Below are positions 1-64,000 of a DNA stretch of 64,000 nucleotides, piece by piece (the stretch's first letter is position 1; every line of letters starts with the position of its first letter). This DNA comes from Balneola sp. EhC07 (GTDB lineage Bacteria; Bacteroidota; Rhodothermia; Balneolales; Balneolaceae). The translations under genes and the position numbers were made by a program. The notes beneath the pieces were generated by a model that was not told where the DNA came from, made no database searches, and was given only the letters and a program-made list of their open reading frames with translations. Location of the stretch: contig NZ_LXYG01000001.1 in NCBI RefSeq assembly GCF_001650905.1, positions 62,001 through 126,000 on the forward strand, written 5' to 3'.

Positions 1-12
1 TGGGTGATTCAT
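1..12 (-). CDS. Start of next operon gene (partial)
   Basis: A start codon read leftwards at position 12 opens a frame (MNHP...) that leaves the window at once. It lies 27 bases downstream of the adaptor gene's stop codon on the same strand. In this family arrangement the next gene is usually an ABC or RND transporter component, but only four codons are visible, so the identity is a guess from context. Confidence 0.3.
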
Positions 13-39
13 TTTGGCAATATTTCTTTTTCAGAATGC

Positions 40-1296
40 TCATTGCAGTTCAAGAACCTCATTATCTCCAAAAGTGTCATAGCTTGATGTAATTACTTTA
101 TCACCAGCTTCTAATCCCGACAATACTTCGTAATACTCAGGATTCAGTCGACCTAATCGAATATTCTGTTTTACTGCTTGAGTACCATCTTCATTAAGCT
201 TGAATACCCAATTTCCTCCCGAGGTTTGATAAAAACCGCCTCTTGGGAGAAGCAAAGCATTTGAGGACTCTCCAAGTTCTAGTCGGATTCTTGCAGTTTG
301 ACCTCTTCTTAATCCGGACGGCGCCTCATTCACAAATTCCATATCAACCTGAAATTGGCCATTATTGATAACCGGATAAACTTTCGTAATAACCAATTCA
401 TTGGTTTGGCCGGCAAAATTGAAAGAGCCTTCCAGACCGGTAGTAATTCTGGACAAATGAAATTCATCCACACCAACTCTGATCTTATAATTATCTAAAA
501 TGTCGACCTGTCCAATTCTTTCGCCTCTGTTTATTGATTGACCTTGTTGTAATTCTACAGTGGTAAGTTGTCCGTTAATTGGAGCAGTCACGATCAGATT
601 TTCAAGAATAGCCTGAACTCCATCCAGACTTCTGAACATTCGTTTTTCAGATTCATCAAGTTGTCTGAGTTGCGATCTTGTTTGAACTGAATCACGTTTA
701 AAGGACTCGGAGCTTATTTCATATCTCTTCTTCTGATACTCATAATTTTCTTTAGCCTGTTGAAATTCCTGTTCAGACGTGAGGTTTTTCTCGTACAAAG
801 ATTTTTGTCTTTCAAATTCAGGCTTAGCAAGGTTCAATTGATTTTCTACACTGATCAATTGTTCTTTCAACCGAAGGTTATTCTGTTCCAGATTTAAACG
901 GGAGTTTCTGACGTTGTTTATCTGATCATAAAGGCTTGCTTCCTGCTGAAGTACACTTAGTTGGAGAGCAGAATTTGTTAAAACAGCGATGGTGTCACCT
1001 CTTTCTACATTGGTTCCCGATTCCAGATTAACGGATTTGATCACACCGCCTTCCAGTGCATCCAGAAAAATGGTACGAATTGGTTGAACTGTTCCAGAGA
1101 CCTGAATAAACTCCTGAAACGAATTTTCAGCAACAGTGGAAATAGTCAGCTTTTCTTTTTCGACATTGAGTGTGGATCTGAAATCCATATAAGCAAAGCT
1201 GTAGATAGTAAATCCAATGAAGGCTAAAACGATAACAATTAGACCAATCCTTTTAGGCGTCCACTTTTTCTTTTCAATTTTCTTGTCCATTCCCAT
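40..1296 (-). CDS. HlyD-family efflux periplasmic adaptor
   Basis: A 418-residue membrane-fusion (adaptor) protein that would link an inner-membrane transporter to an outer-membrane channel. After a basic N-terminus there is one membrane segment at about residues 17-36. A biotinyl-lipoyl-like half follows (residues 60-110), then a long coiled-coil hairpin rich in Gln, Glu, Leu and Arg (about 110-230), the second lipoyl half beginning near LIVTAPINGQL, and beta-barrel/membrane-proximal domains to the end. Two starts, MGMDKK and MDKK, lie two codons apart; the longer is used. The next gene begins 27 bases downstream, so it probably heads a transporter operon that runs off the window. A sigma-54-like promoter and palindromes lie upstream, beside a divergent sigma-54 regulator gene. 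Family assignment is firm; the substrate is unknown. Confidence 0.9.
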   Translation of the reverse strand: MGMDKKIEKKKWTPKRIGLIVIVLAFIGFTIYSFAYMDFRSTLNVEKEKLTISTVAENSFQEFIQVSGTVQPIRTIFLDALEGGVIKSVNLESGTNVERGDTIAVLTNSALQLSVLQQEASLYDQINNVRNSRLNLEQNNLRLKEQLISVENQLNLAKPEFERQKSLYEKNLTSEQEFQQAKENYEYQKKRYEISSESFKRDSVQTRSQLRQLDESEKRMFRSLDGVQAILENLIVTAPINGQLTTVELQQGQSINRGERIGQVDILDNYKIRVGVDEFHLSRITTGLEGSFNFAGQTNELVITKVYPVINNGQFQVDMEFVNEAPSGLRRGQTARIRLELGESSNALLLPRGGFYQTSGGNWVFKLNEDGTQAVKQNIRLGRLNPEYYEVLSGLEAGDKVITSSYDTFGDNEVLELQ

Positions 1297-1348
1297 GGGC
1301 TGTTCTTAAACTCTTTTAAAGATGAATGTTTTTCTTTCCTATATAATG

Positions 1349-1363
1349 TCAACTACTGTGCCA
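1349..1363 (-). promoter_or_regulatory. Putative sigma-54 promoter of the efflux operon
   Basis: Reading leftwards, TGGCACAGTAGTTGA matches the sigma-54 -24/-12 layout TGGCAC-N5-TTGC, with GG and the second element at the correct 10-base spacing. The one core mismatch is A for C in the -12 GC. It ends about 50 bases before the adaptor start codon. A sigma-54 activator gene lies immediately on the other side, which fits in function. The mismatch keeps this tentative. Confidence 0.5.
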
Positions 1364-1437
1364 AAGCATCAGAAACTCATCAGATCAGTGTTTTTGAGGC
1401 TTTAGTAGGATTTTACTGTTCATTTTGATACACTTAC

Positions 1438-1468
1438 TGTTCGATATCGAACACCTGAAATTTCAGGT
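1438..1468. promoter_or_regulatory. Two abutting perfect palindromes (putative activator sites)
   Basis: TGTTCGATATCGAACA (1438-1453) and ACCTGAAATTTCAGGT (1453-1468) are both perfect 16-base palindromes sharing one base. They sit about 75-105 bases upstream of the sigma-54-like promoter of the efflux gene and about 90 bases before the regulator gene. That is the usual place for NtrC-family enhancer sites. Their role as sites for the adjacent regulator is inferred. Confidence 0.55.
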
Positions 1469-1559
1469 TATTCGTTTTATATAAACCGGAATCGATTTTA
1501 ACAATAGAATTCATTTTAGGTACAGTATTTGATAAAAGGATGTGAACTAACAAATTGAT

Positions 1560-2936
1560 ATGACCTCCAAGAAAGGAAAGATCTTAGTAGTAGATGATGA
1601 TGCCGATGTTTTGCAGGCAGCCCGTTTATTTTTGAAGCAACATGTGAAATCCATAGAAACTGAAAAGGATCCGAATTCTATTCCAACACTTCTGAAAAAC
1701 AACAGATACGATCTGATCTTGTTGGATATGAATTTTACCGAAGATGTGAGTAGCGGTAAAGAAGGTTTCTTCTGGCTACAAAAGATTCTTGAAATAGACC
1801 CTTCCATAGCCGTGATTCTTATAACTGCTTATGGTGATATTGATAAAGCTGTACAAGCCGTAAAAGCAGGAGCCACCGATTTTGTATTAAAGCCCTGGAA
1901 GAATGAAAAGCTTCTTACAACGGTAATGTCCGCAATGCAACTCACGGATTCAAAAAGAGAAGTAGCAGAATTAAAAGAGACACAAAAGCAGATCAACAGC
2001 GATATAGATCATCATTACCGGGATATCATCGGAAGAAGTCCTGCAATGATAAATGTATTCAATACCATTGAGAAAGTAGCAGCTACTGATGCCAATGTTT
2101 TAATTCTTGGAGAAAACGGAACCGGGAAGGAGATGATCGCCAGGGCACTTCACAGAAGATCAGCGCGCCATGAAAATGTATTTATGAATGTGGATATGGG
2201 AGCAATCACAGAATCTCTTTTTGAAAGTGAATTGTTCGGTTATGTGAAAGGAGCATTTACAGATGCTAAAGAAGACAAAGCAGGAAGGTTTGAACTTGCC
2301 AACGGAGGAACTTTATTTCTGGATGAGATCGGAAATCTTCCGTTACCGCTTCAGTCTAAACTTCTTACTGTGTTACAAAACAGAAAGGTAAACAGAGTTG
2401 GCTCCGCAAAATCAAAAGAAATTGATATACGATTAGTATGTGCAACCAATCAGTCTTTAAATGAAATGGTAGCTGACACCAAATTCAGGCAGGATCTTTT
2501 ATTCAGGATCAATACCATAGAAATTCAGTTACCTCCATTGAGAGATCGGATTGAAGACATTGAAGCATTAACAGATCATTTCATAAAACTGTATTCAAAA
2601 AAATACAAGAAGGAAGTAAGTGGATGCTCAAAAGAAACCATCAAAAAGCTAGAGAAACACAGTTGGCCGGGAAATGTGCGGGAACTTCAACATGCAACTG
2701 AACGCGCTGTGATTATGAGTGAATCCACAATATTGCAACCTTCCGATTTTCTTTTAACTCAGGAAATAAGTGATAGCGAACAAGTTGTTTTTGAAGATTA
2801 CAATCTGGAAGAAGTTGAAAAAATGGTTCTTAGAAAAGCACTTAAAAAGCATGAAGGAAATATCTCTAAAGCAGCAGAGGAACTTGGTCTGACCAGGGCG
2901 TCACTTTACAGAAGGATGGACAAATATGGACTTTAA
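1560..2936 (+). CDS. NtrC-family sigma-54 response regulator
   Basis: A 458-residue two-component response regulator that activates sigma-54 RNA polymerase. The receiver domain (residues 7-125) has the acidic pocket VDDD, phospho-acceptor Asp56 in DLILLD and the conserved Lys111 in LKPW. The AAA+ domain has Walker A GENGTGKE (184-191), the sigma-54 contact loop GAFTDA (231-236) and Walker B LFLDE (252-256). A Fis-type helix-turn-helix ends the protein (about 430-458). The loop reads GAFTDA, not the classical GAFTGA, a natural variant that I recall from Bacteroidota regulators. The sensor kinase gene follows 11 bases downstream, and the divergent efflux operon is the likely target. Confidence 0.95.
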   Translation: MTSKKGKILVVDDDADVLQAARLFLKQHVKSIETEKDPNSIPTLLKNNRYDLILLDMNFTEDVSSGKEGFFWLQKILEIDPSIAVILITAYGDIDKAVQAVKAGATDFVLKPWKNEKLLTTVMSAMQLTDSKREVAELKETQKQINSDIDHHYRDIIGRSPAMINVFNTIEKVAATDANVLILGENGTGKEMIARALHRRSARHENVFMNVDMGAITESLFESELFGYVKGAFTDAKEDKAGRFELANGGTLFLDEIGNLPLPLQSKLLTVLQNRKVNRVGSAKSKEIDIRLVCATNQSLNEMVADTKFRQDLLFRINTIEIQLPPLRDRIEDIEALTDHFIKLYSKKYKKEVSGCSKETIKKLEKHSWPGNVRELQHATERAVIMSESTILQPSDFLLTQEISDSEQVVFEDYNLEEVEKMVLRKALKKHEGNISKAAEELGLTRASLYRRMDKYGL

Positions 2937-2947
2937 AGAGATTCATA

Positions 2948-4312
2948 ATGCTTAGAAGTCTGAGAGTAGGAATTATTTTTAGAGTATTATTTCTGTTTAT
3001 AGTTCTTTTGGTTGGAGCTTATATAGCATTAAACACTCAATATTATGTGAGTTTAGTGCTGATAGGAGTAGTAGTTGTACTTCAGGTTATAAATCTTATC
3101 AGGTATGTCGAGATAACAAATAAGAATCTTAAGCGATTTTTTGAAGCTATAAGTTATAATGATTTCTCACAGTCTTTTTCTAATAAAGGATATGGAGAAT
3201 CGTTGGAATCACTGAACTCTGTTTTCAACAATATCATAGAAAAATTTAATCGGGAAAGAGCCAAAGGAGAAGAGAGCTATCAGTATCTGGAAACGGTGGT
3301 TCAGCATATTGGGATTGGATTGTTTTCTTTCAATAAAGATGGTGAAATAGAATTATTTAATACGGCTGCAAAAAAGATATTGGGAACCGCGGTTTTAAGA
3401 AATGTATCTCAACTTAAAAAGATCAGTGAGCCTTTATTTGAAGCTGTTCAGGATCTGAAAGGCGGAGCCAGAACTTTGGTACGAACATCCATAAAAAACA
3501 GAGAATCTCAGATCGCTATTTTTGCTACCGAGTTCAGAGTAAAAGGAGACCTTTATAAGATCATTTCTTTAAGCAACATTTCATCTGAGTTGGAAGAAAA
3601 AGAAATGGAAGCCTGGCAAAACTTAACTCAGGTTTTAGCACATGAGATCATGAATTCCATTACACCGATCGCCTCACTATCTGATACAGTAAATACAATG
3701 TTAGCGGGTAATTTATTGAGCGAAGAAGGGAATAAGGATATATCCGAAGAAACAATGGAAGATGTAAAGGAGGCTCTTCAGACGATCAACAAAAGAAGCT
3801 TAGGTTTAATGCGGTTTGTGGATTCGTACCGGAACATTACACAAATTCCAAGTCCTGATTTTGATGTTGTACACCTGAAAGAAATCGTAGACAGAGTTAA
3901 AAATTTAATGAAAGGAGAAGCTCTTTCCAGATCCATAACGGTTGAAACTGAATTCGAATCTGACTCTATTGAAGTAGTTGCTGACAGCCAGTTGATAGAA
4001 CAATCTTTGATCAACGTTGTAAAAAATGCATTCAAGGTTTTGAAAAACAGGCAGGACCCTAAAGTGATCTTAAAAGGTGGTATTGATGAATCCGGACATG
4101 CTTTTATAGATGTTCAGGACAATGGGCCGGGTATAAAAGAGTCATCAGCAGAGAAAATTTTCGTTCCATTCTATACAACAAGCAAGAACTCTCCGGAAGG
4201 GGGATCAGGAATCGGGTTGAGTTTATCCAGGCAAATTATGAGGCTACACAACGGGAGTTTGTATCTGCTGGAGTCAGAAAAAGGGAAAACAGTTTTTAGA
4301 TTGAGGTTTTAA
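2948..4312 (+). CDS. Membrane sensor histidine kinase
   Basis: A 454-residue sensor kinase, the likely partner of the sigma-54 regulator just upstream. Two membrane segments lie near residues 9-28 and 33-52 with only a few residues between them, so there is almost no periplasmic sensor. A linker and PAS-like domain (about 110-205) come next, then the H-box with His232 in AHEIMNS. The ATPase domain shows the N-box NVVKNA (Asn360), DNGPGI (391-396) and the G-box GGSGIGLSL (418-426). The small outer loop suggests it senses a membrane or cytoplasmic signal. All catalytic motifs are intact. Confidence 0.93.
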   Translation: MLRSLRVGIIFRVLFLFIVLLVGAYIALNTQYYVSLVLIGVVVVLQVINLIRYVEITNKNLKRFFEAISYNDFSQSFSNKGYGESLESLNSVFNNIIEKFNRERAKGEESYQYLETVVQHIGIGLFSFNKDGEIELFNTAAKKILGTAVLRNVSQLKKISEPLFEAVQDLKGGARTLVRTSIKNRESQIAIFATEFRVKGDLYKIISLSNISSELEEKEMEAWQNLTQVLAHEIMNSITPIASLSDTVNTMLAGNLLSEEGNKDISEETMEDVKEALQTINKRSLGLMRFVDSYRNITQIPSPDFDVVHLKEIVDRVKNLMKGEALSRSITVETEFESDSIEVVADSQLIEQSLINVVKNAFKVLKNRQDPKVILKGGIDESGHAFIDVQDNGPGIKESSAEKIFVPFYTTSKNSPEGGSGIGLSLSRQIMRLHNGSLYLLESEKGKTVFRLRF

Positions 4313-4444
4313 TGGTTAAGTATCAAAAAGAAGATAGAGTTTGATTATAATCTTTAAATAGCTTTAATTGAATTAAATTCAAGAGGAAGGGCATAAAAAT
4401 ATAGGTTTCAAATAGGTGAAATATTAATCTAAAACTTATTTTTT

Positions 4445-4810
4445 ATGAAAGAAATTCATGAGGCTAATTCTTTGTTGGAGGAAAATATAACATCTATATC
4501 TAATGTAAATGAATGGGCTGAAATCATGGGCTACGAGAAAACTAGTAAATTTTCCTATGACTATAGAAGGTTTTATGGACTGAGACCAGCCGAAGCATTT
4601 GTAGAGATACGAATTAAAAACATTATTGAATATTTTACTAAAAATCCAAGCGAAAAGTACTACTCTATTTGTTTGGAGTTCGGGTTTGTAAACGAACAAA
4701 GTCTATATAAATTTTTTAAAAGGCATACGAAACTCTCACCAATCGAATACAGAAAAGAGATACAGAAAAGAGATACAGATAAAGAGATACAGATAAAGAG
4801 ATACAGATAA
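4445..4810 (+). CDS. Small AraC-type HTH protein
   Basis: A 121-residue protein that is little more than an AraC/XylS DNA-binding domain. Two helix-turn-helix units can be seen, roughly residues 18-45 (VNEWAEIMGYEKTSKFSYDY) and 63-95 (ICLEFGFVNEQSLYKFFKRH), ending in the family signature LSPIEYRK. There is no sensor domain. The last 20 or so residues (QKRDTDKEIQIKRYR and the few before them) are encoded by a 13/14-bp tandem repeat, so the C-terminus is variable tail rather than domain. It lies upstream of an AT-rich peptide/propeller/thioredoxin cassette on the same strand and may regulate it; that is inference. Confidence 0.7.
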   Translation: MKEIHEANSLLEENITSISNVNEWAEIMGYEKTSKFSYDYRRFYGLRPAEAFVEIRIKNIIEYFTKNPSEKYYSICLEFGFVNEQSLYKFFKRHTKLSPIEYRKEIQKRDTDKEIQIKRYR

Positions 4811-4863
4811 AGAGATACAGAAAAGAGATACAGAAAAGAGATACAGAAAAGAGATACAGAAAA
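4747..4863 (+). repeat. 13/14-bp tandem repeat array
   Basis: Eight complete units and one partial unit stand head to tail. The order is two 13-base units (ATACAGAAAAGAG), three 14-base units (ATACAGATAAAGAG), three more 13-base units, then a partial copy. The array encodes the tail and stop codon of the upstream HTH gene. Because neither unit length is a multiple of three, a change in copy number shifts the frame. The three 14-base units put TAA in all three frames, so translation always ends inside the array. Confidence 0.95.
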
Positions 4864-4933
4864 TGATTGTTATTATTAATCACTTAGTCTAACCTATAAT
4901 CGGTTTTTAATATTAACTTAAATTCGAAAGACT

Positions 4934-5140
4934 ATGAAGAATATGAAATTAAAATCATTTGGATTTGGATTTACATTTATTTTTGTAATTATCATGAGCT
5001 TTTTATTGGCAAAACCCGAGAAAGCAGAGGCATTTGATGGGGATGGATATTGGGCAATGGCTGATAGGTACGATAGGTATCCTTGTGCTGGTAATCCTCG
5101 AGATTGTTATGTAATGCCAGTTATAATAATAGAAGGATAG
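4934..5140 (+). CDS. Small exported two-cysteine peptide precursor
   Basis: A 68-residue precursor. The first 33 residues are basic then strongly hydrophobic (about 11-26) and end in a plausible signal-peptidase site after KAEA. The predicted mature peptide is about 35 residues. It starts FDGDGYW, is rich in Asp, Tyr and Arg, and has two cysteines in PCAGNPRDC that could form one disulfide, followed by a hydrophobic tail. I recognise no named family. The layout resembles Bacteroidota loci in which a short exported peptide precedes a 6-bladed beta-propeller lipoprotein, such as NVEAL-type peptides, but no NVEAL motif is present. A strong hairpin terminator follows. It is translated in the same direction as its neighbours. 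Confidence 0.65.
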   Translation: MKNMKLKSFGFGFTFIFVIIMSFLLAKPEKAEAFDGDGYWAMADRYDRYPCAGNPRDCYVMPVIIIEG

Positions 5141-5161
5141 CTTATAAATTCGTTTAATAAT

Positions 5162-5193
5162 AAAGCCAATCTAGTTTCTAGGTTGGCTTTTTT
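5162..5193 (+). terminator. Intrinsic terminator/attenuator after the peptide gene
   Basis: AAAGCCAATCTAG and CTAGGTTGGCTTT form a 13-base stem with one G-T wobble around a three-base loop, followed by a T run. It sits 21 bases after the peptide stop and 13 bases before the propeller start. It should end most peptide transcripts while letting some through. Confidence 0.8.
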
Positions 5194-5206
5194 AAAATTT
5201 AATTCA

Positions 5207-6328
5207 ATGAAACTATTTGTTCAGTGTTTTTTCTTGTTAGCTTTTCTAAGCTGCGTTCAAAAAGAAAAAGAAGATGCAAATGATGCTTACTTTTCAAAAA
5301 AAACTAAAGAAAACATTCAGCTAAAATTGAATAAGATTTCTACTATTACTCTTGAAAATCATAAAAATGGTAGTATTGGCGCACCTCTATATAACATAGA
5401 GTTTGATACCTTTGGAAATATGTACTTTTTTGATACGATTGAAAGTAAGTTCATTATTTATGACAGTAAGGGTAAATTTTTAAAAACATTTGGAAGGGCA
5501 GGAAGAGGTCCCCTAGAGTTTGAACTTGTATATGCATATACATTGGATGAGCTTAATAATTTATACGTTTACGATGATGCTTTAAGAGGTATCAAAATCG
5601 TAAATGATTCTCTTAATCTTACTTCAATTTATAAGATTAAAAATAAAGAATATTATATAACCTCACATGATATTGAGGTAGTTGGTAAAAATATATATGT
5701 AGGAATTCTTGGAGCAGGGGCAGTAGCAACAACTGATAACTCTCAGGAATTAATCGATTCTCCTTTGATTATGATTGCTGAGGTTGATAACCAAAATGAT
5801 GAACTTAAAAATAGATATATAGGTACTTACGACCCCTATCTTAAGCATATCGAATCTTATTATTACAGACCAATTTTTTATATAGATAGAGAAAAACAAA
5901 CTATTTTAGTCTCACACCAAAACAGTTATAGATTCCAAGAGTTTGATTTAAGAACAGGTAGCCTTATAAAGTACTTTGGGTTTAAATCGGATAATTATGG
6001 TGAGGGAGAAAAAAAATCATCAAAAAACAGAAATAGAAAAGAAAACTATCTTAATAGCTTATCAGAAAGTAATAATGAATTAGTGTTTAGTACTGATGAA
6101 TACATAGGTAATTTTTATTTAAATGGTACTGAGGAATGGTTTGATTCTAAGGATTTATCTGACTTGCACTACTATTTTTCAATTTACTCAAAAGAAAATT
6201 ATACCTATATAACAACACTAGAGGCTAATCACCGCTTAATTAAGGTGCAAAATAACAAATTTTATTTTATTGAAGATGAGGATCCTGAGGAATTTAAAAT
6301 TGGGATATATGAGCTTATCGAGATTTAG
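5207..6328 (+). CDS. 6-bladed beta-propeller lipoprotein
   Basis: A 373-residue lipoprotein starting at the ATG at 5207. A TTG start at 5183 would fall inside the preceding terminator hairpin and give no proper signal peptide. The signal sequence MKLFVQCFFLLAFLSC ends in a lipobox with Cys16. The rest is a run of propeller-like strands with motifs such as FDTFGNMYFFDT, IYDSKGKFLKTFGRAGRG and LNNLYVYDD. These are typical of the Bacteroidota 6-bladed beta-propeller (NHL-like) lipoproteins. Function in this family is largely unknown. It overlaps the next gene by 20 bases, so the two are probably translated together. Base composition is AT-rich compared with the flanks. Confidence 0.8.
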   Translation: MKLFVQCFFLLAFLSCVQKEKEDANDAYFSKKTKENIQLKLNKISTITLENHKNGSIGAPLYNIEFDTFGNMYFFDTIESKFIIYDSKGKFLKTFGRAGRGPLEFELVYAYTLDELNNLYVYDDALRGIKIVNDSLNLTSIYKIKNKEYYITSHDIEVVGKNIYVGILGAGAVATTDNSQELIDSPLIMIAEVDNQNDELKNRYIGTYDPYLKHIESYYYRPIFYIDREKQTILVSHQNSYRFQEFDLRTGSLIKYFGFKSDNYGEGEKKSSKNRNRKENYLNSLSESNNELVFSTDEYIGNFYLNGTEEWFDSKDLSDLHYYFSIYSKENYTYITTLEANHRLIKVQNNKFYFIEDEDPEEFKIGIYELIEI

Positions 6329-6719
6329 CTATATCATTTTAAGTCTTATTGTTTTTGTTTCTTGCTCAAACAAGCATCCTAAAGAATATGTAGATACTTT
6401 AACGGAATTGGGCTGGGAAAAAGAAATACCTGATTCGGTATTTGTATTATTTACATCTGTAAACCAGTGTTCCCCATGTGAGCAAGAAATTGAAGAGTGG
6501 AATAGTAAATATGCCAATTCTAACAAAGTTATATTAATTGTAAATGAAAAATATGTTTCTAATTTTGAGAATTACTTAACAGCAAATTCAATTAAACTAT
6601 TTTCAATTCAAGATGAGAAAGGGTTATTTAGAAAAAGAGAACTTATCCCTTTTTTGCCTTATAAAATCTTGATTTATGATGATAAGGTTATAGATTTGGG
6701 AGAGCTAGGAAAGGATTAA
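6309..6719 (+). CDS. Small thioredoxin-like lipoprotein
   Basis: A 136-residue lipoprotein beginning at the ATG at 6309; an upstream ATG at 6270 would put 13 charged residues before the signal peptide. The lipobox is VFVSC with Cys19. After about 30 residues comes LFTSVNQCSPCEQEIEEW, with a redox CxxC (Cys54 and Cys57) at the start of a helix, as in thioredoxin and TlpA folds. The remainder (VILIVNEKYV... LIYDDKVIDLGELG) fits a reduced thioredoxin fold, shorter than typical TlpA. It overlaps the propeller gene by 20 bases. A disulfide role acting on the two-cysteine peptide is an attractive inference only. Confidence 0.65.
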   Translation: MSLSRFSYIILSLIVFVSCSNKHPKEYVDTLTELGWEKEIPDSVFVLFTSVNQCSPCEQEIEEWNSKYANSNKVILIVNEKYVSNFENYLTANSIKLFSIQDEKGLFRKRELIPFLPYKILIYDDKVIDLGELGKD

Positions 6720-6732
6720 AAAATATACAATT

Positions 6733-9345
6733 CTAGAAATACAGCTTTGCTCTGAAACTGGGTTGAATTCCCAGATCATAAACGGTAGTCAAACCGGGGA
6801 TAATTCGGTTATTGTTTGTATTCCTGCCTGCTTTAAAATCAGAATACCAAGGGTTTTGAGTGTTTAACAGATTATAAACAGAAAATAAGAATTCAGCTTT
6901 TTCTGTATTTCCGGTACTGAGAATATATTTAAGAGAAACATCCAGCCTTGAGTAATCCCCGATTCTGGTTTCTGCTTGTTCATCTCTTGAAAGCACATTA
7001 TTTGGAGTCCCCGTTGCAAAATTCCAGGAGGCATAAAAACTCAGTCCATTAGACAGATCTAAATCACCAATCAAAGAAAACTGATGTGTCCGGTCATAAG
7101 AAGGATGAAAAGGTTTGCCGTCATTGATGAGTAAATTCTCAAGTTCTGTAGAAGCCAGAGTGTAGGTAGATGAAAGACTGAATCGGGAGAATCGTTTCTT
7201 CAGTAGAAATTCAATACCCTTACCAACTCCTGTATTATTAAAAAGGAATGGGTTTGTATCATCTTCATCAAAAAAGGATGAAATAAAATGATCGGCTAAG
7301 CTGTGAATTCGCAGATTGTCAAAAAGTTTATAATAGCCTTCAACCTGTAAGAAAAGTGAATTTGAAGGTCGTAATCTTACATTTGTAGTAAAATAGCTGA
7401 CTGAAGAGGGTGGTTGCTCATTATTAGTCATAACCCAAAAATCAGTGCTGTTTACAGTCAAAAAATCTAATTGATGTAAGAACTGATAGTTTTTACTATA
7501 GCCTAGTCCAAATGAAACTGCTGATTCAGGTAAGAACTGCGCTTTAATTCTTGGAGACCATTTTAAATATTTTCCATTGCTGAAATAATATAACCTGCCT
7601 CCTAAACTGACATGAGCTTCGGTAGAATTTGCAAAATCAAACTGACTGAACATGTCCAGTAACTGACTTGTTCGTCTGCTTCGGAAGGATTGGTTACGCG
7701 GACTTAATTCAGTATATAGAACTTCGAAATCGCTGTAAGTGACTCCAAAATCTAATCCAAAATGTTCAAAGGATTTGCTGAACCTCTGATTGATCTGAAA
7801 TTCCTGAAGTTCATTTTCTAAATTGAACGGCAAGATCTCAATAGTCGCGTTTTGGTTGTTATTGTCGTTTTCGGGCCTTCGGAAGTCGTTATCCTCTTTC
7901 AAATAGTTTGAATAATAATCGCTGAACCCTATGCTACTTTCAGAATTTATATCATGTTGAAGTTGAGTGTTATAAGCCAGCTTAACCATTTTGCTCGACC
8001 ACTCATTATTGGTATTGAATTCTTGTGATTGTTGCTGAATTCGGCGATCATAGGATTGGTTGGCTTCATCTTTCCCAAAGTACATACTTGCAATCAATTG
8101 TGAACCCGAACTAGTCTCGAAATACAGCTTACCATGTAAGTCGTAGAAAAAAGCATTACCATTTACATTTTGTACATTTCGATCTATAAATTTGCGTACC
8201 GTATCACTTTGAAAATCATAATTGCGATCTATATCCAGCCCGTATTTTATGATTCCCTGATTGTTAAACCAGTTTAAATCATCGATGTAAGAATGGCGAC
8301 CTGAAAACAGGAAACTGGATTTTCCCAAAACAACAGGGCCTTCCAAAGTGGCGCTTAAGGCGGTGTTACTGAGGCCAACAGAACTTTCAAAATTTTGAAG
8401 GTTTCCGGTTTTGGTTAAAAAGGTAAGTGTTCCACCAAGAGGTGCCCGAAATTGAGCCGGTGTGACATCATAAAAGAAACCACTGGTTCTGAGAACGTCT
8501 GCATTAAGACCGTCCAGCAATCCGAATAAATGGCTTTGGTTATAAAGCGTTATTCCATCCAGTAATACGCGAAAGCCATCTGATGAACTGCCTCTGACAT
8601 TTAAACCATCCTGGATGGCCGGCCCCGCAAGTACCGATGGAAGTGATTGTAAAGCTTTTGCAGAGTTGTTGTCCCCCAAAGGACTAAAAGATCCGGCTTC
8701 GATTAAACTACTGAACACAGTATCTGATGGACTGAATAAAGAGTTTCCATTAACTATGATCTCGCTGCCGCCATAGAGTCTTGGTTGCAATCGTACAGCA
8801 ATATCATTCAATTCAGATTTTGATGAAATGTCGAAATCAACCCGTTTCGATTCGTATCCTACAAAGGAGAATAAAAGAGGAATCGATGAACCGGAAGAAT
8901 TTATGCGGGCGTGAAAGGTGCCTGAAGTTGAGGAAGCTACACCTGTAATTTCACCATTTTCGAGCCAGGATATGGTAGAGTATGGCAATCGATCTCCGGT
9001 TTCAGCATCAACTACATATCCAGAAATAACAGCTTCTTGTTTGTTTTGTTTATTTCCGGTTTTGAAAAGCAAGGCTTGGTTTCTTTCAGAGTTTACCTGA
9101 AGCCCGATATTAAATTCCAGAAGCTGAGACCTGAGATCTTCATAAAGAGTGGGGGAGTCAGAAGAAACGGTGACATTTATATTACTTACGAGTGCTTCTC
9201 GGTACAGAAATCTCATGTCTGAAGTCTGTTCAATAGAACTGATCAATTCTAACAAGGTTTTTGGAGAAGAAGAATCCTGTGCAAAGCTTTGGTTTACAAT
9301 TCCTGCCCAAAAAAGAAAGAAAGTTATTTTTAATAAGGTTTTCAT
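6733..9345 (-). CDS. TonB-dependent receptor with STN domain
   Basis: An 870-residue outer-membrane receptor. A signal peptide ending near NQSFAQ is followed by an STN (secretin/TonB short N-terminal) domain around residues 30-95, which in this class passes a signal to a FecR anti-sigma protein. Next are a carboxypeptidase-regulatory-like beta-sandwich (about 105-190), the plug (RGSSSDGFRVLLDGI region) and a long beta-barrel that ends in a terminal Phe (AKLYF). The FecR gene lies 6 bases upstream on the same strand and an ECF sigma factor farther up, so this is a cell-surface-signalling receptor. The ligand cannot be told from sequence. There is no SusD-like partner. Confidence 0.92.
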   Translation of the reverse strand: MKTLLKITFFLFWAGIVNQSFAQDSSSPKTLLELISSIEQTSDMRFLYREALVSNINVTVSSDSPTLYEDLRSQLLEFNIGLQVNSERNQALLFKTGNKQNKQEAVISGYVVDAETGDRLPYSTISWLENGEITGVASSTSGTFHARINSSGSSIPLLFSFVGYESKRVDFDISSKSELNDIAVRLQPRLYGGSEIIVNGNSLFSPSDTVFSSLIEAGSFSPLGDNNSAKALQSLPSVLAGPAIQDGLNVRGSSSDGFRVLLDGITLYNQSHLFGLLDGLNADVLRTSGFFYDVTPAQFRAPLGGTLTFLTKTGNLQNFESSVGLSNTALSATLEGPVVLGKSSFLFSGRHSYIDDLNWFNNQGIIKYGLDIDRNYDFQSDTVRKFIDRNVQNVNGNAFFYDLHGKLYFETSSGSQLIASMYFGKDEANQSYDRRIQQQSQEFNTNNEWSSKMVKLAYNTQLQHDINSESSIGFSDYYSNYLKEDNDFRRPENDNNNQNATIEILPFNLENELQEFQINQRFSKSFEHFGLDFGVTYSDFEVLYTELSPRNQSFRSRRTSQLLDMFSQFDFANSTEAHVSLGGRLYYFSNGKYLKWSPRIKAQFLPESAVSFGLGYSKNYQFLHQLDFLTVNSTDFWVMTNNEQPPSSVSYFTTNVRLRPSNSLFLQVEGYYKLFDNLRIHSLADHFISSFFDEDDTNPFLFNNTGVGKGIEFLLKKRFSRFSLSSTYTLASTELENLLINDGKPFHPSYDRTHQFSLIGDLDLSNGLSFYASWNFATGTPNNVLSRDEQAETRIGDYSRLDVSLKYILSTGNTEKAEFLFSVYNLLNTQNPWYSDFKAGRNTNNNRIIPGLTTVYDLGIQPSFRAKLYF

Positions 9346-9351
9346 GAAACC

Positions 9352-10323
9352 TTAATTTAAAGGAATAAACTTAAAGCTATTTGAATTTACTTCTCTGAAT
9401 GTGCCGCCTAAAATTACACCCAAGTCATTGAGTGTGGTAGAAAGTTCATCCAATGCAATTGTACCAGATATCAGCTCTGATGTATTTTGCATACCTGAAA
9501 TATCAATCGTTGCTTTAAAATGATGTTCAAGTTCGTTTATTACCTGCGAAACAGGAGTGCTATTTAAAACAATTTCGTCATTCAGCCAGTCTTTAAATTC
9601 TTCAGCGTCTGCCGGAGATGCATTGCTTAATAAGTTCTGAGATATAGTGGCTTTTTCACCCGGTTTAAGAACGATGGAATTTTGATGGAGATCGGAGAGT
9701 CTCACACTTCCTTCTTCAAGAAATACTTTTGTCTCGTTTCCCCATGTGCTCAGATTGAATTGCGTTCCCAATACGGTAACAATTCCATTATCTGAAGCAA
9801 CAGAAAAAGGTTTATTAATATCTTTAGTAACTACAAAAAAGGCTTCTCCTTCAAGCTCAAAGGATCTCTTAGAATCTGATAATTCGATTTCGTAGAGAGA
9901 TGAATACGGACGCAGCGACACTTGAGACCCATCTGCTAATATTACCGATTCAATGGCATTTCCACTTTGAGCGACTAAAACCGGATTATCTAAATTTGTG
10001 AACCAAAAAATTCCCAGGAAAGCTGCAAGCAATACAGTAGCTGCTGTTGCCCAAGCCCATGTATTCGTTTTTCGGGTTGAAAGTGATGTGATCCTGGCTT
10101 TCTTTTGTGATGTAGTTTCTGAAAACACTTTATCCCACATTTCAGAAGATTCTGAAATTAAAGTGTCAATCTGAGTATGCTCTTTATTTTGGTAAGCTAA
10201 AAGAGATTGAATCAATGGGTCCTGAATACCTGAAAAACCTTCACCCGATTGTAACGCAGAATCCAACTGTTTAGCCAACAGCAGGTCTTGATCGTTATCA
10301 GGTAAAAGGTCTTTAGTTTCCAT
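9352..10323 (-). CDS. FecR-type anti-sigma factor
   Basis: A 323-residue FecR-family protein. A cytoplasmic N-terminal half (1-90) binds the sigma factor in this family. One membrane segment lies near residues 92-112 (TAATVLLAAFLGIFWF). The FecR periplasmic domain (about 120-220) shows LADGSQVSLRPYSSL, FELEGEAFFVV and VLGTQFNL. A C-terminal secretin-like domain (about 245-320) would contact the receptor STN domain. It is transcribed with the TonB receptor 6 bases downstream. A strong hairpin sits only 15 bases upstream of its start codon, which may limit read-through from the upstream lipoprotein gene. Confidence 0.93.
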   Translation of the reverse strand: METKDLLPDNDQDLLLAKQLDSALQSGEGFSGIQDPLIQSLLAYQNKEHTQIDTLISESSEMWDKVFSETTSQKKARITSLSTRKTNTWAWATAATVLLAAFLGIFWFTNLDNPVLVAQSGNAIESVILADGSQVSLRPYSSLYEIELSDSKRSFELEGEAFFVVTKDINKPFSVASDNGIVTVLGTQFNLSTWGNETKVFLEEGSVRLSDLHQNSIVLKPGEKATISQNLLSNASPADAEEFKDWLNDEIVLNSTPVSQVINELEHHFKATIDISGMQNTSELISGTIALDELSTTLNDLGVILGGTFREVNSNSFKFIPLN

Positions 10324-10338
10324 GATTCTAATATAAAA

Positions 10339-10370
10339 GAACTGCAGGTTAAATCATCAACCTGCAGTTC
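10339..10370 (-). terminator. Hairpin terminator/attenuator between lipoprotein and fecR
   Basis: GAACTGCAGGTT and AACCTGCAGTTC form a perfect 12-base stem with an 8-base loop, followed on the minus strand by TTTTAT. It lies between the lipoprotein stop (10386) and the FecR start (10323). It would reduce transcription of fecR and the receptor relative to the upstream gene. Confidence 0.75.
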
Positions 10371-10385
10371 ATGTTGGTTAGTAGT

Positions 10386-11285
10386 TTAATCTTCTGTTGA
10401 TCCGTCTTTTAATGAGAATCGAACAACTTTGGCTACTTTTTTGAATCTTAACAGGGCAGTTCCGTCTCCCGTTAATTCAATAGTACCTTCAATTACTTGA
10501 GTATCAGCTTCATCCCCAAAAGCTTTGTTTAAAACTATGCTGTAATTAAGTGTTCCGGTTACACCTTGTTCCAGGTTACCATTAGCTTCAACGGTATCTT
10601 TTTCGATTTCAACATTCAGGAATTCAATGTCCACAGTAAAATCTCTGGATACCTCAACGCTGTCTCTGGTAAAACCTGAAGCACTTCCTTCTCCGTGATG
10701 AGTTCCGTCAATACTTACTATCGAACTTGTGCTGTGTAAGCCGGCAATAGCGAAAGTATCTGCACGAGCGAATTCAGAACTTCCTCTTCGGGAATTTACA
10801 GAACCTGATTTATTTCCTGTAAAATCTACGCTTTCAATAGAATCTGCATTAGCTCTTGGGCGCGCTATAAAATCACCTTCAGGAGATTTGAAGATATAAG
10901 TATTCAGTAGTGCTATATTTTTACTGAAGTCACCATGATTTACACTACGATTATATTCTAAGGTATGTGTGCCGGTATCAGAATCATAAGAATAGGAGTA
11001 ATTATTTTCTCTTCCTCTTCCGCTTCTGCCATCCGGGTCAACTTTTCTGTGATCATTTCCATAAGAAATGCCTTCATCGCCAACAGTGGAAACGGCATCA
11101 TACATACTACTCATAATCCCGGAGTTCTCATCAGATACAGACTCTCCGATAATTTGTGTAGCCAGTTCGATGTCTTCATCAGAAAGGGTGTCAACATCAT
11201 TATTTACGGCAGAACAAGCTGCAAAGGTAACTAAGAGGCTTAAGCCCAATAGTGTTAGTTTTGATATGTTTTGTAAAGATTTCAT
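10386..11285 (-). CDS. Unknown lipoprotein of the sigma/FecR locus
   Basis: A 299-residue protein starting at MKSLQN (11285). The longer frame upstream adds 26 residues with no signal features. The signal peptide ends in a lipobox VTFAAC. Beyond it lie an acidic helix (DEDIELATQIIGES), a Gly/Arg-rich patch (DGRSGRGREN) and a long beta-rich region with many Ser, Thr and Asp. I recognise no family. Its place between an ECF sigma gene and FecR/TonB receptor genes, all on one strand, suggests it belongs to the same regulon, perhaps as an abundant product given the terminator directly after it. Confidence 0.75.
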   Translation of the reverse strand: MKSLQNISKLTLLGLSLLVTFAACSAVNNDVDTLSDEDIELATQIIGESVSDENSGIMSSMYDAVSTVGDEGISYGNDHRKVDPDGRSGRGRENNYSYSYDSDTGTHTLEYNRSVNHGDFSKNIALLNTYIFKSPEGDFIARPRANADSIESVDFTGNKSGSVNSRRGSSEFARADTFAIAGLHSTSSIVSIDGTHHGEGSASGFTRDSVEVSRDFTVDIEFLNVEIEKDTVEANGNLEQGVTGTLNYSIVLNKAFGDEADTQVIEGTIELTGDGTALLRFKKVAKVVRFSLKDGSTED

Positions 11286-11471
11286 AGTGATTTCTCTTTT
11301 GTTTTTATTAAAGACATTTGTGTCATTTGCCTTTAGTACACGAGTAGAATTGAATACCCCCAATCCTTTTTAAAAAAATCAAAAAACAAATTTCAGATAG
11401 CAGTCAACGGTGTAGATGTTACGTAATTCTTTGACAGTTTAATATTGATAATCGTAGAAAAATTCGCCCTT

Positions 11472-11620
11472 AGTATTTAAGACGGAGAAGAGAGTATGAT
11501 CCGGATGCGTCTGCGAAGCAGGAATAATCCTTTCTGGTGAAGAGTGTACTAATTACCTCAGAATGCACGAAGACCTTTAGGATTATTCAGCGCAGGATCA
11601 GTGAACCCGTCTTAAATACT
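11472..11620. repeat. 149-base nested inverted repeat (possible structured RNA)
   Basis: The outer arms AGTATTTAAGACGG (11472-11485) and CCGTCTTAAATACT (11607-11620) are perfect reverse complements. Inside them GAATAATCCT (from 11522) pairs with AGGATTATTC (from 11579). A small hairpin CTGCGAAGCAG sits at 11511-11521, and GATCC/GGATC segments flank the interior. The ordering allows one long multi-branched fold. It could be a non-coding RNA, a miniature mobile element or a complex terminator. Confidence 0.6.
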
Positions 11621-11636
11621 TCGGCTTGATCTTTTG

Positions 11637-11733
11637 CTACTTTTGTATCAAGACAAAAGTAGGTAGACTTGTTTTAGCCTGAAAATAAGTAACTACCTCT
11701 TTGCTCTGTGTACTTTTGTACCGCCAAAAGTAC
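11637..11733. repeat. Two REP-like hairpins
   Basis: CTACTTTTGT...ACAAAAGTAG (11637-11662, 10-base stem, 6-base loop) and GTACTTTTG...CAAAAGTAC (11710-11733, 9-base stem, 6-base loop) share nearly the same arms. Similar intergenic palindromes are common in Bacteroidota genomes. They look like dispersed repeats, not gene-specific terminators. Confidence 0.6.
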
Positions 11734-11980
11734 CAAAAGCTCCCGCCAAGAATTATTGGCGTGAACTCCATTACATCGACTAATCATTACAAAAGGTCTA
11801 CCTGTGTATGATGCATATTCAAGAATCAGCCAGAGTGTAATGATTGCTCCTTCGGAGCCGTAGATTACATTGCGTTCTTGGCTCGCCAAAAATTCTAAAG
11901 ATCGGAGTAGTAGGAAACTTTTTCTGAAAACGTCAGGACGATTAAGCAGAATAATTTTTTGTAAGCGAATTAGCTGACAT

Positions 11981-12571
11981 CTACAAACGGTACTGTTTTA
12001 ATGATTCGCGCATATCTTTTAGTGCAAGTCCCATATGATTTTCAACTGTTTTTACGGATACGTCTAATACCTGAGCAGCTTCTTTATAAGTAAATTCCTG
12101 AATAAAACAGAGCCGGAAAACTTCTTGCCTCTTTTCAGGCATAGCTGAAATAGCTTGTTCAATTGCGCTGTTAAGCTCAGCTCTTTTGTTATCCTCATCT
12201 TCAGGTTCTTCATGAGATGTATTCTCCTCCGGATCTGCCTCTTCATCGAATTTGGAATGATCTCTGAATAGATTCAGCATTCTTGTATATCCGATTCTGA
12301 ACAGAAATGCTCTAAGAGACTTTGTTTCGTCTATTTCGTCGCGTTTCTCCCAGATCATAACAAAAGCCTGCTGAACCAAGTCTTTTGCGGCTTCTTTGGC
12401 AGTTCCTCTCTTCATTAAATAATTAAGAAGAAATGCATTATAGCGGTCAAAAAACTTTTTAAATGCCTCGTGATTTCCGTTCTTTATCTTTATAGCGAGT
12501 TCGGGATCGGTTAATTCATCAGAATCAACTGAGGCCAACAATAAAATAAGTTGTAATAAGAGCGAGTTCAT
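11981..12571 (-). CDS. ECF-family RNA polymerase sigma factor
   Basis: A 196-residue sigma-70 family factor of the extracytoplasmic-function group. Region 2 lies at about residues 22-95 (GNHEAFKKFFDRY, LVQQAFVMIWEKRDEI, LRAFLFRIGYTRMLNLFRDH). An acidic linker (about 100-125, EEADPEENTSHEEPEDEDN) follows. Region 4 with its helix-turn-helix is at about 130-195 (MPEKRQEVFRLCFIQEFTYKEAA, VKTVENHMGLALKDMR). The first 15 residues are oddly hydrophobic (NSLLLQLILLLASV) for a cytoplasmic factor, and no better downstream start is available. It probably controls the lipoprotein/FecR/TonB-receptor genes. Only 29 bases separate it from the divergent peptidase gene. Confidence 0.93.
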   Translation of the reverse strand: MNSLLLQLILLLASVDSDELTDPELAIKIKNGNHEAFKKFFDRYNAFLLNYLMKRGTAKEAAKDLVQQAFVMIWEKRDEIDETKSLRAFLFRIGYTRMLNLFRDHSKFDEEADPEENTSHEEPEDEDNKRAELNSAIEQAISAMPEKRQEVFRLCFIQEFTYKEAAQVLDVSVKTVENHMGLALKDMRESLKQYRL

Positions 12572-12600
12572 ATCAGAGAATATAATTCCAAGTAGTGTTA

Positions 12601-13449
12601 ATGAACAAAGAAAGATTTCAGAATATTAAAAGTATAAGATTGGTCGCGATCGCGCTGTCAGTAATCCTTATTGTAAGTGGATTCAAGGTAATTCAGGATA
12701 ACTCAGTAACTATAGAAAAAAGAGAAATAAAAAATGGAGTTGCTTTGTATGCATCGAATAGTAATTACTATCCTGTAACCATAGAGCTAGATGCTGAGCT
12801 GACTAATATGACTTCATCAGAAAGTAACCCACTTATTACAGTCCTTAATGGGAGGTCTAAAGAAAAAATTGCTGAAATGAAGGTTAAAGACCCAAAATCA
12901 TCCTGGGGAATGAAATACAGCTATATATTTTATCAAGGTAGTATTCTTGCAAAACATAATGACAAAGAGGGCTATAGACTTCCTTTTAAAATTGGAGAAC
13001 AACACCGTTTAGATCAGGGATACAACGGAAAGTTTTCACATAGTGGAGAAAGCCGGTATTCTTTGGATTTCAATATGAAAGAAGGAACAGAAGTGTACTC
13101 TTCCAGAGCAGGGATTGTGGTGGAAACAGAGGAAAGTTATTCTAAAGGAGGAAGTGGCAAATCATTTTTAGATAAAGCTAATTATGTAACCATTTTACAT
13201 GACGATGGTACTTTTGCCCAATATTCGCATCTAAGAAAGAACGGTGTTTCTGTAAGAATAGGACAGAAAATTAAAGCAGGAGAAAGAATAGGATATTCCG
13301 GCGCTACCGGTTATGTAACAGGACCTCATCTTCACTTCACGGTATTAAAAGCAAAAAAGGGTGGAGGCTTTATTTCAATACCTGTCAAATTTGCAACCAA
13401 AGATGGGATCATAACTCTAAAAGAAAAAGAAACCTATACAGCTTATTAG
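12601..13449 (+). CDS. M23-family peptidoglycan endopeptidase
   Basis: A 282-residue secreted or anchored zinc peptidase starting at the ATG at 12601; a GTG two codons earlier is less likely. The N-terminus holds one hydrophobic segment (about 14-30). A beta-rich middle follows, then the LytM/M23 domain. Its metal motifs are the first His/Asp pair in HSGESRYSLDF, and GPHLHF near the C-terminus with the HxH ligand pair. The segment between them (YVTILHDDGTFAQYSHL, AGERIGYSGATG) is the standard M23 core. It would cleave peptide cross-links in peptidoglycan. It diverges from the sigma-factor gene with only 29 bases between. Confidence 0.9.
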   Translation: MNKERFQNIKSIRLVAIALSVILIVSGFKVIQDNSVTIEKREIKNGVALYASNSNYYPVTIELDAELTNMTSSESNPLITVLNGRSKEKIAEMKVKDPKSSWGMKYSYIFYQGSILAKHNDKEGYRLPFKIGEQHRLDQGYNGKFSHSGESRYSLDFNMKEGTEVYSSRAGIVVETEESYSKGGSGKSFLDKANYVTILHDDGTFAQYSHLRKNGVSVRIGQKIKAGERIGYSGATGYVTGPHLHFTVLKAKKGGGFISIPVKFATKDGIITLKEKETYTAY

Positions 13450-13471
13450 CATAGCTAAATCTCAATACCCA

Positions 13472-13497
13472 AGAACCAAATTCCAACCTTAATTGGT
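13472..13497. terminator. Imperfect hairpin between convergent genes
   Basis: AACCAAATTCCAACC and the following AATTGGTT form an imperfect inverted repeat between the convergent M23 and SPFH genes. The surrounding stretch (13463-13537) repeats TGGATATTG-like words and resembles the hairpin units after the DUF2911 and VWA genes. It probably serves as a two-way terminator. Confidence 0.4.
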
Positions 13498-13537
13498 TAC
13501 TGGATATTGAATGTTGGGTGTTGGATATTGGATATTC

Positions 13538-14473
13538 TTACTTCTTCTTCTCCTTAAATTCATCCAAAGACAACCCTTTCATAACCGCATCGTAGCTTGA
13601 AATATCTTTTGGTAGAATGATGTCGTTTTTATCCTGACCCAATCCTTCCAGTGTATTCAGGTATTTCTCAGAAAGACGAAGTTTCATAGCTTCAGCTCCC
13701 ATAGGTTGTGAAAGTGCAGCTGCAATTTTTTCGATGGAAATGGCGGTAGCCGTCGCAATAGATTCGATCTCATTAGCCAAACCTTCCGCTTCGTTGATCT
13801 GTCGCTGCATTTCTGCTTCAGAAATATTCACCATTTCCGCTTTGATACCTTCCGCATCATTTACTTTAGAGCCTTGAACTCCTTCAGATTTTGCGATAAC
13901 GGCACGACGATCACGCTCTGCGGTCATTTGTCTCTCCATTGCATTTTGTACTGTTCTTGGAGTAAGAATATTTTTGATCTCATAGCGATGAACTTTAATT
14001 CCCCACGGTATCTCGATCTCGCTGAGTACTTTAACCACTTCTTTACTCATGAAAGCACGTTCTTCAAAAGTTTGATCCAGGTCCATAAGTCCGATTACCG
14101 AACGCGTTGTAGTCTGTGCCAACTGAATAGCAGCGTAGCGATAATCCGTAACTCCATAGCTTGCATTTACCGGATCCATAACGCTTAAATAGATCACGCC
14201 GTCTACTTCAACTTTTACGTTGTCTTTAGTGAAGCATTCTTGCGGTTCCACTTCTATGGTTTCTTCACGCAGATCTTGTTTATAAACTACTTTATCTACA
14301 AAAGGAACCAGTGCATGAAATCCGGGTCCAAGCGTTTTGTGATAATTTCCCAGCCTTTCTACAATGTAAGAATATTGATTTGGTACAAGACGTAATGATT
14401 TGATCACTTTGAAAATGATGAACAAAGTAAAAAGACCAACCAGAACCTGGCTAATAATTTCAATGATTTCCAT
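13538..14473 (-). CDS. SPFH/band-7 (stomatin-like) membrane protein
   Basis: A 311-residue stomatin/paraslipin-type protein. One membrane segment (about 7-23) is followed by the band-7 domain, visible in NQYSYIVERLGNYHKTLGPG, PFVDKVVYKQDLREE and TKDNVKVEVDGVIYL. A long Ala/Glu-rich coiled coil (about 185-250) and a short C-terminus come after. Such proteins form large ring scaffolds in the membrane and help organise it. The upstream neighbour is a second SPFH protein of equal length (2 bases away), which in turn follows an NfeD gene. That is the classical NfeD-stomatin operon, here with the stomatin gene duplicated. Confidence 0.93.
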   Translation of the reverse strand: MEIIEIISQVLVGLFTLFIIFKVIKSLRLVPNQYSYIVERLGNYHKTLGPGFHALVPFVDKVVYKQDLREETIEVEPQECFTKDNVKVEVDGVIYLSVMDPVNASYGVTDYRYAAIQLAQTTTRSVIGLMDLDQTFEERAFMSKEVVKVLSEIEIPWGIKVHRYEIKNILTPRTVQNAMERQMTAERDRRAVIAKSEGVQGSKVNDAEGIKAEMVNISEAEMQRQINEAEGLANEIESIATATAISIEKIAAALSQPMGAEAMKLRLSEKYLNTLEGLGQDKNDIILPKDISSYDAVMKGLSLDEFKEKKK

Positions 14474-14475
14474 GA

Positions 14476-15411
14476 CTAGTTGTCTCCTTTAATTTCTTTA
14501 CTCTTTGTGTGATCGCTCACTTTACTTACCCCTTCAAAGAAAGTTTTCAAGTTCGCCGTTTCTGTAGGCAGTACTGAAACGTTTGAATTCTTAAGTATAG
14601 AACCGAACTGCTCGATATATTGCTCCACCAATTTTGTACGAACAGCAAGCTCTCCACCCGGTTTTTGCATGGCCTCCGCAATTCGTTGAATTCCATTTGC
14701 CGTTGCATTGGCGATCAATTCAATTTCTTTGGCTTTACCTTTCGCTTCATTAATTCGGCGTTGACGAGCACCTTCGGAAACCAAGATCTGGCTTCGTTGT
14801 TCACCTTCAGATTCATTGATCCTTGCCTGGCGAAAACCTTCGGAATGAGTGATCTCAGCTCGTTTTTCACGTTCCGCTTCCATCTGCTTTTCCATGGTGT
14901 CCACGATCTCATTGGAAGGTCGGATATTCTTGATCTCATACCGAAGTACTTTAATTCCCCACGGACCGGCAGCTTTATCAATTTCCCGAACGATATTTTC
15001 ATTCATGGCTTCTCGTTCAGAAAACGTATCATCCAATGTGATCTTACCAACTTCAGAACGCATGGTGGTTTGAGCAAGATTAATAGCCGCCGCCTGATAG
15101 TTATTGATTCCATAACTGGCTTTGTGGGCATCCATCACTTTAATGTATACTAATCCATCAACAGCCACTTCAATATTGTCTTTGGTGATACAAGTTTGGC
15201 TTGGAACATCCAGAACCTGCTCACGCATTTCGCGTCTGTAAGCCGGGCGATCCACAAACGGTACCAGAAAATGAAATCCCGGTTTTAAGTTCTTTTTGAA
15301 TTTACCGAGTCGCTCTTGTATTACTTCTTCTCTCATTTCCACGATGATAAATAATCGGGTGAGAATGAAGTACAGAACGACTAATGTGATAAGAACACTT
15401 GTCCAAAACAT
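14476..15411 (-). CDS. SPFH/band-7 (stomatin-like) membrane protein, paralogue
   Basis: A second 311-residue SPFH protein. Its N-terminal membrane segment (about 3-21) and band-7 domain (EEVIQERLGKFKKNLKPG, PFVDRPAYRREMRE, TKDNIEVAVDGLVYI) parallel those of the downstream protein. The coiled coil contains repeated Ser-Glu-Gly units (ITHSEGFRQA, INESEGEQRS, LVSEGARQRR). The two proteins probably form a mixed complex, as paired SPFH proteins such as HflK/HflC do; that comparison is inference. It lies 8 bases after the NfeD gene. Confidence 0.93.
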   Translation of the reverse strand: MFWTSVLITLVVLYFILTRLFIIVEMREEVIQERLGKFKKNLKPGFHFLVPFVDRPAYRREMREQVLDVPSQTCITKDNIEVAVDGLVYIKVMDAHKASYGINNYQAAAINLAQTTMRSEVGKITLDDTFSEREAMNENIVREIDKAAGPWGIKVLRYEIKNIRPSNEIVDTMEKQMEAEREKRAEITHSEGFRQARINESEGEQRSQILVSEGARQRRINEAKGKAKEIELIANATANGIQRIAEAMQKPGGELAVRTKLVEQYIEQFGSILKNSNVSVLPTETANLKTFFEGVSKVSDHTKSKEIKGDN

Positions 15412-15419
15412 GATAGCCT

Positions 15420-15914
15420 TTAATTTTTGTGTTTAAGTTTTTCTGAGGTTGGTTCCTGAATCTGATCCACGGGTTCTACTATCCAGGTGGTATTGTCTCG
15501 ATACTTGATCTTAACTTTTGTGCCTGCGGGAACTTCTCCCTCCAAAGTTCTGGCCTGCCATGAAATTCCTTGAAAACGAATTCTTCCTTCGTCGTTATGT
15601 TCATTCAGCGGTTCAACCACTTCTACGATCTGATCCATGGCTTCGTAATCTTCATCCGCAAATTTATAAGAAGTTTCTCCCTTCAAATATTTTCTTATGA
15701 ATGGCATTGCCATAATAGAAATTCCTGCAGAAGTAAATATCCATGCCATAGTTGCAGTAATCGGGTCGTCCAGAAAACCGAGAAAACGTGCGAGTGCAAC
15801 AAGAAGTCCGCTTGCTCCTAAGATCAATGCCATACCGCTCGGAAGCACAAATTCGAGCAACATCAGGATGACTCCACCAATTAAAAAGATCCAGGTAAGT
15901 AGTTCGCTGTCCAT
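15420..15914 (-). CDS. NfeD-family membrane protein
   Basis: A 164-residue short-form NfeD protein starting at MDSELL (15914); upstream residues in the same frame look untranslated. Membrane segments are at about 5-26, 28-45 and 48-70. A C-terminal OB-fold (about 95-150) includes GRIRFQGISWQA and AGTKVKIKY. Short NfeD proteins work with stomatin-like partners, which is exactly the context here: two SPFH genes follow on the same strand. It opens this three-gene operon. Confidence 0.9.
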   Translation of the reverse strand: MDSELLTWIFLIGGVILMLLEFVLPSGMALILGASGLLVALARFLGFLDDPITATMAWIFTSAGISIMAMPFIRKYLKGETSYKFADEDYEAMDQIVEVVEPLNEHNDEGRIRFQGISWQARTLEGEVPAGTKVKIKYRDNTTWIVEPVDQIQEPTSEKLKHKN

Positions 15915-15979
15915 AGCTTTGTGATGAATTTTACTGTCTTTAGTAGATACCAAATTGCGAGATAAAAATCTTGTTTACT

Positions 15980-15994
15980 TGGCACTAATTTTGC
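15980..15994 (+). promoter_or_regulatory. Consensus-like sigma-54 promoter
   Basis: TGGCACTAATTTTGC matches the sigma-54 core TGGCAC-N5-TTGC at every fixed position, with GG and GC ten bases apart. It points toward the ABC exporter gene, whose start lies about 140 bases downstream across a dispersed repeat. No clear enhancer palindrome is visible upstream. A chance match cannot be excluded. Confidence 0.45.
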
Positions 15995-16007
15995 GTTTAT
16001 TTGAGCT

Positions 16008-16124
16008 GTCATCCTGAGATGATTAGTAATTAAATATTGTCATCCTGAGGATACTTCCGAAGGATCTGCAAATCTAAGTATAAACCAGACTTGCAGATTC
16101 ATCGCTTTCGCTCTGAATGACTAA
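16008..16124. repeat. Dispersed intergenic repeat (GTCATCCTGAG type)
   Basis: TCATCCTGAG occurs twice (near 16010 and 16040). It is followed by AAGGATCTGC, later by TTGCAGATTC, and ends TTCGCTCTGAATGAC. This is the inverted-repeat family widely seen between genes in Bacteroidota. A related unit lies at 38072-38094. The repeat contains the ATG at 16117, an argument against that codon being the ABC gene's start. Confidence 0.6.
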
Positions 16125-16131
16125 GACACAA

Positions 16132-17922
16132 ATGCCCGATAAAAAAGAAGAACAAAAGAAAAATCACTCCATTGCTTCCTTAAAGGATACGCTGATCAAG
16201 ATATTTGCGCTTAGTAAACCGTACAGAGGAAGGTTCTACTTTGCAACGGTTGTTGTTCTACTGGCATCGGGTATCTGGCTCACAGTTCCGCTTGGACTAA
16301 GAGAACTACTGGACGCAGTATTCGAAAAAGGAGATGGCAGTTTATTAAACTTACTCGCCATTGGCTTGATAGGATTGTTCGTACTTCAATCGCTGTTCAG
16401 TTTTACCGGGAATTATTTTCTGGAATGGGTTGGGGAAAGGGTTGTCACCGATCTCCGGAAAAAAGTATATGAACATCTTCACCGATTGGGATTTAAGTTC
16501 TTTGCGGAGAGACGTTTAGGTGAGATCACTTCACGGCTTACAAACGACGTTGGTTCCATCAGAACAGCGTTGACGGATTCATTACCACAATTATTAACGA
16601 TCTCTTTTTCGCTGATCGGTTCCGTTTCGTTGATGGTTGCATTGAACTGGAGACTGAGTGCGGTGATCTTCGTAACCGTTCCGTTTGTAACGATTGCCAC
16701 TCGTTATTTCGGACAGAAGATCAGAAAACTGTCACGAGGAATTCAGGATGAATTGGCAGATTCTACCGCTGTTGCCGAGGACGCACTTGGAGCTGTTCGC
16801 TTGGTGAAAGCTTTTGTTCGGGAAACCTATGAAGTAACCCGGTACTCTGACTCTATTGAGAAATTATTCGGAACCGTCCGGAAGAAAGTAGTGCTTACTC
16901 AATTGTTCTGGAGCGGAGTGGGAATCATGTTCATGGGTACGCTAGTGGTTATTTTTTGGTATGGAGGAAAAGAAGTTCTTGAAGGTCGATTAAGTGCGGG
17001 AGATCTGGTGGCTTTCATCATTTATGCACTGAATATTTCCCGATCCATTAGCCAGACTTCCAGATTATACACGGCCGTAAATACCGCAGCCGGAGCTTCA
17101 GAACGTATTTTTGAACTGTTGGATGAAATCCCGGAGATAGATGACAAACCGGATGCAATTGAAGTAACCGATGTGGAAGGAGAATTGGAATTCAGGGAAG
17201 TTGGTTTCCGGTATGAAGAAGAGCGACCGGTTTTAAAGAATATCAGTTTTAAAGCAAAAGCAGGAGAGACGATAGCATTGGTTGGTCCAAGTGGAGCCGG
17301 AAAGACGACGTTGTTGAATCTGATTCCAAGATTTTATGACGCTGAGAAGGGAGTAATAAAACTGGATGGAACTCCGATCAGTGACCTGAAAGTAAAATCA
17401 TTTCGGGAGCATATATCCATTGTGCCGCAGGAAGTTCACTTGTTCAGTACCACGATAAAAGACAATTTGAAGTACGGAAAACTGGATGCTACAGATGAAG
17501 AGATCATTCAGGCTGCTGAAGATGCCAATGCCCATGATTTTATAGTTGAACATCCTGATGGATATGATTCATTGATCGGTGAAAAAGGAGTGAAGCTAAG
17601 CGGTGGACAAAGACAGCGAATGGCAATTGCCCGGGCTATCCTAAAAAACCCCGAAATTTTACTGTTGGATGAAGCGACTTCTTCATTGGATTCCGAATCG
17701 GAAGCACAAGTTCAGGAAGCCTTAAACCGATTGATGAAAGGCAGAACCACATTTGTGATCGCCCATCGTCTATCAACTATTCAAAATGCAGACCGAATTC
17801 TGGTACTGGATAAAGGCGAAATCGTAGAAGAAGGAATGCATACCGAATTACTGGCCAACGGCGGTTTATACAGCCATTTATATGAGTTGCAGTTCAGAGA
17901 TTTGGCAGGGGAGGTTGGGTGA
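16132..17922 (+). CDS. MsbA-like ABC exporter (permease-ATPase fusion)
   Basis: A 596-residue half-transporter. The start MPDKKEEQ at 16132 is preferred over an ATG five codons upstream that lies in a dispersed repeat. Six membrane helices fill about residues 30-320, including the exporter motif ERRLGEITSRLTNDV. The ATPase domain has Walker A GPSGAGKTT, signature LSGGQRQRMAIARA, Walker B EILLLDEATSSLD and the switch His in IAHRLST. It would work as a homodimer exporting lipids or hydrophobic compounds. The closest general type is MsbA/BmrA; the substrate is not known. A sigma-54-like promoter lies upstream. Confidence 0.93.
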   Translation: MPDKKEEQKKNHSIASLKDTLIKIFALSKPYRGRFYFATVVVLLASGIWLTVPLGLRELLDAVFEKGDGSLLNLLAIGLIGLFVLQSLFSFTGNYFLEWVGERVVTDLRKKVYEHLHRLGFKFFAERRLGEITSRLTNDVGSIRTALTDSLPQLLTISFSLIGSVSLMVALNWRLSAVIFVTVPFVTIATRYFGQKIRKLSRGIQDELADSTAVAEDALGAVRLVKAFVRETYEVTRYSDSIEKLFGTVRKKVVLTQLFWSGVGIMFMGTLVVIFWYGGKEVLEGRLSAGDLVAFIIYALNISRSISQTSRLYTAVNTAAGASERIFELLDEIPEIDDKPDAIEVTDVEGELEFREVGFRYEEERPVLKNISFKAKAGETIALVGPSGAGKTTLLNLIPRFYDAEKGVIKLDGTPISDLKVKSFREHISIVPQEVHLFSTTIKDNLKYGKLDATDEEIIQAAEDANAHDFIVEHPDGYDSLIGEKGVKLSGGQRQRMAIARAILKNPEILLLDEATSSLDSESEAQVQEALNRLMKGRTTFVIAHRLSTIQNADRILVLDKGEIVEEGMHTELLANGGLYSHLYELQFRDLAGEVG

Positions 17923-17940
17923 GCTGTGCTTGTGCAAAAT

Positions 17941-18714
17941 TTATCTTTTGTCAATTAGTTTACTCCAAAGACATAAATCATTCATAATTAATGGGCCAAC
18001 AGCATATAGTGTAGTAATTTCAGAAGCAGAAATTAATTGTTTATCTATAGAATCTTTAAGTCTAACTGATGCCTTAGTTGCAGGAAGTTGAGAGAACAGT
18101 TCTTCAAGCTCGGAAATATTAATTTCTGCATTTAATCTAGGCACAACAATAAAAAAACGAAAAGAATCTATACATACAACAAATGTATATACATCTTCAA
18201 CATTAAGTTTTGGAATATTTATTGTTCCAGCTGTCATGTAAGTTGGCGGTATCTTAGTGTTGCCTTCTTCATAAGGAATTATAAGCTGAAGAAAGACTAA
18301 AAACGCTGTTGGGTTATTAGTCCCATTTAGGATGTATTGGTTAAATGTATTTAGAAGTGCAATAAAATATTTATCAGCATTTCCTGATCTAGCATTATTA
18401 TAAAGAGTTTTAAATAGCCATCGAGACAATAGAGAAAAATCATATTCAAATAAAATTTTATCATTTACCTCGATGACATTGTTAATTTGTGAATCATAAA
18501 GTTGGCATATATAACTATCTAGCTCAGAAAGATTGTCGTTATTACATTTTTCACAAACATCTTTTACTTGTAAAGAATTAGGTCCTACAAACTTATCAGC
18601 GACAGAATTGCTTGTATATTTATTATTACCTTTTCTCTTCTTTAAAAGACAAGAAGACCAAACATGTTCTTTCGAAATTTTGACGTTGCTTCCACAGAAA
18701 ACACAAGTTTTCAT
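17941..18714 (-). CDS. HNH-like zinc-motif protein
   Basis: A 257-residue protein whose first 65 residues carry a treble-clef/HNH-type pattern: MKTCVFCGS (CxxC at 4 and 7), SKEHVW with the putative catalytic His, and VCEKCNN with a second CxxC followed by Asn. This order matches HNH endonucleases and related zinc-binding proteins. The remainder is alpha/beta with no motif I recognise. It lies in a repeat-rich accessory stretch, AT-rich relative to the ABC gene, and is convergent with that gene, 18 bases from its stop. A defence or mobile-element role is possible, but nothing in the neighbourhood proves it. Confidence 0.6.
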   Translation of the reverse strand: MKTCVFCGSNVKISKEHVWSSCLLKKRKGNNKYTSNSVADKFVGPNSLQVKDVCEKCNNDNLSELDSYICQLYDSQINNVIEVNDKILFEYDFSLLSRWLFKTLYNNARSGNADKYFIALLNTFNQYILNGTNNPTAFLVFLQLIIPYEEGNTKIPPTYMTAGTINIPKLNVEDVYTFVVCIDSFRFFIVVPRLNAEINISELEELFSQLPATKASVRLKDSIDKQLISASEITTLYAVGPLIMNDLCLWSKLIDKR

Positions 18715-18780
18715 ATCCTAGTAACTTGAATATTTGATGTAAGATTTTTCATATAATAGTCTGAGTTTTCGTTTAGTTCT

Positions 18781-18892
18781 CGTTCCGAACGTCCCGTTCG
18801 GAACGTAATGTTGAAGCTCTTCTTCACTTGCTTCAATTTGTCATAGGAAGCAGGAGCTTCCGACTGGCATTCCCAAGCAGAGCTTGGGAATG
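18781..18892. repeat. Mosaic of three hairpin repeats
   Basis: Three stem-loops follow one another. CGTTCCGAACG-TCC-CGTTCGGAACG (18781-18805) has a perfect 11-base stem. GGAAGC-AGGA-GCTTCC is at 18846-18861. CATTCCCAAGC-AGA-GCTTGGGAATG (18868-18892) is a perfect 11-base stem. The first, with its trailing AATGTTGAAGCTCT, recurs at 21464-21503. A 69-codon open frame across this block is not a gene. Confidence 0.75.
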
Positions 18893-18900
18893 AGGTTAAA

Positions 18901-19143
18901 TCAGTATTGGATATATTCAATAACTAGTATTAAACCTACAAATAAACCCAATCCAATTAAAGCCCAGCAAAAAATAGATGCCAGATTTATTAAAAAATAA
19001 CTGGTTGGCCAAACTCCATCAGGTTTCTGGGGAAGCCGGTTTTTAGTAATCTCTATTCCTTTACGTAGTAAAAAGCCAATTAAAAAAGCAGATACACTTA
19101 CTACAAGACCGATGACTAAGCTTCCATTAAAAAGTTCAAGCAT
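18901..19143 (-). CDS. Small two-helix membrane protein
   Basis: An 80-residue protein with two clear membrane segments, about residues 8-27 (LVIGLVVSVSAFLIGFLL) and 50-76 (LINLASIFCWALIGLGLFVG). They are joined by a basic and Pro-rich loop. I recognise no family. It lies alone between repeat blocks. The clean hydrophobic pattern makes a real gene more likely than chance, but there is no operon support. Confidence 0.5.
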   Translation of the reverse strand: MLELFNGSLVIGLVVSVSAFLIGFLLRKGIEITKNRLPQKPDGVWPTSYFLINLASIFCWALIGLGLFVGLILVIEYIQY

Positions 19144-19218
19144 GGCTATTCACATTTCGTCAATAAGGGATTATTTATTTAATCGAAGTAACTGAATAAT
19201 TTAGTCGGGCACAAGTGC

Positions 19219-19336
19219 GAACCCATCCCTGTCCCTTCCCTTAGCCAAGGGAAGGGGACTCTTTAACTAAATTCTGAATGGAATTATAGAGTTTCCCTCC
19301 CTGATGTTAGGGAGGGAACAAGGGTGGGTCAGAGAA
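19219..19336 (+). repeat. Direct repeat copy 1 (two-hairpin element)
   Basis: The copy begins GAACCCATCCCTGTCCC and ends GGGTGGGTCAGAG. It contains two hairpins: CTTCCCTT...AAGGGAAG, and TTCCCTCCCT-GATGTT-AGGGAGGGAA with a perfect 10-base stem. Near-identical copies lie at 19752-19868 and 21241-21358. Copies 1 and 3 also share about 40 bases upstream (TAATCGAAGTAAC...). This copy directly precedes the DUF559 gene. Confidence 0.9.
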
Positions 19337-19375
19337 TTGGCTAGAAAATTTAATACGAATTCAGTATTGTTTTCA

Positions 19376-19744
19376 ATGGACTTATCTAGAAAAAATATTA
19401 CTGAACTGGCAAGAGAGCTTCGGAGAAATCCAACTCCTTCAGAAAAGCTATTCTGGGAACTCGTAAGAAAAAGACGGTTCAAGGGATTAAGGTTTATTCG
19501 TCAAAAACCCTTCGTTCACACACAGTCTGGAATTAAAAGATACTTTTATATCGCTGACTTTTATTGTGCAGAACATAAGCTGATCGTAGAAATTGATGGT
19601 AAAGTGCATGATTATCAAAAAGATTATGACCGGCAAAGAACGATAGTTCTGGAGAACTTAGGATTGAAGGTTATTCGGTTTAAAAATGAAGAACTTGTTA
19701 ATGAGAAGCTTGTTTTTGAAAAAATAATGGAAGCTATTTCTTAA
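19376..19744 (+). CDS. DUF559 endonuclease-like protein
   Basis: A 122-residue protein of the DUF559 group, related to very-short-patch-repair (Vsr) and restriction-type nucleases. The start MDLSRK at 19376 is chosen because the ATG at 19304 lies inside the upstream repeat. Family hallmarks are NPTPSEKLFWELVR, FRFIRQKP-like GLRFIRQKPF, the putative metal-binding acids in ADFYC and LIVEIDGKVH, and the closing VIRFKNEEL. Length is normal for the family. The gene is bracketed by near-identical repeats 39 bases before it and 7 bases after it, so it looks like one mobile or repeat-associated unit. The biological role of DUF559 is not settled. Confidence 0.85.
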   Translation: MDLSRKNITELARELRRNPTPSEKLFWELVRKRRFKGLRFIRQKPFVHTQSGIKRYFYIADFYCAEHKLIVEIDGKVHDYQKDYDRQRTIVLENLGLKVIRFKNEELVNEKLVFEKIMEAIS

Positions 19745-19751
19745 AGTTAGC

Positions 19752-19868
19752 GAACCCATCCCTGTTCCTTCCCTTAGTCAAGGGAAGGGGACTCTTTAAC
19801 TAAATTCTGAATGGAATTATAGAGTTTCCCTCCCTGATGTTAGGGAGGGAACAAGGGTGGGTCAGAGA
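19752..19868 (+). repeat. Direct repeat copy 2 (two-hairpin element)
   Basis: Nearly identical to the copy at 19219-19336 over its whole length. Visible differences include TGTTCC for TGTCCC and TTAGTC for TTAGCC. It starts 7 bases after the DUF559 stop codon and lies 41 bases from the esterase gene's 3' end. Confidence 0.9.
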
Positions 19869-19909
19869 AGGCTCAGTAGCGAAAATTATAAGCGACGAAC
19901 TGAAACAGG

Positions 19910-21049
19910 TTATTTAATGAGTAACATTGTTTTTGAGATTTGGTGATTTGCTGTAACCAAACGATAAAAATAAATTCCACTGGATAGTGAACTAGCATCT
20001 AAAGAAATATAATGCTTACCGGCAATCATCTTTTTATTCAAAAGAGTTGAAACTTCTTGCCCCAGTTGATTAAAAACACTTAGTCTTACAAAAGATGAGA
20101 AAGGAAGCTCAAAAGAAATTGTAGTAACAGGATTAAAAGGGTTGGGGTAATTTTGCAATAACTTAATTTTGTATTCAACACTAACCTCCTCGTTTCCAAT
20201 GGCTATACCGGATAAATTCATCCATGAATTTGCCATTCTTATACCTAACTCTTGCACTCCTTCAGCAAGAAGATGAACTTTATCCGTATCTACAGGCAGG
20301 CCATCGATACTGACCCAATCAACTAGTGAGTCGGAATCGGCTACCTCAACTTGAGTTTCTCTTATTAATTCTTTGTGAGGATAAGATGCAGTGTTTCCAA
20401 TTCTTCCTAAAATAAATTTGAGATCCGGAGTATTAAGATCGGTTCTGAGCTCTTGTATGAAATTTTCTAAATTAGAACGGTAGTTACTGGCATAAGTTGA
20501 ATTAGCTGCATCAGATTCACCCTGCATCCAAAAAAAGCCTTCGAACTCATAGCTGTATCCTTCATTTTTAAGAATACTTGTTGCTGTATCAATTTGTGCC
20601 ATCATGAGTTTGTACAACTGATCTCCTGAATTAAGTCCTTTTTTCCAATCATCAGCTAAGCTTGTTCCTGCATAGGTCGTTTTTATAACTGCAATAGACG
20701 GAAGTTCTGAATACAACGCTCTTGCAAGTGTAATTTCAGGGCCAAAAAAATCTTTGTTATGCAGGATATATGGCTCTTGAGTTTGATAGGATAATGTTGT
20801 CCATGTATTGTTTGAAGTGGAATTAATTGGGGTTCCTGATCTGGTAGGAGGTAAGCCCGTATGATAGTAATACTTAATTAATTCATCTACGCTGTTCGTA
20901 TCCAGTAAAGCTGCATTAGCATGCCAATTTAAAGCATTAGATTGACCAGCTACAATAATGATTTTCACCTGTGAATTTTGCGCATGAATTGAAAAAACGA
21001 GCATCATATTCATTATAGATACTAAAAAAAAATACTTAGTCATTATCAA
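19910..21049 (-). CDS. Secreted SASA-type carbohydrate esterase with sorting domain
   Basis: A 379-residue secreted enzyme. The signal peptide ends near FSIHAQ. The catalytic domain (about 27-275) is of the sialate O-acetylesterase-related (SASA/CE6-like, SGNH) type. It shows VAGQSNALNW with the nucleophile Ser, MQGESDA in the oxyanion block and DKVHLLAEG with the Asp-His pair. It would remove acetyl groups from sugars. The last 85 residues form a C-terminal sorting domain beginning NYPNPFNPVTTISFELP and containing LSSGIYFYRL, the mark of type IX-like secretion in this phylum group. Flanked by repeat copies 2 and 3, it may have been acquired as cargo. Confidence 0.85.
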   Translation of the reverse strand: MIMTKYFFLVSIMNMMLVFSIHAQNSQVKIIIVAGQSNALNWHANAALLDTNSVDELIKYYYHTGLPPTRSGTPINSTSNNTWTTLSYQTQEPYILHNKDFFGPEITLARALYSELPSIAVIKTTYAGTSLADDWKKGLNSGDQLYKLMMAQIDTATSILKNEGYSYEFEGFFWMQGESDAANSTYASNYRSNLENFIQELRTDLNTPDLKFILGRIGNTASYPHKELIRETQVEVADSDSLVDWVSIDGLPVDTDKVHLLAEGVQELGIRMANSWMNLSGIAIGNEEVSVEYKIKLLQNYPNPFNPVTTISFELPFSSFVRLSVFNQLGQEVSTLLNKKMIAGKHYISLDASSLSSGIYFYRLVTANHQISKTMLLIK

Positions 21050-21240
21050 AAACCATTCTTTTCAAACCTTTGTCTAGTTATTAAAATTAAAAACCAGAAC
21101 GACTCTTTTATTCTATCAATAGGAGTAATTTCTGACATTTGTATTAATTTGATTTAAAATCGACTAATGAATCCATATTTAGTAATGCAGGTTCTCATTT
21201 TTAATCGAAGTAACAGAATAATTTAATTGGGTACAAGTTC
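21050..21240. other. Non-coding stretch before repeat copy 3
   Basis: The upstream region of the esterase gene is AT-rich and shows no gene. From about 21202 it carries the 40-base leader (TTAATCGAAGTAAC...) shared with repeat copy 1. Confidence 0.5.
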
Positions 21241-21358
21241 GAACCCATCCCTGTCCCTTCCCTTAAACAAGGGAAGGGGACGTTGTAATTAATATCTGAA
21301 TGGAATTATAGAGTTTCCCTCCCTGATGTTAGGGAGGGAACAAGGGTGGGTCAGAGAA
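21241..21358 (+). repeat. Direct repeat copy 3 (two-hairpin element)
   Basis: The third copy of the GAACCCATCCC...GGGTGGGTCAGAG element, about 1.4 kb after copy 2. It keeps both hairpins; the middle is more diverged (CGTTGTAATTAATAT for CTCTTTAACTAAATT). No DUF559 gene is attached. Confidence 0.9.
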
Positions 21359-21377
21359 TTGATGAAAAGATTCTAAA

Positions 21378-21540
21378 TCTCCCTTCGAAGGGAGACCGAT
21401 CGAACACTTGTGTGAGATCAGAGGGATGTTGTGGGGATTAGGAACTAGTAAACCTCACAACCTCGTTCCGAACGTCCCGTTCGGAATGCAATGTTGAAGC
21501 TCTGCTTGGGAACGAGATGAAGCGAGACGCTTGCGATAGG
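21378..21540. repeat. Cluster of palindromic repeats
   Basis: The cluster holds a perfect 18-base palindrome TCTCCCTTCGAAGGGAGA (21378-21395), a second copy of the TTCCGAACG-TCC-CGTTCGGAA hairpin with its AATGTTGAAGCTCT tail (21464-21503), and AAGCG-AGA-CGCTT (about 21520-21532). A relative of the last is at 38293-38307. No gene is visible. Confidence 0.7.
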
Positions 21541-21636
21541 TTAGTTGAATTACAATTCAGGGATCAGGCTTGACATTTCAAAGCCATAGTATTTTCTTAA
21601 TAATTTCTATTAAGTGATTCATAAACAAAAATTTCT

Positions 21637-22614
21637 ATGAAAATATTTCTCACACCTATAATTGTGTCCTTAATTTTTATTACGTCTTCATTTGGGCAGG
21701 AAAGAGATGACTCTCATGATATTATAATTACTGTTGAAGGTTGGACTGAAGAAGAAGCTTACTTAGGATATTATGTGGGTAAAAAAACGTATATCGCTGA
21801 TACAGCTAAGGTCACTAATGGAAGAGTTATTTTTGAAGGTGATGAAGACCTAGATCCCGGAATGTATTTTTTATATACACCCAATGGCGTTTTTGTTGAG
21901 TTTTTAGTTAATGAGGATAGTTTTTCAATGAGGTCTGAAATTGGTGACTTAGTGGGTAAAATGGAAGTCTTAGGATCCACTGAAAACCGGTTATTTTTTG
22001 ACCTTCAGAGGAAAATGGCTCCTTTAACTACCAGAGCTAAAAGTATTAGAGAGGAACTTGAGGGATTATCGGGAGCTGATAGTTTAAGAAAAGCTCAAGA
22101 ACTTTCGTCAATAAATGAACAAGTGACTGCATTGCGGAGAAGAGAAAAGGATACACATTCAGACACTTATTATAGTCAATTTTTAAACTTAATTCTTAGA
22201 CCTGAAGTTGATATTAGTAGGATTTATTCTGACGATTATACTATCCGGCAAAGAGAAATCGAAAAGTATAAGCTTAATTTTTGGAATGGGACTGACTTTG
22301 AGAATAGGGGAATCTATAGAAATCCTGTATTCGAGAACAAACTAAACGAATACTTAGAAGATCTTTATGGATCAAATTCAGATTCTATTATACAAGGAAT
22401 CAAAAAGATATTTGCTAACCCTATGGATAAGGAAGTATTCAGATATATAGTAATGACTTTGACTAATAAATACGCTCAAACTAAGACTAAGGGATTAGAT
22501 GCAGTGTATGTTTATATGGTAGATACTTTTTATAAAAGTGGGCAAGCATACTGGATCGATGAAAGTACATTAACCAAGATGGTTGAAAATTCAGATCGTT
22601 TAAAACAAAATTGA
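21637..22614 (+). CDS. DUF4369-type lipoprotein-like protein, thioredoxin domain lost
   Basis: A 325-residue secreted protein with a signal peptide ending near TSSFGQ. Residues 28-115 form a DUF4369 beta domain (DIIITVEGW, DTAKVTNGRVIFEGD, PGMYFLYTPNG). A helical DUF5106-like region follows (KMAPLTTRAKSIREEL ... TKMVENSDRLKQ). In Bacteroidota such proteins continue into a TlpA-like thioredoxin domain. Here the frame stops right at the junction. The next residues of that domain are encoded in another frame just past the stop, so the gene is probably a decayed, truncated copy. The remaining part may still be made. Confidence 0.75.
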   Translation: MKIFLTPIIVSLIFITSSFGQERDDSHDIIITVEGWTEEEAYLGYYVGKKTYIADTAKVTNGRVIFEGDEDLDPGMYFLYTPNGVFVEFLVNEDSFSMRSEIGDLVGKMEVLGSTENRLFFDLQRKMAPLTTRAKSIREELEGLSGADSLRKAQELSSINEQVTALRRREKDTHSDTYYSQFLNLILRPEVDISRIYSDDYTIRQREIEKYKLNFWNGTDFENRGIYRNPVFENKLNEYLEDLYGSNSDSIIQGIKKIFANPMDKEVFRYIVMTLTNKYAQTKTKGLDAVYVYMVDTFYKSGQAYWIDESTLTKMVENSDRLKQN

Positions 22615-22673
22615 TTGGAAAGAAAGCTCCCTTATTTAATGATAAAGTTCAGCACACGGCTCTATATGGATGA
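22611..22673 (+). pseudogene. Frameshifted remnant of a TlpA-like domain
   Basis: In the frame one base back from the DUF4369 gene, the sequence from 22611 reads LIGKKAPLFNDKVQHTALYG and then stops. LIGKKAP is the usual entry into the TlpA/thioredoxin domain of DUF4369 proteins. A one-base loss in the A-rich run near 22600-22611 would explain the shift. The catalytic CxxC part is missing altogether, and the end abuts the neighbouring convergent gene. Confidence 0.6.
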
Positions 22674-22678
22674 CGGGA

Positions 22679-23746
22679 CTAATTCCCATCTCCATAAGCA
22701 CGAATCACATCGGTATAGCTCATATCAACGAGGAGACTTCTGCTGTCCAGTTCCTGAATAAAACTTACTGGTACATCGGAGTTGTACAAACCGATGACTC
22801 CTGAATAAGAAAAGGTGTTCAGGAAACCGGCTTCTTTTAATTGAATAATGTAATCAGTAGTAACGCCCGAACTTTGGAGCCCGATTATGGCAGAGTAAGA
22901 GAAATCGTTCAGCAGATCTGCTGCATTTAATCTGTCCAGATACTCAACCGTAACACCGCCATTGTACAAGCCTATCAAACCTGAGTAAGAAAATTCGTCC
23001 AGATAACCGCCGGCCTCCATTCGGGCAAGAAACTCATTAGGAACGCCACCATTATACAAACCGATTACTCCTGAGTAGGAAAAATCATCTAAATAACCAC
23101 CAACATTAAGTTGATCCAGATAAGAAGTCGGAACGCCTCCATTGTATAGACCAATGATTCCTGAATAAGAAAAGTCATCCAAATATCCGGCTTCGTTCAT
23201 CATCGTTAAATATTCCATCGGAACTCCACCGTTATACAATCCGATAATTCCGGAGTAAGAAAAATCATCCAAAAAACCGGCTTGATTCATCTGTTCTAAA
23301 TAAGAAAGGGGAACACCGCTATCGTACAGCGCCCGTATTCCGGTAGGATTGATTTGATTCGTATATCCGGCTTCATTCGCAGCTTGTAAATAATCCAGAT
23401 ATACGCTAGTGACTCCTTCGGTTGTTGAAATTCTTGGAGGCAGTGGTGCAGCGGGAGGTAATGGTGCTTGTACTACATTTTGTCCCTGAGAAACAGTTGT
23501 TTGGTTGCCGTTATCAAAGTTGAACACGGAAATCGGACTACTCGTTAAAAACCATACAGCCGGTATCACAGCAAACAGTAATAAAGCAATGATATTTCTT
23601 TTAGTGGAGGTTGGTGGGTCTACATATTCCGGATCAAATGTTTCTGTATCGCTGGCATTGGCTTGCTCGTCTATGTAAGAATCCAGATCAAAATCAGGAT
23701 CATCCTGATTTCCACGTAATTCATTTTTAAATCTTTGGTTTGCCAT
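22679..23746 (-). CDS. Single-pass membrane protein with 30-residue repeats (paralogue 4)
   Basis: A 355-residue member of a four-gene paralogue set. The N-terminus ends the shared motif DPDFDLDSYIDEQANA (about 16-31). One membrane segment lies at about 52-69 (IALLLFAVIPAVWFL). A low-complexity Gln/Pro linker follows, then about eight repeats of 30 residues with the pattern FSYSGIIGLYNGGV-P-xx-YL-xx-L-xx-AG-YLDD, which look like helical hairpins stacked in a solenoid. At DNA level these are 90-base repeats. The topology puts the repeats outside the cytoplasm. Similar NHGVTPEYVxxL repeats occur in some M56/BlaR1-like proteins. The function is unknown. It is the last gene of a tight operon. Confidence 0.85.
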   Translation of the reverse strand: MANQRFKNELRGNQDDPDFDLDSYIDEQANASDTETFDPEYVDPPTSTKRNIIALLLFAVIPAVWFLTSSPISVFNFDNGNQTTVSQGQNVVQAPLPPAAPLPPRISTTEGVTSVYLDYLQAANEAGYTNQINPTGIRALYDSGVPLSYLEQMNQAGFLDDFSYSGIIGLYNGGVPMEYLTMMNEAGYLDDFSYSGIIGLYNGGVPTSYLDQLNVGGYLDDFSYSGVIGLYNGGVPNEFLARMEAGGYLDEFSYSGLIGLYNGGVTVEYLDRLNAADLLNDFSYSAIIGLQSSGVTTDYIIQLKEAGFLNTFSYSGVIGLYNSDVPVSFIQELDSRSLLVDMSYTDVIRAYGDGN

Positions 23747-23750
23747 AATA

Positions 23751-24497
23751 TTAATTTCTTTGATTCTTATATCCTTCGATCAGCGATGAAATATCGAATG
23801 TATTTAACAGATCACTGTCATTCAATGTTTTCAATACAGGAACCGGAACTTCGGCGTCGAAAAGTTCAGCCACCGTTTCTGTATCAAATTTATCAGTGAG
23901 TCCGGCTTCATTTAATTGTGTGTTATAATCTTCCAGGTTAGCAGGAAATTCAGTCGAATTATTTTCTACTTGAATGAAAGATGGATTTTCAAGATTTGAA
24001 AGTGCTTCAAGTGCTGAAAGCTTCGCCAACTCTTCTAAACCTTCAAGGCTTGCCAGGTTTTCCAGTTCAGCTAAACCTTCGAGGCTTTCTAAGGCTTCAA
24101 GAGCCTCTAAACGAGCCAAGTTTTCAAGTCCTTGTGTAACAACAATATCGTTAGCTCCTGCCGGGTCACTGTCAGCAATAACAACATCAGGTTCTGAATT
24201 AGCGGTGACCGGAAGTAAAGGCTCAGGGGCAACTGATTGTTTTTGATATTCTTCTACTCCGAAAATATTACCATAAACCAGCTTAGGGCTCCAGTCATTA
24301 AAGTACAACAAGGCGAAAAGGGAAAGTCCTACAACTAGAAAAGTGTTCTTTAGAAAAGAGGAACCTTTTGAAGAGTTATTAGCTTGAGCTTCAAATTGCT
24401 CGCCTGAATGTGATTTTTCATGTATATAGGAATCAAGATCGAAATCAGGATCGTCCTGATCTCCTCTTAACTCATTTCTAAATCTTTGTGAACTCAT
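23751..24497 (-). CDS. Single-pass membrane protein with Leu/Glu/Ala-rich stalk (paralogue 3)
   Basis: A 248-residue paralogue. It starts SSQRFRNELRGDQDDPDFDL and shares the cytoplasmic motif (DFDLDSYIHEKS) and one membrane segment (about 50-66) ending in the shared words NDWSPKLVYGNIFG. Its outer part differs from the others: a stretch of about 50 residues (about 125-172) repeats Leu-Glu/Ala units such as LEALEALESLEGLAELENL. Only about one and a half diverged 30-residue repeats (LNEAGLTDKFDTETVAELFD) follow. It lies 4 bases upstream of paralogue 4. The Leu/Glu/Ala stretch could be a coiled coil or a thin repeat fold. The function is unknown. Confidence 0.8.
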   Translation of the reverse strand: MSSQRFRNELRGDQDDPDFDLDSYIHEKSHSGEQFEAQANNSSKGSSFLKNTFLVVGLSLFALLYFNDWSPKLVYGNIFGVEEYQKQSVAPEPLLPVTANSEPDVVIADSDPAGANDIVVTQGLENLARLEALEALESLEGLAELENLASLEGLEELAKLSALEALSNLENPSFIQVENNSTEFPANLEDYNTQLNEAGLTDKFDTETVAELFDAEVPVPVLKTLNDSDLLNTFDISSLIEGYKNQRN

Positions 24498-24499
24498 AA

Positions 24500-25429
24500 T
24501 TACTGACCTTCTAATTCATATGCTGTTACGACTGATTCGGAAGACATATCATTTAATAAACCTTTGTCATCAAGTATTTTAAGAAAGCTCGCAGGCACCT
24601 GATTTTGATGGAGTCTTACAATAGATGTGCTGCCAAAATTATCTAAGTATCCGGCTTCTGCTAATTCTGAAATGTATTCTCTAGGTACATTATTTTGATA
24701 TAATCTGGAAATGGATGTGCTCCCGAAGTCTTCTAAAATTCCAGCTTCTTTAAATCCTATGATATAATCGAATGGTATTTGGTTTTGATATAATCTGGAG
24801 ATAGATGTACTTCCAAAATTTTCCAACAGACCTGCATCAGCAAGATTTTGTATATATTCAAATGGAACCTGATTTTGGTACAATCTTGAGATAGAAGTGC
24901 TTCCGAAATTATTTAGAACTTCTGCTTTTCCAAATTGATCGATGTATTCAACAGGAACATTGTTTTGGTATAGTCTGGTTGAAGCGCTTCCTCCAAAATA
25001 ATCTAAATATCCATATTCTTTTAGCTGTGCCAGATATTCCGTATAGCTCATCCCAAGATCAGCAACACTATTACCTGGGTCGAAATTAAAATTAAAATTG
25101 AAGTCCTGACGAGGGATGGGAGGAGCAGGTGCTGTAATTACCCTTACATCAGGTTGTGGTCTCTCTACTACAATGGTCTGACCTGCCTGAGAGGAAGTAA
25201 AGTTTGAGTCATCAGAGAAAATCGAAAATGGGTCACTTAAAAAGAACCAAACTGCCGGAATTAAAATAACCGAAAGGGCCAACAGATTTCTTTTTGTTGT
25301 TGGATGCGAATCGAATTCTTGTTCAAAATTCTGATCACCGGCGTTTGCTTGCTCATCTATATACGCATCCAGATCAAAATCCGGATCGGAATTATTATTT
25401 AGGTCATTCCTAAATCTTTGATTACTCAT
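24500..25429 (-). CDS. Single-pass membrane protein with 30-residue repeats (paralogue 2)
   Basis: A 309-residue paralogue; the start MSNQRFRNDL at 25429 is chosen because it aligns with the other three, and the longer frame overlaps the upstream gene. The motif DPDFDLDAYIDEQANAG (about 15-31), one membrane segment (about 48-65) and a linker with Pro/Phe/Asn precede about five repeats. The unit is FGSTSISRLYQNQVP-xx-YI-xx-xx-AG-xLEN, 30 residues each. It shares the DNA-level 90-base periodicity with paralogue 4, but with different helix sequences (FGSTSISRLYQN against FSYSGIIGLYNG). It lies 7 bases after paralogue 1. Confidence 0.85.
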   Translation of the reverse strand: MSNQRFRNDLNNNSDPDFDLDAYIDEQANAGDQNFEQEFDSHPTTKRNLLALSVILIPAVWFFLSDPFSIFSDDSNFTSSQAGQTIVVERPQPDVRVITAPAPPIPRQDFNFNFNFDPGNSVADLGMSYTEYLAQLKEYGYLDYFGGSASTRLYQNNVPVEYIDQFGKAEVLNNFGSTSISRLYQNQVPFEYIQNLADAGLLENFGSTSISRLYQNQIPFDYIIGFKEAGILEDFGSTSISRLYQNNVPREYISELAEAGYLDNFGSTSIVRLHQNQVPASFLKILDDKGLLNDMSSESVVTAYELEGQ

Positions 25430-25436
25430 AATAGTC

Positions 25437-26291
25437 CTAGTTATTTTCGTCTTTATACATTTCCACAACATCTACAAAGCTCAGATCTTCATACAGTCCT
25501 TTTGCTTTCAGGTCGTTCAGGAATTCCGTTGTTACTCCGGCTTTGTAATACTCTGTGATATGCACAAAACTCAGATCATCAAGATATCCGGCCCGATCCA
25601 GTGTTCTTAGATAATCCATAGTTACATTGTTTGTGTAGAACTCGCTTATTCCGATAAAATTAACTTTATCTAAAAAGCCTGCCTCTTCAAATTCAGAAAT
25701 ATAGCTTAGAGGGATATCGTTGTTATAGAATTCAGAAATAGCTACAAAGTTTAACTCATCCAAAAAACCTGCATTGTCTACTTCCTGAATATAGGTAACA
25801 GGGACACCTGCTGAATGAAGTTGACGAGCCTGAAAAGCGCTTAGCTTATCGTCTTCCAGCAATCCGAGTTCTTTTAATTCCACTAAATAATCAGTAACTG
25901 ATGGGAGTTCTTCATTTGCTGAAGCTCTGGCTAGTTCTTGCTCTATGGCTCGCTGAATCTCTCGTGTTTCAGGGATAGTGATTTCGGGAATTCTGATCTC
26001 AGGAATGTCTATTACAATTTGATTCCCGGCTTGACCTGTTGCTACTACTGTTGCTTCATCACTACCAAAAATACTTGCATAAGCTTGTTTCGGGCTCCAA
26101 TCGTGATACCAAAGGAATGCAGTGAATACGAGAGCCAGACCAAGGCCTGCATTTTTTAAGAAAGAAGTTTCGTGCTCGTCTTCAACTTGTGGAGTGGCTT
26201 CAGCAGTTTTATGAGCTTGTTCATCGAGATAGGAATCTAAGTCGAAATCGTCGTTGTTATTGGATTTTTTAAATCTGCCCTTTTGTGTCAT
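25437..26291 (-). CDS. Single-pass membrane protein with 30-residue repeats (paralogue 1)
   Basis: A 284-residue protein, first gene of the four-gene set. It opens MTQKGRFKKSNNNDDFDLDS, with the shared motif DFDLDSYLDEQAH. One membrane segment (about 47-63) is followed by the words YHDWSPKQAYASIFG that recur in paralogue 3. A linker with the regular pattern IPEIRIPEITIPET (about 95-110) and a charged helix lead to about five repeats of 30 residues (LNFVAISEFYNNDIPLSYIS, EFEEAGFLDK). Upstream, 111 bases separate it from the divergent DUF2911 gene, where the operon promoter should lie. The function is unknown. Confidence 0.85.
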   Translation of the reverse strand: MTQKGRFKKSNNNDDFDLDSYLDEQAHKTAEATPQVEDEHETSFLKNAGLGLALVFTAFLWYHDWSPKQAYASIFGSDEATVVATGQAGNQIVIDIPEIRIPEITIPETREIQRAIEQELARASANEELPSVTDYLVELKELGLLEDDKLSAFQARQLHSAGVPVTYIQEVDNAGFLDELNFVAISEFYNNDIPLSYISEFEEAGFLDKVNFIGISEFYTNNVTMDYLRTLDRAGYLDDLSFVHITEYYKAGVTTEFLNDLKAKGLYEDLSFVDVVEMYKDENN

Positions 26292-26402
26292 GGTGGTGCA
26301 ATTTTTTCACTAAGACGAAAAAGCCACTTCCATTGTTTCAAATCAGAAATATTCTCTTAAAGTTTGTTAGATTAGACAAAACCATAAATTAATTCCTTTA
26401 AA

Positions 26403-27356
26403 ATGAAAAGAAGTATTGTTGCAGCAGTATTTTTAATGATGTGTTTTGTATCAACGGAGGTGTTGGCTCAGCTACCGGTGTCGCTGACTCTTCCGCAGGC
26501 AAGCCCCAAGGAAACACGAAGTATTACCATAGGATTTACAAGCATTAGTTTTGAATATAACTCAGTAGGAATTAAAGGACGGGAAATTTGGGGCGGACTT
26601 GTTCCCTATGGGCAAGTATGGAGAACAGGCGCAAATAAGAATACTCTTTTCACTGTAACTGATGATGTACTTATTAATGGGGAAAAACTAAAAGCGGGTT
26701 CTTATGGAATGCATACTATTCCCGGAGAAGATGAATGGGTGATCATTTTTTCACACTTCAATGAAGCCTGGGGAAGTTATTTTTATGATGAAAGTGAAGA
26801 TGCACTTCGGATTACAGTAACTCCTGAAGAAATGGACAGTAAATACGAATGGATGAAGTTTTCATTTAGTGATTATACTGACACTTCCGTAGATATTTCG
26901 TTGAAATGGGCTCATTTGAAAGTTCCTTTTAAAGTTGAGATACCAATGGAAACTACTTTTGCTCATATTGAAAATCAGTTTAGAACACTTCCGGCATTTT
27001 CGTGGCAAGGTTGGGTTCAGGGAGCAACATACCTGCAAAATAATGATTACAAACTGGATGTAGCATTACAATGGGCGGCAAGAGCTTTACAAATTGACCG
27101 AAGTGTTCAAACATTAGGCTTACATGCAAAATTACTAGTGTTAAATGGCAAAAAAGAAGAAGGTCTAAAAGAAGCCGAAGAAATGAGAAATGAGTGGTCA
27201 GATGATTGGAGGTCACATTATTCAGCGGCAGAGGTTTATGAAGAAGCCCAGGAACTTAAAAAGGCTGAAGAAGCCTACAAACAAGCAAAAGAGTTGGCAT
27301 CTGATGACAGAACCAAACAAGTTATGCAAAACCGGATTGATGCAATCAATCAATGA
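26403..27356 (+). CDS. DUF2911 protein with TPR-like C-terminus
   Basis: A 317-residue secreted protein. The signal peptide ends at VLAQ (residue 23). DUF2911 occupies about 25-185, with the typical words LPQASPKETRSITIGFTSISF, GLVPYGQVWRTGANKNTLFT, LKAGSYGMHTIPGEDEWVII and AWGSYFYDE. The C-terminal 110 residues are helical repeats resembling TPRs (AEVYEEAQELKKAEEAYKQA). DUF2911 proteins are common in Bacteroidota and their function is unknown. It diverges from the repeat-protein operon and converges on the VWA genes with a shared hairpin terminator. Confidence 0.88.
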   Translation: MKRSIVAAVFLMMCFVSTEVLAQLPVSLTLPQASPKETRSITIGFTSISFEYNSVGIKGREIWGGLVPYGQVWRTGANKNTLFTVTDDVLINGEKLKAGSYGMHTIPGEDEWVIIFSHFNEAWGSYFYDESEDALRITVTPEEMDSKYEWMKFSFSDYTDTSVDISLKWAHLKVPFKVEIPMETTFAHIENQFRTLPAFSWQGWVQGATYLQNNDYKLDVALQWAARALQIDRSVQTLGLHAKLLVLNGKKEEGLKEAEEMRNEWSDDWRSHYSAAEVYEEAQELKKAEEAYKQAKELASDDRTKQVMQNRIDAINQ

Positions 27357-27377
27357 TCAATATTGAATAACCAATGT

Positions 27378-27413
27378 CCAATTTCCAAGTCTCTTAACTA
27401 ACTTGGAAATTGG
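27378..27413. terminator. Two-way hairpin terminator
   Basis: CCAATTTCCAAGT and ACTTGGAAATTGG form a perfect 13-base stem with a 10-base loop between the convergent DUF2911 and VWA genes. A near copy, with the same flanking words (GAATAACCAA, GGTTGTT), follows the second VWA gene at 29087-29122. Confidence 0.7.
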
Positions 27414-27443
27414 TTGTTGTCAAATGGTTATTGGATGTTGAAA

Positions 27444-28973
27444 TTAATTTTTAGCTTCACCTTTATAAAGTAACTCGGCAAGCTCGACGATCTTGATAAA
27501 CTCAGCACGATATCCGTTTTCATCAACACCTTTTGATTCTTTGGCTAATTGTTGAACCATTTCGAATGAACTGTTTCCTTTAAATTTTGAATCCCGAAGT
27601 AACATACCGAAGGAAGCTACCGATGATGCAAACTTGAGATTTTCATTAAGGTCGGTGTCTTCAGATTTATAAATTATTTCTGTTATTAAACTGCTCTGAT
27701 CCTCATTTGGATTTTTATATCGTAGTTTAACGGTCAATAATTCGTTACCGTACTTACTTTGTACTTCAGAAATTTGCCCCTGATATTTTAAAGGATCTAC
27801 CGGAAGTAAGTTATTTGAAATAGGCACTCCTTCAGGTATAACCTCATATAAAGCAGTAACGGTGTGTCCGGCTCCAAGTTCTCCGGCATCTTTTTCATCA
27901 TTATTGAAATCTTCATCAGCTAACAAGCGGTTTTCATAGCCTATCAATCGGTATGCTTTTACGTTCTGTGGATTGAACTCAACCTGAATTTTCACATCTT
28001 TAGCAATAGTATGAAGGGTTCCTCCCATTTCTGAAACAAGTACTTTTTTGGCTTCCAGTAAATTATCGATGTAATAATAGTTACCGTTTCCATTATTGGC
28101 GATTTGCTCCATTTTAGAATCTTTCAGATTTCCTGTACCAAAACCCAAGATCGACAAATCAATTCCCTGTTCTCTTTTTTCTTCAACAAGCTTAACAAGT
28201 TCGGATGTAGATGAAACTCCAACATTAAAATCACCATCCGTGGCAAGTATAACTCTGTTATTTCCTTCTTGCTTATAATTTTTAAGAGCTACTTTATATG
28301 CTTGTTTAATTCCTTCCCCACCGGCTGTAGATCCTTGGGCGTATAGATCATCGAGAGCAGAGATTATTTTCTCTTTTTGATCCCCTGAAGTAGGAGGAAG
28401 TACCAATCCTGAACTTCCGGCATAAACAACAATGGATACAAGGTCTTGTTCTCTTAATTGATTAACCAATAGTTTGAACCCTTTCACTAGCAATGGAAGT
28501 TTATCTCTTGAGCCCATAGAACCGGAGACATCAAGTAAAAAAACGAGATTGCTTGGGGGCAGATCGTCAGCATATATTTCTTTTCCTTTTATACCAATCT
28601 GCACAAGTTGATGTTCGGGATTCCAGGGAGATGGTCCAATATCAGTATGTACTGAAAATGGCTCTTCATTTTTGGGTTGTTGATAATCGTAGTTGAAATA
28701 ATTTATCATTTCTTCAACCCTTACAGCGTCTTTTACAGGGAGGCGACCATCCATGATCATTCTCCGGATATTTGAATATGAAGCTCCATCTACATCAATA
28801 GCAAAAGTGGATAGAGGATATTCAGATGGAGTGAGAAAAGTATTCTCAGTTATTGTTTCGTATTCCTCACCGGGTTGTAAATTTGGTTGTGGCGGATGAT
28901 AAATGTTCGAGTAATAACTTCCGGTACACGAAATGAATAAAACAAGTGAAGCAGCAATAGTAAAAATTTTCAT
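27444..28973 (-). CDS. VWA-domain lipoprotein, YfbK-like (copy 2)
   Basis: A 509-residue lipoprotein with lipobox LFISC (Cys16). A von Willebrand-domain N-terminal region (about 45-130) has STFAIDVDGASYSNIRRMI and RVEEMINYFNYDY. The VWA domain (about 140-310) has the metal-ion motif DVSGSMGS and VILATDGDFNVG. A DUF3520-type C-terminal region ends KGVDENGYRAEFIKIVELAE. This is the YfbK-like family; its role is unclear, probably a surface or periplasmic binding protein. Long blocks are nearly identical to the next upstream gene, so the pair is a tandem duplication. It lacks that gene's carboxypeptidase-like N-terminal domain. Confidence 0.9.
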   Translation of the reverse strand: MKIFTIAASLVLFISCTGSYYSNIYHPPQPNLQPGEEYETITENTFLTPSEYPLSTFAIDVDGASYSNIRRMIMDGRLPVKDAVRVEEMINYFNYDYQQPKNEEPFSVHTDIGPSPWNPEHQLVQIGIKGKEIYADDLPPSNLVFLLDVSGSMGSRDKLPLLVKGFKLLVNQLREQDLVSIVVYAGSSGLVLPPTSGDQKEKIISALDDLYAQGSTAGGEGIKQAYKVALKNYKQEGNNRVILATDGDFNVGVSSTSELVKLVEEKREQGIDLSILGFGTGNLKDSKMEQIANNGNGNYYYIDNLLEAKKVLVSEMGGTLHTIAKDVKIQVEFNPQNVKAYRLIGYENRLLADEDFNNDEKDAGELGAGHTVTALYEVIPEGVPISNNLLPVDPLKYQGQISEVQSKYGNELLTVKLRYKNPNEDQSSLITEIIYKSEDTDLNENLKFASSVASFGMLLRDSKFKGNSSFEMVQQLAKESKGVDENGYRAEFIKIVELAELLYKGEAKN

Positions 28974-29086
28974 AGCGAGAGATTTAGTTAATATTGAAAT
29001 TACTTCACTCTTAAGAAAAAGTTCCCGTATACGAATTCACTTAGTTAACCATACTTATTCAACAATCTATATTGAATAACCAACGT

Positions 29087-29122
29087 CCAATTTCCAAGTT
29101 AGTAAAGAGACCTGGAAATTGG
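29087..29122. terminator. Hairpin terminator after the first VWA gene
   Basis: CCAATTTCCA and TGGAAATTGG pair around 16 bases, 30 bases after the longer VWA gene's stop on the minus strand. The block is a diverged copy of the one at 27378-27413, so it was duplicated along with the gene or belongs to a dispersed hairpin family. Confidence 0.6.
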
Positions 29123-29152
29123 TTGTTCTTAGGTGGTCATTGGATAGTGAAA

Positions 29153-31036
29153 TTACTTTTTCGCTTCACCTTTATAAAGTAGCTCTGCAAGCTCCACGAT
29201 CTTTATGAATTCTGCACGATATCCGTTTTCATCAACACCTTTTGATTCTTTGGCTAATTGTTGAACCATTTCGAATGAACTGTTTCCTTTGAATTTTGAA
29301 TCCCGAAGTATCATACCGAACGAAGCTACCGATGATGCAAACTTGAGATTTTCTGATAATTCAGATCTATCTGATCTTTTTATTATCTGGGAAAGAAGTT
29401 GGCTTTTTTCACCATCAGGTTGTTTGTATCGGAGTTTTACAGTCATTAATTCATCATCAAAACCATTTACAGGTGTAGTTGGCGTTTGATACTTAAGTGG
29501 GTCGATATCACTTAAACATGAATCTATATCCACTCCGTGCGGGACCACTTCATACAACGCGGTTACGGTATGTCCTGATCCAAGTTCTCCGGCATCTTTT
29601 TTGTCATTGTTGAAGTCTTCATCAGCTAGCAAACGGTTTTCATAGCCGATCAACCGATATGCTTTTACATTCTGAGGATTGAACTCAACCTGAATTTTGA
29701 CATCTTTTGCAATAGTGTGAAGGGTTCCTCCCATTTCTGAAACAAGTACTTTTTTGGCTTCCAGTAAATTGTCGATGTAATAATAATTTCCGTTTCCATT
29801 ATTGGCGATCTGCTCCATTTTAGAATCTTTCAGGTTTCCGGAACCAAATCCTAGCACAGATAGAAATATTCCCTGATCTCGCTTCTCTTCAATTAGATCC
29901 ACAAGTTCGCTGTTACTGGAAACGCCAACATTGAAATCACCATCAGTAGCTAAGATGATTCGATTATTCCCATTTTCTTTGAAATGTTCTTTAGCAACTT
30001 GATACGCCTGCTTGATTCCTGAGGCTCCCGCTGTAGAACCGCCGGCACTAAGTTTATTCAATGCCTCTAAAATTGTTTCTTTGTCTGCACCTGACGTTGG
30101 CGGAAGTACTAATCCCGAACTACCGGCATACACAACAATAGATACATAATCGTCTTCTCTTAATTGATTGGTAAGTAATTTGAATCCCTTTTTAAGGAGA
30201 GGAAGTTTGTCATAAGAATTCATGGAGCCGGAAACATCCAATAGAAATACTAAATTGCTTGGAGGAAGATCATCTGCTTCGATCTGTTCACCTTGAATTC
30301 CGATTTGAACCAATTGATGATCCGGGTTCCAGGGAGCTTTTCCAACCTCGGTATTCACTGAAAAAGGGTGTTCTCCTCCAGGATGTTCGTAATCATAATT
30401 GAAATAGTTAATGAGCTCTTCTACACGAACCGCATCTTTTACAGGCAAGCGACCGTCCATGATCATTCGACGAACATTGGAATAAGAAGCACCGTCCACA
30501 TCAATAGAAAAAGTAGAAAGCGGAGTTTTGGTTGCCCATTTGAAGGTGTTTTCAGAAATTTCAGCGTATTCTTCGGTGTTGAAATTACTTGGTGGAAATG
30601 GAATAGATCGAGCAGAATAAGAATTAACCCTTCCCGCAAATCCAGGAGGAGTTTCCAACTGTTTGGTTTGAATAGCATCTGAGATTACTATTTGTTCTTC
30701 TAAGGTAATAACGTCAGGGTCTAATGAAATGATTAAATTGCCAAGCCCAGATTTTGGAACCATGATTAGTCTTCCAGACTTTTTGAATCCAATGTATTGA
30801 ACCTCTAATATGTAGTTTCCCGGTTCAACGAAGAATTCGAAATTACCGTCTGCATCAGAGGTTTCATTAATGGTCTCTTCTTTCAGAATAATTGTGGCAC
30901 CAACTATTGGTTGCTGAGTATCTGCATCAATGACAGTTCCCTGAACTTTAACTTTGTCTTGTACAATTACCGGATTTGGTATATCAATTACTTCCGGAAG
31001 GATGAGAAGCAACAGGCTTGCAATGAGTGTCTTCAT
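29153..31036 (-). CDS. VWA-domain protein with carboxypeptidase-like N-domain (copy 1)
   Basis: A 627-residue exported protein. A hydrophobic signal segment (about 1-18) leads to a carboxypeptidase-regulatory-like beta-sandwich (about 29-110: VQGTVIDADTQQPIVGATI, YILEVQYIGFKKSGR). The YfbK-type region (STFSIDVDGASYSNVRRMI) comes next, then a VWA domain with DVSGSMNS and VILATDGDFNVG, and a DUF3520-type end KGVDENGYRAEF. The last 70 residues and a central block match the downstream copy almost exactly, while the regions between have diverged. That suggests duplication with later sequence exchange. The carboxypeptidase-like domain may anchor or orient it at the surface. Confidence 0.9.
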   Translation of the reverse strand: MKTLIASLLLLILPEVIDIPNPVIVQDKVKVQGTVIDADTQQPIVGATIILKEETINETSDADGNFEFFVEPGNYILEVQYIGFKKSGRLIMVPKSGLGNLIISLDPDVITLEEQIVISDAIQTKQLETPPGFAGRVNSYSARSIPFPPSNFNTEEYAEISENTFKWATKTPLSTFSIDVDGASYSNVRRMIMDGRLPVKDAVRVEELINYFNYDYEHPGGEHPFSVNTEVGKAPWNPDHQLVQIGIQGEQIEADDLPPSNLVFLLDVSGSMNSYDKLPLLKKGFKLLTNQLREDDYVSIVVYAGSSGLVLPPTSGADKETILEALNKLSAGGSTAGASGIKQAYQVAKEHFKENGNNRIILATDGDFNVGVSSNSELVDLIEEKRDQGIFLSVLGFGSGNLKDSKMEQIANNGNGNYYYIDNLLEAKKVLVSEMGGTLHTIAKDVKIQVEFNPQNVKAYRLIGYENRLLADEDFNNDKKDAGELGSGHTVTALYEVVPHGVDIDSCLSDIDPLKYQTPTTPVNGFDDELMTVKLRYKQPDGEKSQLLSQIIKRSDRSELSENLKFASSVASFGMILRDSKFKGNSSFEMVQQLAKESKGVDENGYRAEFIKIVELAELLYKGEAKK

Positions 31037-31202
31037 AACGGTTCCCTAAATTTAGTGAAGATTGTGACTCAACCTAACCGATTGTAAACCGATGTTAAAT
31101 CACATAAGGATGTTATAAGGACGAGCAAGCACAGGAGATGGTTGAACTAACGTATAATGAACTTTAAAGCTGTTATTTGTAATTTGAAAATTGGTATTTA
31201 CT

Positions 31203-32159
31203 CTACCACGGTAGGTTGTCTAAATCTACATTTCCACCGGTAATGATAATCCCGATCTTTTTGCCTGCAAATCTCTCCTGATTATTGAACAACGCTGCAA
31301 CCGGAACGGCACAAGATGGTTCAATGATCATATTCATCCGTTCCCAGATAAACCGCATTGCAGAAATGATAGATTCTTCATCTACAGTAAGGATATCATC
31401 TACATGTTTTTGGATGATCTGAAAGGGGAGTTCCCCAAGGGAGGTTCTGAGTCCATCTGCAATAGTATTGGTACTGTATGCAGGAATTAATTTTCCTGCT
31501 TTGAATGAACGATAGGCGTCATCAGCCTCTACAGGTTCTGTACCAATTACTTCAATATCGGGGTTAATGGATTTTACCGCCAAAGCTGTACCACTCAATA
31601 AACCACCACCACCAATAGGTGTCATTACAATATCCAGAAAAGGACATTCCTCTAACAATTCAACAGCAGCTGTACCTTGTCCGGCCACAATTCTGCAGTC
31701 GTTGTAAGGATGAATGATCGTCGCTCCGGTTCTTTTAACAACTTCCGCTAAAGTGCCTTCTCGGGCATCCAAGCTTGCCTCACAAAACGTAACTTCTGCA
31801 CCATAGTTTTTAACTGCTTCTACTTTTACCTTCGGCGCGTTCTCCGGCATAACCACGTAAGCTTTTATTCCACGGATCCGTGCTGCTAAAGCAAGTGCCT
31901 GTGCATGATTTCCTGATGAGTGAGTGGCTACTCCATGCCCAGCTTCTTCATCCGATAAAGTTAAAACCGCATTACAGGCACCGCGAAATTTGAAAGCTCC
32001 TACCTTTTGAAAATTTTCACATTTAAAGAAAACGGCAGCATTCGAGCGGTTATTCACCTTTGCGCTGGTGAGAACAGGAGTTCGATGAGCGTACGGATCA
32101 ATTATCCGATGAGCAGCTTTAATGTCAGAAATGGTAGGAATAGAAAGTGTATCGATCAT
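31203..32159 (-). CDS. PLP-dependent serine/threonine dehydratase-like enzyme
   Basis: A 318-residue fold-type II pyridoxal-phosphate enzyme of the threonine dehydratase/serine racemase group. The PLP lysine sits in FKFRGACNA. SSGNHAQALA is the substrate-loop motif, and IGGGGLLSG is the phosphate-binding loop. Length fits the catalytic domain alone, with no ACT regulatory domain, so it is not the feedback-regulated biosynthetic IlvA. Expected reactions are deamination of Thr or Ser to 2-oxobutyrate or pyruvate, or Ser racemisation; sequence alone does not decide. It stands alone, divergent from the DUF5916-like gene. Confidence 0.9.
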   Translation of the reverse strand: MIDTLSIPTISDIKAAHRIIDPYAHRTPVLTSAKVNNRSNAAVFFKCENFQKVGAFKFRGACNAVLTLSDEEAGHGVATHSSGNHAQALALAARIRGIKAYVVMPENAPKVKVEAVKNYGAEVTFCEASLDAREGTLAEVVKRTGATIIHPYNDCRIVAGQGTAAVELLEECPFLDIVMTPIGGGGLLSGTALAVKSINPDIEVIGTEPVEADDAYRSFKAGKLIPAYSTNTIADGLRTSLGELPFQIIQKHVDDILTVDEESIISAMRFIWERMNMIIEPSCAVPVAALFNNQERFAGKKIGIIITGGNVDLDNLPW

Positions 32160-32297
32160 TGATTATCAAATAGTTTAGCCAAAATAAGGAGAATGGGACT
32201 TTAATACTGAACTTTTAAAAGCAGCATAAAGGTGTAAAAATTGGAAAAGTGAGTTCTGATTCAGGCTTTTAAGTTCTAATTTCGTACACTTTAAAAT

Positions 32298-32304
32298 AAA
32301 GGAG
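32298..32304 (+). promoter_or_regulatory. Shine-Dalgarno sequence supporting a TTG start
   Basis: AAAGGAG lies 6 bases upstream of the TTG at 32311. Most genes here lack such a site. It supports TTG initiation, which is also needed to include the signal peptide of the encoded protein. Confidence 0.65.
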
Positions 32305-32310
32305 CATTTT

Positions 32311-34569
32311 TTGGGGAAAAGACTTTTAGGGATACTGTTTGTTTTGGCATTTGTTGAAAGCGCAAAAGCTCAGGAAAGCTTAAGATTGTCACGGATCGAA
32401 TCTCCGATCATTTTAGATGGTAAAATAGACGAGCCCGCCTGGGATATTATTCCCGCTTTTACGCCTGTACAATATGAACCGGTTTTTATGGGAGAGATGA
32501 GTGAGGTCACAAGATTCAAAGTGGGTTATGACGATAACTATATATATGTGGCAGGGGAACTTTTTACATCCAATCCGGAAAGCATAACCACTAATTCCTT
32601 AACAAGAGATAAATATAGCAGCGACGATGTATTTGCAATCGTTATTGATGGATTCAATGATAACCAAAATGCTACTTGGTTTTTTACGAACCCCGATGGA
32701 GTACGCTTTGATATAGCTTTATCAAATGATGCCGATTTCAGCGGGGGAAGAAATGTTTTTAATGACAGCTGGAATGCATTCTGGGATGTGGAAACCACTC
32801 AAACAGAGGAAGGTTGGTTTGCCGAAATGAGGATTCCTTTTTCGAGTATTGGAGTACAGGAAGTTAATAATACCACGGAAATGGGAATCATAGTGTATCG
32901 CTGGCTCGCGAAAAATAATGAGCGTCATATATTTCCTGTTATTCCGCCAAACTGGTCGTTGGGAAATGCGAAACCATCACAAGCTCAGGATGTAATACTC
33001 GAAGATGTGGAATCTAAAAACCCACTATATATCACTCCGTATGGTTTAACAGGGATTAATTCAGTTAGTACACTCAATTCAGATTCATCCGAATATAATT
33101 TCGAGAATGATTTTACAGGAGAAGTTGGTTTTGATCTGAAATACAATGTAACCAGCAATCTGACATTAGATGCCACGGTAAATACTGATTTTGCTCAGGT
33201 TGAAGCCGATGATCAACAATTGAACCTTTCTAGATTCTCACTGTTCTTTCCTGAAAAGAGACAATTCTTTCAACAAAGAGCGGGGCTTTTTGATTTCTCA
33301 TTCGGAGGAGACAGAGTGTTTTACAGCAGAAGAATTGGGTTAGATGGTAGCGGGAATCAAGTTCGGATTTTGGGTGGAGCAAGGATAACAGGACGAGTTA
33401 ATGATCTGGATGTAGGATTTTTAAATCTTCAAACAGCAAAAAATGATAATCTGCCATCCGAAAATTTTGGAGTGCTTCGTTTACGAAAGCAGGCTTTTAA
33501 TTCAGCGTCTTATCTCGGAGGGATCTTTACAAGTCGGTTAGGTGCAGACGGAAGTTCAAATATTGTATATGGTGCTGACGGAGATATCAATACTTTCAGT
33601 AATCATTTTTTAGAATTCAGAGTCTCCCAATCAGTTGACAATGACCTGGGAAGTTCGCAGAGATATGATTTAGATCAAACATCAGCATTAAGGTTGTCTG
33701 CTCGTAATGTGACCAGTACAGGTTTTGGGTATCAAGCTACTGTTACAAGGCTGGGAAATGATTTTAATCCTGAAATCGGATATGTAAGAGTGGGCGGCAA
33801 CGTTCAGAAATATCTGCAATTAGCCTATGGATGGTTACCAGAAGAAGAATCTGTTTTTCAGAGAACAAGTATTAGCGCATCTTATTTTGGACGATTTTAT
33901 AATGACGAATATGAGTTTGGAAATTTTAATACCGGCCTACAATCAAGAACATTGACAACTCAATGGACAGGTCGATTTAAGCAATATGGACAGCTTAATA
34001 TAAATGCTGTTTTTGAAAAGGACGATGTGCCCGTTGGGGAATCGTTTAGTTTATTAGGAAAGATATTTATTCCTTCACAAGTATATGAAACGGCAAGAGC
34101 AGGTTTCAGTTATCAGTTCTCCGAAGCCTGGAAAGTAGCTGGAGGTGTTAATGGAGGATTTGGAACACTTTACGATGGGAACATTATGGAACTGGATGTA
34201 AGTCCAAGATTCTTTGTTTCCAGAAAAGTTGAATTGGGAGGCAGCTACAGGATTACACATCTTAGTTTTCCCGATATAGGAAATAGATCAACAAAAGAAT
34301 TTACCTCTCATCTTGGGCAATTCAGAGGTCAATACGCATTCAACAAAAAAGCTACTTTAAGCGCATTTATGCAATACAGTAATGTGTCTGAAAAAGTCGG
34401 AGCAAATATAAGATTCAGATATAACTTTAGTGAAGGACGTGATTTCTATTTGGTTGTTAATGAGCAGTCATATACAAATAGAGATCCAAGAGAAACGGGG
34501 TTGCCGAGATTACCCTCCATTGAATCCGGGTCTTTTCTTGTGAAGTACACTCATACTTTTATTTTCTAG
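32311..34569 (+). CDS. DUF5916-like outer-membrane protein with CBM9-like domain
   Basis: A 752-residue protein translated from a TTG codon behind a clear AAAGGAG. The signal peptide is about residues 1-21 (LLGILFVLAFVESAKAQ). A carbohydrate-binding family-9-like domain (about 25-215) has SPIILDGKIDEPAWDIIPAF, FKVGYDDNYIYVAGE and GWFAEMRIPFSSI. The rest is an outer-membrane beta-barrel of the DUF5916 type, with LTLDATVNTDFAQVEADDQQ and FFPEKRQFFQQRAGLF, ending TFIF. Such proteins are common in Bacteroidota and their transport or binding role is unknown. It stands next to an M14 peptidase gene on the same strand. Confidence 0.87.
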   Translation: MGKRLLGILFVLAFVESAKAQESLRLSRIESPIILDGKIDEPAWDIIPAFTPVQYEPVFMGEMSEVTRFKVGYDDNYIYVAGELFTSNPESITTNSLTRDKYSSDDVFAIVIDGFNDNQNATWFFTNPDGVRFDIALSNDADFSGGRNVFNDSWNAFWDVETTQTEEGWFAEMRIPFSSIGVQEVNNTTEMGIIVYRWLAKNNERHIFPVIPPNWSLGNAKPSQAQDVILEDVESKNPLYITPYGLTGINSVSTLNSDSSEYNFENDFTGEVGFDLKYNVTSNLTLDATVNTDFAQVEADDQQLNLSRFSLFFPEKRQFFQQRAGLFDFSFGGDRVFYSRRIGLDGSGNQVRILGGARITGRVNDLDVGFLNLQTAKNDNLPSENFGVLRLRKQAFNSASYLGGIFTSRLGADGSSNIVYGADGDINTFSNHFLEFRVSQSVDNDLGSSQRYDLDQTSALRLSARNVTSTGFGYQATVTRLGNDFNPEIGYVRVGGNVQKYLQLAYGWLPEEESVFQRTSISASYFGRFYNDEYEFGNFNTGLQSRTLTTQWTGRFKQYGQLNINAVFEKDDVPVGESFSLLGKIFIPSQVYETARAGFSYQFSEAWKVAGGVNGGFGTLYDGNIMELDVSPRFFVSRKVELGGSYRITHLSFPDIGNRSTKEFTSHLGQFRGQYAFNKKATLSAFMQYSNVSEKVGANIRFRYNFSEGRDFYLVVNEQSYTNRDPRETGLPRLPSIESGSFLVKYTHTFIF

Positions 34570-34651
34570 AGGAAAAAGATCTCAGGAAATTATTTAACCC
34601 CATTTTACCACAAATTTTGTTAGTCTGATCACAACAATAATTAACTACGCT

Positions 34652-37249
34652 ATGAAAAAATTTACGCTACTTTTTATAACTGCATTTCTTTCAATTTCTG
34701 CATCGGCTCAATTACAGGATGCAGTAGAAAGATTTCAGTTCGATCCCTCTGTCAGTTATAATAATTCCATTCCTTCGCCAACAGAATATCTGGGCTACGA
34801 ATTAGGCACTCAATACACCTTCCATCATCAGGTAATGAGCTATTTTGAGAAGCTGGCAGAACTTTCTGATAAGATCACTTTTCACGAGTATGCTCGCACT
34901 TACGAAAATCGTTCTGTGAACTATGCGATCATTACTTCCGCAGATAATCACAGTAATCTTGATAAAATAAGAGCACAGAATTTAAAAGTAGCTAATACTC
35001 CTAATTCGGTATCAGTAAATGAAGAGCCGGTAGTAGTTTGGATGAGTTATAATGTTCACGGAAATGAGCCTTCCAGTAGCGAAGCGGCAATGCAAACGGC
35101 ATACCGATTAGTAGCTTCTACAGATTCTGAAACACAAAACTGGTTAGACAATGCAGTAGTTATTATTGACCCAATGATCAATCCTGATGGTCGTGATCGA
35201 TATGTATATTGGTACAAATCCAGTCAGGCAAATGTACTGAATGTAAACGCAGAGGATCTGGAGCACGACGAGATCTGGCCTGGTGGTAGAACGAATCACT
35301 ATTGGTTTGATCTGAACAGAGACTGGACTTGGTTGATACATCCTGAATCAGCAGGAAGAATACAAGTTTATCAGGAATGGATGCCTCAGGTTCATATTGA
35401 TTTTCATGAGCAGGGTTTTAACAACAACTATTTTACGATGCCGGGAACTACTCCAAGGAATCATGAACTGCCTGCTGATTATGAAAAATGGGCAGATGTT
35501 TTTGGTCGTGGAGCAATCGAGGAATTTGATAAAGCTCAGGTTAACTTTGAAACCCGGGAACGCTTCGATTTCTTTTATCCGGGTTACGGTTCTTCTTATC
35601 CAAGTATTATGGGTGGAATTGGAATGTTGGCGGAGCAGGGCGGCCACAGTCGTGGTGGAAGAGCAGTTGAAACTAATGACGGCTATGTGCTTACACTTCG
35701 ACAAAGAGTTTTTGATCACTATAAGAACGGCGTTTCTATAGTAAAGACATCAGTTGAAAACAGAAAAGCACTTGTAGAATATTTTCAAGATGCTCGTTCT
35801 CAGAATACCCAAAAAGGAAATACAAAAGCCTATATCCTTCCAAACAATTCAAACGATTATACTTACGATGTTGTGAACTTGATGTTGAAACAGGGCGTGC
35901 AGGTTGAACAGGCAAACGATGATTTCAATATCAGAAATGCTTTCAGTTATTGGGATGGAAACGCTTCATCAAGGTCGTTCAAAGCAGGAGATTTTATTAT
36001 CAAAACGGATCAACCGGCGCATCTTTTCATAAATACAATTATGAGAAGACAGCTGGAGATCAAAGATTCGGTTATGTACGATATGAGTACATGGTCGGCG
36101 CCATTGGCTTATAATCTGGATGCAGCCTGGACTACATCGAATATCAGAGTAAACACAACTCAGATCGATGAGGAAGTAGTTCATCCGAATGGAATTACAA
36201 ACGGAAATGCTCAGTATGCTTATGTGATCGACTGGAATCAAAGAAATGCGCCTAAAGCATTAGCTCAACTGTGGAAGCACGGTTATAAAGTGCGTTCTTC
36301 TGAAAAAGGATTTACAAAAGTTGGAACGGAATATTCCAGAGGAAGTTTGGTGGTGCTCTTGGGAAGAAACCTTCATAAAGGAGATGCTATTCATCAGGAT
36401 ATGAAAACAATTGCTGATTATGCAGATGTGAAAGTTGCCGGTTTCAACACAGGTAGAATGGATTCCGGTAGCGATCTGGGATCTCCTAGTATGAGACCAA
36501 TAGAAAAGCCCAGAGTGGGTTTGATGATTGATTCAGGATTTAGTTCATATACTGCTGGACAGATCTGGTTCCTTTTTGATCAATGGACCGAATTTGGCAT
36601 CGACAGAATACGATCAGGTAGTTTTGGCGGATTAGATCTGAACGATTATGACGTTCTCATTTTACCGGGAGGGTATGGGTTAAATGGAACTTTTAATGAA
36701 AACTCCAGAGAGCGATTAAAGGATTGGGTTCGTGATGGTGGAACATTGGTCGCAACTGAAGGAGCTACAAGCTGGTTGACAAAAGAGGAATCAGGAATTT
36801 CATCTGCTGAATTATTTGAAGAAGAAGAGGACGAAGATGGAGATAAAATAGATCCGGCAGCGTACACCAGATATAAAGATCAGGAAGATTCCAGCGGATT
36901 GAGAAGAATTCCGGGTTCTGCATTTAAGGCCATGATCGACAATTCACATCCATTAGCTTTTGGAATGAAGGACAAACTGTACTCTTTGAAATTCAGTACT
37001 AATGCCTTAAAGCCTGATCCATCTTTCAGTTCAGTTGGGTATTATGTTAAAGATGCAGACGGAGTGTTGGCTTCTGGTTATGCTTCAGAAGAAAACAAAG
37101 AGAAAGCTGCCGGTAAGGCATTCGCAGCAGTTCAGGGAATGGGAAGTGGAAATGTAGTTTTTTTAATGGATAACACTCAATACAGAATGTTCTGGATTGG
37201 TCCGGCAAGAATGATGCAGAATGCGGTTATGCTTGTACCGGGTTTTTGA
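34652..37249 (+). CDS. M14-family zinc carboxypeptidase, secreted
   Basis: An 865-residue exported peptidase with a signal peptide ending at ASAQ (residue 20). The M14 catalytic domain is at about 45-370. Zinc ligands are His136 and Glu139 in NVHGNEPSS and probably His252 in DFHEQG. Substrate-pocket words are DPMINPDGRDR and DLNRDW. The C-terminal half contains a glutamine-amidotransferase-like Rossmann section (YDVLILPGGYGLNGTF, GGTLVATEGA), seen in large secreted M14 proteins. It would trim peptides outside the inner membrane. It follows the DUF5916-like gene by 82 bases and may be co-transcribed. Confidence 0.9.
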   Translation: MKKFTLLFITAFLSISASAQLQDAVERFQFDPSVSYNNSIPSPTEYLGYELGTQYTFHHQVMSYFEKLAELSDKITFHEYARTYENRSVNYAIITSADNHSNLDKIRAQNLKVANTPNSVSVNEEPVVVWMSYNVHGNEPSSSEAAMQTAYRLVASTDSETQNWLDNAVVIIDPMINPDGRDRYVYWYKSSQANVLNVNAEDLEHDEIWPGGRTNHYWFDLNRDWTWLIHPESAGRIQVYQEWMPQVHIDFHEQGFNNNYFTMPGTTPRNHELPADYEKWADVFGRGAIEEFDKAQVNFETRERFDFFYPGYGSSYPSIMGGIGMLAEQGGHSRGGRAVETNDGYVLTLRQRVFDHYKNGVSIVKTSVENRKALVEYFQDARSQNTQKGNTKAYILPNNSNDYTYDVVNLMLKQGVQVEQANDDFNIRNAFSYWDGNASSRSFKAGDFIIKTDQPAHLFINTIMRRQLEIKDSVMYDMSTWSAPLAYNLDAAWTTSNIRVNTTQIDEEVVHPNGITNGNAQYAYVIDWNQRNAPKALAQLWKHGYKVRSSEKGFTKVGTEYSRGSLVVLLGRNLHKGDAIHQDMKTIADYADVKVAGFNTGRMDSGSDLGSPSMRPIEKPRVGLMIDSGFSSYTAGQIWFLFDQWTEFGIDRIRSGSFGGLDLNDYDVLILPGGYGLNGTFNENSRERLKDWVRDGGTLVATEGATSWLTKEESGISSAELFEEEEDEDGDKIDPAAYTRYKDQEDSSGLRRIPGSAFKAMIDNSHPLAFGMKDKLYSLKFSTNALKPDPSFSSVGYYVKDADGVLASGYASEENKEKAAGKAFAAVQGMGSGNVVFLMDNTQYRMFWIGPARMMQNAVMLVPGF

Positions 37250-37264
37250 TATTTTTTAGAATTT

Positions 37265-37395
37265 CGGTCAGACGGACTTGAAGCCGTCAGACCGAGCTTG
37301 TTTCAGAAACTTATAGAATGATTTTTACACCAACTCTTCCGGAGTTAAAACTAGATTCGAAAATGAAATGATAAATATTAAACTCTGGAAGAGTT
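37265..37395. repeat. Terminator-like inverted repeats after the M14 gene
   Basis: CGGTCAGACGG...CCGTCAGACCG (37265-37294) forms an 11-base stem with one mismatch just after the M14 stop. Farther on, AACTCTTCCGGAGTT (37332-37346) pairs with AACTCTGGAAGAGTT (37381-37395) with one mismatch. Both look like dispersed intergenic palindromes that can end transcription from either side. Confidence 0.55.
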
Positions 37396-37418
37396 AACTT
37401 CTATATAAGCAAATACCC

Positions 37419-37913
37419 CTAAAAATAACTCTCTTCAAACCGTTCGAAGTGGCAGGTATATCCGTTGGGATGTTTAACTAAATAATCCTGATGTTCAGGT
37501 TCAGCTGGCCAGAATGTGGTGTAGGGCTCTAAAGTAGTAACTACTTCACTATCCCATCTGTTAGATACATTTACGACCTGAATAACTTCTTCAGCTATTT
37601 CTTTTTCCTCTTCATTTTGAAAAAAGATGGCAGAGCGATAACTGCTACCACGATCATTCCCTTGTTGATCGACCGTAGTTGGGTTGTGCATTCTGTAAAA
37701 GTAATCCAGTAACTCTTTAAAAGAAGTCTCGCTTGGATCGTAAGTAATTTCTATGCCTTCTGCATGACCGGGGTGATTTCTGTAAGTGGGGTTTTCATTT
37801 TGTCCGCCGATGTAACCAACTTCAGTATCTTTAACTCCCGGACGAACTCTGAATAAATCTTCCATTCCCCAAAAACAGCCGCCGGCTATATAGGCTTTCT
37901 TCAAATTTTCCAT
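37419..37913 (-). CDS. msrA: Peptide methionine sulfoxide reductase MsrA
   Basis: A 164-residue enzyme that reduces methionine-S-sulfoxide in proteins. The catalytic Cys13 lies in the hallmark GGCFWG. Further MsrA words are VGYIGGQNENPTYRNH, HAEGIEITYDP, FYRMHNPTTVDQQGNDRGSSYRSAI and the closing HPNGYTCHFERF. Length and start (MENLKKAYIAGGCFWG) are normal for the cytoplasmic form. There is no MsrB fused or next to it. Confidence 0.96.
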   Translation of the reverse strand: MENLKKAYIAGGCFWGMEDLFRVRPGVKDTEVGYIGGQNENPTYRNHPGHAEGIEITYDPSETSFKELLDYFYRMHNPTTVDQQGNDRGSSYRSAIFFQNEEEKEIAEEVIQVVNVSNRWDSEVVTTLEPYTTFWPAEPEHQDYLVKHPNGYTCHFERFEESYF

Positions 37914-38401
37914 CTCAGTTTTTTCAATTAGTCTAATGTGATTTGTATTGCTTCAGGTTTAATTAACAGATATGATAGCAGAAAAGTTGCTTTGGATAAA
38001 GTTTAATCATGGTCATCCTTGTAGATGTTAGGTAATTCGATGAGAGTTTATGAACAGTAAAACATATAGGGTCATCCTGAACTTGTTTCAGGATCTTTGT
38101 AAGGAATAGGTCTTGAAACAGTCTTAATAGTCATGAACAAAGGCTATGTGTACTTTCTTACTTAGTATCGAAGAACTACGATTTATATCGGAGTTACCAA
38201 TAACATTCATTCACGAGTATGGAACATAAATTAGGAGAAGGTTTTTTCTAGTTCAAGCGTCACACTTGGACGAATTTTTTGTAAGAAATGCACAAGCGAG
38301 ACGCTTGCGTTAGCTGGAACCGAGCTAAATTTTATGTAAATTAAAATTGAACAATGTAGTTTTGATCACAAATATTTCTAAGAACAGAAAAATTTGTGGA
38401 T
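37914..38401. other. Non-coding stretch with dispersed repeats
   Basis: No gene is visible in nearly 490 bases. It holds a GTCATCCTGAAC...GTTTCAGGAT hairpin (38071-38094), and CAAGCG-AGA-CGCTTG (38293-38307), a palindrome also found in variant form near 21520. These are intergenic repeat families also seen elsewhere in the window. Confidence 0.6.
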
Positions 38402-38884
38402 TCAGGAATCCTCTTTTGTTACCTGATCGATACCTTGATTAATAACGTCTTGTATCATTTCGCTATTAAAATTGTGAGAAATGATTCTAAAACTCGGATT
38501 ATTTTGATTTTTTAGAACAGTAATGGTTTCTGTACCAGCTCCATTATCATATGTAGTTTTATATGTATAAGCGATAAATGTACCGGATTTATCAGGGTTG
38601 GTATTTGATCTCTTATTGATATTCCAAGATGTTTTTTCGTAAGAAAGAAGTGTACCGTTTGCTTTTTCAACCAGGGTTTTAATTCTGGCCCATTCTTTTT
38701 TATCTACTTTTTCTAAAAAAGACTCAGCATAAAATCTTTCAGATCCTGAATGTTTGTTCTCTATCCTGTCTTTAAAGAAATTATCCATAACGACATCTGA
38801 TTCATTTAAAGACTCAGAAAACCCGCAACCGGAAATGATTACTCCTAAAAAAAAACATGAAATAAATAAATGCTTGGGATTCAG
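38402..38884 (-). CDS. Small lipoprotein with unclear start
   Basis: The obvious ATG frame (38402-38788) gives 128 residues starting MDNFFKDR. The same frame stays open upstream and encodes a perfect lipoprotein signal, KHLFISCFFLGVIISGC, so the true product is longer. No ATG, GTG or TTG precedes it in frame; a CTG at 38884 (LNPKHL...) is the best candidate and gives 160 residues. Alternatively, an ATG at 38858 comes into frame if the run of nine T's (minus strand) were eight. The mature part (AYTYKTTYDNGAGTETI) is a small beta-rich domain like those of DUF4019-type proteins, but I do not claim a family. Confidence 0.65.
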   Translation of the reverse strand: MNPKHLFISCFFLGVIISGCGFSESLNESDVVMDNFFKDRIENKHSGSERFYAESFLEKVDKKEWARIKTLVEKANGTLLSYEKTSWNINKRSNTNPDKSGTFIAYTYKTTYDNGAGTETITVLKNQNNPSFRIISHNFNSEMIQDVINQGIDQVTKEDS

Positions 38885-39007
38885 ATTTCTTTTTTGACAA
38901 TATCATTGCTGAAGTTTTTTAATTTTGCTATAAAGTAATATATAAATGATTATTTAAATCACTACTAAAAATTAGTTATTTCAGTCAGTTGTATTGAAAT
39001 TTTAAAC

Positions 39008-40318
39008 TCAAACCACCGAAATCCTGACTTTCTTAGTCTTTAGCTTTTTATTGTCGATGAGTTTGAGAACCTGTTCCACTTTATCAGCTTTAACAGCTGC
39101 AAATGCCGATTCCTGCTTTAGTTCAATATCACCTAATTCGCCTTTTTTGAGTTTTCCTTCTTTAAAGAAAAAACCGGCGATATCTCCTTTGGAAATTTTG
39201 TCTCTACGTCCACCCGAGATATAAAGCGTTTTCCATTCTGTCTTTGTTGGCGGATTTGAAACCGATAATTCTTCAACTCCATCCGGTTGAATAAAGTCAG
39301 GAAGATCTTCATCACTCCATTTTAAAACATATGCAACGCCATCACTATGCATTCTGGCCGTTCTACCATTTCTGTGAGTGAATTCTTCAGCTTTAAGCGG
39401 GAGATGGTAATGAACGATGAAGTCCATTTCAGGAACATCAATTCCCCGAGCGGCCAGATCTGTAGCGATCAATAAACGATGTGTTCCATTTCTGAATTTG
39501 ATCAATGCATTTTCACGATCATTTTGCTCAAGTCCGCCATAAAAACAACCATGCGGAATTTTATGGTGATTTAAGAAATCGCTTACTCTTTGAATGGAAT
39601 CCTTAAAATTACAAAAAACAAGACCTCGTTTATCGCCAAGCTGATTCAGCAATGCAACCAGAGTATCCAATTTATCTTTTTCGGGAGAGATTACCGTTTT
39701 TATAACAAGATCAGGTTTATCTATATCAAGAAAATTGACAATCTCTTCATCTTTCAACCCTACAAAATCCGGGATCTCAATGCCTTTGGTTGCAGAGGTA
39801 AGGATATTCTTTTTCACGTTTGGTAAGGCATCAATGATCTCAGTCATATCAGCTTCAAAACCGATCTCTAACGACTTATCGAACTCATCCAGTACCAATG
39901 ACTTGATATCTGTTACTTCAAAAGTCTCACGCCGTAAATGATCTGCGATTCTTCCGGGAGTTCCGATCAAAATAGCAGGAGGCGTTTCCAGTTCGGATCT
40001 GTCTTTGGAAAAAGATTGGCCACCATAAAATGCGTTGATCTTAAAACCGGTTCCCATTTCACGAGCGACTTGTTCGATCTGAATAGCAAGTTCTCTGGAA
40101 GGAACCAGGATCAGGGCTTGAATCTGCTCACATTCCGGATCCAGTTCTTCGACGATCGGCAATAAGAAAGCGAGTGTTTTTCCTGTTCCCGTGGGGGAGA
40201 GCAGAACTACATTAGCATTTGTATGAATAGCGAACTTAGCTGTCTTCTGCATTTCATTGAGCTCTTTAATGCTCAGTTTATCCAGAATAGCGCGTTGATT
40301 TTTTATAGAAGATGACAT
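39008..40318 (-). CDS. DEAD-box RNA helicase, DbpA-like
   Basis: A 436-residue ATP-dependent RNA helicase. Motif I is PTGTGKT (42-48), motif Ia PSRELAIQ, Ib TPGRI, motif II DEFD (a variant of DEAD), motif III SAT, and the C-terminal RecA motifs include ATDLAARGIDVPEMDFIVHY and HRNGRTAR. The last 75 residues (LYISGGRRDKISKGDIAGFF ... VRISVV) match the DbpA-type RNA-binding domain, which in E. coli DbpA targets 23S rRNA. A ribosome-assembly role is therefore likely. The N-terminal Q-motif is weak. Confidence 0.9.
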   Translation of the reverse strand: MSSSIKNQRAILDKLSIKELNEMQKTAKFAIHTNANVVLLSPTGTGKTLAFLLPIVEELDPECEQIQALILVPSRELAIQIEQVAREMGTGFKINAFYGGQSFSKDRSELETPPAILIGTPGRIADHLRRETFEVTDIKSLVLDEFDKSLEIGFEADMTEIIDALPNVKKNILTSATKGIEIPDFVGLKDEEIVNFLDIDKPDLVIKTVISPEKDKLDTLVALLNQLGDKRGLVFCNFKDSIQRVSDFLNHHKIPHGCFYGGLEQNDRENALIKFRNGTHRLLIATDLAARGIDVPEMDFIVHYHLPLKAEEFTHRNGRTARMHSDGVAYVLKWSDEDLPDFIQPDGVEELSVSNPPTKTEWKTLYISGGRRDKISKGDIAGFFFKEGKLKKGELGDIELKQESAFAAVKADKVEQVLKLIDNKKLKTKKVRISVV

Positions 40319-40411
40319 GTCTGTAAACTACGGCTTTTAAGGACGGGAAATGAGAGTAAAACTGAGATTCTGCTTTAAGAGATTACTTTATAAGAAGCGT
40401 GCCATCAGTTT

Positions 40412-41152
40412 TTATATTTTTTGGCTTAGTTCTTCAAGCATCAATAGACCCTGATCATATGTATCAATTTGTTTTCTAATCTGATAGAGCCGAGCAAAAA
40501 TGTAAGCCTCCATCGTTTTATCGGATAAAAAATATTCAAGATCAAAAGAAATCGGAGGTCTTTGGTCATCTTTATAGAGCGGAACAAACATATCATTTGT
40601 ATTACCTTTTCCCCAAATTTGACTATAATTTTCAAATACAAAAGTCTCATACTGATGTATAAACCTATTAGATATCTCTTCTCTTTCTTGAATTGCCTCT
40701 GTAGATAGATAATATTTAGATATAGAGTTCTGAATATCTGAATTAAGTGCATCTAAACTACCGGAAGAAATTAATAGATCAATACCATTGGTTCGGGGTT
40801 TAAAATTGAACTCCAAAAGTAATTGTGCAATATTACCGGCAATTGAATCATTAGGTTCGGTTTTTAATTGAATAATGTCCGACATGTTCAAGGCCATACG
40901 TTCTCTGTCATAGGCATTATGTAAGAGATCTTTAAGTTGTTCTTTATCATCTTCAAGATTTTGCTTAAGAATTTCTAAATGATACTGCGCAGTTTGTGTT
41001 TGATTGTTTTTCTCATTCCAGTTATTAACTTGAAGTGCCAGCAATATCCCGATCATAACTAAAGCAATTTCTCCAATCGCATACAGGAGGTAAGTACGAA
41101 GTTTATTCTGTTCCATGAGTTTTTTTCGTATTTGGCGGAAGAATCTAAGCAT
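40412..41152 (-). CDS. DUF6090-family membrane protein (copy 3)
   Basis: A 246-residue protein with the family N-terminus MLRFFRQIRKKLM and LLYAIGEIALVMIGILLALQ, a single membrane helix (about 23-43) followed by VNNWNE. The outer C-terminal part is helical and variable (LEILKQNLEDDKEQLKDLL). DUF6090 proteins occur in runs in Bacteroidota and their function is unknown. It is the last of three paralogues on this strand. A palindromic repeat element sits directly before its start codon, ending 8 bases upstream. Confidence 0.88.
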   Translation of the reverse strand: MLRFFRQIRKKLMEQNKLRTYLLYAIGEIALVMIGILLALQVNNWNEKNNQTQTAQYHLEILKQNLEDDKEQLKDLLHNAYDRERMALNMSDIIQLKTEPNDSIAGNIAQLLLEFNFKPRTNGIDLLISSGSLDALNSDIQNSISKYYLSTEAIQEREEISNRFIHQYETFVFENYSQIWGKGNTNDMFVPLYKDDQRPPISFDLEYFLSDKTMEAYIFARLYQIRKQIDTYDQGLLMLEELSQKI

Positions 41153-41159
41153 AGGTTTT

Positions 41160-41339
41160 GAACCGCGGATTAATGGGATTGAAGGATGTCACGAATCCAT
41201 GGCTTGTCACTTCGAGCGAAAGGGAGAAGTCTAAAAATCCTTGAACTATCATCAAAATCTTTAGATGTCTCGCAGTAGCTCGACATGACAAAAAATAGAA
41301 AATCCGTGATAATCCAAACATCCGGTTAATCCCTGGTTC
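41160..41339. repeat. Palindromic element with terminal inverted repeats (copy 1)
   Basis: About 180 bases bounded by GAACCGCGGATTAA and TTAATCCCTGGTTC (12 of 14 bases pair). Inside are TTGTCACTTCGAGCG...GAAGTCTAAA and a near-complement ending GCTCGACATGACAA, so the whole element can fold on itself. It sits between two DUF6090 genes. Just before it, on the gene strand, lies a short duplicate of a DUF6090 start (MLRFFRQ). The 74-codon open frame running through it is not a separate gene. Confidence 0.75.
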
Positions 41340-41368
41340 AGACAGTTTTTGGCGAAAGAAGCGGAGCA

Positions 41369-42115
41369 TTAGTTTAAATTATTCAGAAGTTCCAAAAGAT
41401 CTTCTGATTCTGATTTTAGTTCTTCTGTGATTTCTATTGCTACCTCATTCACCGTTTTCATCATATTCAGGAAAGTGTAAAACTTTCTACGTGCCTGCAC
41501 CCAGTTTACATTATTCCATATATCACTTTCAACATCGGCGTTTATTTCAATTTTAAATTCGTGAAAGTAAAATGGAACCTCACTGATAAAATCTTCGCTT
41601 AAATTATATTTCAGCTGAAGATTGTCAGTTATCATAACCTGATAAACTTTTTGAAGAGAATTCAGATCCAATAATCTAAATTGGATGATCTCATCTAACA
41701 GGTCAACTCTGCCGGTATTTTGAAGAGTCAGAAATGTATTGTTGTTCAGATTAGCAGTCTCAAAAGTCTGAATAATATCAAGATTAGCTTTGATGAGGTC
41801 ATTAAAATCCGAATTGGTTAAAGAAGGCTCAGATAGTATTTCTTCCAGACTGTCAATTTGAGATAACTGAAAAGACAGATCTTCTATTTGATACTCAAAA
41901 TTTTCAATATCCAATATTAGATCTTCTTTTAAAGCAGTTAAGTAGGATTCTGCAAGATCAGCTTTTTTTCTTTCCTCATTCCAGTTATTCACCTGAAGAG
42001 CGAGTAAGATCCCGATCATTACCAAAGCAATTTCACCTAAAGCATAAAGGAGGTATTTTCGAACGTTATTCTGTTCCATAAGTTTTTGTCGTATTTGTCT
42101 AAAAAATCTCAGCAT
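41369..42115 (-). CDS. DUF6090-family membrane protein (copy 2)
   Basis: A 248-residue paralogue. It shares with copies 1 and 3 the opening MLRFFRQIRQKLMEQNNVRK and the membrane segment LLYALGEIALVMIGILLALQ (about 23-43), with VNNWNEERKK after it. The outer part (about 50-248) is mainly helical and differs from the other copies. Its stop codon overlaps the ATG of a chimeric frame (TAATG) that carries a short DUF6090-like start and then runs into repeat copy 1. The function is unknown. Confidence 0.88.
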   Translation of the reverse strand: MLRFFRQIRQKLMEQNNVRKYLLYALGEIALVMIGILLALQVNNWNEERKKADLAESYLTALKEDLILDIENFEYQIEDLSFQLSQIDSLEEILSEPSLTNSDFNDLIKANLDIIQTFETANLNNNTFLTLQNTGRVDLLDEIIQFRLLDLNSLQKVYQVMITDNLQLKYNLSEDFISEVPFYFHEFKIEINADVESDIWNNVNWVQARRKFYTFLNMMKTVNEVAIEITEELKSESEDLLELLNNLN

Positions 42116-42121
42116 AGGAGT

Positions 42122-42298
42122 CGTGGGTTAAACTGATTTCAGGGATGGAGCGGAGTTATGGCTTGTCACTTCGAGCGGTAGCGAGAAGTCTAAAGATCTC
42201 GAACCCCCAAGCATCATTTTTAGATATCTCACATTTGTTCGATATGACAAACGATTAAAAACCTGTGTTAATCCTGAAATCAGTTTAATCAGCGGTTC
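42122..42298. repeat. Palindromic element with terminal inverted repeats (copy 2)
   Basis: About 177 bases of the same family as 41160-41339. TTAAACTGATTTCAGG (42128-42143) and CCTGAAATCAGTTTAA (42273-42288) are perfect 16-base inverted repeats, and AGCGGTTC marks the right end. The inner block TTGTCACTTCGAGCG...GAAGTCTAAAGA is shared with copy 1. It lies at the equivalent place between DUF6090 genes, again after a stray MLRFF start that overlaps the preceding stop as TAATG. Confidence 0.75.
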
Positions 42299-42327
42299 AA
42301 ATAGTATTTTGAGGAAGAAGCGTAGCA

Positions 42328-43122
42328 TTAATTATCCTTCTCCAAAGATTTGTTAATTTCACTAACAATTAGTTCGGAAAGTTTAAACTGTTCTCTTAAT
42401 GGCTCAAATCCTCCACGAATAGCTGACATAAAAAAACCTAGTTCTCCCATCAATTCTTCATTGTTGGTTAACTTATTCAATATTTCACCGGCTTTTTCTT
42501 CGGTAATAACCGGATCACATTTGTGTAATACTTGTATGTCACCGACAGTCTCATGGCATTCATCCCACATGTAATCCAAAATAGAGAAAGGTATCTGCAT
42601 TCGGGCCATTTTACGGTATGGAGGGTTTATACCAATAGTACTCTGGTATCTGGATGTTCCTCCTCCGTAGTAATATCCCAGCCGGTCTCTTAAGACTGAA
42701 TTATTAAGTAATGACAACTCACCGGCACTTTTTAATTCTTCGTAGGTTGCACTTTCGATAATAATGGGCCAGATTTGACTGGCATGGAAGGCGTCTACCA
42801 GTAATTCCCAATTTGTGTATTTAAGATCATTTATACCATCTGAAAAGTCTAATACTTTTATCCCACTCTCGAGAACCAGATCATAAAATTCAATATTTGA
42901 TTTATAAAACTCTATATCTGTATTTAAATCTCTTAGCAAAAGATTCAGATATACTTGCTCTCTGTTTTTCTTCAATCTCTCTTCATTCCAGTTATTAACC
43001 TGAAGGGCCAATAAAATACCGATCATTACTAGAGCAATTTCCCCAATAGCATATAATAGATATTTGCTGAACTTGCTTTCAGAAAGGAGAGCCTGTCGTA
43101 CCCGTCGAAAAAACTTAAACAT
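42328..43122 (-). CDS. DUF6090-family membrane protein (copy 1)
   Basis: A 264-residue paralogue, first in the run. The start MFKFFRRVRQ at 43122 aligns with the other copies; an ATG five codons upstream (MGVWD) is less likely. The membrane segment is LLYAIGEIALVMIGILLALQ, followed by VNNWNEERLKK. The outer region is helical (YLNLLLRDLNTDIEFYKSNI) and ends with an uncommon Cys-containing section (MWDECHETVGDIQVLHKC). The function is unknown. Confidence 0.87.
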   Translation of the reverse strand: MFKFFRRVRQALLSESKFSKYLLYAIGEIALVMIGILLALQVNNWNEERLKKNREQVYLNLLLRDLNTDIEFYKSNIEFYDLVLESGIKVLDFSDGINDLKYTNWELLVDAFHASQIWPIIIESATYEELKSAGELSLLNNSVLRDRLGYYYGGGTSRYQSTIGINPPYRKMARMQIPFSILDYMWDECHETVGDIQVLHKCDPVITEEKAGEILNKLTNNEELMGELGFFMSAIRGGFEPLREQFKLSELIVSEINKSLEKDN

Positions 43123-43206
43123 ATCCCAAACCCCCATTGTTATTAACAGAGGAAATTGGTTAAAACAGAGGTTATTTCAAAATTCTAAAAATTACCCAGT
43201 GGGGGT

Positions 43207-43749
43207 TTACTCGTGTTTACTTTTCAGTTCATCCAAACGTTTTTTGTTCTTCCGCTTTTGGAGGTAGGGAATGAAGAACATATAGATTCCGGTGATCCAA
43301 AGAATAGTTACAATTATGCCGGAAGGGAGGAAGATCCAAAGTTTGGCTGAATCATGAAACCAGGAACCATCGTGTAAGGTTTCAATAATTCCGGAACGGC
43401 GAAATTCTACTTGGAGCACATTACCTGTTTTGGTGTCTATCTGAATTTCCCAGTTGTTTACCCCGCGTACTTTTACTACTCCTTTATCCGGGCGAACATC
43501 CAGGCGATCTATATCTGACCATTTTGTAATACCTGCTTTATCAATAGTTGAAGATATTGCAAGAATTTCATCAAAAGTAATTTCAAGATCTGTAGAAACA
43601 CCTTCCTGAGTTGGAGGCTGAATCCAGGCAAACTCCTTTTTTACCTGAAGGAAAAGTCCTGTAATTAATACGATCAAAAAAGGGAGAGCTATAATAATAG
43701 CTCCCCATCTGTGAATTTTGCGGTTATCCCGCCGTGCGTGCCAACTCAT
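43207..43749 (-). CDS. PepSY-associated membrane protein
   Basis: A 180-residue inner-membrane protein of the PepSY-TM type. The N-terminus RDNRKIHRWGAIIIALPFL, with its conserved KxHRW, leads into membrane helix 1 (about 15-36). A periplasmic PepSY-like domain follows (ITKWSDIDRLDVRPDKGVVK, WEIQIDTKTGNVLQVE). Then comes LHDGSWFHDSAKLWIFLPSG with a second membrane helix (about 140-162). Family members often assist iron or siderophore uptake as reductase-like partners; here no TonB receptor adjoins it, so the role is open. Confidence 0.85.
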   Translation of the reverse strand: MSWHARRDNRKIHRWGAIIIALPFLIVLITGLFLQVKKEFAWIQPPTQEGVSTDLEITFDEILAISSTIDKAGITKWSDIDRLDVRPDKGVVKVRGVNNWEIQIDTKTGNVLQVEFRRSGIIETLHDGSWFHDSAKLWIFLPSGIIVTILWITGIYMFFIPYLQKRKNKKRLDELKSKHE

Positions 43750-43773
43750 TAATTATATTTTGGCTTTATCAGT

Positions 43774-44238
43774 TTAAAAGAAATAACGTAATCCCATCGA
43801 ACTGCTGAGAAAGAATGCGGAACTTGTCTCAACATTCACTGTTGGAGCAATATCCATATAAAGTTCAACAGGCTGGTCTTGCAACGAATATTCCATTCCC
43901 AAAGGTATCCTGAAACCAATTCCGGTATCAGAATTTTCTGAAAAGAGGAAGTTTACACCTACACCGTAATAGGGCCTCAATACTCCTGATTCAACATTAA
44001 AGGAATCACTATTTCCACTCAGTATAAGATTGGCTTGTAGATTTATAATGTTATTAAACTCATTAAAATTAAATCCTAAAACACCGGTTATCGCAGCAGT
44101 TTCTGAAATAGTTGCCTTGGCAGTAATTCCTGTAGGTGAAAACAGCTGAGCTCCAACTGCAATCCCTTCATTTTGTGCTTTTAGCGAAGTAGTTGCGATT
44201 ACTAAGGTTGCTAATGTGAGTAAAGCTTTAATTTTCAT
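43774..44238 (-). CDS. Small outer-membrane beta-barrel protein
   Basis: A 154-residue protein with a signal peptide ending at SLKAQ (residue 21). The rest alternates polar and hydrophobic residues in short strands and ends in Phe (GLRYFF), typical of a small eight-stranded outer-membrane barrel. I recognise no named family. It lies between the PepSY and amidohydrolase genes (24 and 17 bases apart) on the same strand, so all three may form one transcript. Confidence 0.7.
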   Translation of the reverse strand: MKIKALLTLATLVIATTSLKAQNEGIAVGAQLFSPTGITAKATISETAAITGVLGFNFNEFNNIINLQANLILSGNSDSFNVESGVLRPYYGVGVNFLFSENSDTGIGFRIPLGMEYSLQDQPVELYMDIAPTVNVETSSAFFLSSSMGLRYFF

Positions 44239-44255
44239 AGCTAAGTTGTTTTAAA

Positions 44256-45839
44256 TTAATATTTAACTCCGGGTTGAGTGATTTCGAAGCTTTCTTTGGC
44301 TTTTGCTTTATCAACCATACTCTCTACGTCTTTTAATAACTGCTTGGCATCGTATACAATTCCATCTTTTATAGTGTAAACAACTCCACCATGGCGTTTA
44401 ACATTGTTCTCATTGTCAACCAAAATAGCACCTGTTCCATACAACACTTTAAGATTTGCCATGGGGTTTGCATCAACAATTAACATATCTGCAAGTTTAC
44501 CTACCTCAATTGTCCCGAGTTCGTCATCCATTCCCAACACTTCAGCTGCTTTAAGAGAAGCTGATTGGAAAATTTCTAAAGGATGGAAACCAGCTTCTCT
44601 CATCATTTCCATTTCCTGAATATAACCGAAACCATATAGTTTGTAGATATATCCGGCATCAGAACCCAAAGTTACTCTTCCACCTCGGTTTTTATACTCG
44701 TTCACAAACTTCATCCATAAACGGAAGTTGTTTTTCCATTCTACTTCCTGCTCAGTTCCCCAATCTAACCAGTACGAACCGTGTGAAATTCTGCTGGGTT
44801 CATAAAATCTCCAAAGAGAAGGTAGTGTATATTTTTCATGCCATTCAGCTCGACGTTGAGCCATCAGATCCCGGCTGGCTTCATAAATAGTCATGGTAGG
44901 ATTAAGGGTAAAATCCAGTTCTAACAACTCATTCATAACCTCATTCCACTTTTCAGAATATGGCTCCGCTGCTTGTTTCCAGAGTTTTCCTGCTTCTTCA
45001 AAGCGGTGTTGCTCATTATTATAATTGTAATTCAATGGGTAATCCTGAATGATACGATCTTCAAAAAGAGCTTCGGGCAAACCGTACCAGTGCGTCATGC
45101 TGGTTAAACCTAACCGAGCTGAGGTGAGTACATTATTATAAACCACTCTGGTTTGGGCGTGGTGGGTCATTGTTTCAAGACCAAGTTTATTGGCTTCATC
45201 AATAGCAGCTGCATACACTTTCGGGGATGCACCGAAAAATTTAATTCCATCAGCTCCTGCTTTGTGGATCATTTGAACCCAATCGCGAGCCTGCTTTTCA
45301 TTGATGATTTGTTCTGAGGCTCCTTGCCCAAACGAAATATATGCTGAAATTCTTGGAGCCGTAATTTCATTCTTTTTGCTTTTGGCTTTATGACGGAGTG
45401 TCCAGTCCATTCCATTTCCGGAACCCGGTTCGCGGATGGTTGTGATTCCGTGCGCCATCCAAAGTTTATATACATATTCCGGAGTAGTTCCCTGAGCCCC
45501 ACCTCCGGTATGTGCGTGCATATCAATGAAACCCGGAAGTAAATACATACCCGTTGCGTCTATTACTTTATCATTAGCCTCAGCTTTTGGTCTTCTGTTT
45601 TCATTGATCGGAAGTCCCGGGTAACCAACGGTTCTGATACTGGCAATTCGATTTCCTTCAATTACGATATCAACAGGTCCGGTAGCAGGGGAGCCGGTAC
45701 CGTCGATCATATTAACTCCTCTGATGATCAAGCGATCAAAAGGACCTTCTCCATCTGCTCGGTCAGGAGCGTCGCTCATTTGTGCAAACAAAGGAGAGGT
45801 TAAAAGTACAAGTAGGATCAGCTGAAATATTTTTTTCAT
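44256..45839 (-). CDS. Exported amidohydrolase
   Basis: A 527-residue metal-dependent hydrolase with a signal peptide (MKKIFQLILLVLLTSPLFAQ). The amidohydrolase core has VIDATGMYLLPGFIDMHAH with the metal-binding HxH (His108, His110), further His/Asp sites in ETMTHHAQTR and TLGSDAGY, and the closing beta-sandwich GTIEVGKLADMLIVDANP. It belongs to the imidazolonepropionase/prolidase-like secreted group. The substrate cannot be told; members cleave cyclic amides or dipeptides. Confidence 0.88.
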   Translation of the reverse strand: MKKIFQLILLVLLTSPLFAQMSDAPDRADGEGPFDRLIIRGVNMIDGTGSPATGPVDIVIEGNRIASIRTVGYPGLPINENRRPKAEANDKVIDATGMYLLPGFIDMHAHTGGGAQGTTPEYVYKLWMAHGITTIREPGSGNGMDWTLRHKAKSKKNEITAPRISAYISFGQGASEQIINEKQARDWVQMIHKAGADGIKFFGASPKVYAAAIDEANKLGLETMTHHAQTRVVYNNVLTSARLGLTSMTHWYGLPEALFEDRIIQDYPLNYNYNNEQHRFEEAGKLWKQAAEPYSEKWNEVMNELLELDFTLNPTMTIYEASRDLMAQRRAEWHEKYTLPSLWRFYEPSRISHGSYWLDWGTEQEVEWKNNFRLWMKFVNEYKNRGGRVTLGSDAGYIYKLYGFGYIQEMEMMREAGFHPLEIFQSASLKAAEVLGMDDELGTIEVGKLADMLIVDANPMANLKVLYGTGAILVDNENNVKRHGGVVYTIKDGIVYDAKQLLKDVESMVDKAKAKESFEITQPGVKY

Positions 45840-45934
45840 TTCGAAAAAGTTAGTTATTGAAACTTAGATCTGATTTGAAGCAGAAATCGATTACAAATCT
45901 AAGTAAAAGGTATGTTAGTGATAGTAAAAGTTAG

Positions 45935-46393
45935 TTACAGAAGTAAAGCGCCTTCATGTTTAAGCAACCATTCTTTTCGCTCCATTCCCCCTGCATAACC
46001 AACCAGCTTGTTATCAGAACCAATAACACGATGGCATGGAATTACTACTGCGATAGGATTTTTTCCATTTGCTGAACCAACTGCTTGCGAAAAATTCTTA
46101 TCGCCAAGGTGAGAGGCTATTTTCCCGTACGAAGTAGTTGTTCCGTGAGGTATATTATTTAACTGCGACCAGACTTTTTGCTCAAAATCGGTTCCTTCCG
46201 GCAGCAGATTAAGATCAAACCGATCTCTTTTATTTCCAAAGTATTCTTTAAGCTGTGTTTTTGCCGATTCGGTATGAATGTCAGGATCTTCGGGACCGTC
46301 AAAATCCATAAACTTAATTCCTGTAATTCCACTTCCGTTAGAAAGTATTCTGAGATAACCGATTGGAGTTTCCAGATAGCTTACAAAGGTCAT
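45935..46393 (-). CDS. ogt: Methylated-DNA--protein-cysteine methyltransferase
   Basis: A 152-residue suicide DNA-repair protein that takes methyl groups from O6-methylguanine. The acceptor Cys120 is in the invariant IPCHRV. FEQKVWSQLNNIPHGTTTSYG and QAVGSANGKNPIAVV are the helix-turn-helix and Asn-hinge regions, and GYAGGMERKEWLLKHEG is the standard C-terminus. It lacks an Ada domain, so it is the Ogt-type. The gene starts 3 bases after the LEA-type lipoprotein stop codon on the same strand. Confidence 0.94.
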   Translation of the reverse strand: MTFVSYLETPIGYLRILSNGSGITGIKFMDFDGPEDPDIHTESAKTQLKEYFGNKRDRFDLNLLPEGTDFEQKVWSQLNNIPHGTTTSYGKIASHLGDKNFSQAVGSANGKNPIAVVIPCHRVIGSDNKLVGYAGGMERKEWLLKHEGALLL

Positions 46394-46396
46394 TGT

Positions 46397-47257
46397 TTAA
46401 TTATTAAAAATGTTGACAGTTCCTGAGCGATCAAAATTATAAGGGGTAGTTTTAAAAAATGGAAGCGTTGATCCTACATCCGAGTTGCCGGAAATCGTAT
46501 ATTCCAGAGGCTGATCTCCTGTTATAACATTATAAGCACTTCTACCCAATTGGATAAAGTTTAATGAAACAGGAACCGAAATAGTACCTGATTCTTTTTC
46601 TTCGATCTTGATGGGATCTAAAGATTTTCCTGAGATCGAATCAAGTCCATTTAAAGATATTGTATAGTCAGTGTCGCTTAACGAAATTCCAAAAGCATTG
46701 GGGTTATCAATGTTGAGGATCAATTCAAGATCAGCTTTAGTAAAAGATAAATTCTTAACAGATAATCTGGAAACGGATACTTTTGGAGTTTTAATAACCG
46801 GAATTACTCCGGATTTTTCCAAAGGTATTTCTGTGAATCCCAGAATAGGTAAGTCAACTCCTATCACAGATTTTAATGCGTAGCTTGTTTCATCTTGTTT
46901 TCGGATATCTGAAAAGGTTTTGAATAGTTCATCATAAGTAAAGCGTACCGGAATTTGCACAATGCTTTTATTGTTGGATAAAATTTCTGTGCTTAAAGCT
47001 TGGTCTCCACTTACAAAAGTTCTATCGGAGATCAGGAAATCATAATTATATGATGTAAGATTTACAGCAACCGCATTAGGGTTATCAACTTCTATATCAA
47101 AAGTAAGCTCAAGATCACTTAATGAAGCATCAGAAATCCTGACATCATTTACTGAAAGATCAGGTTTTTGTATGGACGCCAAATCTTTTAGTGCAGAGCA
47201 GTTGATATTGAATGTGGCGTATAGTGTAATTAAAAGGAGGTATTTAAAGAATTTCAT
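46397..47257 (-). CDS. LEA type-2 family lipoprotein
   Basis: A 286-residue lipoprotein with a signal ending in TFNINC (Cys20). Two LEA14/WHy-like immunoglobulin-type domains follow, about 30-150 and 155-280. They show the repeated pattern LSDLELTFDIEVDNPNAVAVNL and FTKADLELILNIDNPNAFGISL, where the DNPN motif is the family mark. Such proteins sit in the envelope and are linked to desiccation or stress; the role here is not known. It precedes the ogt gene and is followed upstream by a terminator separating it from the TonB receptor gene. Confidence 0.88.
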   Translation of the reverse strand: MKFFKYLLLITLYATFNINCSALKDLASIQKPDLSVNDVRISDASLSDLELTFDIEVDNPNAVAVNLTSYNYDFLISDRTFVSGDQALSTEILSNNKSIVQIPVRFTYDELFKTFSDIRKQDETSYALKSVIGVDLPILGFTEIPLEKSGVIPVIKTPKVSVSRLSVKNLSFTKADLELILNIDNPNAFGISLSDTDYTISLNGLDSISGKSLDPIKIEEKESGTISVPVSLNFIQLGRSAYNVITGDQPLEYTISGNSDVGSTLPFFKTTPYNFDRSGTVNIFNN

Positions 47258-47410
47258 GTGCTCAAATTACAGCGATTTAATAAGGAAAAAAATTTTCAAA
47301 ATAAATTGTAACAAAGTGTGACTGAGTTTCTCTTGTACTCGCTTAAGGGGAACAGATAATGCGATGAAGACGCAAATCTATTTTTCAAACCCTTTTTTGA
47401 AACCTAAAAC

Positions 47411-47445
47411 AAAGCCTCAATCTTGAAAAATTGAGGCTTTTTTTT
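47411..47445 (-). terminator. Intrinsic terminator after the TonB receptor gene
   Basis: AAAGCCTCAAT and ATTGAGGCTTT form a perfect 11-base stem with an 8-base loop. It sits just after the receptor's stop codon on the minus strand and is followed there by TTTGTTTT. An eight-T run on the other side makes it usable in both directions. Confidence 0.85.
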
Positions 47446-47447
47446 GT

Positions 47448-49718
47448 TTAAAAATAGATCCTGTACAGAATTGTAATGTTTCTTCCGGGTTGCGGTCTCA
47501 GATCTTTAATTCTGGAAAGATGGTTATAGTATTCCTTGTACAGAAGATTGTTCACATTTAACGAAAGAGTGTGAAGAAGCTTCTTAGTGTTGAATCTGTA
47601 TTGCGCAAATAAGTCTGTTAAAAAATAGGAGTCTGTAGGATTTTCAAATTCACCGGTTCGGTCCTGTTTTGCTGCATATTTGAATCGGGTACCAATTTCA
47701 AATCCATCTTTTGAATACTTAACAGAAGCTTTTGCTTTGAATGGAGGTATTTGCGGTAACGGTCTTGTTCCTTTATTACTCCCATTTTCATCAGTAGTGT
47801 CTTGTTGGCCAATTGTATAGCTAACAGAAAAATCTGTTACTAATGTTTCTGATAATTGAACTTCAGCGGAGGTCTCAAATCCATAGAGTTCTGCTGAAGT
47901 TCCAATGAATTGGTAGTTCAATAAATCAGCACGTTGAATATTTGCCTGTCCCGTATTCCGTGCATATAAATAGTTATCAAATCCATTATGAAAAACAGCA
48001 GCATTTGCATTTACTATACGGTTCTGATAGCCAACAAATATTTCTTTAGCCCAAGCGCGCTCGGGGTCAAGATCAGGGTTCCCTATTTCAAATGAGTAGG
48101 AAGCTAAATGAGGTCCCTCGGAGTATAATTCTTCCAAAGAAGGAGCCCTGAAAGATCTCAGAATAGTAGATCCTACAGAAAATCCTTTTCCCAAGTCATA
48201 AATAGCTGAAACAGATCCTGAAAGAGCTGAAAAGTCACGGTCCTTATAAAAAGTAGAATCGATGGAACCGTTACGGGCACCAATCCCATAAAATAATCCC
48301 CTTTCCTCGGTTGTAGCCAATGAGTAGTCAAAACGGGCTCCGGCTTCCAGATGAAGTGGTCCTAGATCCGATTCTTCAATTATGTATGCGCCAATTTTAA
48401 AATTATTTGAAGGCGGTGTGCCTGCTCCATCAACTACATAATCTTCAATTTCTGAGGAGAAACCGAAAGAGCCGTTATTTAATAATCCGAATTTATTATG
48501 CTTCGCTCTGATATTAATATTGGTTGTAAGCAGATCAAACTCTGTTCCGATAACAGGATTGCCATTACTGCTTTTCCCTTCGATTTCTTTGTGATTATAG
48601 TCTTTAAATGATGCATCAATTTCAATTACTTTAAAAAAGCCGTTTTTGATAAGTATTTCTGAACGGGCATCGTATTGATATTTTCTTAATTCAATATCTA
48701 CTCCATCAGGATGGCCATTTGGGTCAGGTGGTATTCCATAATTACTAAAATAAATACTTGTTGAGGCTCCTGCATATCCCCAGGGACGAATCCAACTAAC
48801 CCCAATGGCATCGTTGGTAGTTTCATAAAAAGTATTTCTGATCTCACCTCTGGGCGTGTCAGTATTCAATCCATATCTACCATTGATATCAGCTTGAATG
48901 GCGAAAGATTTAACCGGGAATGAAATATTAATTGCTGACGATAAACCTGAATTAACCGTTTGTCCATTTAAGGATAGAGTACCGGTAAGCTGAGAAGGAA
49001 GTGTAGTTTGAACTTGATTCTTGACTACATTAATAACACCACCAATTGCGTTAGAACCATAAGCTAATGCTGCAGGTCCACGGGCAATTTCAATTTCGGT
49101 AGCAGAAACCGGATCTATAGTAACGGAATGATCAGAAGACTGAGCAGATACGTCTCCGGAACTGATTCCATCTTGTAAGATCATGACTCTTTCATCACCT
49201 AAGCCCCGAATAACAGGCCTTCCGGGGGCAGCTCCATTCGACCTCTGGTCAAAACCCGGTAAACTGGTAAGCGTTTCAGATAAAGTAGAACCTAAATTTC
49301 GTCTTAAATCAGAACCAAATATCTTTTTTGAAGCATGCTCTAATCCGGAACCGGTTAAGTCTTCAGCCTCTCCAACAACTTCAATAGCTTCAGAGCTAAG
49401 TACCGATACATTTAGTTTTATATCGAGTTCAAGATTATTATTACTTATCTCAATTTTTTGAGATTGAGTTCTGTATCCAATTCTGTGAGCTGTTAAAGTA
49501 TAGGTTCCGGAAGGAATGTTCTTTATCTCAAACTCACCATCAATTGTTGAAACAGCAGTTCTGTTTAGTTCTTCCAGGTGAATGTATGCGAAAGGAATAG
49601 ACTCATTTGTCTCTTTATCATAAATATTTCCTGATATTGAATAAGATGAACTCTGTCCCATAGATGATCCGGAGATCATCATTAGGAACAAAGCTGTTAA
49701 TATCGAAAAGTATTTCAT
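47448..49718 (-). CDS. TonB-dependent receptor, ZnuD-like
   Basis: A 756-residue outer-membrane receptor. The signal peptide ends near SSMGQS. A carboxypeptidase-regulatory-like domain (about 27-110) comes first, then the plug (LRRNLGSTLSETLTSLPGF, RPVIRGLGDERVMILQDGI) and the segment SSDHSVTIDPVSATEIEIAR with GPAALAYGSNAIGGVINV. The SxDH...DP and GSxAIGGV words are typical of zinc receptor ZnuD and relatives. The barrel ends in Phe (YRIYF). It lacks the His-rich loop of some ZnuD proteins. It lies one base after a small lipoprotein gene; a metal, probably zinc, is the likely substrate. Confidence 0.88.
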   Translation of the reverse strand: MKYFSILTALFLMMISGSSMGQSSSYSISGNIYDKETNESIPFAYIHLEELNRTAVSTIDGEFEIKNIPSGTYTLTAHRIGYRTQSQKIEISNNNLELDIKLNVSVLSSEAIEVVGEAEDLTGSGLEHASKKIFGSDLRRNLGSTLSETLTSLPGFDQRSNGAAPGRPVIRGLGDERVMILQDGISSGDVSAQSSDHSVTIDPVSATEIEIARGPAALAYGSNAIGGVINVVKNQVQTTLPSQLTGTLSLNGQTVNSGLSSAINISFPVKSFAIQADINGRYGLNTDTPRGEIRNTFYETTNDAIGVSWIRPWGYAGASTSIYFSNYGIPPDPNGHPDGVDIELRKYQYDARSEILIKNGFFKVIEIDASFKDYNHKEIEGKSSNGNPVIGTEFDLLTTNINIRAKHNKFGLLNNGSFGFSSEIEDYVVDGAGTPPSNNFKIGAYIIEESDLGPLHLEAGARFDYSLATTEERGLFYGIGARNGSIDSTFYKDRDFSALSGSVSAIYDLGKGFSVGSTILRSFRAPSLEELYSEGPHLASYSFEIGNPDLDPERAWAKEIFVGYQNRIVNANAAVFHNGFDNYLYARNTGQANIQRADLLNYQFIGTSAELYGFETSAEVQLSETLVTDFSVSYTIGQQDTTDENGSNKGTRPLPQIPPFKAKASVKYSKDGFEIGTRFKYAAKQDRTGEFENPTDSYFLTDLFAQYRFNTKKLLHTLSLNVNNLLYKEYYNHLSRIKDLRPQPGRNITILYRIYF

Positions 49719-50195
49719 CTAGTTAGAAGAAGTAGTTACCGAGATTGGAAGATCTACAGTAACGAATTCCGCGGCACCTTGATGATTCATTGTAAGTTTG
49801 AAAGTAGATGAACCTTCCGCAGTTCCAGTTACATCAAAACTGAAAGGTGCAGAATCTGAGTTAATATTCCCAAAAACTGCAATGTTACCGGCTCCTGAAA
49901 ATGTAATTGAATGTTCATCAGGCTCCGGCGTAAACTCATCCAGGTCTTCATCCAGGAAAACTACTGTAAACGAATTTGTACTTCCATTGGCAACAGATAA
50001 ACTACCTGTAGTAGTACTATTTGATGGATGTGCAATATATTCCAGCACACCTTGACCATTTGATTTGATTCTAATTCCGACGGGCTCTTGCTCGTGATCA
50101 TCTGATCCGGTTGAGTTACTGCAAGCTGCGAACAGGCCTGTTATTAATAGTAGGTATAAAGCGGTTTTAGCCGCATGAGTAAATGAATTTTTCAT
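49719..50195 (-). CDS. Small lipoprotein of the ZnuD-like operon
   Basis: A 158-residue lipoprotein with a signal ending in LFAAC (Cys25). The mature part is beta-rich, with VGIRIKSNGQGVLEYIAHP, Ser/Thr-rich strands and an acidic stretch DEDLDEFTPEPDEHS. It is directly followed by the TonB receptor start codon, so the two are co-translated. In Bacteroidota, similar small lipoproteins accompany zinc/copper TonB receptors. Its His and acidic residues could bind metal; that is inference. Confidence 0.75.
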   Translation of the reverse strand: MKNSFTHAAKTALYLLLITGLFAACSNSTGSDDHEQEPVGIRIKSNGQGVLEYIAHPSNSTTTGSLSVANGSTNSFTVVFLDEDLDEFTPEPDEHSITFSGAGNIAVFGNINSDSAPFSFDVTGTAEGSSTFKLTMNHQGAAEFVTVDLPISVTTSSN

Positions 50196-50257
50196 GGCTT
50201 AAATAAAATTTGATTATAAAATGTAATTAAGAATGCCTTAAAGGCAGTGAATGGGTC

Positions 50258-50566
50258 TTAAGCCGTGAAAGGAGGGGAGCGTCCGGATTTTGAAGCGATG
50301 AAATTGTCAATCTCTTCTTCTGAATTATACAGAATGATTTGATCTTCAGAAGATAGAAGTACTTCAAAAGTAAAAGGGGTAGAAAAATCATCGTCCGTAA
50401 CAAGTGTGGAAATAGGACAAAAATCTTCGGTTTGAACAAGATGAGCTTCTTCAGCATGATCTAAACATTCCAATCCCTCACTGTGGTAATGTACCAACGA
50501 GGTAAACAGACCCAGTACAGCAAAAAATGCGACAGGTATGAAATAAAAAGATCGTTTTTTGATCAT
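50258..50566 (-). CDS. Small His/Cys-containing exported protein
   Basis: A 102-residue protein (start MIKKRS at 50566; an ATG five codons upstream is also open). One N-terminal hydrophobic segment (about 6-24) is followed by VHYHSEGLECLDHAEEAHLV and EDFCPIS, with several His and two Cys placed like metal ligands, then an acidic tail. Small proteins of this kind often precede metal-linked TonB receptors. It heads the three-gene set with the small lipoprotein and the ZnuD-like receptor and diverges from the FAD oxidoreductase gene. Confidence 0.65.
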   Translation of the reverse strand: MIKKRSFYFIPVAFFAVLGLFTSLVHYHSEGLECLDHAEEAHLVQTEDFCPISTLVTDDDFSTPFTFEVLLSSEDQIILYNSEEEIDNFIASKSGRSPPFTA

Positions 50567-50681
50567 AAAGCAGATGTTCAATACTGAGTTATAATTTACA
50601 GTTTCGTGAAGTATAATTCTATGTGAATGGTATCTTTATTGTACATTATTACAACTTGATACATAACTAACACGGTTCAAT

Positions 50682-52502
50682 ATGGCAGAGTTTCTTGAAA
50701 TGGCTAAAGATTGGTTTCTTGGTCTTGGTGAGCAATATGGAGTTAATCCTTTGATATTCGGTTCTATATACGTTGGTGCGATCCCTTTTTTCACTCTTTC
50801 TTTGGGCTGGCTGGTTAAGAACTACCGTAAAGGAAAGAATATTGCAATTCCTGCTCTTAGTACCACATTCTTTTTTATATCCGCTTATTTATACCTGATA
50901 GTTGCAGGAAAGAATGTTCCTTGGTGGGTGTATGGCGTTGTGGTACTTCTTGTAGCCGGAGGTGCTTATTCTACAGTCAAAAAGATAAGAAGCAGAGTTA
51001 GTGACAGTGAAAGCGAAGGAACAGGAAGCTTTGAATTTGACAGCGTAGTAATTGGAGGAGGAGCAGCAGGACTGACTGCATCCGGTATTTGTGCAAACTT
51101 TGGAGCAAAAACCATGATGATCGAAAAGCACAAGTTGGGTGGAGATTGTACATGGACAGGTTGTGTGCCTAGTAAAGTCCTTTTGAAGGCAGGTAAAGTA
51201 GCTCAGCAAGTCAGAGATGCGGGTAAATACGGATTGATTGATGGTGAACCAAAAATCGATTTCAAAAAAGTAATTAAACATGTAGATGATATTCGGAAGG
51301 AAGTATACGAAGATGCAGACCGTCCGGAAATTTTTGAAGATATGGGAATTGTCGTTGTTGAGGGTGAAGCAAGCTTTTTAAATGCCCATACAATAGAAAT
51401 TAAATTACCTGATGGAGAAAAAAGAAAAGTGACCTCCAGATTTTTCTTTATCGCTGCAGGAGGAAGTGCTTTTGTTCCGCCGATCGAAGGAATTGACACT
51501 GTTGATTATTTAACTAATGACAGTTTGTTTGAGGTCGAAGATCTGCCCGAAGAGTTACTCATTATTGGTGGTGGACCGATCGGAACGGAAATGAGTCAGG
51601 CATTTACAAATCTCGGGAGTAAAGTGACTGTTATAGATATGGCAGAGGAAATAATGATGAATGATGATCCCGAACTGACGGATATTTTGTTTGAGGAACT
51701 AAAAAGACAAGGAGTAAACTACGAATTGGGAGCTTCTGTTAAATCTGTATCTCAGAATAATGGGAAAGTTTCTGTACATATAGAAGTTGACGGAAAAGAG
51801 AAAACAGTTGCCGGAGACAAATTGTTAATGGCTACCGGTCGTAAACCAAATCTGGCAGGATTAGGCCTGGACGAGGCGGGCGTTGAGTATACTAAAAAAG
51901 GAATTACCATTAATAATTCATGCCGAACCAATAAGAAAAATATTTACGCCATTGGTGATATAGCAAGTAAATATCAGTTCACTCACATGAGTGAACACAT
52001 GGCGAAAATAGCTACTTCCAGGGCAATGCTTAAAATCCCAATGAAAATGGATCTGAAACATATAACATGGGCTACTTTTACATCACCTGAAATTGCACAC
52101 GTTGGGGCTACAGAGAAAGAGCTAAATGAAAAAGGAGAGAAGTTTGAAGTGTATCGTTTTCCATATTCGAAGATAGACAGAGCTATAACAGAAGGCGAAA
52201 GTGTAGGCATGATCAAGATCTTTGCCAAGAAGTTTTCCGGAAAAATCTTAGGTGCATCGGTAGTTGGAGCTCATGCAGGTGAATTTATTTCAGAATATGC
52301 TGTTGCAATGAAAAATGGGGTTTCACTCAGAAATATAGCTGACACCATTCATCCTTACCCAAGCTGGGGACTGGGAGCCAGGCGTGCTGCCGATCAGTGG
52401 TACATCAGAAACCAAAGCGCCGGAACCGTAAAGTGGATCAAGCGCATATTTGGCTATAAAGGAGAAATTCCGGATTACAGTGACCCTGACAGAGTAGTTT
52501 AG
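50682..52502 (+). CDS. Membrane-tethered FAD/NAD(P) disulfide-reductase-like protein
   Basis: A 606-residue flavoprotein of the mercuric reductase/dihydrolipoamide dehydrogenase family with an extra N-terminal membrane part. Three helices lie at about 23-46, 56-75 and 80-97. The FAD site is VVIGGGAAGLTA, the redox pair Cys156/Cys161 in GGDCTWTGCVPSK, the NAD(P) site IIGGGPIGTEMSQA, and the second FAD motif IYAIGDIA. The dimer domain holds IHPYPSWGLGARRAADQWY. In classical enzymes a Glu lies seven residues after that His; here it is Leu, so the general acid-base pair may be missing. A quinone- or membrane-linked role is possible. Confidence 0.88.
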   Translation: MAEFLEMAKDWFLGLGEQYGVNPLIFGSIYVGAIPFFTLSLGWLVKNYRKGKNIAIPALSTTFFFISAYLYLIVAGKNVPWWVYGVVVLLVAGGAYSTVKKIRSRVSDSESEGTGSFEFDSVVIGGGAAGLTASGICANFGAKTMMIEKHKLGGDCTWTGCVPSKVLLKAGKVAQQVRDAGKYGLIDGEPKIDFKKVIKHVDDIRKEVYEDADRPEIFEDMGIVVVEGEASFLNAHTIEIKLPDGEKRKVTSRFFFIAAGGSAFVPPIEGIDTVDYLTNDSLFEVEDLPEELLIIGGGPIGTEMSQAFTNLGSKVTVIDMAEEIMMNDDPELTDILFEELKRQGVNYELGASVKSVSQNNGKVSVHIEVDGKEKTVAGDKLLMATGRKPNLAGLGLDEAGVEYTKKGITINNSCRTNKKNIYAIGDIASKYQFTHMSEHMAKIATSRAMLKIPMKMDLKHITWATFTSPEIAHVGATEKELNEKGEKFEVYRFPYSKIDRAITEGESVGMIKIFAKKFSGKILGASVVGAHAGEFISEYAVAMKNGVSLRNIADTIHPYPSWGLGARRAADQWYIRNQSAGTVKWIKRIFGYKGEIPDYSDPDRVV

Positions 52503-52513
52503 AGAAGCTCACC

Positions 52514-53848
52514 TTAATTAAATGATGTTGAGTTAGATTGTGAAACTACTTGGCTATCTCCGATTATAATGTGATGTTCGCCATGATAACCAATATCCAT
52601 GCCCTCTAACTCAAGTTTTTCTTCAATTCTTCCACCACTAGTGATCAATGAACTTATCTTCCAGGTTACATAGGTTGCTATGCCTGAATAGGCAATAGTG
52701 ATAAGAACAGCCTTGGCTTGAACTAAAAATTGACCGGGATTTCCATATAGTAAACCGGCGCCATTATTAATTTCGGGATTAGCAAATATTCCTGTAGCCA
52801 AAGCCCCGAAAATTCCAACCAATCCATGAATACCAAATGCATCTAAGGTATCATCATGGTTCATCAATGATTTTAGGTGAACAACGCCCCAATACCCTAC
52901 TATTCCGGATAATAAACCAATAGCCAGAGCGCCTGTCACATCTACATATCCAGAAGCTGGTGTAATACCAACCAATCCGGATATTGCACCCGAAGCCATA
53001 CCAATCAAAGTGGGTTTTTTTACAATAAACCATTCAATAGTTAACCAGATCAAAGCTCCGGCACAAGCAGCAATATTTGTTACCAAAAGGGCATTTGCAG
53101 CAATACCATCGGCCGCTAATTGACTTCCGCCATTAAATCCAAACCAACCGAACCAAAGCAGAGCCGATCCCAGGATCATAAACTTGATCGAAGAAGGTTT
53201 TCGAACTTCTTCAAGGCTGTGTTCTTTTCTTTTTCCAACCAGATATGACAATACTAATCCAGCAACTCCGGCATTTACATGAATTACTGTGCCACCAGCG
53301 AAATCCATTTCTCCTGATTCGCTCAAAAATCCTCCACCCCAAACCCAGTGTGCAATAGGGGCATAAACAATGATAACCCAAAGAATTGAAAATATCCCCC
53401 AAGTCGAAAATCGAACCCTTTCAATAATAGATCCACTTACGATTGCAACAGCGATGGCTGCAAAAGTTCCTTGGAACACCACAAAAAGTATGGTTGGAAT
53501 AGATCCACTTATATCACTAACGGTGATTCCCTGAAGGAGGAAATTATCAAAACCTCCTATAAATGCATTTCCCTCAGAAAAAGCCAAGGAATAACCAATA
53601 ATTACCCAAACAAGTGTGCCGGTACAAAAAGCCATATAGCTCATGCCTATTGTGTTGAGAACATGCTTGTTCTGTGTAAGTCCTCCGTAAAATAAAGCCA
53701 ACCCGGCAGGGGTCATGAGCATGACTAAAGCCGTAGCCATCAGTACCCAGGCTGTATCACCGGCATTGATGGTTGGTAACTCACCCTGAGCAAATAATGA
53801 ATTGGAAGAAATAAAAATAAGAATCGTAGTTGCGTAAAGGCGCTTCAT
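52514..53848 (-). CDS. amt: Ammonium transporter (Amt family)
   Basis: A 444-residue inner-membrane ammonium channel. A cleaved signal (about 1-20) is followed by 11 membrane helices. Family signatures are DTAWVLMATALVMLMTPAGL, FYGGL, AGGTVIHVNAGVAGL with the pore His, and FGWFGFNGGS and DTLDAFGIHGLVGIFGAL with the second pore His. No PII (glnK) gene adjoins it, although such pairing is common. It converges on the FAD oxidoreductase gene, 11 bases apart. Confidence 0.95.
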   Translation of the reverse strand: MKRLYATTILIFISSNSLFAQGELPTINAGDTAWVLMATALVMLMTPAGLALFYGGLTQNKHVLNTIGMSYMAFCTGTLVWVIIGYSLAFSEGNAFIGGFDNFLLQGITVSDISGSIPTILFVVFQGTFAAIAVAIVSGSIIERVRFSTWGIFSILWVIIVYAPIAHWVWGGGFLSESGEMDFAGGTVIHVNAGVAGLVLSYLVGKRKEHSLEEVRKPSSIKFMILGSALLWFGWFGFNGGSQLAADGIAANALLVTNIAACAGALIWLTIEWFIVKKPTLIGMASGAISGLVGITPASGYVDVTGALAIGLLSGIVGYWGVVHLKSLMNHDDTLDAFGIHGLVGIFGALATGIFANPEINNGAGLLYGNPGQFLVQAKAVLITIAYSGIATYVTWKISSLITSGGRIEEKLELEGMDIGYHGEHHIIIGDSQVVSQSNSTSFN

Positions 53849-54109
53849 ATCTGAGAATTAATTCAGTTATATATTTTAATTACTGAATTATAATTAATCA
53901 TAAACCTAAAATCATTATGAATAATTCACATTTTTCTAAATAAAGTTAGGCTTTAATGTGAAAGCGCTTTTCTAATTTATTCTCAAAGTATTTAAGTCGT
54001 TAATTTTCGAATAAAACCAATGAGCTGGTAAAAAAGGGATAAGTTTTTTCAAAAAAATAGGATCGCTCTCATGCAAATTTGAGAGTGGAGGGCTGGTAAT
54101 CTGATGGGT

Positions 54110-55687
54110 TTATTCCAAGATACGTACACCTTCAAGGTCGGTAGTATTTGGCTTTAGGGGTGTGCTAGGTGATTTTGGTTTTTCGATAATAACATGAGAT
54201 GTGTTACTTATGCGATATTCATGATCGCTTAAAGTAATGGATAAAGTAAGTTCCTTTTTTGATCCAAAACTGAAGCACCCAACTGTTTTGGTTCTTCCGT
54301 TTACTCTTGTTTTTCCATCTTTGATTGGCATTAACCAAAAACCTGTTTTACCTGAAGGGCCGAATTCCCAATCAATTTTTATTTTCGAGCCTCTGTCAAG
54401 GCCAAATGGAGCATAGAATCCCGAACCAAATTTGATCATATACTCACCTTTTCTACAGCCTGATTGTCCAATGCTGTAAGTGATTTTACGAACATCTACT
54501 TTGCAAGCTACCTCTTTAGAATTTTCAAAACAGATAGTGTCAGAGGTTTCGAAATCTTCAAAAGCATTGAACTCACCATAAAAGGAATCATCATTGAATA
54601 ATGGAGCATTTTTATTCTGATTATATATGAGTGATTGAAAAGACTTAAAGAATATTTCAAAATCAGATTTTTTGTGGGTTGAAAAACCGAGTTGCTCATA
54701 AACATAGTCAGTCAGCAGGTTTCCATTTTTATATAAATGATCTTGTACAATTTGAACTGCTTCAGGTCTGCTGATATTTGTTGGAAAATTCAACTCTAAT
54801 AAAGACTGCTCGAGAGTATTATTAGCTTCGTAATTTTTTGAATGGAGACCTAATAAAGTGAATGTTTTTAACAATACATCTCTGGAAGTTTTTAATACTC
54901 TGGTTTTTGAAGCTAATTGGTCTGATTGAACATCTAGGCCGAATGCTCCATTAGAGATTGGAAATGAGATGCTGTTTGCAATTGTTTTTTGGTAGTCTGA
55001 ATCCAAAGAATTCCCGACTAGTAATTTTTTGTTAGTATTTTCACCTTTAACCAAATCTTTGAATTCAACATTAAACGGAAGTTTTGTTTCTCCGGAAAAT
55101 GAAATTAATTCTGACCCGGAAATAGCATAATTGAATTCTGGAAAGTTATAGTCCTTTTTCGCTGAGAAAGTATCTGCAAGATCAACAGAGATTTTATTCA
55201 GTAACTCAAAAAAGCTAGCGTCTTCACTAAAAGAAAGATTATTGTCGGACAAGTATTCCAATCGTTCTGTTAAAGAAGAAAATTCTTCAAGGTTTTTGGC
55301 CTCTGATATTGCCAATAATCCATCAGCACTAATAAAAGGGAGTACAACAGCAGTTAGAAGAGCAGTTGCGGTTTCTTCATGTCCGAAAATATAGGAGCCA
55401 TTATCAGTGAGGAATGAAGCAAATAATGGTTGGTTTTTATTGTTTACTGCAAAGACAAGATCTGTATAGGGGTTTTGGGAGAGAGTTACTTTTTGTTCGC
55501 TATAAGGAGTAAAATGAGAGATGGAAGAAAAGCCTGATATTGATTGCAAGGCATCTGCAGAAATGTCTTTTGACAGTATTACCGAAAATTGGATAGCTGT
55601 TGTAACATCAGGATTATCATTGGAACCTGTTAGAGCTTGGCAACCCAAAATAGTACCTATCAGTAAACACGGGAGCAGATTTCTCAT
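54110..55687 (-). CDS. Unknown lipoprotein
   Basis: A 525-residue lipoprotein with signal MRNLLPCLLIGTILGC (Cys16). I recognise no domain. The N-terminal 400 residues mix helices and strands with many Ser, Leu and Asp (LLTAVVLPFISADGLLAISE). The C-terminal 140 residues are beta-rich with Cys and Gly (GQSGCRKGEYMIKFGSGFYAPFGLD). Gene neighbours on the same strand are a transglutaminase-like TPR protein and others, but the gaps are about 100 bases and do not prove an operon. Confidence 0.75.
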   Translation of the reverse strand: MRNLLPCLLIGTILGCQALTGSNDNPDVTTAIQFSVILSKDISADALQSISGFSSISHFTPYSEQKVTLSQNPYTDLVFAVNNKNQPLFASFLTDNGSYIFGHEETATALLTAVVLPFISADGLLAISEAKNLEEFSSLTERLEYLSDNNLSFSEDASFFELLNKISVDLADTFSAKKDYNFPEFNYAISGSELISFSGETKLPFNVEFKDLVKGENTNKKLLVGNSLDSDYQKTIANSISFPISNGAFGLDVQSDQLASKTRVLKTSRDVLLKTFTLLGLHSKNYEANNTLEQSLLELNFPTNISRPEAVQIVQDHLYKNGNLLTDYVYEQLGFSTHKKSDFEIFFKSFQSLIYNQNKNAPLFNDDSFYGEFNAFEDFETSDTICFENSKEVACKVDVRKITYSIGQSGCRKGEYMIKFGSGFYAPFGLDRGSKIKIDWEFGPSGKTGFWLMPIKDGKTRVNGRTKTVGCFSFGSKKELTLSITLSDHEYRISNTSHVIIEKPKSPSTPLKPNTTDLEGVRILE

Positions 55688-55790
55688 GACAATTTCATTA
55701 GTGAAAATTAATATTATAATTTTCTAATAAAACTTATCGGTTTAAACTACTCATTACTTAAGCATTAGGGAAATCAAGGATCAAATGATG

Positions 55791-57341
55791 TTATTCCAGG
55801 ATCTCGTTGATCAATTTAAGATCTGAAAGAAGGGTAGGGTCTGAAGAATTGTATTTCAATCCATCTAAAATAAGATTCTTAGCTTTTTGATAATTGGATC
55901 TTCGTACTTGTTGCATCGCTAGTTCATGAAATACGGTAGCAGAAAATGACTTAAGGTATATGTTATCCGGTTGGATAGAGTATGCCAGTTCCAGCTCGGG
56001 AACAAGCTTACTCTCGTTTTCAATTACCATAGGAATCGATACCAAGGCATCTAAAATAATTTGAACACGTGCCTCTTTTATAATAGGATAACCGGCAGGA
56101 TAATTTGCTGCGAGCTCATCTATAGTAGATCGGGCTGTCTCAAAAAGTCCAATTTGAGAAAGCTTTGTTGCATGATTACTGGTAACCGATATATAATAGG
56201 TTGTCAGCCTACTGTTCTCCGGAGAAAGAGCCAATGCTTTTTCAATATTTCTTTTTGCTTCCAGCGTTTCTCCTTTCAGGGAAGAATTTTGAGCAAATAC
56301 GGTATACATGTATACGTAATACTCATTTAGTTTAGAGCTTATGAAAGCATCTGTTAACACATTATTCTCTACGTTCTGCAAGAGCTCGTTTACTAGATCG
56401 AAATTTTCCTCAAACTTTAAAAGATCTTCAATAAGCTCTCCCAAATGATTTACAAGGGAGTACGTAAGCGTAGAATCATTTTTAGTGGATTCCAGAAGTT
56501 TTGAGATCAAAAGGTATTTCTTATCCGCTTCAAGGGTAAAGTTTAACTGTGAAATGGTAACGATATATTTGAAAGCCTCAGAGAATGTATCATTGGGATA
56601 CAGTTTGATAGCTTTATTCATTTGATCGTAGGCTTCTGCATAATTCTCTCCGGATGCTTTGATCAATGCGTCATTATGATATTGAATAGACAGTAATTGC
56701 TTCTTTGAAATCGGAATGGTCTTAGCTACATATTCCTGATAGAGTTGTTCAGCTCCTTTTTCGGCTAATTCATCTCTGGATATTAACTTACTGTCTACCA
56801 ATGTTTGAAGAAGGGACTCCATATTAGATCCAAAATCGAATCCATCTTTTGGAGCGGTTAACTCTACAATTATTTCTTCATTCCGATGACGAATGGATGC
56901 GTAGACGTGAGCCGGGGTTTCATAAATTTGAAATGGAATCCCAAATTCTTCTGTCATACTTACAAAAAACGAAGTAGCAGTAACGCAATTATAAGTCCAA
57001 CGCTCTGAAAGGTCAGATACCACGGCGTTTAGCTCATATTGCAGAAAAACTTCATCATGTAAATATTTAAAAATAGTTTCGGCTTTCTTTTTGTCAGAAT
57101 CCCTGTCTCTGATCTTTGATCTGAGAGCTACTAAATGGGTAGAGTAAAAGCTTTCTCCTGAATTAGTTTCAGATGTGGCTAAAAACTGTTTGAAAGAAGG
57201 GAGTCCTCTCAGACTTGAGTTTTCATAATCCGTAACGAAAGACCTTTCTGAGTCAGAAATAAAATTTATTTGACCTTGGGCTGAAACATCAGTGGTAGAA
57301 AAGAAGAGTAATACCAATAAAAGAAGACCCAAGTTCTTCAT
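55791..57341 (-). CDS. Exported transglutaminase-like TPR protein
   Basis: A 516-residue secreted protein with a signal peptide ending at DVSAQ (residue 21). A transglutaminase-like core (about 80-170) has Cys119 in YNCVTATSFF and His145 in TPAHVYASI, plausible catalytic residues, and the later acids in EEIIVELT. The rest (about 215-510) is helical repeats, probably TPRs, such as ENYAEAYDQMNKAIKLYPND and GETLEAKRNIEKALALSPEN. It may process or bind envelope proteins; the substrate is unknown. The next gene starts 9 bases away upstream. Confidence 0.8.
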   Translation of the reverse strand: MKNLGLLLLVLLFFSTTDVSAQGQINFISDSERSFVTDYENSSLRGLPSFKQFLATSETNSGESFYSTHLVALRSKIRDRDSDKKKAETIFKYLHDEVFLQYELNAVVSDLSERWTYNCVTATSFFVSMTEEFGIPFQIYETPAHVYASIRHRNEEIIVELTAPKDGFDFGSNMESLLQTLVDSKLISRDELAEKGAEQLYQEYVAKTIPISKKQLLSIQYHNDALIKASGENYAEAYDQMNKAIKLYPNDTFSEAFKYIVTISQLNFTLEADKKYLLISKLLESTKNDSTLTYSLVNHLGELIEDLLKFEENFDLVNELLQNVENNVLTDAFISSKLNEYYVYMYTVFAQNSSLKGETLEAKRNIEKALALSPENSRLTTYYISVTSNHATKLSQIGLFETARSTIDELAANYPAGYPIIKEARVQIILDALVSIPMVIENESKLVPELELAYSIQPDNIYLKSFSATVFHELAMQQVRRSNYQKAKNLILDGLKYNSSDPTLLSDLKLINEILE

Positions 57342-57350
57342 AAAAGCGAT

Positions 57351-58058
57351 TTATTTACTTTGAATTTCATCCAACTTGCTTAACGCTCTTTCCTTCAGGT
57401 TATTGAATTGATCCTGTGGAATGTGTCCGGTTGAATATTGGTGATATAACCAAACGATATAAGTCGCCATCACATCTTCATAACAATAATGTTCAATCAG
57501 TTCTAACTCCTTCCGTTCAAACATTGCCAGCACCTGATTTCCTTCTCCGGTTTGTTTAAAGGGGATGCCGATCAACTGTCCAAGATGCTTTAGCTTTGGC
57601 CATGAACTGGCTCCATAATTACTGAACTCATCCACCAGATCTATGTTATGCTTGCTGTACCGATAGCGGATGTCATAGTCATTGAGACGAACAGGCATCT
57701 GTAAGCCGTGTTTCATTGCTCTGTAAATCAGAACCGGAATATCGAAGCCTTTTCCATTGTGATGAATAAGCCCGAAATCTTTAAACGTGCCGATGGCATC
57801 AAAGATCTGTTGCAGACCTTCTTTTTCATCTTCACCATTCCAGGAAACTTTTTGTTTGGGCTGACCTGTATTTTCGATCCATAAACCTACCCAGGAAACC
57901 ATTCGATGATACATGGGAGGGAGGAAACCCGATTTATTTCTGGCCAGTTCTTCGGAAGCTATTTCCAGAAGTGTTTCCTGATCTGAATCCTGATCATTCA
58001 GTACTGTTCGTATAAAGTTGAAATCGGGAATGGTTTCTATGTCGAATATGAAATACAT
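57351..58058 (-). CDS. Predicted 3'-5' exonuclease (PolB-like)
   Basis: A 235-residue protein of the predicted PolB-like 3'-5' exonuclease family (DNA_pol_B_exo2 type). Acidic metal-binding motifs are Asp6/Glu8 in FDIETIPD, HHNGKGFDIPVLIYRAM, and the final YEDVMATYIVWLYHQY. The length is typical for a stand-alone domain. It should trim single-stranded DNA or RNA ends. It sits 5 bases after the TPR protein gene and 9 before the transglutaminase-like gene, all on one strand. Confidence 0.88.
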   Translation of the reverse strand: MYFIFDIETIPDFNFIRTVLNDQDSDQETLLEIASEELARNKSGFLPPMYHRMVSWVGLWIENTGQPKQKVSWNGEDEKEGLQQIFDAIGTFKDFGLIHHNGKGFDIPVLIYRAMKHGLQMPVRLNDYDIRYRYSKHNIDLVDEFSNYGASSWPKLKHLGQLIGIPFKQTGEGNQVLAMFERKELELIEHYCYEDVMATYIVWLYHQYSTGHIPQDQFNNLKERALSKLDEIQSK

Positions 58059-58063
58059 AAACT

Positions 58064-58930
58064 CTAATCTTGGTTCCAGTTTTGTTCAAAATACTCTACG
58101 ATTTGACTAAATCTCGAACCTTTTGCAGAGTATTTACGGGTCAGATTGGCCCATTCTTCGAACTTACTCTTATCACGTAACTGAAAATATGCTTGAGCCA
58201 TGTTTACAGCCATTTCAGCTTTTACCGGATCATCATCCGATATTTCGATACCTTTTTTGTAGGTTGTTTCTGCTTCTTCAAATCGGTTTGTATACTTATA
58301 AGCGAAGCCTAATTCTCTATAGAAGAAATGATCTTCTGAATTATTTTCAATTGCTCTTTCTAAAACTTTAATGGCTTTGGCATATTTTTGGGTTGCATTG
58401 TAAGCGAATGCGAGTTCAAACTCGAGGCCTTCAAAGTGAGGATCTTTATTATAAGCTTTAAGTAATGGTTCAATTGCTAATTCACTTGCACCTACATGAT
58501 TATAATGATATCCAATATTTTTGAGATAACTTACTGTAGTTGTGTCTTTCTTATAGAACTTCAACCAACTAGGTTCAGTAGGTAACTCTAGTTCTGAAAT
58601 TTGTTCTTCTGATAAGATTGCTACATCAATAGTATTAGGTGAAAGGCGTGATTTTAAACTTTCTTCAAACTCTCTTGGCAGTTTTTTAAACCCATTCTCA
58701 GTTACAATAAAGTGTGATAAGTAATCAAAAGTAAACCCAGCTTGCTGATCAATATAAATATAACCTAGTGTATAAGATGTATCAGCTTGTGTTTTTGGAA
58801 AAGCAACCCAACTATCAACCGCTTCATAATACTTTGAGCCAAATTTCAATTCACTTAGGCTAGATTGTGCGAAACTAAAATCAGGCATAAAAAAGACTGC
58901 ATACAATATATAAATAGCGTTCTTTATCAT
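58064..58930 (-). CDS. Exported TPR-repeat protein
   Basis: A 288-residue protein with a hydrophobic signal (about 3-20, ending FSFAQS). A beta-rich N-terminal half follows, then at least three TPR units from about 140 (YLKNIGYHYNHVGASELAIE, ATQKYAKAIKVLERAIE, TNRFEEAETTYKKGIEIS). It is a protein-interaction scaffold by family; the partners are unknown. It is the first gene of a close run with the exonuclease and transglutaminase-like genes. Confidence 0.82.
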   Translation of the reverse strand: MIKNAIYILYAVFFMPDFSFAQSSLSELKFGSKYYEAVDSWVAFPKTQADTSYTLGYIYIDQQAGFTFDYLSHFIVTENGFKKLPREFEESLKSRLSPNTIDVAILSEEQISELELPTEPSWLKFYKKDTTTVSYLKNIGYHYNHVGASELAIEPLLKAYNKDPHFEGLEFELAFAYNATQKYAKAIKVLERAIENNSEDHFFYRELGFAYKYTNRFEEAETTYKKGIEISDDDPVKAEMAVNMAQAYFQLRDKSKFEEWANLTRKYSAKGSRFSQIVEYFEQNWNQD

Positions 58931-59131
58931 ATTTAATTTATAATTAAGATCAATAAAATCATTCTCGAAAGCTTTTCTATATCTAAATACAAATGTATCG
59001 TAAATATTCTTTTAAACGAGTATAGCTAATGGAAGGGAAAATTGCTTAAGGGATTTTGATCAACAGCGTTTCTTATTGAATTCAAAAGCAATCAATATAC
59101 TTTCATGCCGAGAATGGGCTTCGCCGGGAGG

Positions 59132-59509
59132 TTAAATTCTGACTATATAAGATGTGATAGATCTTACTTTAGTTCCTTTTGCACCAGTAAATTCATAGAA
59201 ATCCGAAAAGGCATATTCGTTTCCATTCTCCATTTTAATAATCCCGTTTGCTGCTCCTTCCTTACCATGAGTTAAGATCCGATCAAGCATTAATTCTGAT
59301 ACTTTTTCTGATTTTAAAGTTTCTAATTTTCGGGTGAATTGTTCTTTTCCTGAAACCTTTTGGTCACCCATGATATCCCACTCAATATCATCTGAAACAA
59401 TATCTGCGAGGAAGTTACTATTTGCTCTTGCAAAAGCAATATTCAGTTGTTTCAGCAACTCCTTTTTTGGTGCATTTCCACAATCAGGCTTAACAGTGAT
59501 CTTTGTCAT
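59132..59509 (-). CDS. NTF2/SnoaL-like fold protein
   Basis: A 125-residue protein of the nuclear-transport-factor-2-like fold. AFARANSNFLADIVSDDIEW and DQKVSGKEQFTRKLETL match the cone-shaped alpha+beta fold (SnoaL, ketosteroid isomerase-like). EYAFSDFYEFTGAKGTKVRS is the usual final sheet. Members are small enzymes or binding proteins and no catalytic set can be named here. It starts 12 bases after a small membrane-protein gene. Confidence 0.8.
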   Translation of the reverse strand: MTKITVKPDCGNAPKKELLKQLNIAFARANSNFLADIVSDDIEWDIMGDQKVSGKEQFTRKLETLKSEKVSELMLDRILTHGKEGAANGIIKMENGNEYAFSDFYEFTGAKGTKVRSITSYIVRI

Positions 59510-59521
59510 TTAATTGGGTTC

Positions 59522-59725
59522 CTATTTTGGTGTATTAATCCCTTTCTTCCTTTTTCTATTACTCATCAGGAAATAAATAAATATAGAAAGAAGAACTACA
59601 CCAACTGCAATAATGTTGGATAGTATACCTGCATCTGAATCAAATCCGGTATGAGCAAATGCTGATGTTGATCTTATCAGAAACATTGCCATCAGTAAAC
59701 AAATAATTTCTTTGCTATTCCTCAT
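59522..59725 (-). CDS. Small exported membrane protein
   Basis: A 67-residue protein with a signal peptide ending in AFAH (residue 25), a short outer segment, and one membrane helix (about 35-56) closed by a basic tail NRKRKKG. No family is recognised. It overlaps the HXXEE gene upstream by 11 bases, which strongly suggests co-translation. Confidence 0.6.
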   Translation of the reverse strand: MRNSKEIICLLMAMFLIRSTSAFAHTGFDSDAGILSNIIAVGVVLLSIFIYFLMSNRKRKKGINTPK

Positions 59726-60275
59726 CCCTTAACCTTTTCGTTTCTTTGAGAGTTATCATGAGTCCATACCAGGCAGGGATTAACGGTAATGCAGCGGTAA
59801 CTACACCTGCTGTATATCTCCATTCTCCATACAAAATGAACGGGAATATAAAATGAGTAAGTTCAGCGATAGTCATTGCAACAAAGAAAAAAGCTAGAAA
59901 ATAATAGCCTAAAGCCCATTCTTTAATAATAAATATCGCTCCTGATATCCACATTATTGGCGCAAAGAAAGCAGCGAAGGTGAGTAAGCTTTGCTGCGTG
60001 ACTTCCTGTCCGCTTAGTTGTGAGGCAATTTCTTCAAATCCGAAAATATATTCCTCATAAACATGTATGATAAAAAAGATGACCGTGAGTAAGTAAGCAA
60101 CAATCACTTTTGAAGTATCAAAGCGATATTTATATCCGGTTTTCAGGTACAACAGAAAACCACCGGCGCTTGCACCACCAATCACAATGGGACCTATTTT
60201 CCCTACAAAGAAATAGGTGAACAGAGACAAACAAATGACAAAGAGTCCAGGACCAATTATATCCATGTGTTTCAT
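59715..60275 (-). CDS. HXXEE-motif membrane protein
   Basis: A 186-residue polytopic membrane protein with about six hydrophobic segments. The family motif HxxEE occurs at His71 in IIHVYEEYIFGFEE, and the later conserved acid/His pair in ELTHFIFPFI fits the HXXEE family. These may be metal-dependent membrane enzymes, but function is unproven. It overlaps the next small gene by 11 bases and heads a three-gene group with the NTF2-like gene. Confidence 0.78.
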   Translation of the reverse strand: MKHMDIIGPGLFVICLSLFTYFFVGKIGPIVIGGASAGGFLLYLKTGYKYRFDTSKVIVAYLLTVIFFIIHVYEEYIFGFEEIASQLSGQEVTQQSLLTFAAFFAPIMWISGAIFIIKEWALGYYFLAFFFVAMTIAELTHFIFPFILYGEWRYTAGVVTAALPLIPAWYGLMITLKETKRLRDEE

Positions 60276-60362
60276 AACAACTCCAGTTTGTTACTACAAC
60301 ATAGTAAAAACCAGTTATTAGGCAAAGAAAACAGTTCTGAATAAATATATCAGTTGTTCCGG
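60276..60362. other. Short non-coding stretch
   Basis: The stretch is AT-rich and shows no gene; it should contain the promoter of the HXXEE group (leftwards). It ends at the decayed transposase. Confidence 0.4.
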
Positions 60363-60578
60363 TTAGAATTTAAATGTCCCGTAGGGACTAAACACTGGTA
60401 GAAATAGAAACAGCCCCCGGACATCAGGTGCCTTTAGGTACCATATATAGTTATTCAATGGGTTTAAAGATATATTTTTATCGTAATCCACATCAAATTT
60501 ATCCAGAAACTCAAGATATTCTTCCTGAAAAGTTTTGTTTTTGTGATGTTGTTCCTGGTTTTGAATGTATTTGATAAC
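60363..60578 (-). pseudogene. Remnant of an IS200-like (REP-associated) transposase
   Basis: On the minus strand, 71 codons starting VIKYIQNQEQHHKNKTFQEE and continuing LEFLDKFDVDY match the C-terminal end of Y1 tyrosine transposases of the IS200/REP-associated type, where YIxNQExHHxxKTFxEEY is conserved. A stop codon (TAG) lies just before, and the catalytic HUH and Tyr part is absent. The remnant then runs into repeat sequence (GGTACCTAAAGGCACC, AGTCCCTACGGGACATT), the kind of short palindrome that accompanies such transposases. It is a decayed mobile element. Confidence 0.75.
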
Positions 60579-60626
60579 CTAGGGAGTTGAGATATTGAAG
60601 GGGTAGGAGTCCTGTTTACATAGAAG

Positions 60627-60875
60627 CTATTGTAATTTCCTTTTTTCCAATTCTGCTTTCAGTGCTTCATATTTCTTAGGCTTCTTCAGGAACACATAGA
60701 TTAGAAATAGTGGAAGTAAGGTGATAAATCCCCAGGCGTTTGCAGCAACACTGTAAATGATTATCCCAGCTAAAAACCCAATAAAAAAAGCATCTATAAT
60801 GGGTGATGGCTTATTACTTTTTGCTGCTTCCAGCAATTCTGTGTCGGTTAATTGTGATAGTTCTTCAATATTCAT
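60627..60875 (-). CDS. Small membrane protein
   Basis: An 82-residue protein with an acidic N-terminus (NIEELSQLTDTELLEAAKSN), two membrane segments (about 28-45 and 48-63) and a basic C-terminus (KKPKKYEALKAELEKRK). No named family is recognised; small proteins of this layout are common in Bacteroidota. It follows the 173-residue membrane protein gene by 37 bases. Confidence 0.7.
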   Translation of the reverse strand: MNIEELSQLTDTELLEAAKSNKPSPIIDAFFIGFLAGIIIYSVAANAWGFITLLPLFLIYVFLKKPKKYEALKAELEKRKLQ

Positions 60876-60912
60876 TTGTTGTTCAATTCTTAATGATTTT
60901 CTTTTCTGATTC

Positions 60913-61434
60913 TCAATTTAAATCATTAATTGTTTTCTTACCTGCTAATTCTAATTGTTCACTATAAGCATCTATCCTGGCTTTGGCTGTGCCGTCAATC
61001 AAAAGAATAACCACCAACATGGCAATGGTTGTGATGGCGCTTGCACGCCAAACCGGTTTGTCTATAAAAACGATCAGCAACGCAGCAACCACAATAATGA
61101 ATGGAATCGCTTTGAAAACGATAGTTTGATATTCCTTTAACGTACTTTCAACACGTGCGACCTCAGATTCTACAAAAGCGGCAGCGTCCTTATTATAAGC
61201 CGTTTCAAATTGCGTGATTCTTGATTTATTGGTGAAAAATAAACCAAGACCAATGATCAATAGTAATGATCCGGCAACCAAGGTGGGAATGATGTATGCT
61301 TTTGCCACATCAGTTTTAGCGAGTTGCCAAAATCCTATGCTTGCCAATACAAATACTACTCCGAAAACAATGAAGAATGACGTTGAAAAAACTTCGGCTT
61401 TTGCCCAGTCTATTGCTGTTTTTAGTATATCCAT
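60913..61434 (-). CDS. Polytopic membrane protein of unknown function
   Basis: A 173-residue protein with four membrane segments, at about 18-36, 49-69, 107-125 and 132-150. Between segments 2 and 3 is a helical loop (ITQFETAYNKDAAAFVESEV). No family is assigned. It lies 4 bases after the AraC-type regulator gene and is probably in one operon with it. Confidence 0.72.
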   Translation of the reverse strand: MDILKTAIDWAKAEVFSTSFFIVFGVVFVLASIGFWQLAKTDVAKAYIIPTLVAGSLLLIIGLGLFFTNKSRITQFETAYNKDAAAFVESEVARVESTLKEYQTIVFKAIPFIIVVAALLIVFIDKPVWRASAITTIAMLVVILLIDGTAKARIDAYSEQLELAGKKTINDLN

Positions 61435-61438
61435 GATC

Positions 61439-62350
61439 TTAATTTAAAGTGTATTTTTCTCTGTATGCTGATGGGCTGATGCCTTCTTTCTTTTTAAATA
61501 ACCGCGAAAAATAGGGCGGATATTCAAATCCTAATTCATAAGCCACTTCAGAGATCGTTTTATTTGGGTTCAACAGAATATTCTTAGCCTCATCGATCAA
61601 ATACAATTGCAGATGTTCGGTTGAAGTTTTTCCTGTTTCTTTTTTGAGTGTATCGCTTAAGTACCGCTGTGAAACTGACAGCTGATCAGCGATCTGTTCA
61701 ATACCGGGAATTCCTTTTTCTTCCAACTGCCCAGATTCAAAATATGCTGATAAATACTTGTTAAACTGCTCCAAAAGATCATTTGACAATTCTTTTCGGT
61801 TTAAAAACTGCCGTTCGTAAAAGCGATTGGCGTATTTCAACAGCGTGCTTAGTTGCGAAATGATGATGTCTTTGCTGAATTCATCCTGATTGTTCTGATA
61901 TTCTATATCAATATTTTCTACAATTGATTCGATCTGTTTTTCTTCTTTAGGAGAAAGATGCAGAGCCTCATTGGCTGAATACGAAAAGAAGCCAAATTTC
62001 TTGATCTGATGCGCCAACTCTGTGCCTTTCAAAAAATCTTCATGGAAATTGATTGAAAAGCCTTTTTGGTCATAAACTACACTTTCATCCCATTGCAGTA
62101 TTTGCCTTGGAGCGATGAATATTAATGCGCCATTGGTGAAATCGTATTTTGTGCGACCATAATTTAAGTCACCCTTTATGATTTTCTTTAGGCTAATGGA
62201 ATAGCAATCATTAGTAATAGGAGGTGAGCTCTCTTTAGGGCACGGTAAGAAACCATCTCCAATAGCAGAAAATACGCTCAACATCGGATGCTCGGGTCCC
62301 GGAAGTTCCAGGTAATCTAAGTAAGCCGATAAAGTTTTAAAGTGCTGCAT
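61439..62350 (-). CDS. AraC-family transcription regulator
   Basis: A 303-residue regulator. The N-terminal half is a cupin-like sensor domain (about 30-160, including YSISLKKIIKGDLNYGR and GALIFIAPRQILQ). The C-terminal 100 residues are a standard AraC DNA-binding domain with two helix-turn-helix units (IADQLSVSQRYLSDTLKKE and ISEVAYELGFEYPPYFSRLF, ending GISPSAYREKY). It follows the SDR gene by 9 bases and may control this small operon. The inducer is unknown. Confidence 0.92.
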   Translation of the reverse strand: MQHFKTLSAYLDYLELPGPEHPMLSVFSAIGDGFLPCPKESSPPITNDCYSISLKKIIKGDLNYGRTKYDFTNGALIFIAPRQILQWDESVVYDQKGFSINFHEDFLKGTELAHQIKKFGFFSYSANEALHLSPKEEKQIESIVENIDIEYQNNQDEFSKDIIISQLSTLLKYANRFYERQFLNRKELSNDLLEQFNKYLSAYFESGQLEEKGIPGIEQIADQLSVSQRYLSDTLKKETGKTSTEHLQLYLIDEAKNILLNPNKTISEVAYELGFEYPPYFSRLFKKKEGISPSAYREKYTLN

Positions 62351-62359
62351 ATCGCTAAT

Positions 62360-63310
62360 TTAAAAGTTCCATTTTAAGTTCGTTGCTTTTTCTGATACTT
62401 CCCACAACTTTTCTGCAACAACTTTGTCTTTGGCATGTGCTTCCAGTTTATGTGCTCCAACAGGTCCTTTAAAGTTTTTAAATCTTGTAGGACCGTAGAA
62501 TTCTTTTTGATCCAAGTCTTTTTCAGTAGCACACATTAACATTGGGTAAGCACCTTTTTCAGCTGATTGTGTCAATGGTGAAAATTTCATCAGGTTAAAG
62601 ATCATGCGCATCATAAAACTACCACTGGTATCGATCAGGGAGGTTCTGGATGAACCAGGGTGACAAGCATATACTTTAACATCAGTGTTGCCTGTTTTTT
62701 CCAATTTATCCTGTAATTCATAAACTGACATGATCTGTGCTAATTTGCTCTGGCTGTAAGCATCATTTGGAGTATAATCTTTATTCCAGTTCATATCGTC
62801 AAATTTGATGGTTTTCAGTCCCATATTATAGCCCATACTGCCTACAGTTACGATACGTCCTTTGGATTCTTCAACCAGTGGAAAGAGCAGACCTTGTAGA
62901 GTGAAATGACCGTAGTGGTTTACACCGAGCTGACTTTCAAATCCATCAACGGTAAGTTTCTGATTGGGAACCTGAGCAATAGCAGCGTTGCATATCAATG
63001 CGTCGATACGTATAACTTTCTCAAGTACCTTCGCTGCAGCTGCTTTTACAGAAGCTTGTTCTGCCAGATCCATTTGGATAAATGAGACATCTATTTGGCC
63101 GCCCAACTCTTTTTTAAAAGTGGCAATAACACTTTCTGATTTTTTGGGATTGCGGTTCAACATCACCACTTTTGCTCCCTTGGACAGAAGTATCCTTGCA
63201 GCTTCAAATCCCGTCCCGCTTGTAGTACCCGTTATAACGAATGTTTTACCTGTAAGAGATCCGATTCTATCGGGAGTCCAGCCTTGTTTGCCAAATTGAT
63301 TTGTCTTCAT
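62360..63310 (-). CDS. Short-chain dehydrogenase/reductase
   Basis: A 316-residue SDR oxidoreductase. The cofactor motif is TGTTSGTG (27-34), a variant of TGxxxGxG. MLNRNPKK suggests NADP binding. ICNAAIAQVP is the NAG-type motif and DAYSQSKLAQ gives the catalytic Tyr-x-x-x-Lys. The layout and length resemble the retinol dehydrogenase/WW-domain-oxidoreductase-like subgroup. The substrate is unknown. It lies 9 bases before the AraC regulator and downstream of a cupin gene on the same strand. Confidence 0.92.
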   Translation of the reverse strand: MKTNQFGKQGWTPDRIGSLTGKTFVITGTTSGTGFEAARILLSKGAKVVMLNRNPKKSESVIATFKKELGGQIDVSFIQMDLAEQASVKAAAAKVLEKVIRIDALICNAAIAQVPNQKLTVDGFESQLGVNHYGHFTLQGLLFPLVEESKGRIVTVGSMGYNMGLKTIKFDDMNWNKDYTPNDAYSQSKLAQIMSVYELQDKLEKTGNTDVKVYACHPGSSRTSLIDTSGSFMMRMIFNLMKFSPLTQSAEKGAYPMLMCATEKDLDQKEFYGPTRFKNFKGPVGAHKLEAHAKDKVVAEKLWEVSEKATNLKWNF

Positions 63311-63454
63311 CTTAGTTTTGTTTGTTTCAAATGAACAAGACTAAGATCGACATACAACTACTTTAAAGCCTTATACACATTTTCGTATTGTGTATACTTT
63401 TTCGTTTGGTTTAATAAAATTACTGATTAGGTATCAATTATATTTGATCCAATT

Positions 63455-63889
63455 TTACTCTTCGTAAATATCGAATTTGGCTGAAAACGATTTCATTAAT
63501 TCCTCGTTAGAAAAATCATCCTGGGTCATTGTAGAAAGCTGTTCGAGGAAAACATCAAACTGACCATTTTTGAATATGGTAAGCATTTTACCGCCCTCGT
63601 TGCATTTAGCCTCGTGCCATACATTAGGATCAACGGTGATGGTATCGCCGGGTTTCAGCAGAATTGTTTCATCATCGAAAATCAATTCCATTTCACCTTC
63701 AAGCATGTAAAACACTTCTGTCATGACCTTGTGATGGTGTCTTTTTAAGTGGAATCCGGGTTTAAGAGTGTCTTCAATAAGGCACAATTCTCCATTAGTG
63801 TCTTTAGAAGAAACTTTGATAAAACAGTGATCCTGAGAATAATCGTAATTTTCTCCTTGACCGCTTGGTATATAGTGCTTTGACTCCAT
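63455..63889 (-). CDS. Cupin-domain protein
   Basis: A 144-residue single-domain cupin. Motif 1 is PGFHLKRHHHKVMTEVFYML, with the His cluster and Glu expected for a metal site. Motif 2 is KPGDTITVDPNVWHEAKC with the last His. Cupins bind small molecules or act as dioxygenases and isomerases; no specific activity can be named. It lies 144 bases upstream of the SDR gene on the same strand. A promoter should lie to the right, near 63890-63950. Confidence 0.88.
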   Translation of the reverse strand: MESKHYIPSGQGENYDYSQDHCFIKVSSKDTNGELCLIEDTLKPGFHLKRHHHKVMTEVFYMLEGEMELIFDDETILLKPGDTITVDPNVWHEAKCNEGGKMLTIFKNGQFDVFLEQLSTMTQDDFSNEELMKSFSAKFDIYEE

Positions 63890-64000
63890 GTTAGTCTACT
63901 TTAATTGAGTAAAATTTTTAGCGTATTTGGCGTTGATTCGTTTATAAATTACCACTACTTGAAAGTTTGCGTTTTTAGGAGCTCGCCCGCTTCATTGTAT
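63890..64000. other. Upstream region of the cupin gene
   Basis: No gene is visible in the last 111 bases. The region should carry the cupin promoter, but I cannot assign its elements. Confidence 0.4.

Follow-up and report, generated by a model that had tools for sequence, protein, structure and literature searches.

The analysed stretch, a window of 64,000 nucleotides from a marine bacterium of the family Balneolaceae, holds on its minus strand (26291-22679) a quartet of genes, A-B-C-D, that encode related single-pass membrane proteins. The intergenic gaps are 7, 2 and 4 nt, so the operon of paralogues claimed in a preliminary description of this DNA is found at its place and with its spacing.

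25437..26291, (-), gene A: 284 aa, membrane protein with ~4-5 repeat units (open reading frame; dN/dS 0.04-0.20)
24500..25429, (-), gene B: 309 aa, membrane protein with ~5-6 repeat units (open reading frame)
23751..24497, (-), gene C: 248 aa, with the same tail and membrane helix (open reading frame)
22679..23746, (-), gene D: 355 aa, membrane protein with ~7-8 repeat units (open reading frame; AlphaFold2 model)

The start of gene B (MSNQRF) was picked by homology; the mechanical open reading frame begins 14 codons further upstream. Across the comparisons of A-D in which it was computable, dN/dS was 0.04-0.26, indicating purifying selection (B and D against genome G002 yielded no usable dS). 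Each of the four proteins has a single hydrophobic segment after an N-terminal motif, as had been described, and in most of them the linker that follows the membrane helix is proline-rich. Since dN/dS is low and a motif scan of the organism's own genome returns these four genes, the four-gene observation is confirmed as real and beyond chance.

The motif is a stretch of 12 residues, DFDLDxY[IL]xE[QK][AS], common to A, B, C and D.

26214..26249, (-), motif of A, DFDLDSYLDEQA (own-genome scan, motif alignment)
25346..25381, (-), motif of B, DFDLDAYIDEQA (own-genome scan, motif alignment)
24411..24446, (-), motif of C, DFDLDSYIHEKS (own-genome scan, motif alignment)
23660..23695, (-), motif of D, DFDLDSYIDEQA (scan and alignment; helix at 21-30 in the model, at low confidence)

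The DNA-level scan of the own genome found A-D plus two other sites, and its reversed control gave two matches. Among 53 distinct sequences the F and the second D are invariant (53/53), L is kept in 50 and Y in 49, while the flanks lie near 3 bits of entropy; these sequences were selected with the motif pattern, and therefore the contrast between motif and flanks weighs more than the absolute figures. The inner motif, conserved as the preliminary description held, is thus under strong constraint, forming a near-invariant island in all four paralogues and in most lone homologues. This genome's lone paralogue (L033:6450-7304) falls outside the motif pattern. A search of the tail against PDB sequences gave a ParD antitoxin (E 0.025), which was taken as chance. 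Mimicry of the FtsZ tail was weighed as a possible role of the motif.

Outside the membrane the proteins carry repeats.

25440..25853, (-), repeat region of A, starting near residue 147, with 30-residue spacing
24503..25006, (-), repeat region of B, starting near residue 142, with 30-residue spacing
23757..23936, (-), terminal repeat units of C, residues 188-247 (AlphaFold2 model)
22682..23407, (-), predicted alpha-solenoid of D, residues 114-355 (pLDDT >90 over most)

Self-identity at a lag of 30 residues is 0.26 in A, 0.38 in B and 0.48 in D, against ~0.1 at lags unrelated to 30, and across the family 233 successive pairs of repeat anchors lie exactly 30 apart, the next most frequent spacings being 60 (11 cases) and 31 and 33 (8 each). 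Three proteins with stacked 30-residue units were thus correctly recognised. A long outer part had been ascribed to all four; that of C is of a different kind, a point that had been missed. The middle of C is a leucine/glutamate-rich segment, followed by about two terminal repeat units, and its self-identity peaks at lags 9, 12 and 6, not 30. In the AlphaFold2 model of C the last 60 residues are helical units of the same kind, with pLDDT ~90 at the end only; in that of D, pLDDT is at least 90 for 228 residues, and pairs of short helices run from residue 114. The 30-residue repeats are confidently predicted to form an alpha-solenoid.

Core repeat positions 9, 13, 17 and 21 are common to all paralogues. 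Helix-A positions 5-8, 10 and 11 identify the paralogue (0.7-1.5 bits versus 0.1-0.3 in shuffles), and the outer positions of helix B vary widely with little group signal. The first-helix face of A, B and D is therefore paralogue-specific and conserved across genera, and the variation between outer parts, which had been noted, follows the paralogue in a conserved way. Because the face is kept for each paralogue across genera, unit after unit, the helix-A positions suggest that A, B and D each have a specific partner, which is probably repetitive.

The named relatives belong to Balneola, Gracilimonas and further Balneolaceae, and two records bear the titles Balneolales and Rhodothermia. A profile of D matched in 45 of 245 genomes of the class at E 0.001 and, in our reading, strongly (E <1e-50) in 28 of the 245, all of them in the window's family; one genome of another family (G035) matched at 3.4e-33. 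Those of the weak matches in the class that were inspected turned out to be M56 proteins, further long repeat proteins or members of a second Balneolaceae family. Outside the class, only three of 394 genomes of the phylum gave weak repeat matches, in long open reading frames, and no phage or plasmid homologue of D was found.

The same gene order, A-B-C-D, is found in several genera of the Balneolaceae (L076, L077, L078, L081, L082, L084, L085 and L086), and L080 has a B-like gene at the A position, then C and D. In Gracilimonas mengyeensis DSM 21985 the version present consists of one gene. In the tree, D forms one clade (100/100), as do 8 of 9 A sequences (100/99) and, with weaker support, C (84/92); B is unresolved. 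Since the A, C and D sequences group by paralogue, A-D predate these genera. The homologues are not scattered singletons without the motif. Gene C is absent from two relatives, L075 and L079, which the preliminary description had missed. In the closest relative (L075:4033-6068, genome G007) B is followed directly by D; this D is 97% identical to that of the window, yet begins MSSQRF like the window's C, which suggests that C was deleted there when its start recombined with the similar start of D.

The restricted range and the absence of C from some relatives would suit a lineage-specific expansion of paralogues with no common function, in which the repeats drift and the motif is retained for folding, for turnover or for insertion into the membrane. 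Purifying selection, the fixed gene order, helix-A faces conserved across genera and a motif conserved far above its flanks argue against such drift, and we hold it to be the least probable of the explanations weighed here.

Two other gene groups of the window are recorded here. At 40412-43137 lie four adjoining open reading frames (one of just 74 codons) with related MLRFFRQ- or MFKFFRR-type starts, three of which run on into the same LLYAIGEIALVMIGILLALQVNNW-like stretch. At 27444-31036 are two adjoining VWA/YfbK-type genes, the second with an extra carboxypeptidase-regulatory domain.

Upstream of gene A is a conserved element that the preliminary description did not mention.

26314..26340, (-), ECF-sigma-type promoter TGAAACA-N15-TCGTC, 22 nt upstream of the gene A start codon

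Both boxes, TGAAACA and TCGTC, and their 15-nt spacing are unchanged in 15/15 aligned upstream regions, the remainder of which has diverged. AAC and CGT boxes are typical of ECF promoters (PMC8103513), a hallmark that the operon's boxes fit; no sigma-70 promoter or terminator signal rose above shuffles, and Rfam gave no match. In 39 genomes the exact promoter sequence stands ahead of these operons or of single-gene homologues; its other matches, among those opened, lie inside open reading frames or have no convincing gene behind them. The pattern TGAAAC-N16/17-CGTC precedes 13 of 36 lead genes of the family versus 5 of 444 other genes (Fisher p 1.6e-12, computed on related, non-independent sequences), and all five of the latter are one orthologous 161-residue exported protein. 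By these counts the ECF-type promoter appears nearly private to these genes. The site precedes 24/36 motif-bearing lead genes and 1/30 motif-less ones, with noise on both sides, since the 12 site-less motif genes include mis-called starts whose sites show in upstream alignments, the 30 motif-less genes include cut open reading frames and M56 genes, and the clades are not independent. Two loci, L039 and L051, have the motif and lack the site. The 161-residue exported protein, encoded at L148 (contig C18 of genome G000) with its own TGAAAC-N16-CGTC site, occurs in five Balneola-group genomes; its orthologues are at L033, L034, L037, L041 and L047.

No sigma gene was found within the operon. When the ECF genes of three operon-bearing genomes were compared with those of three operon-less ones, two, L243 (contig C17 of G000) and L240, had orthologues only in the three operon-bearing genomes. 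L240 was rejected as the operon's sigma factor, being found in most of the class. Relatives of L243 at a level of at least 77% occur in 22 genomes, all with motif genes, making it the best candidate by co-occurrence. Its own promoter, TAAAACTAT-N12-TCGTC, resembles the operon's but differs from it and occurs also in several genomes without the operon; furthermore, five Gracilimonas genomes that keep the TGAAAC site have no L243 match at E 1e-35. Because of this different promoter of its own and of the Gracilimonas genomes with the site but without the gene, L243 was not accepted as the reader of the operon promoter. The ECF gene of the window (11981-12571) was rejected too, its range being wider than that of the operon and a FecR gene lying nearby.

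Around that gene, window positions 6733-12571 hold a FecIR-like set on one strand (ECF sigma factor, FecR-type protein and a protein with plug and carboxypeptidase-regulatory domains), with an M23 peptidase gene divergent to it. Upstream of L243:1378-1947 and its orthologues (L289-L317) the site TAAAACTAT-N12-TCGTC is strikingly conserved and probably autoregulatory. The run of genes headed by L243 includes those for an exported protein and for a protein with one membrane helix, both absent from Pfam; another TAAAACTAT site stands before the gene of a 420-residue protein (L320).

A promoter of this type before single-pass proteins recalls CnrY, in which a short two-helix tail acts as an anti-sigma domain (PMC4598750). 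Like such anti-sigma factors, A-D have a short, presumably cytoplasmic tail, one membrane helix, a presumably periplasmic part and an ECF-type promoter, and the AlphaFold2 model of D gives the short tail two helices. The tails might then make up a new, short class of genuine anti-sigma domains, with each protein, like CnrY, sequestering an ECF sigma factor directly. Unlike the CnrY type, however, these are four paralogues with repeat solenoids, with no sigma gene in their operon and no recognised anti-sigma domain (the tails gave no Pfam or PDB match to one, though short classes may escape sequence search), and the modelled helices are of low confidence. We regard direct sequestration as decidedly unlikely.

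The operon, its gene order, the constraint on its motif, the conservation of its promoter and its paralogue-specific faces are the observations to be explained, and the reading that we tentatively prefer, at somewhat less than even chances, is one of ECF-controlled envelope receptors with different periplasmic faces and one cytoplasmic partner, engaged through the common motif. An ECF sigma factor would drive expression of four bitopic envelope proteins from the operon. The short tail of each, on the cytoplasmic side, would dock the partner through the shared motif, and the membrane helix and linker would lead to a helical-repeat domain in the periplasm. There the repeats of A, B and D would present their paralogue-specific faces, and the four proteins would most probably read different features of the envelope, the reading being passed through the motif to the one cytoplasmic partner. 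Since promoter and motif tend to co-occur, this partner is probably in the same ECF pathway, and feedback on the sigma factor would result. Sensing with feedback is preferred because of this association and of the link to BlaR1-type sensors discussed below; the precedent of CnrY for short anti-sigma tails also speaks for it. Against the receptor reading we count the lack of a sigma gene in the operon and of a known anti-sigma domain, the mismatch of L243, the loci L039 and L051, and the low confidence of the modelled tail. The interpretation given in the preliminary description is partly supported; its shared partner, mutual binding, different ligands and sensing role stay at the level of proposals.

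Close behind, as a possibility that we rate a little lower, comes a structural effector without signalling: an ECF-induced envelope scaffold whose tails dock a membrane-near cytoplasmic structure and whose solenoids bind one another or some envelope polymer of repetitive build. Near-identical repeated helix-A faces suit a repetitive partner, ECF control would suit stress effectors as well, and the gene number differs among relatives; a scaffold alone leaves unexplained the tendency of the motif and the ECF-type site to be lost together. The present data fit both the scaffold and the receptors. A more specific and rather doubtful form of the receptor reading is a multi-input hub, in which up to four receptors with different solenoid faces would gate one ECF sigma pathway through the 12-residue motif, the number of receptors being set in feedback by the pathway's own promoter.

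Since gene order and a stress-type promoter ahead of the genes persist from genus to genus, this is a real, undescribed system, which probably serves to sense or hold the cell envelope. It offers a compact, testable case in a little-studied group, in which a short motif, an ECF-type promoter and modular solenoids have been retained jointly in different genera. Were the motif to gate a sigma pathway, one ECF factor would receive the input of several receptors by way of a common tag; otherwise, the proteins would still be a new envelope protein family with paralogue-specific modular faces.

No characterised family claims these proteins, as had been supposed: scans of A-D against Pfam, NCBIfam and PADLOC gave no family over the curated cut-off, and among the papers available to the analysis there was no description of the family. 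Weak matches to LRR_EndoS, HHH_6, DUF4329 and a PADLOC methyltransferase look like products of low complexity, and PDB sequence matches to collagen X, DotF/IcmG (E 0.034) and a ribosomal protein were taken as chance. Foldseek gave no match with E <0.001 in PDB or BFVD.

In fold comparison, D matched BurrH, TAL effectors, designed toroids and mTERF, all at Z <8 (best 7.6, rmsd 10.9), and Foldseek placed it against the TALE entry 4hpz at E 1.1. These matches may reflect just the two-helix repeat solenoid arrangement that D has in common with TAL effectors, BurrH and mTERF. The repeat units of TAL effectors are 33-35 residues long, a length not matched by the 30 residues of A, B and D, which unlike TAL effectors are acidic units on a membrane protein with no sign of DNA binding.

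The second Balneolaceae family, MSTKFKNLRNDLEDLE (e.g. L128:7029-7721), like A-D has a short N-terminal tail (here MSTKFKNLRNDLEDLE-like), one membrane helix and related repeats, but unlike them has ~27-residue units, a single gene and no DFDLD motif. Further members are L129:6544-7233, L130:6453-7151, L131:5779-6555 and L133:6800-7483. These genes mostly sit between the same kinds of neighbours, and their upstream regions have, by eye, ECF-like sites (TGAATC or TGCATC, then CGTA).

As far as profile matches go, the link to M56/BlaR1 repeats made in the preliminary description is real: C-terminal to M56 peptidases, beside BlaI-type repressors, there are weak relatives, and the D profile matches M56 proteins of the class with C-terminal HGVTPEYV-like repeats at ~1e-7 to 1e-15 (up to 2.4e-15). 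Such proteins from other Rhodothermia (L121-L126) have long arrays of ~27-residue repeats and adjoin BlaI-type repressors. The M56 protein of L124, L125 and L126 has a further repeat protein, lacking the M56 domain, as its neighbour. BlaR1-type sensors (PF05569, beside a PF03965 repressor) have, like A-D, a membrane segment, a linker and related helical repeats. They differ in having their own M56 peptidase domain and a neighbouring repressor, whereas A-D have neither (no Pfam match to PF05569 over cut-off, which the repeat-bearing M56 relatives do give); A-D are set apart in turn by one membrane helix, units of 30 rather than ~27 residues, and the DFDLD motif.
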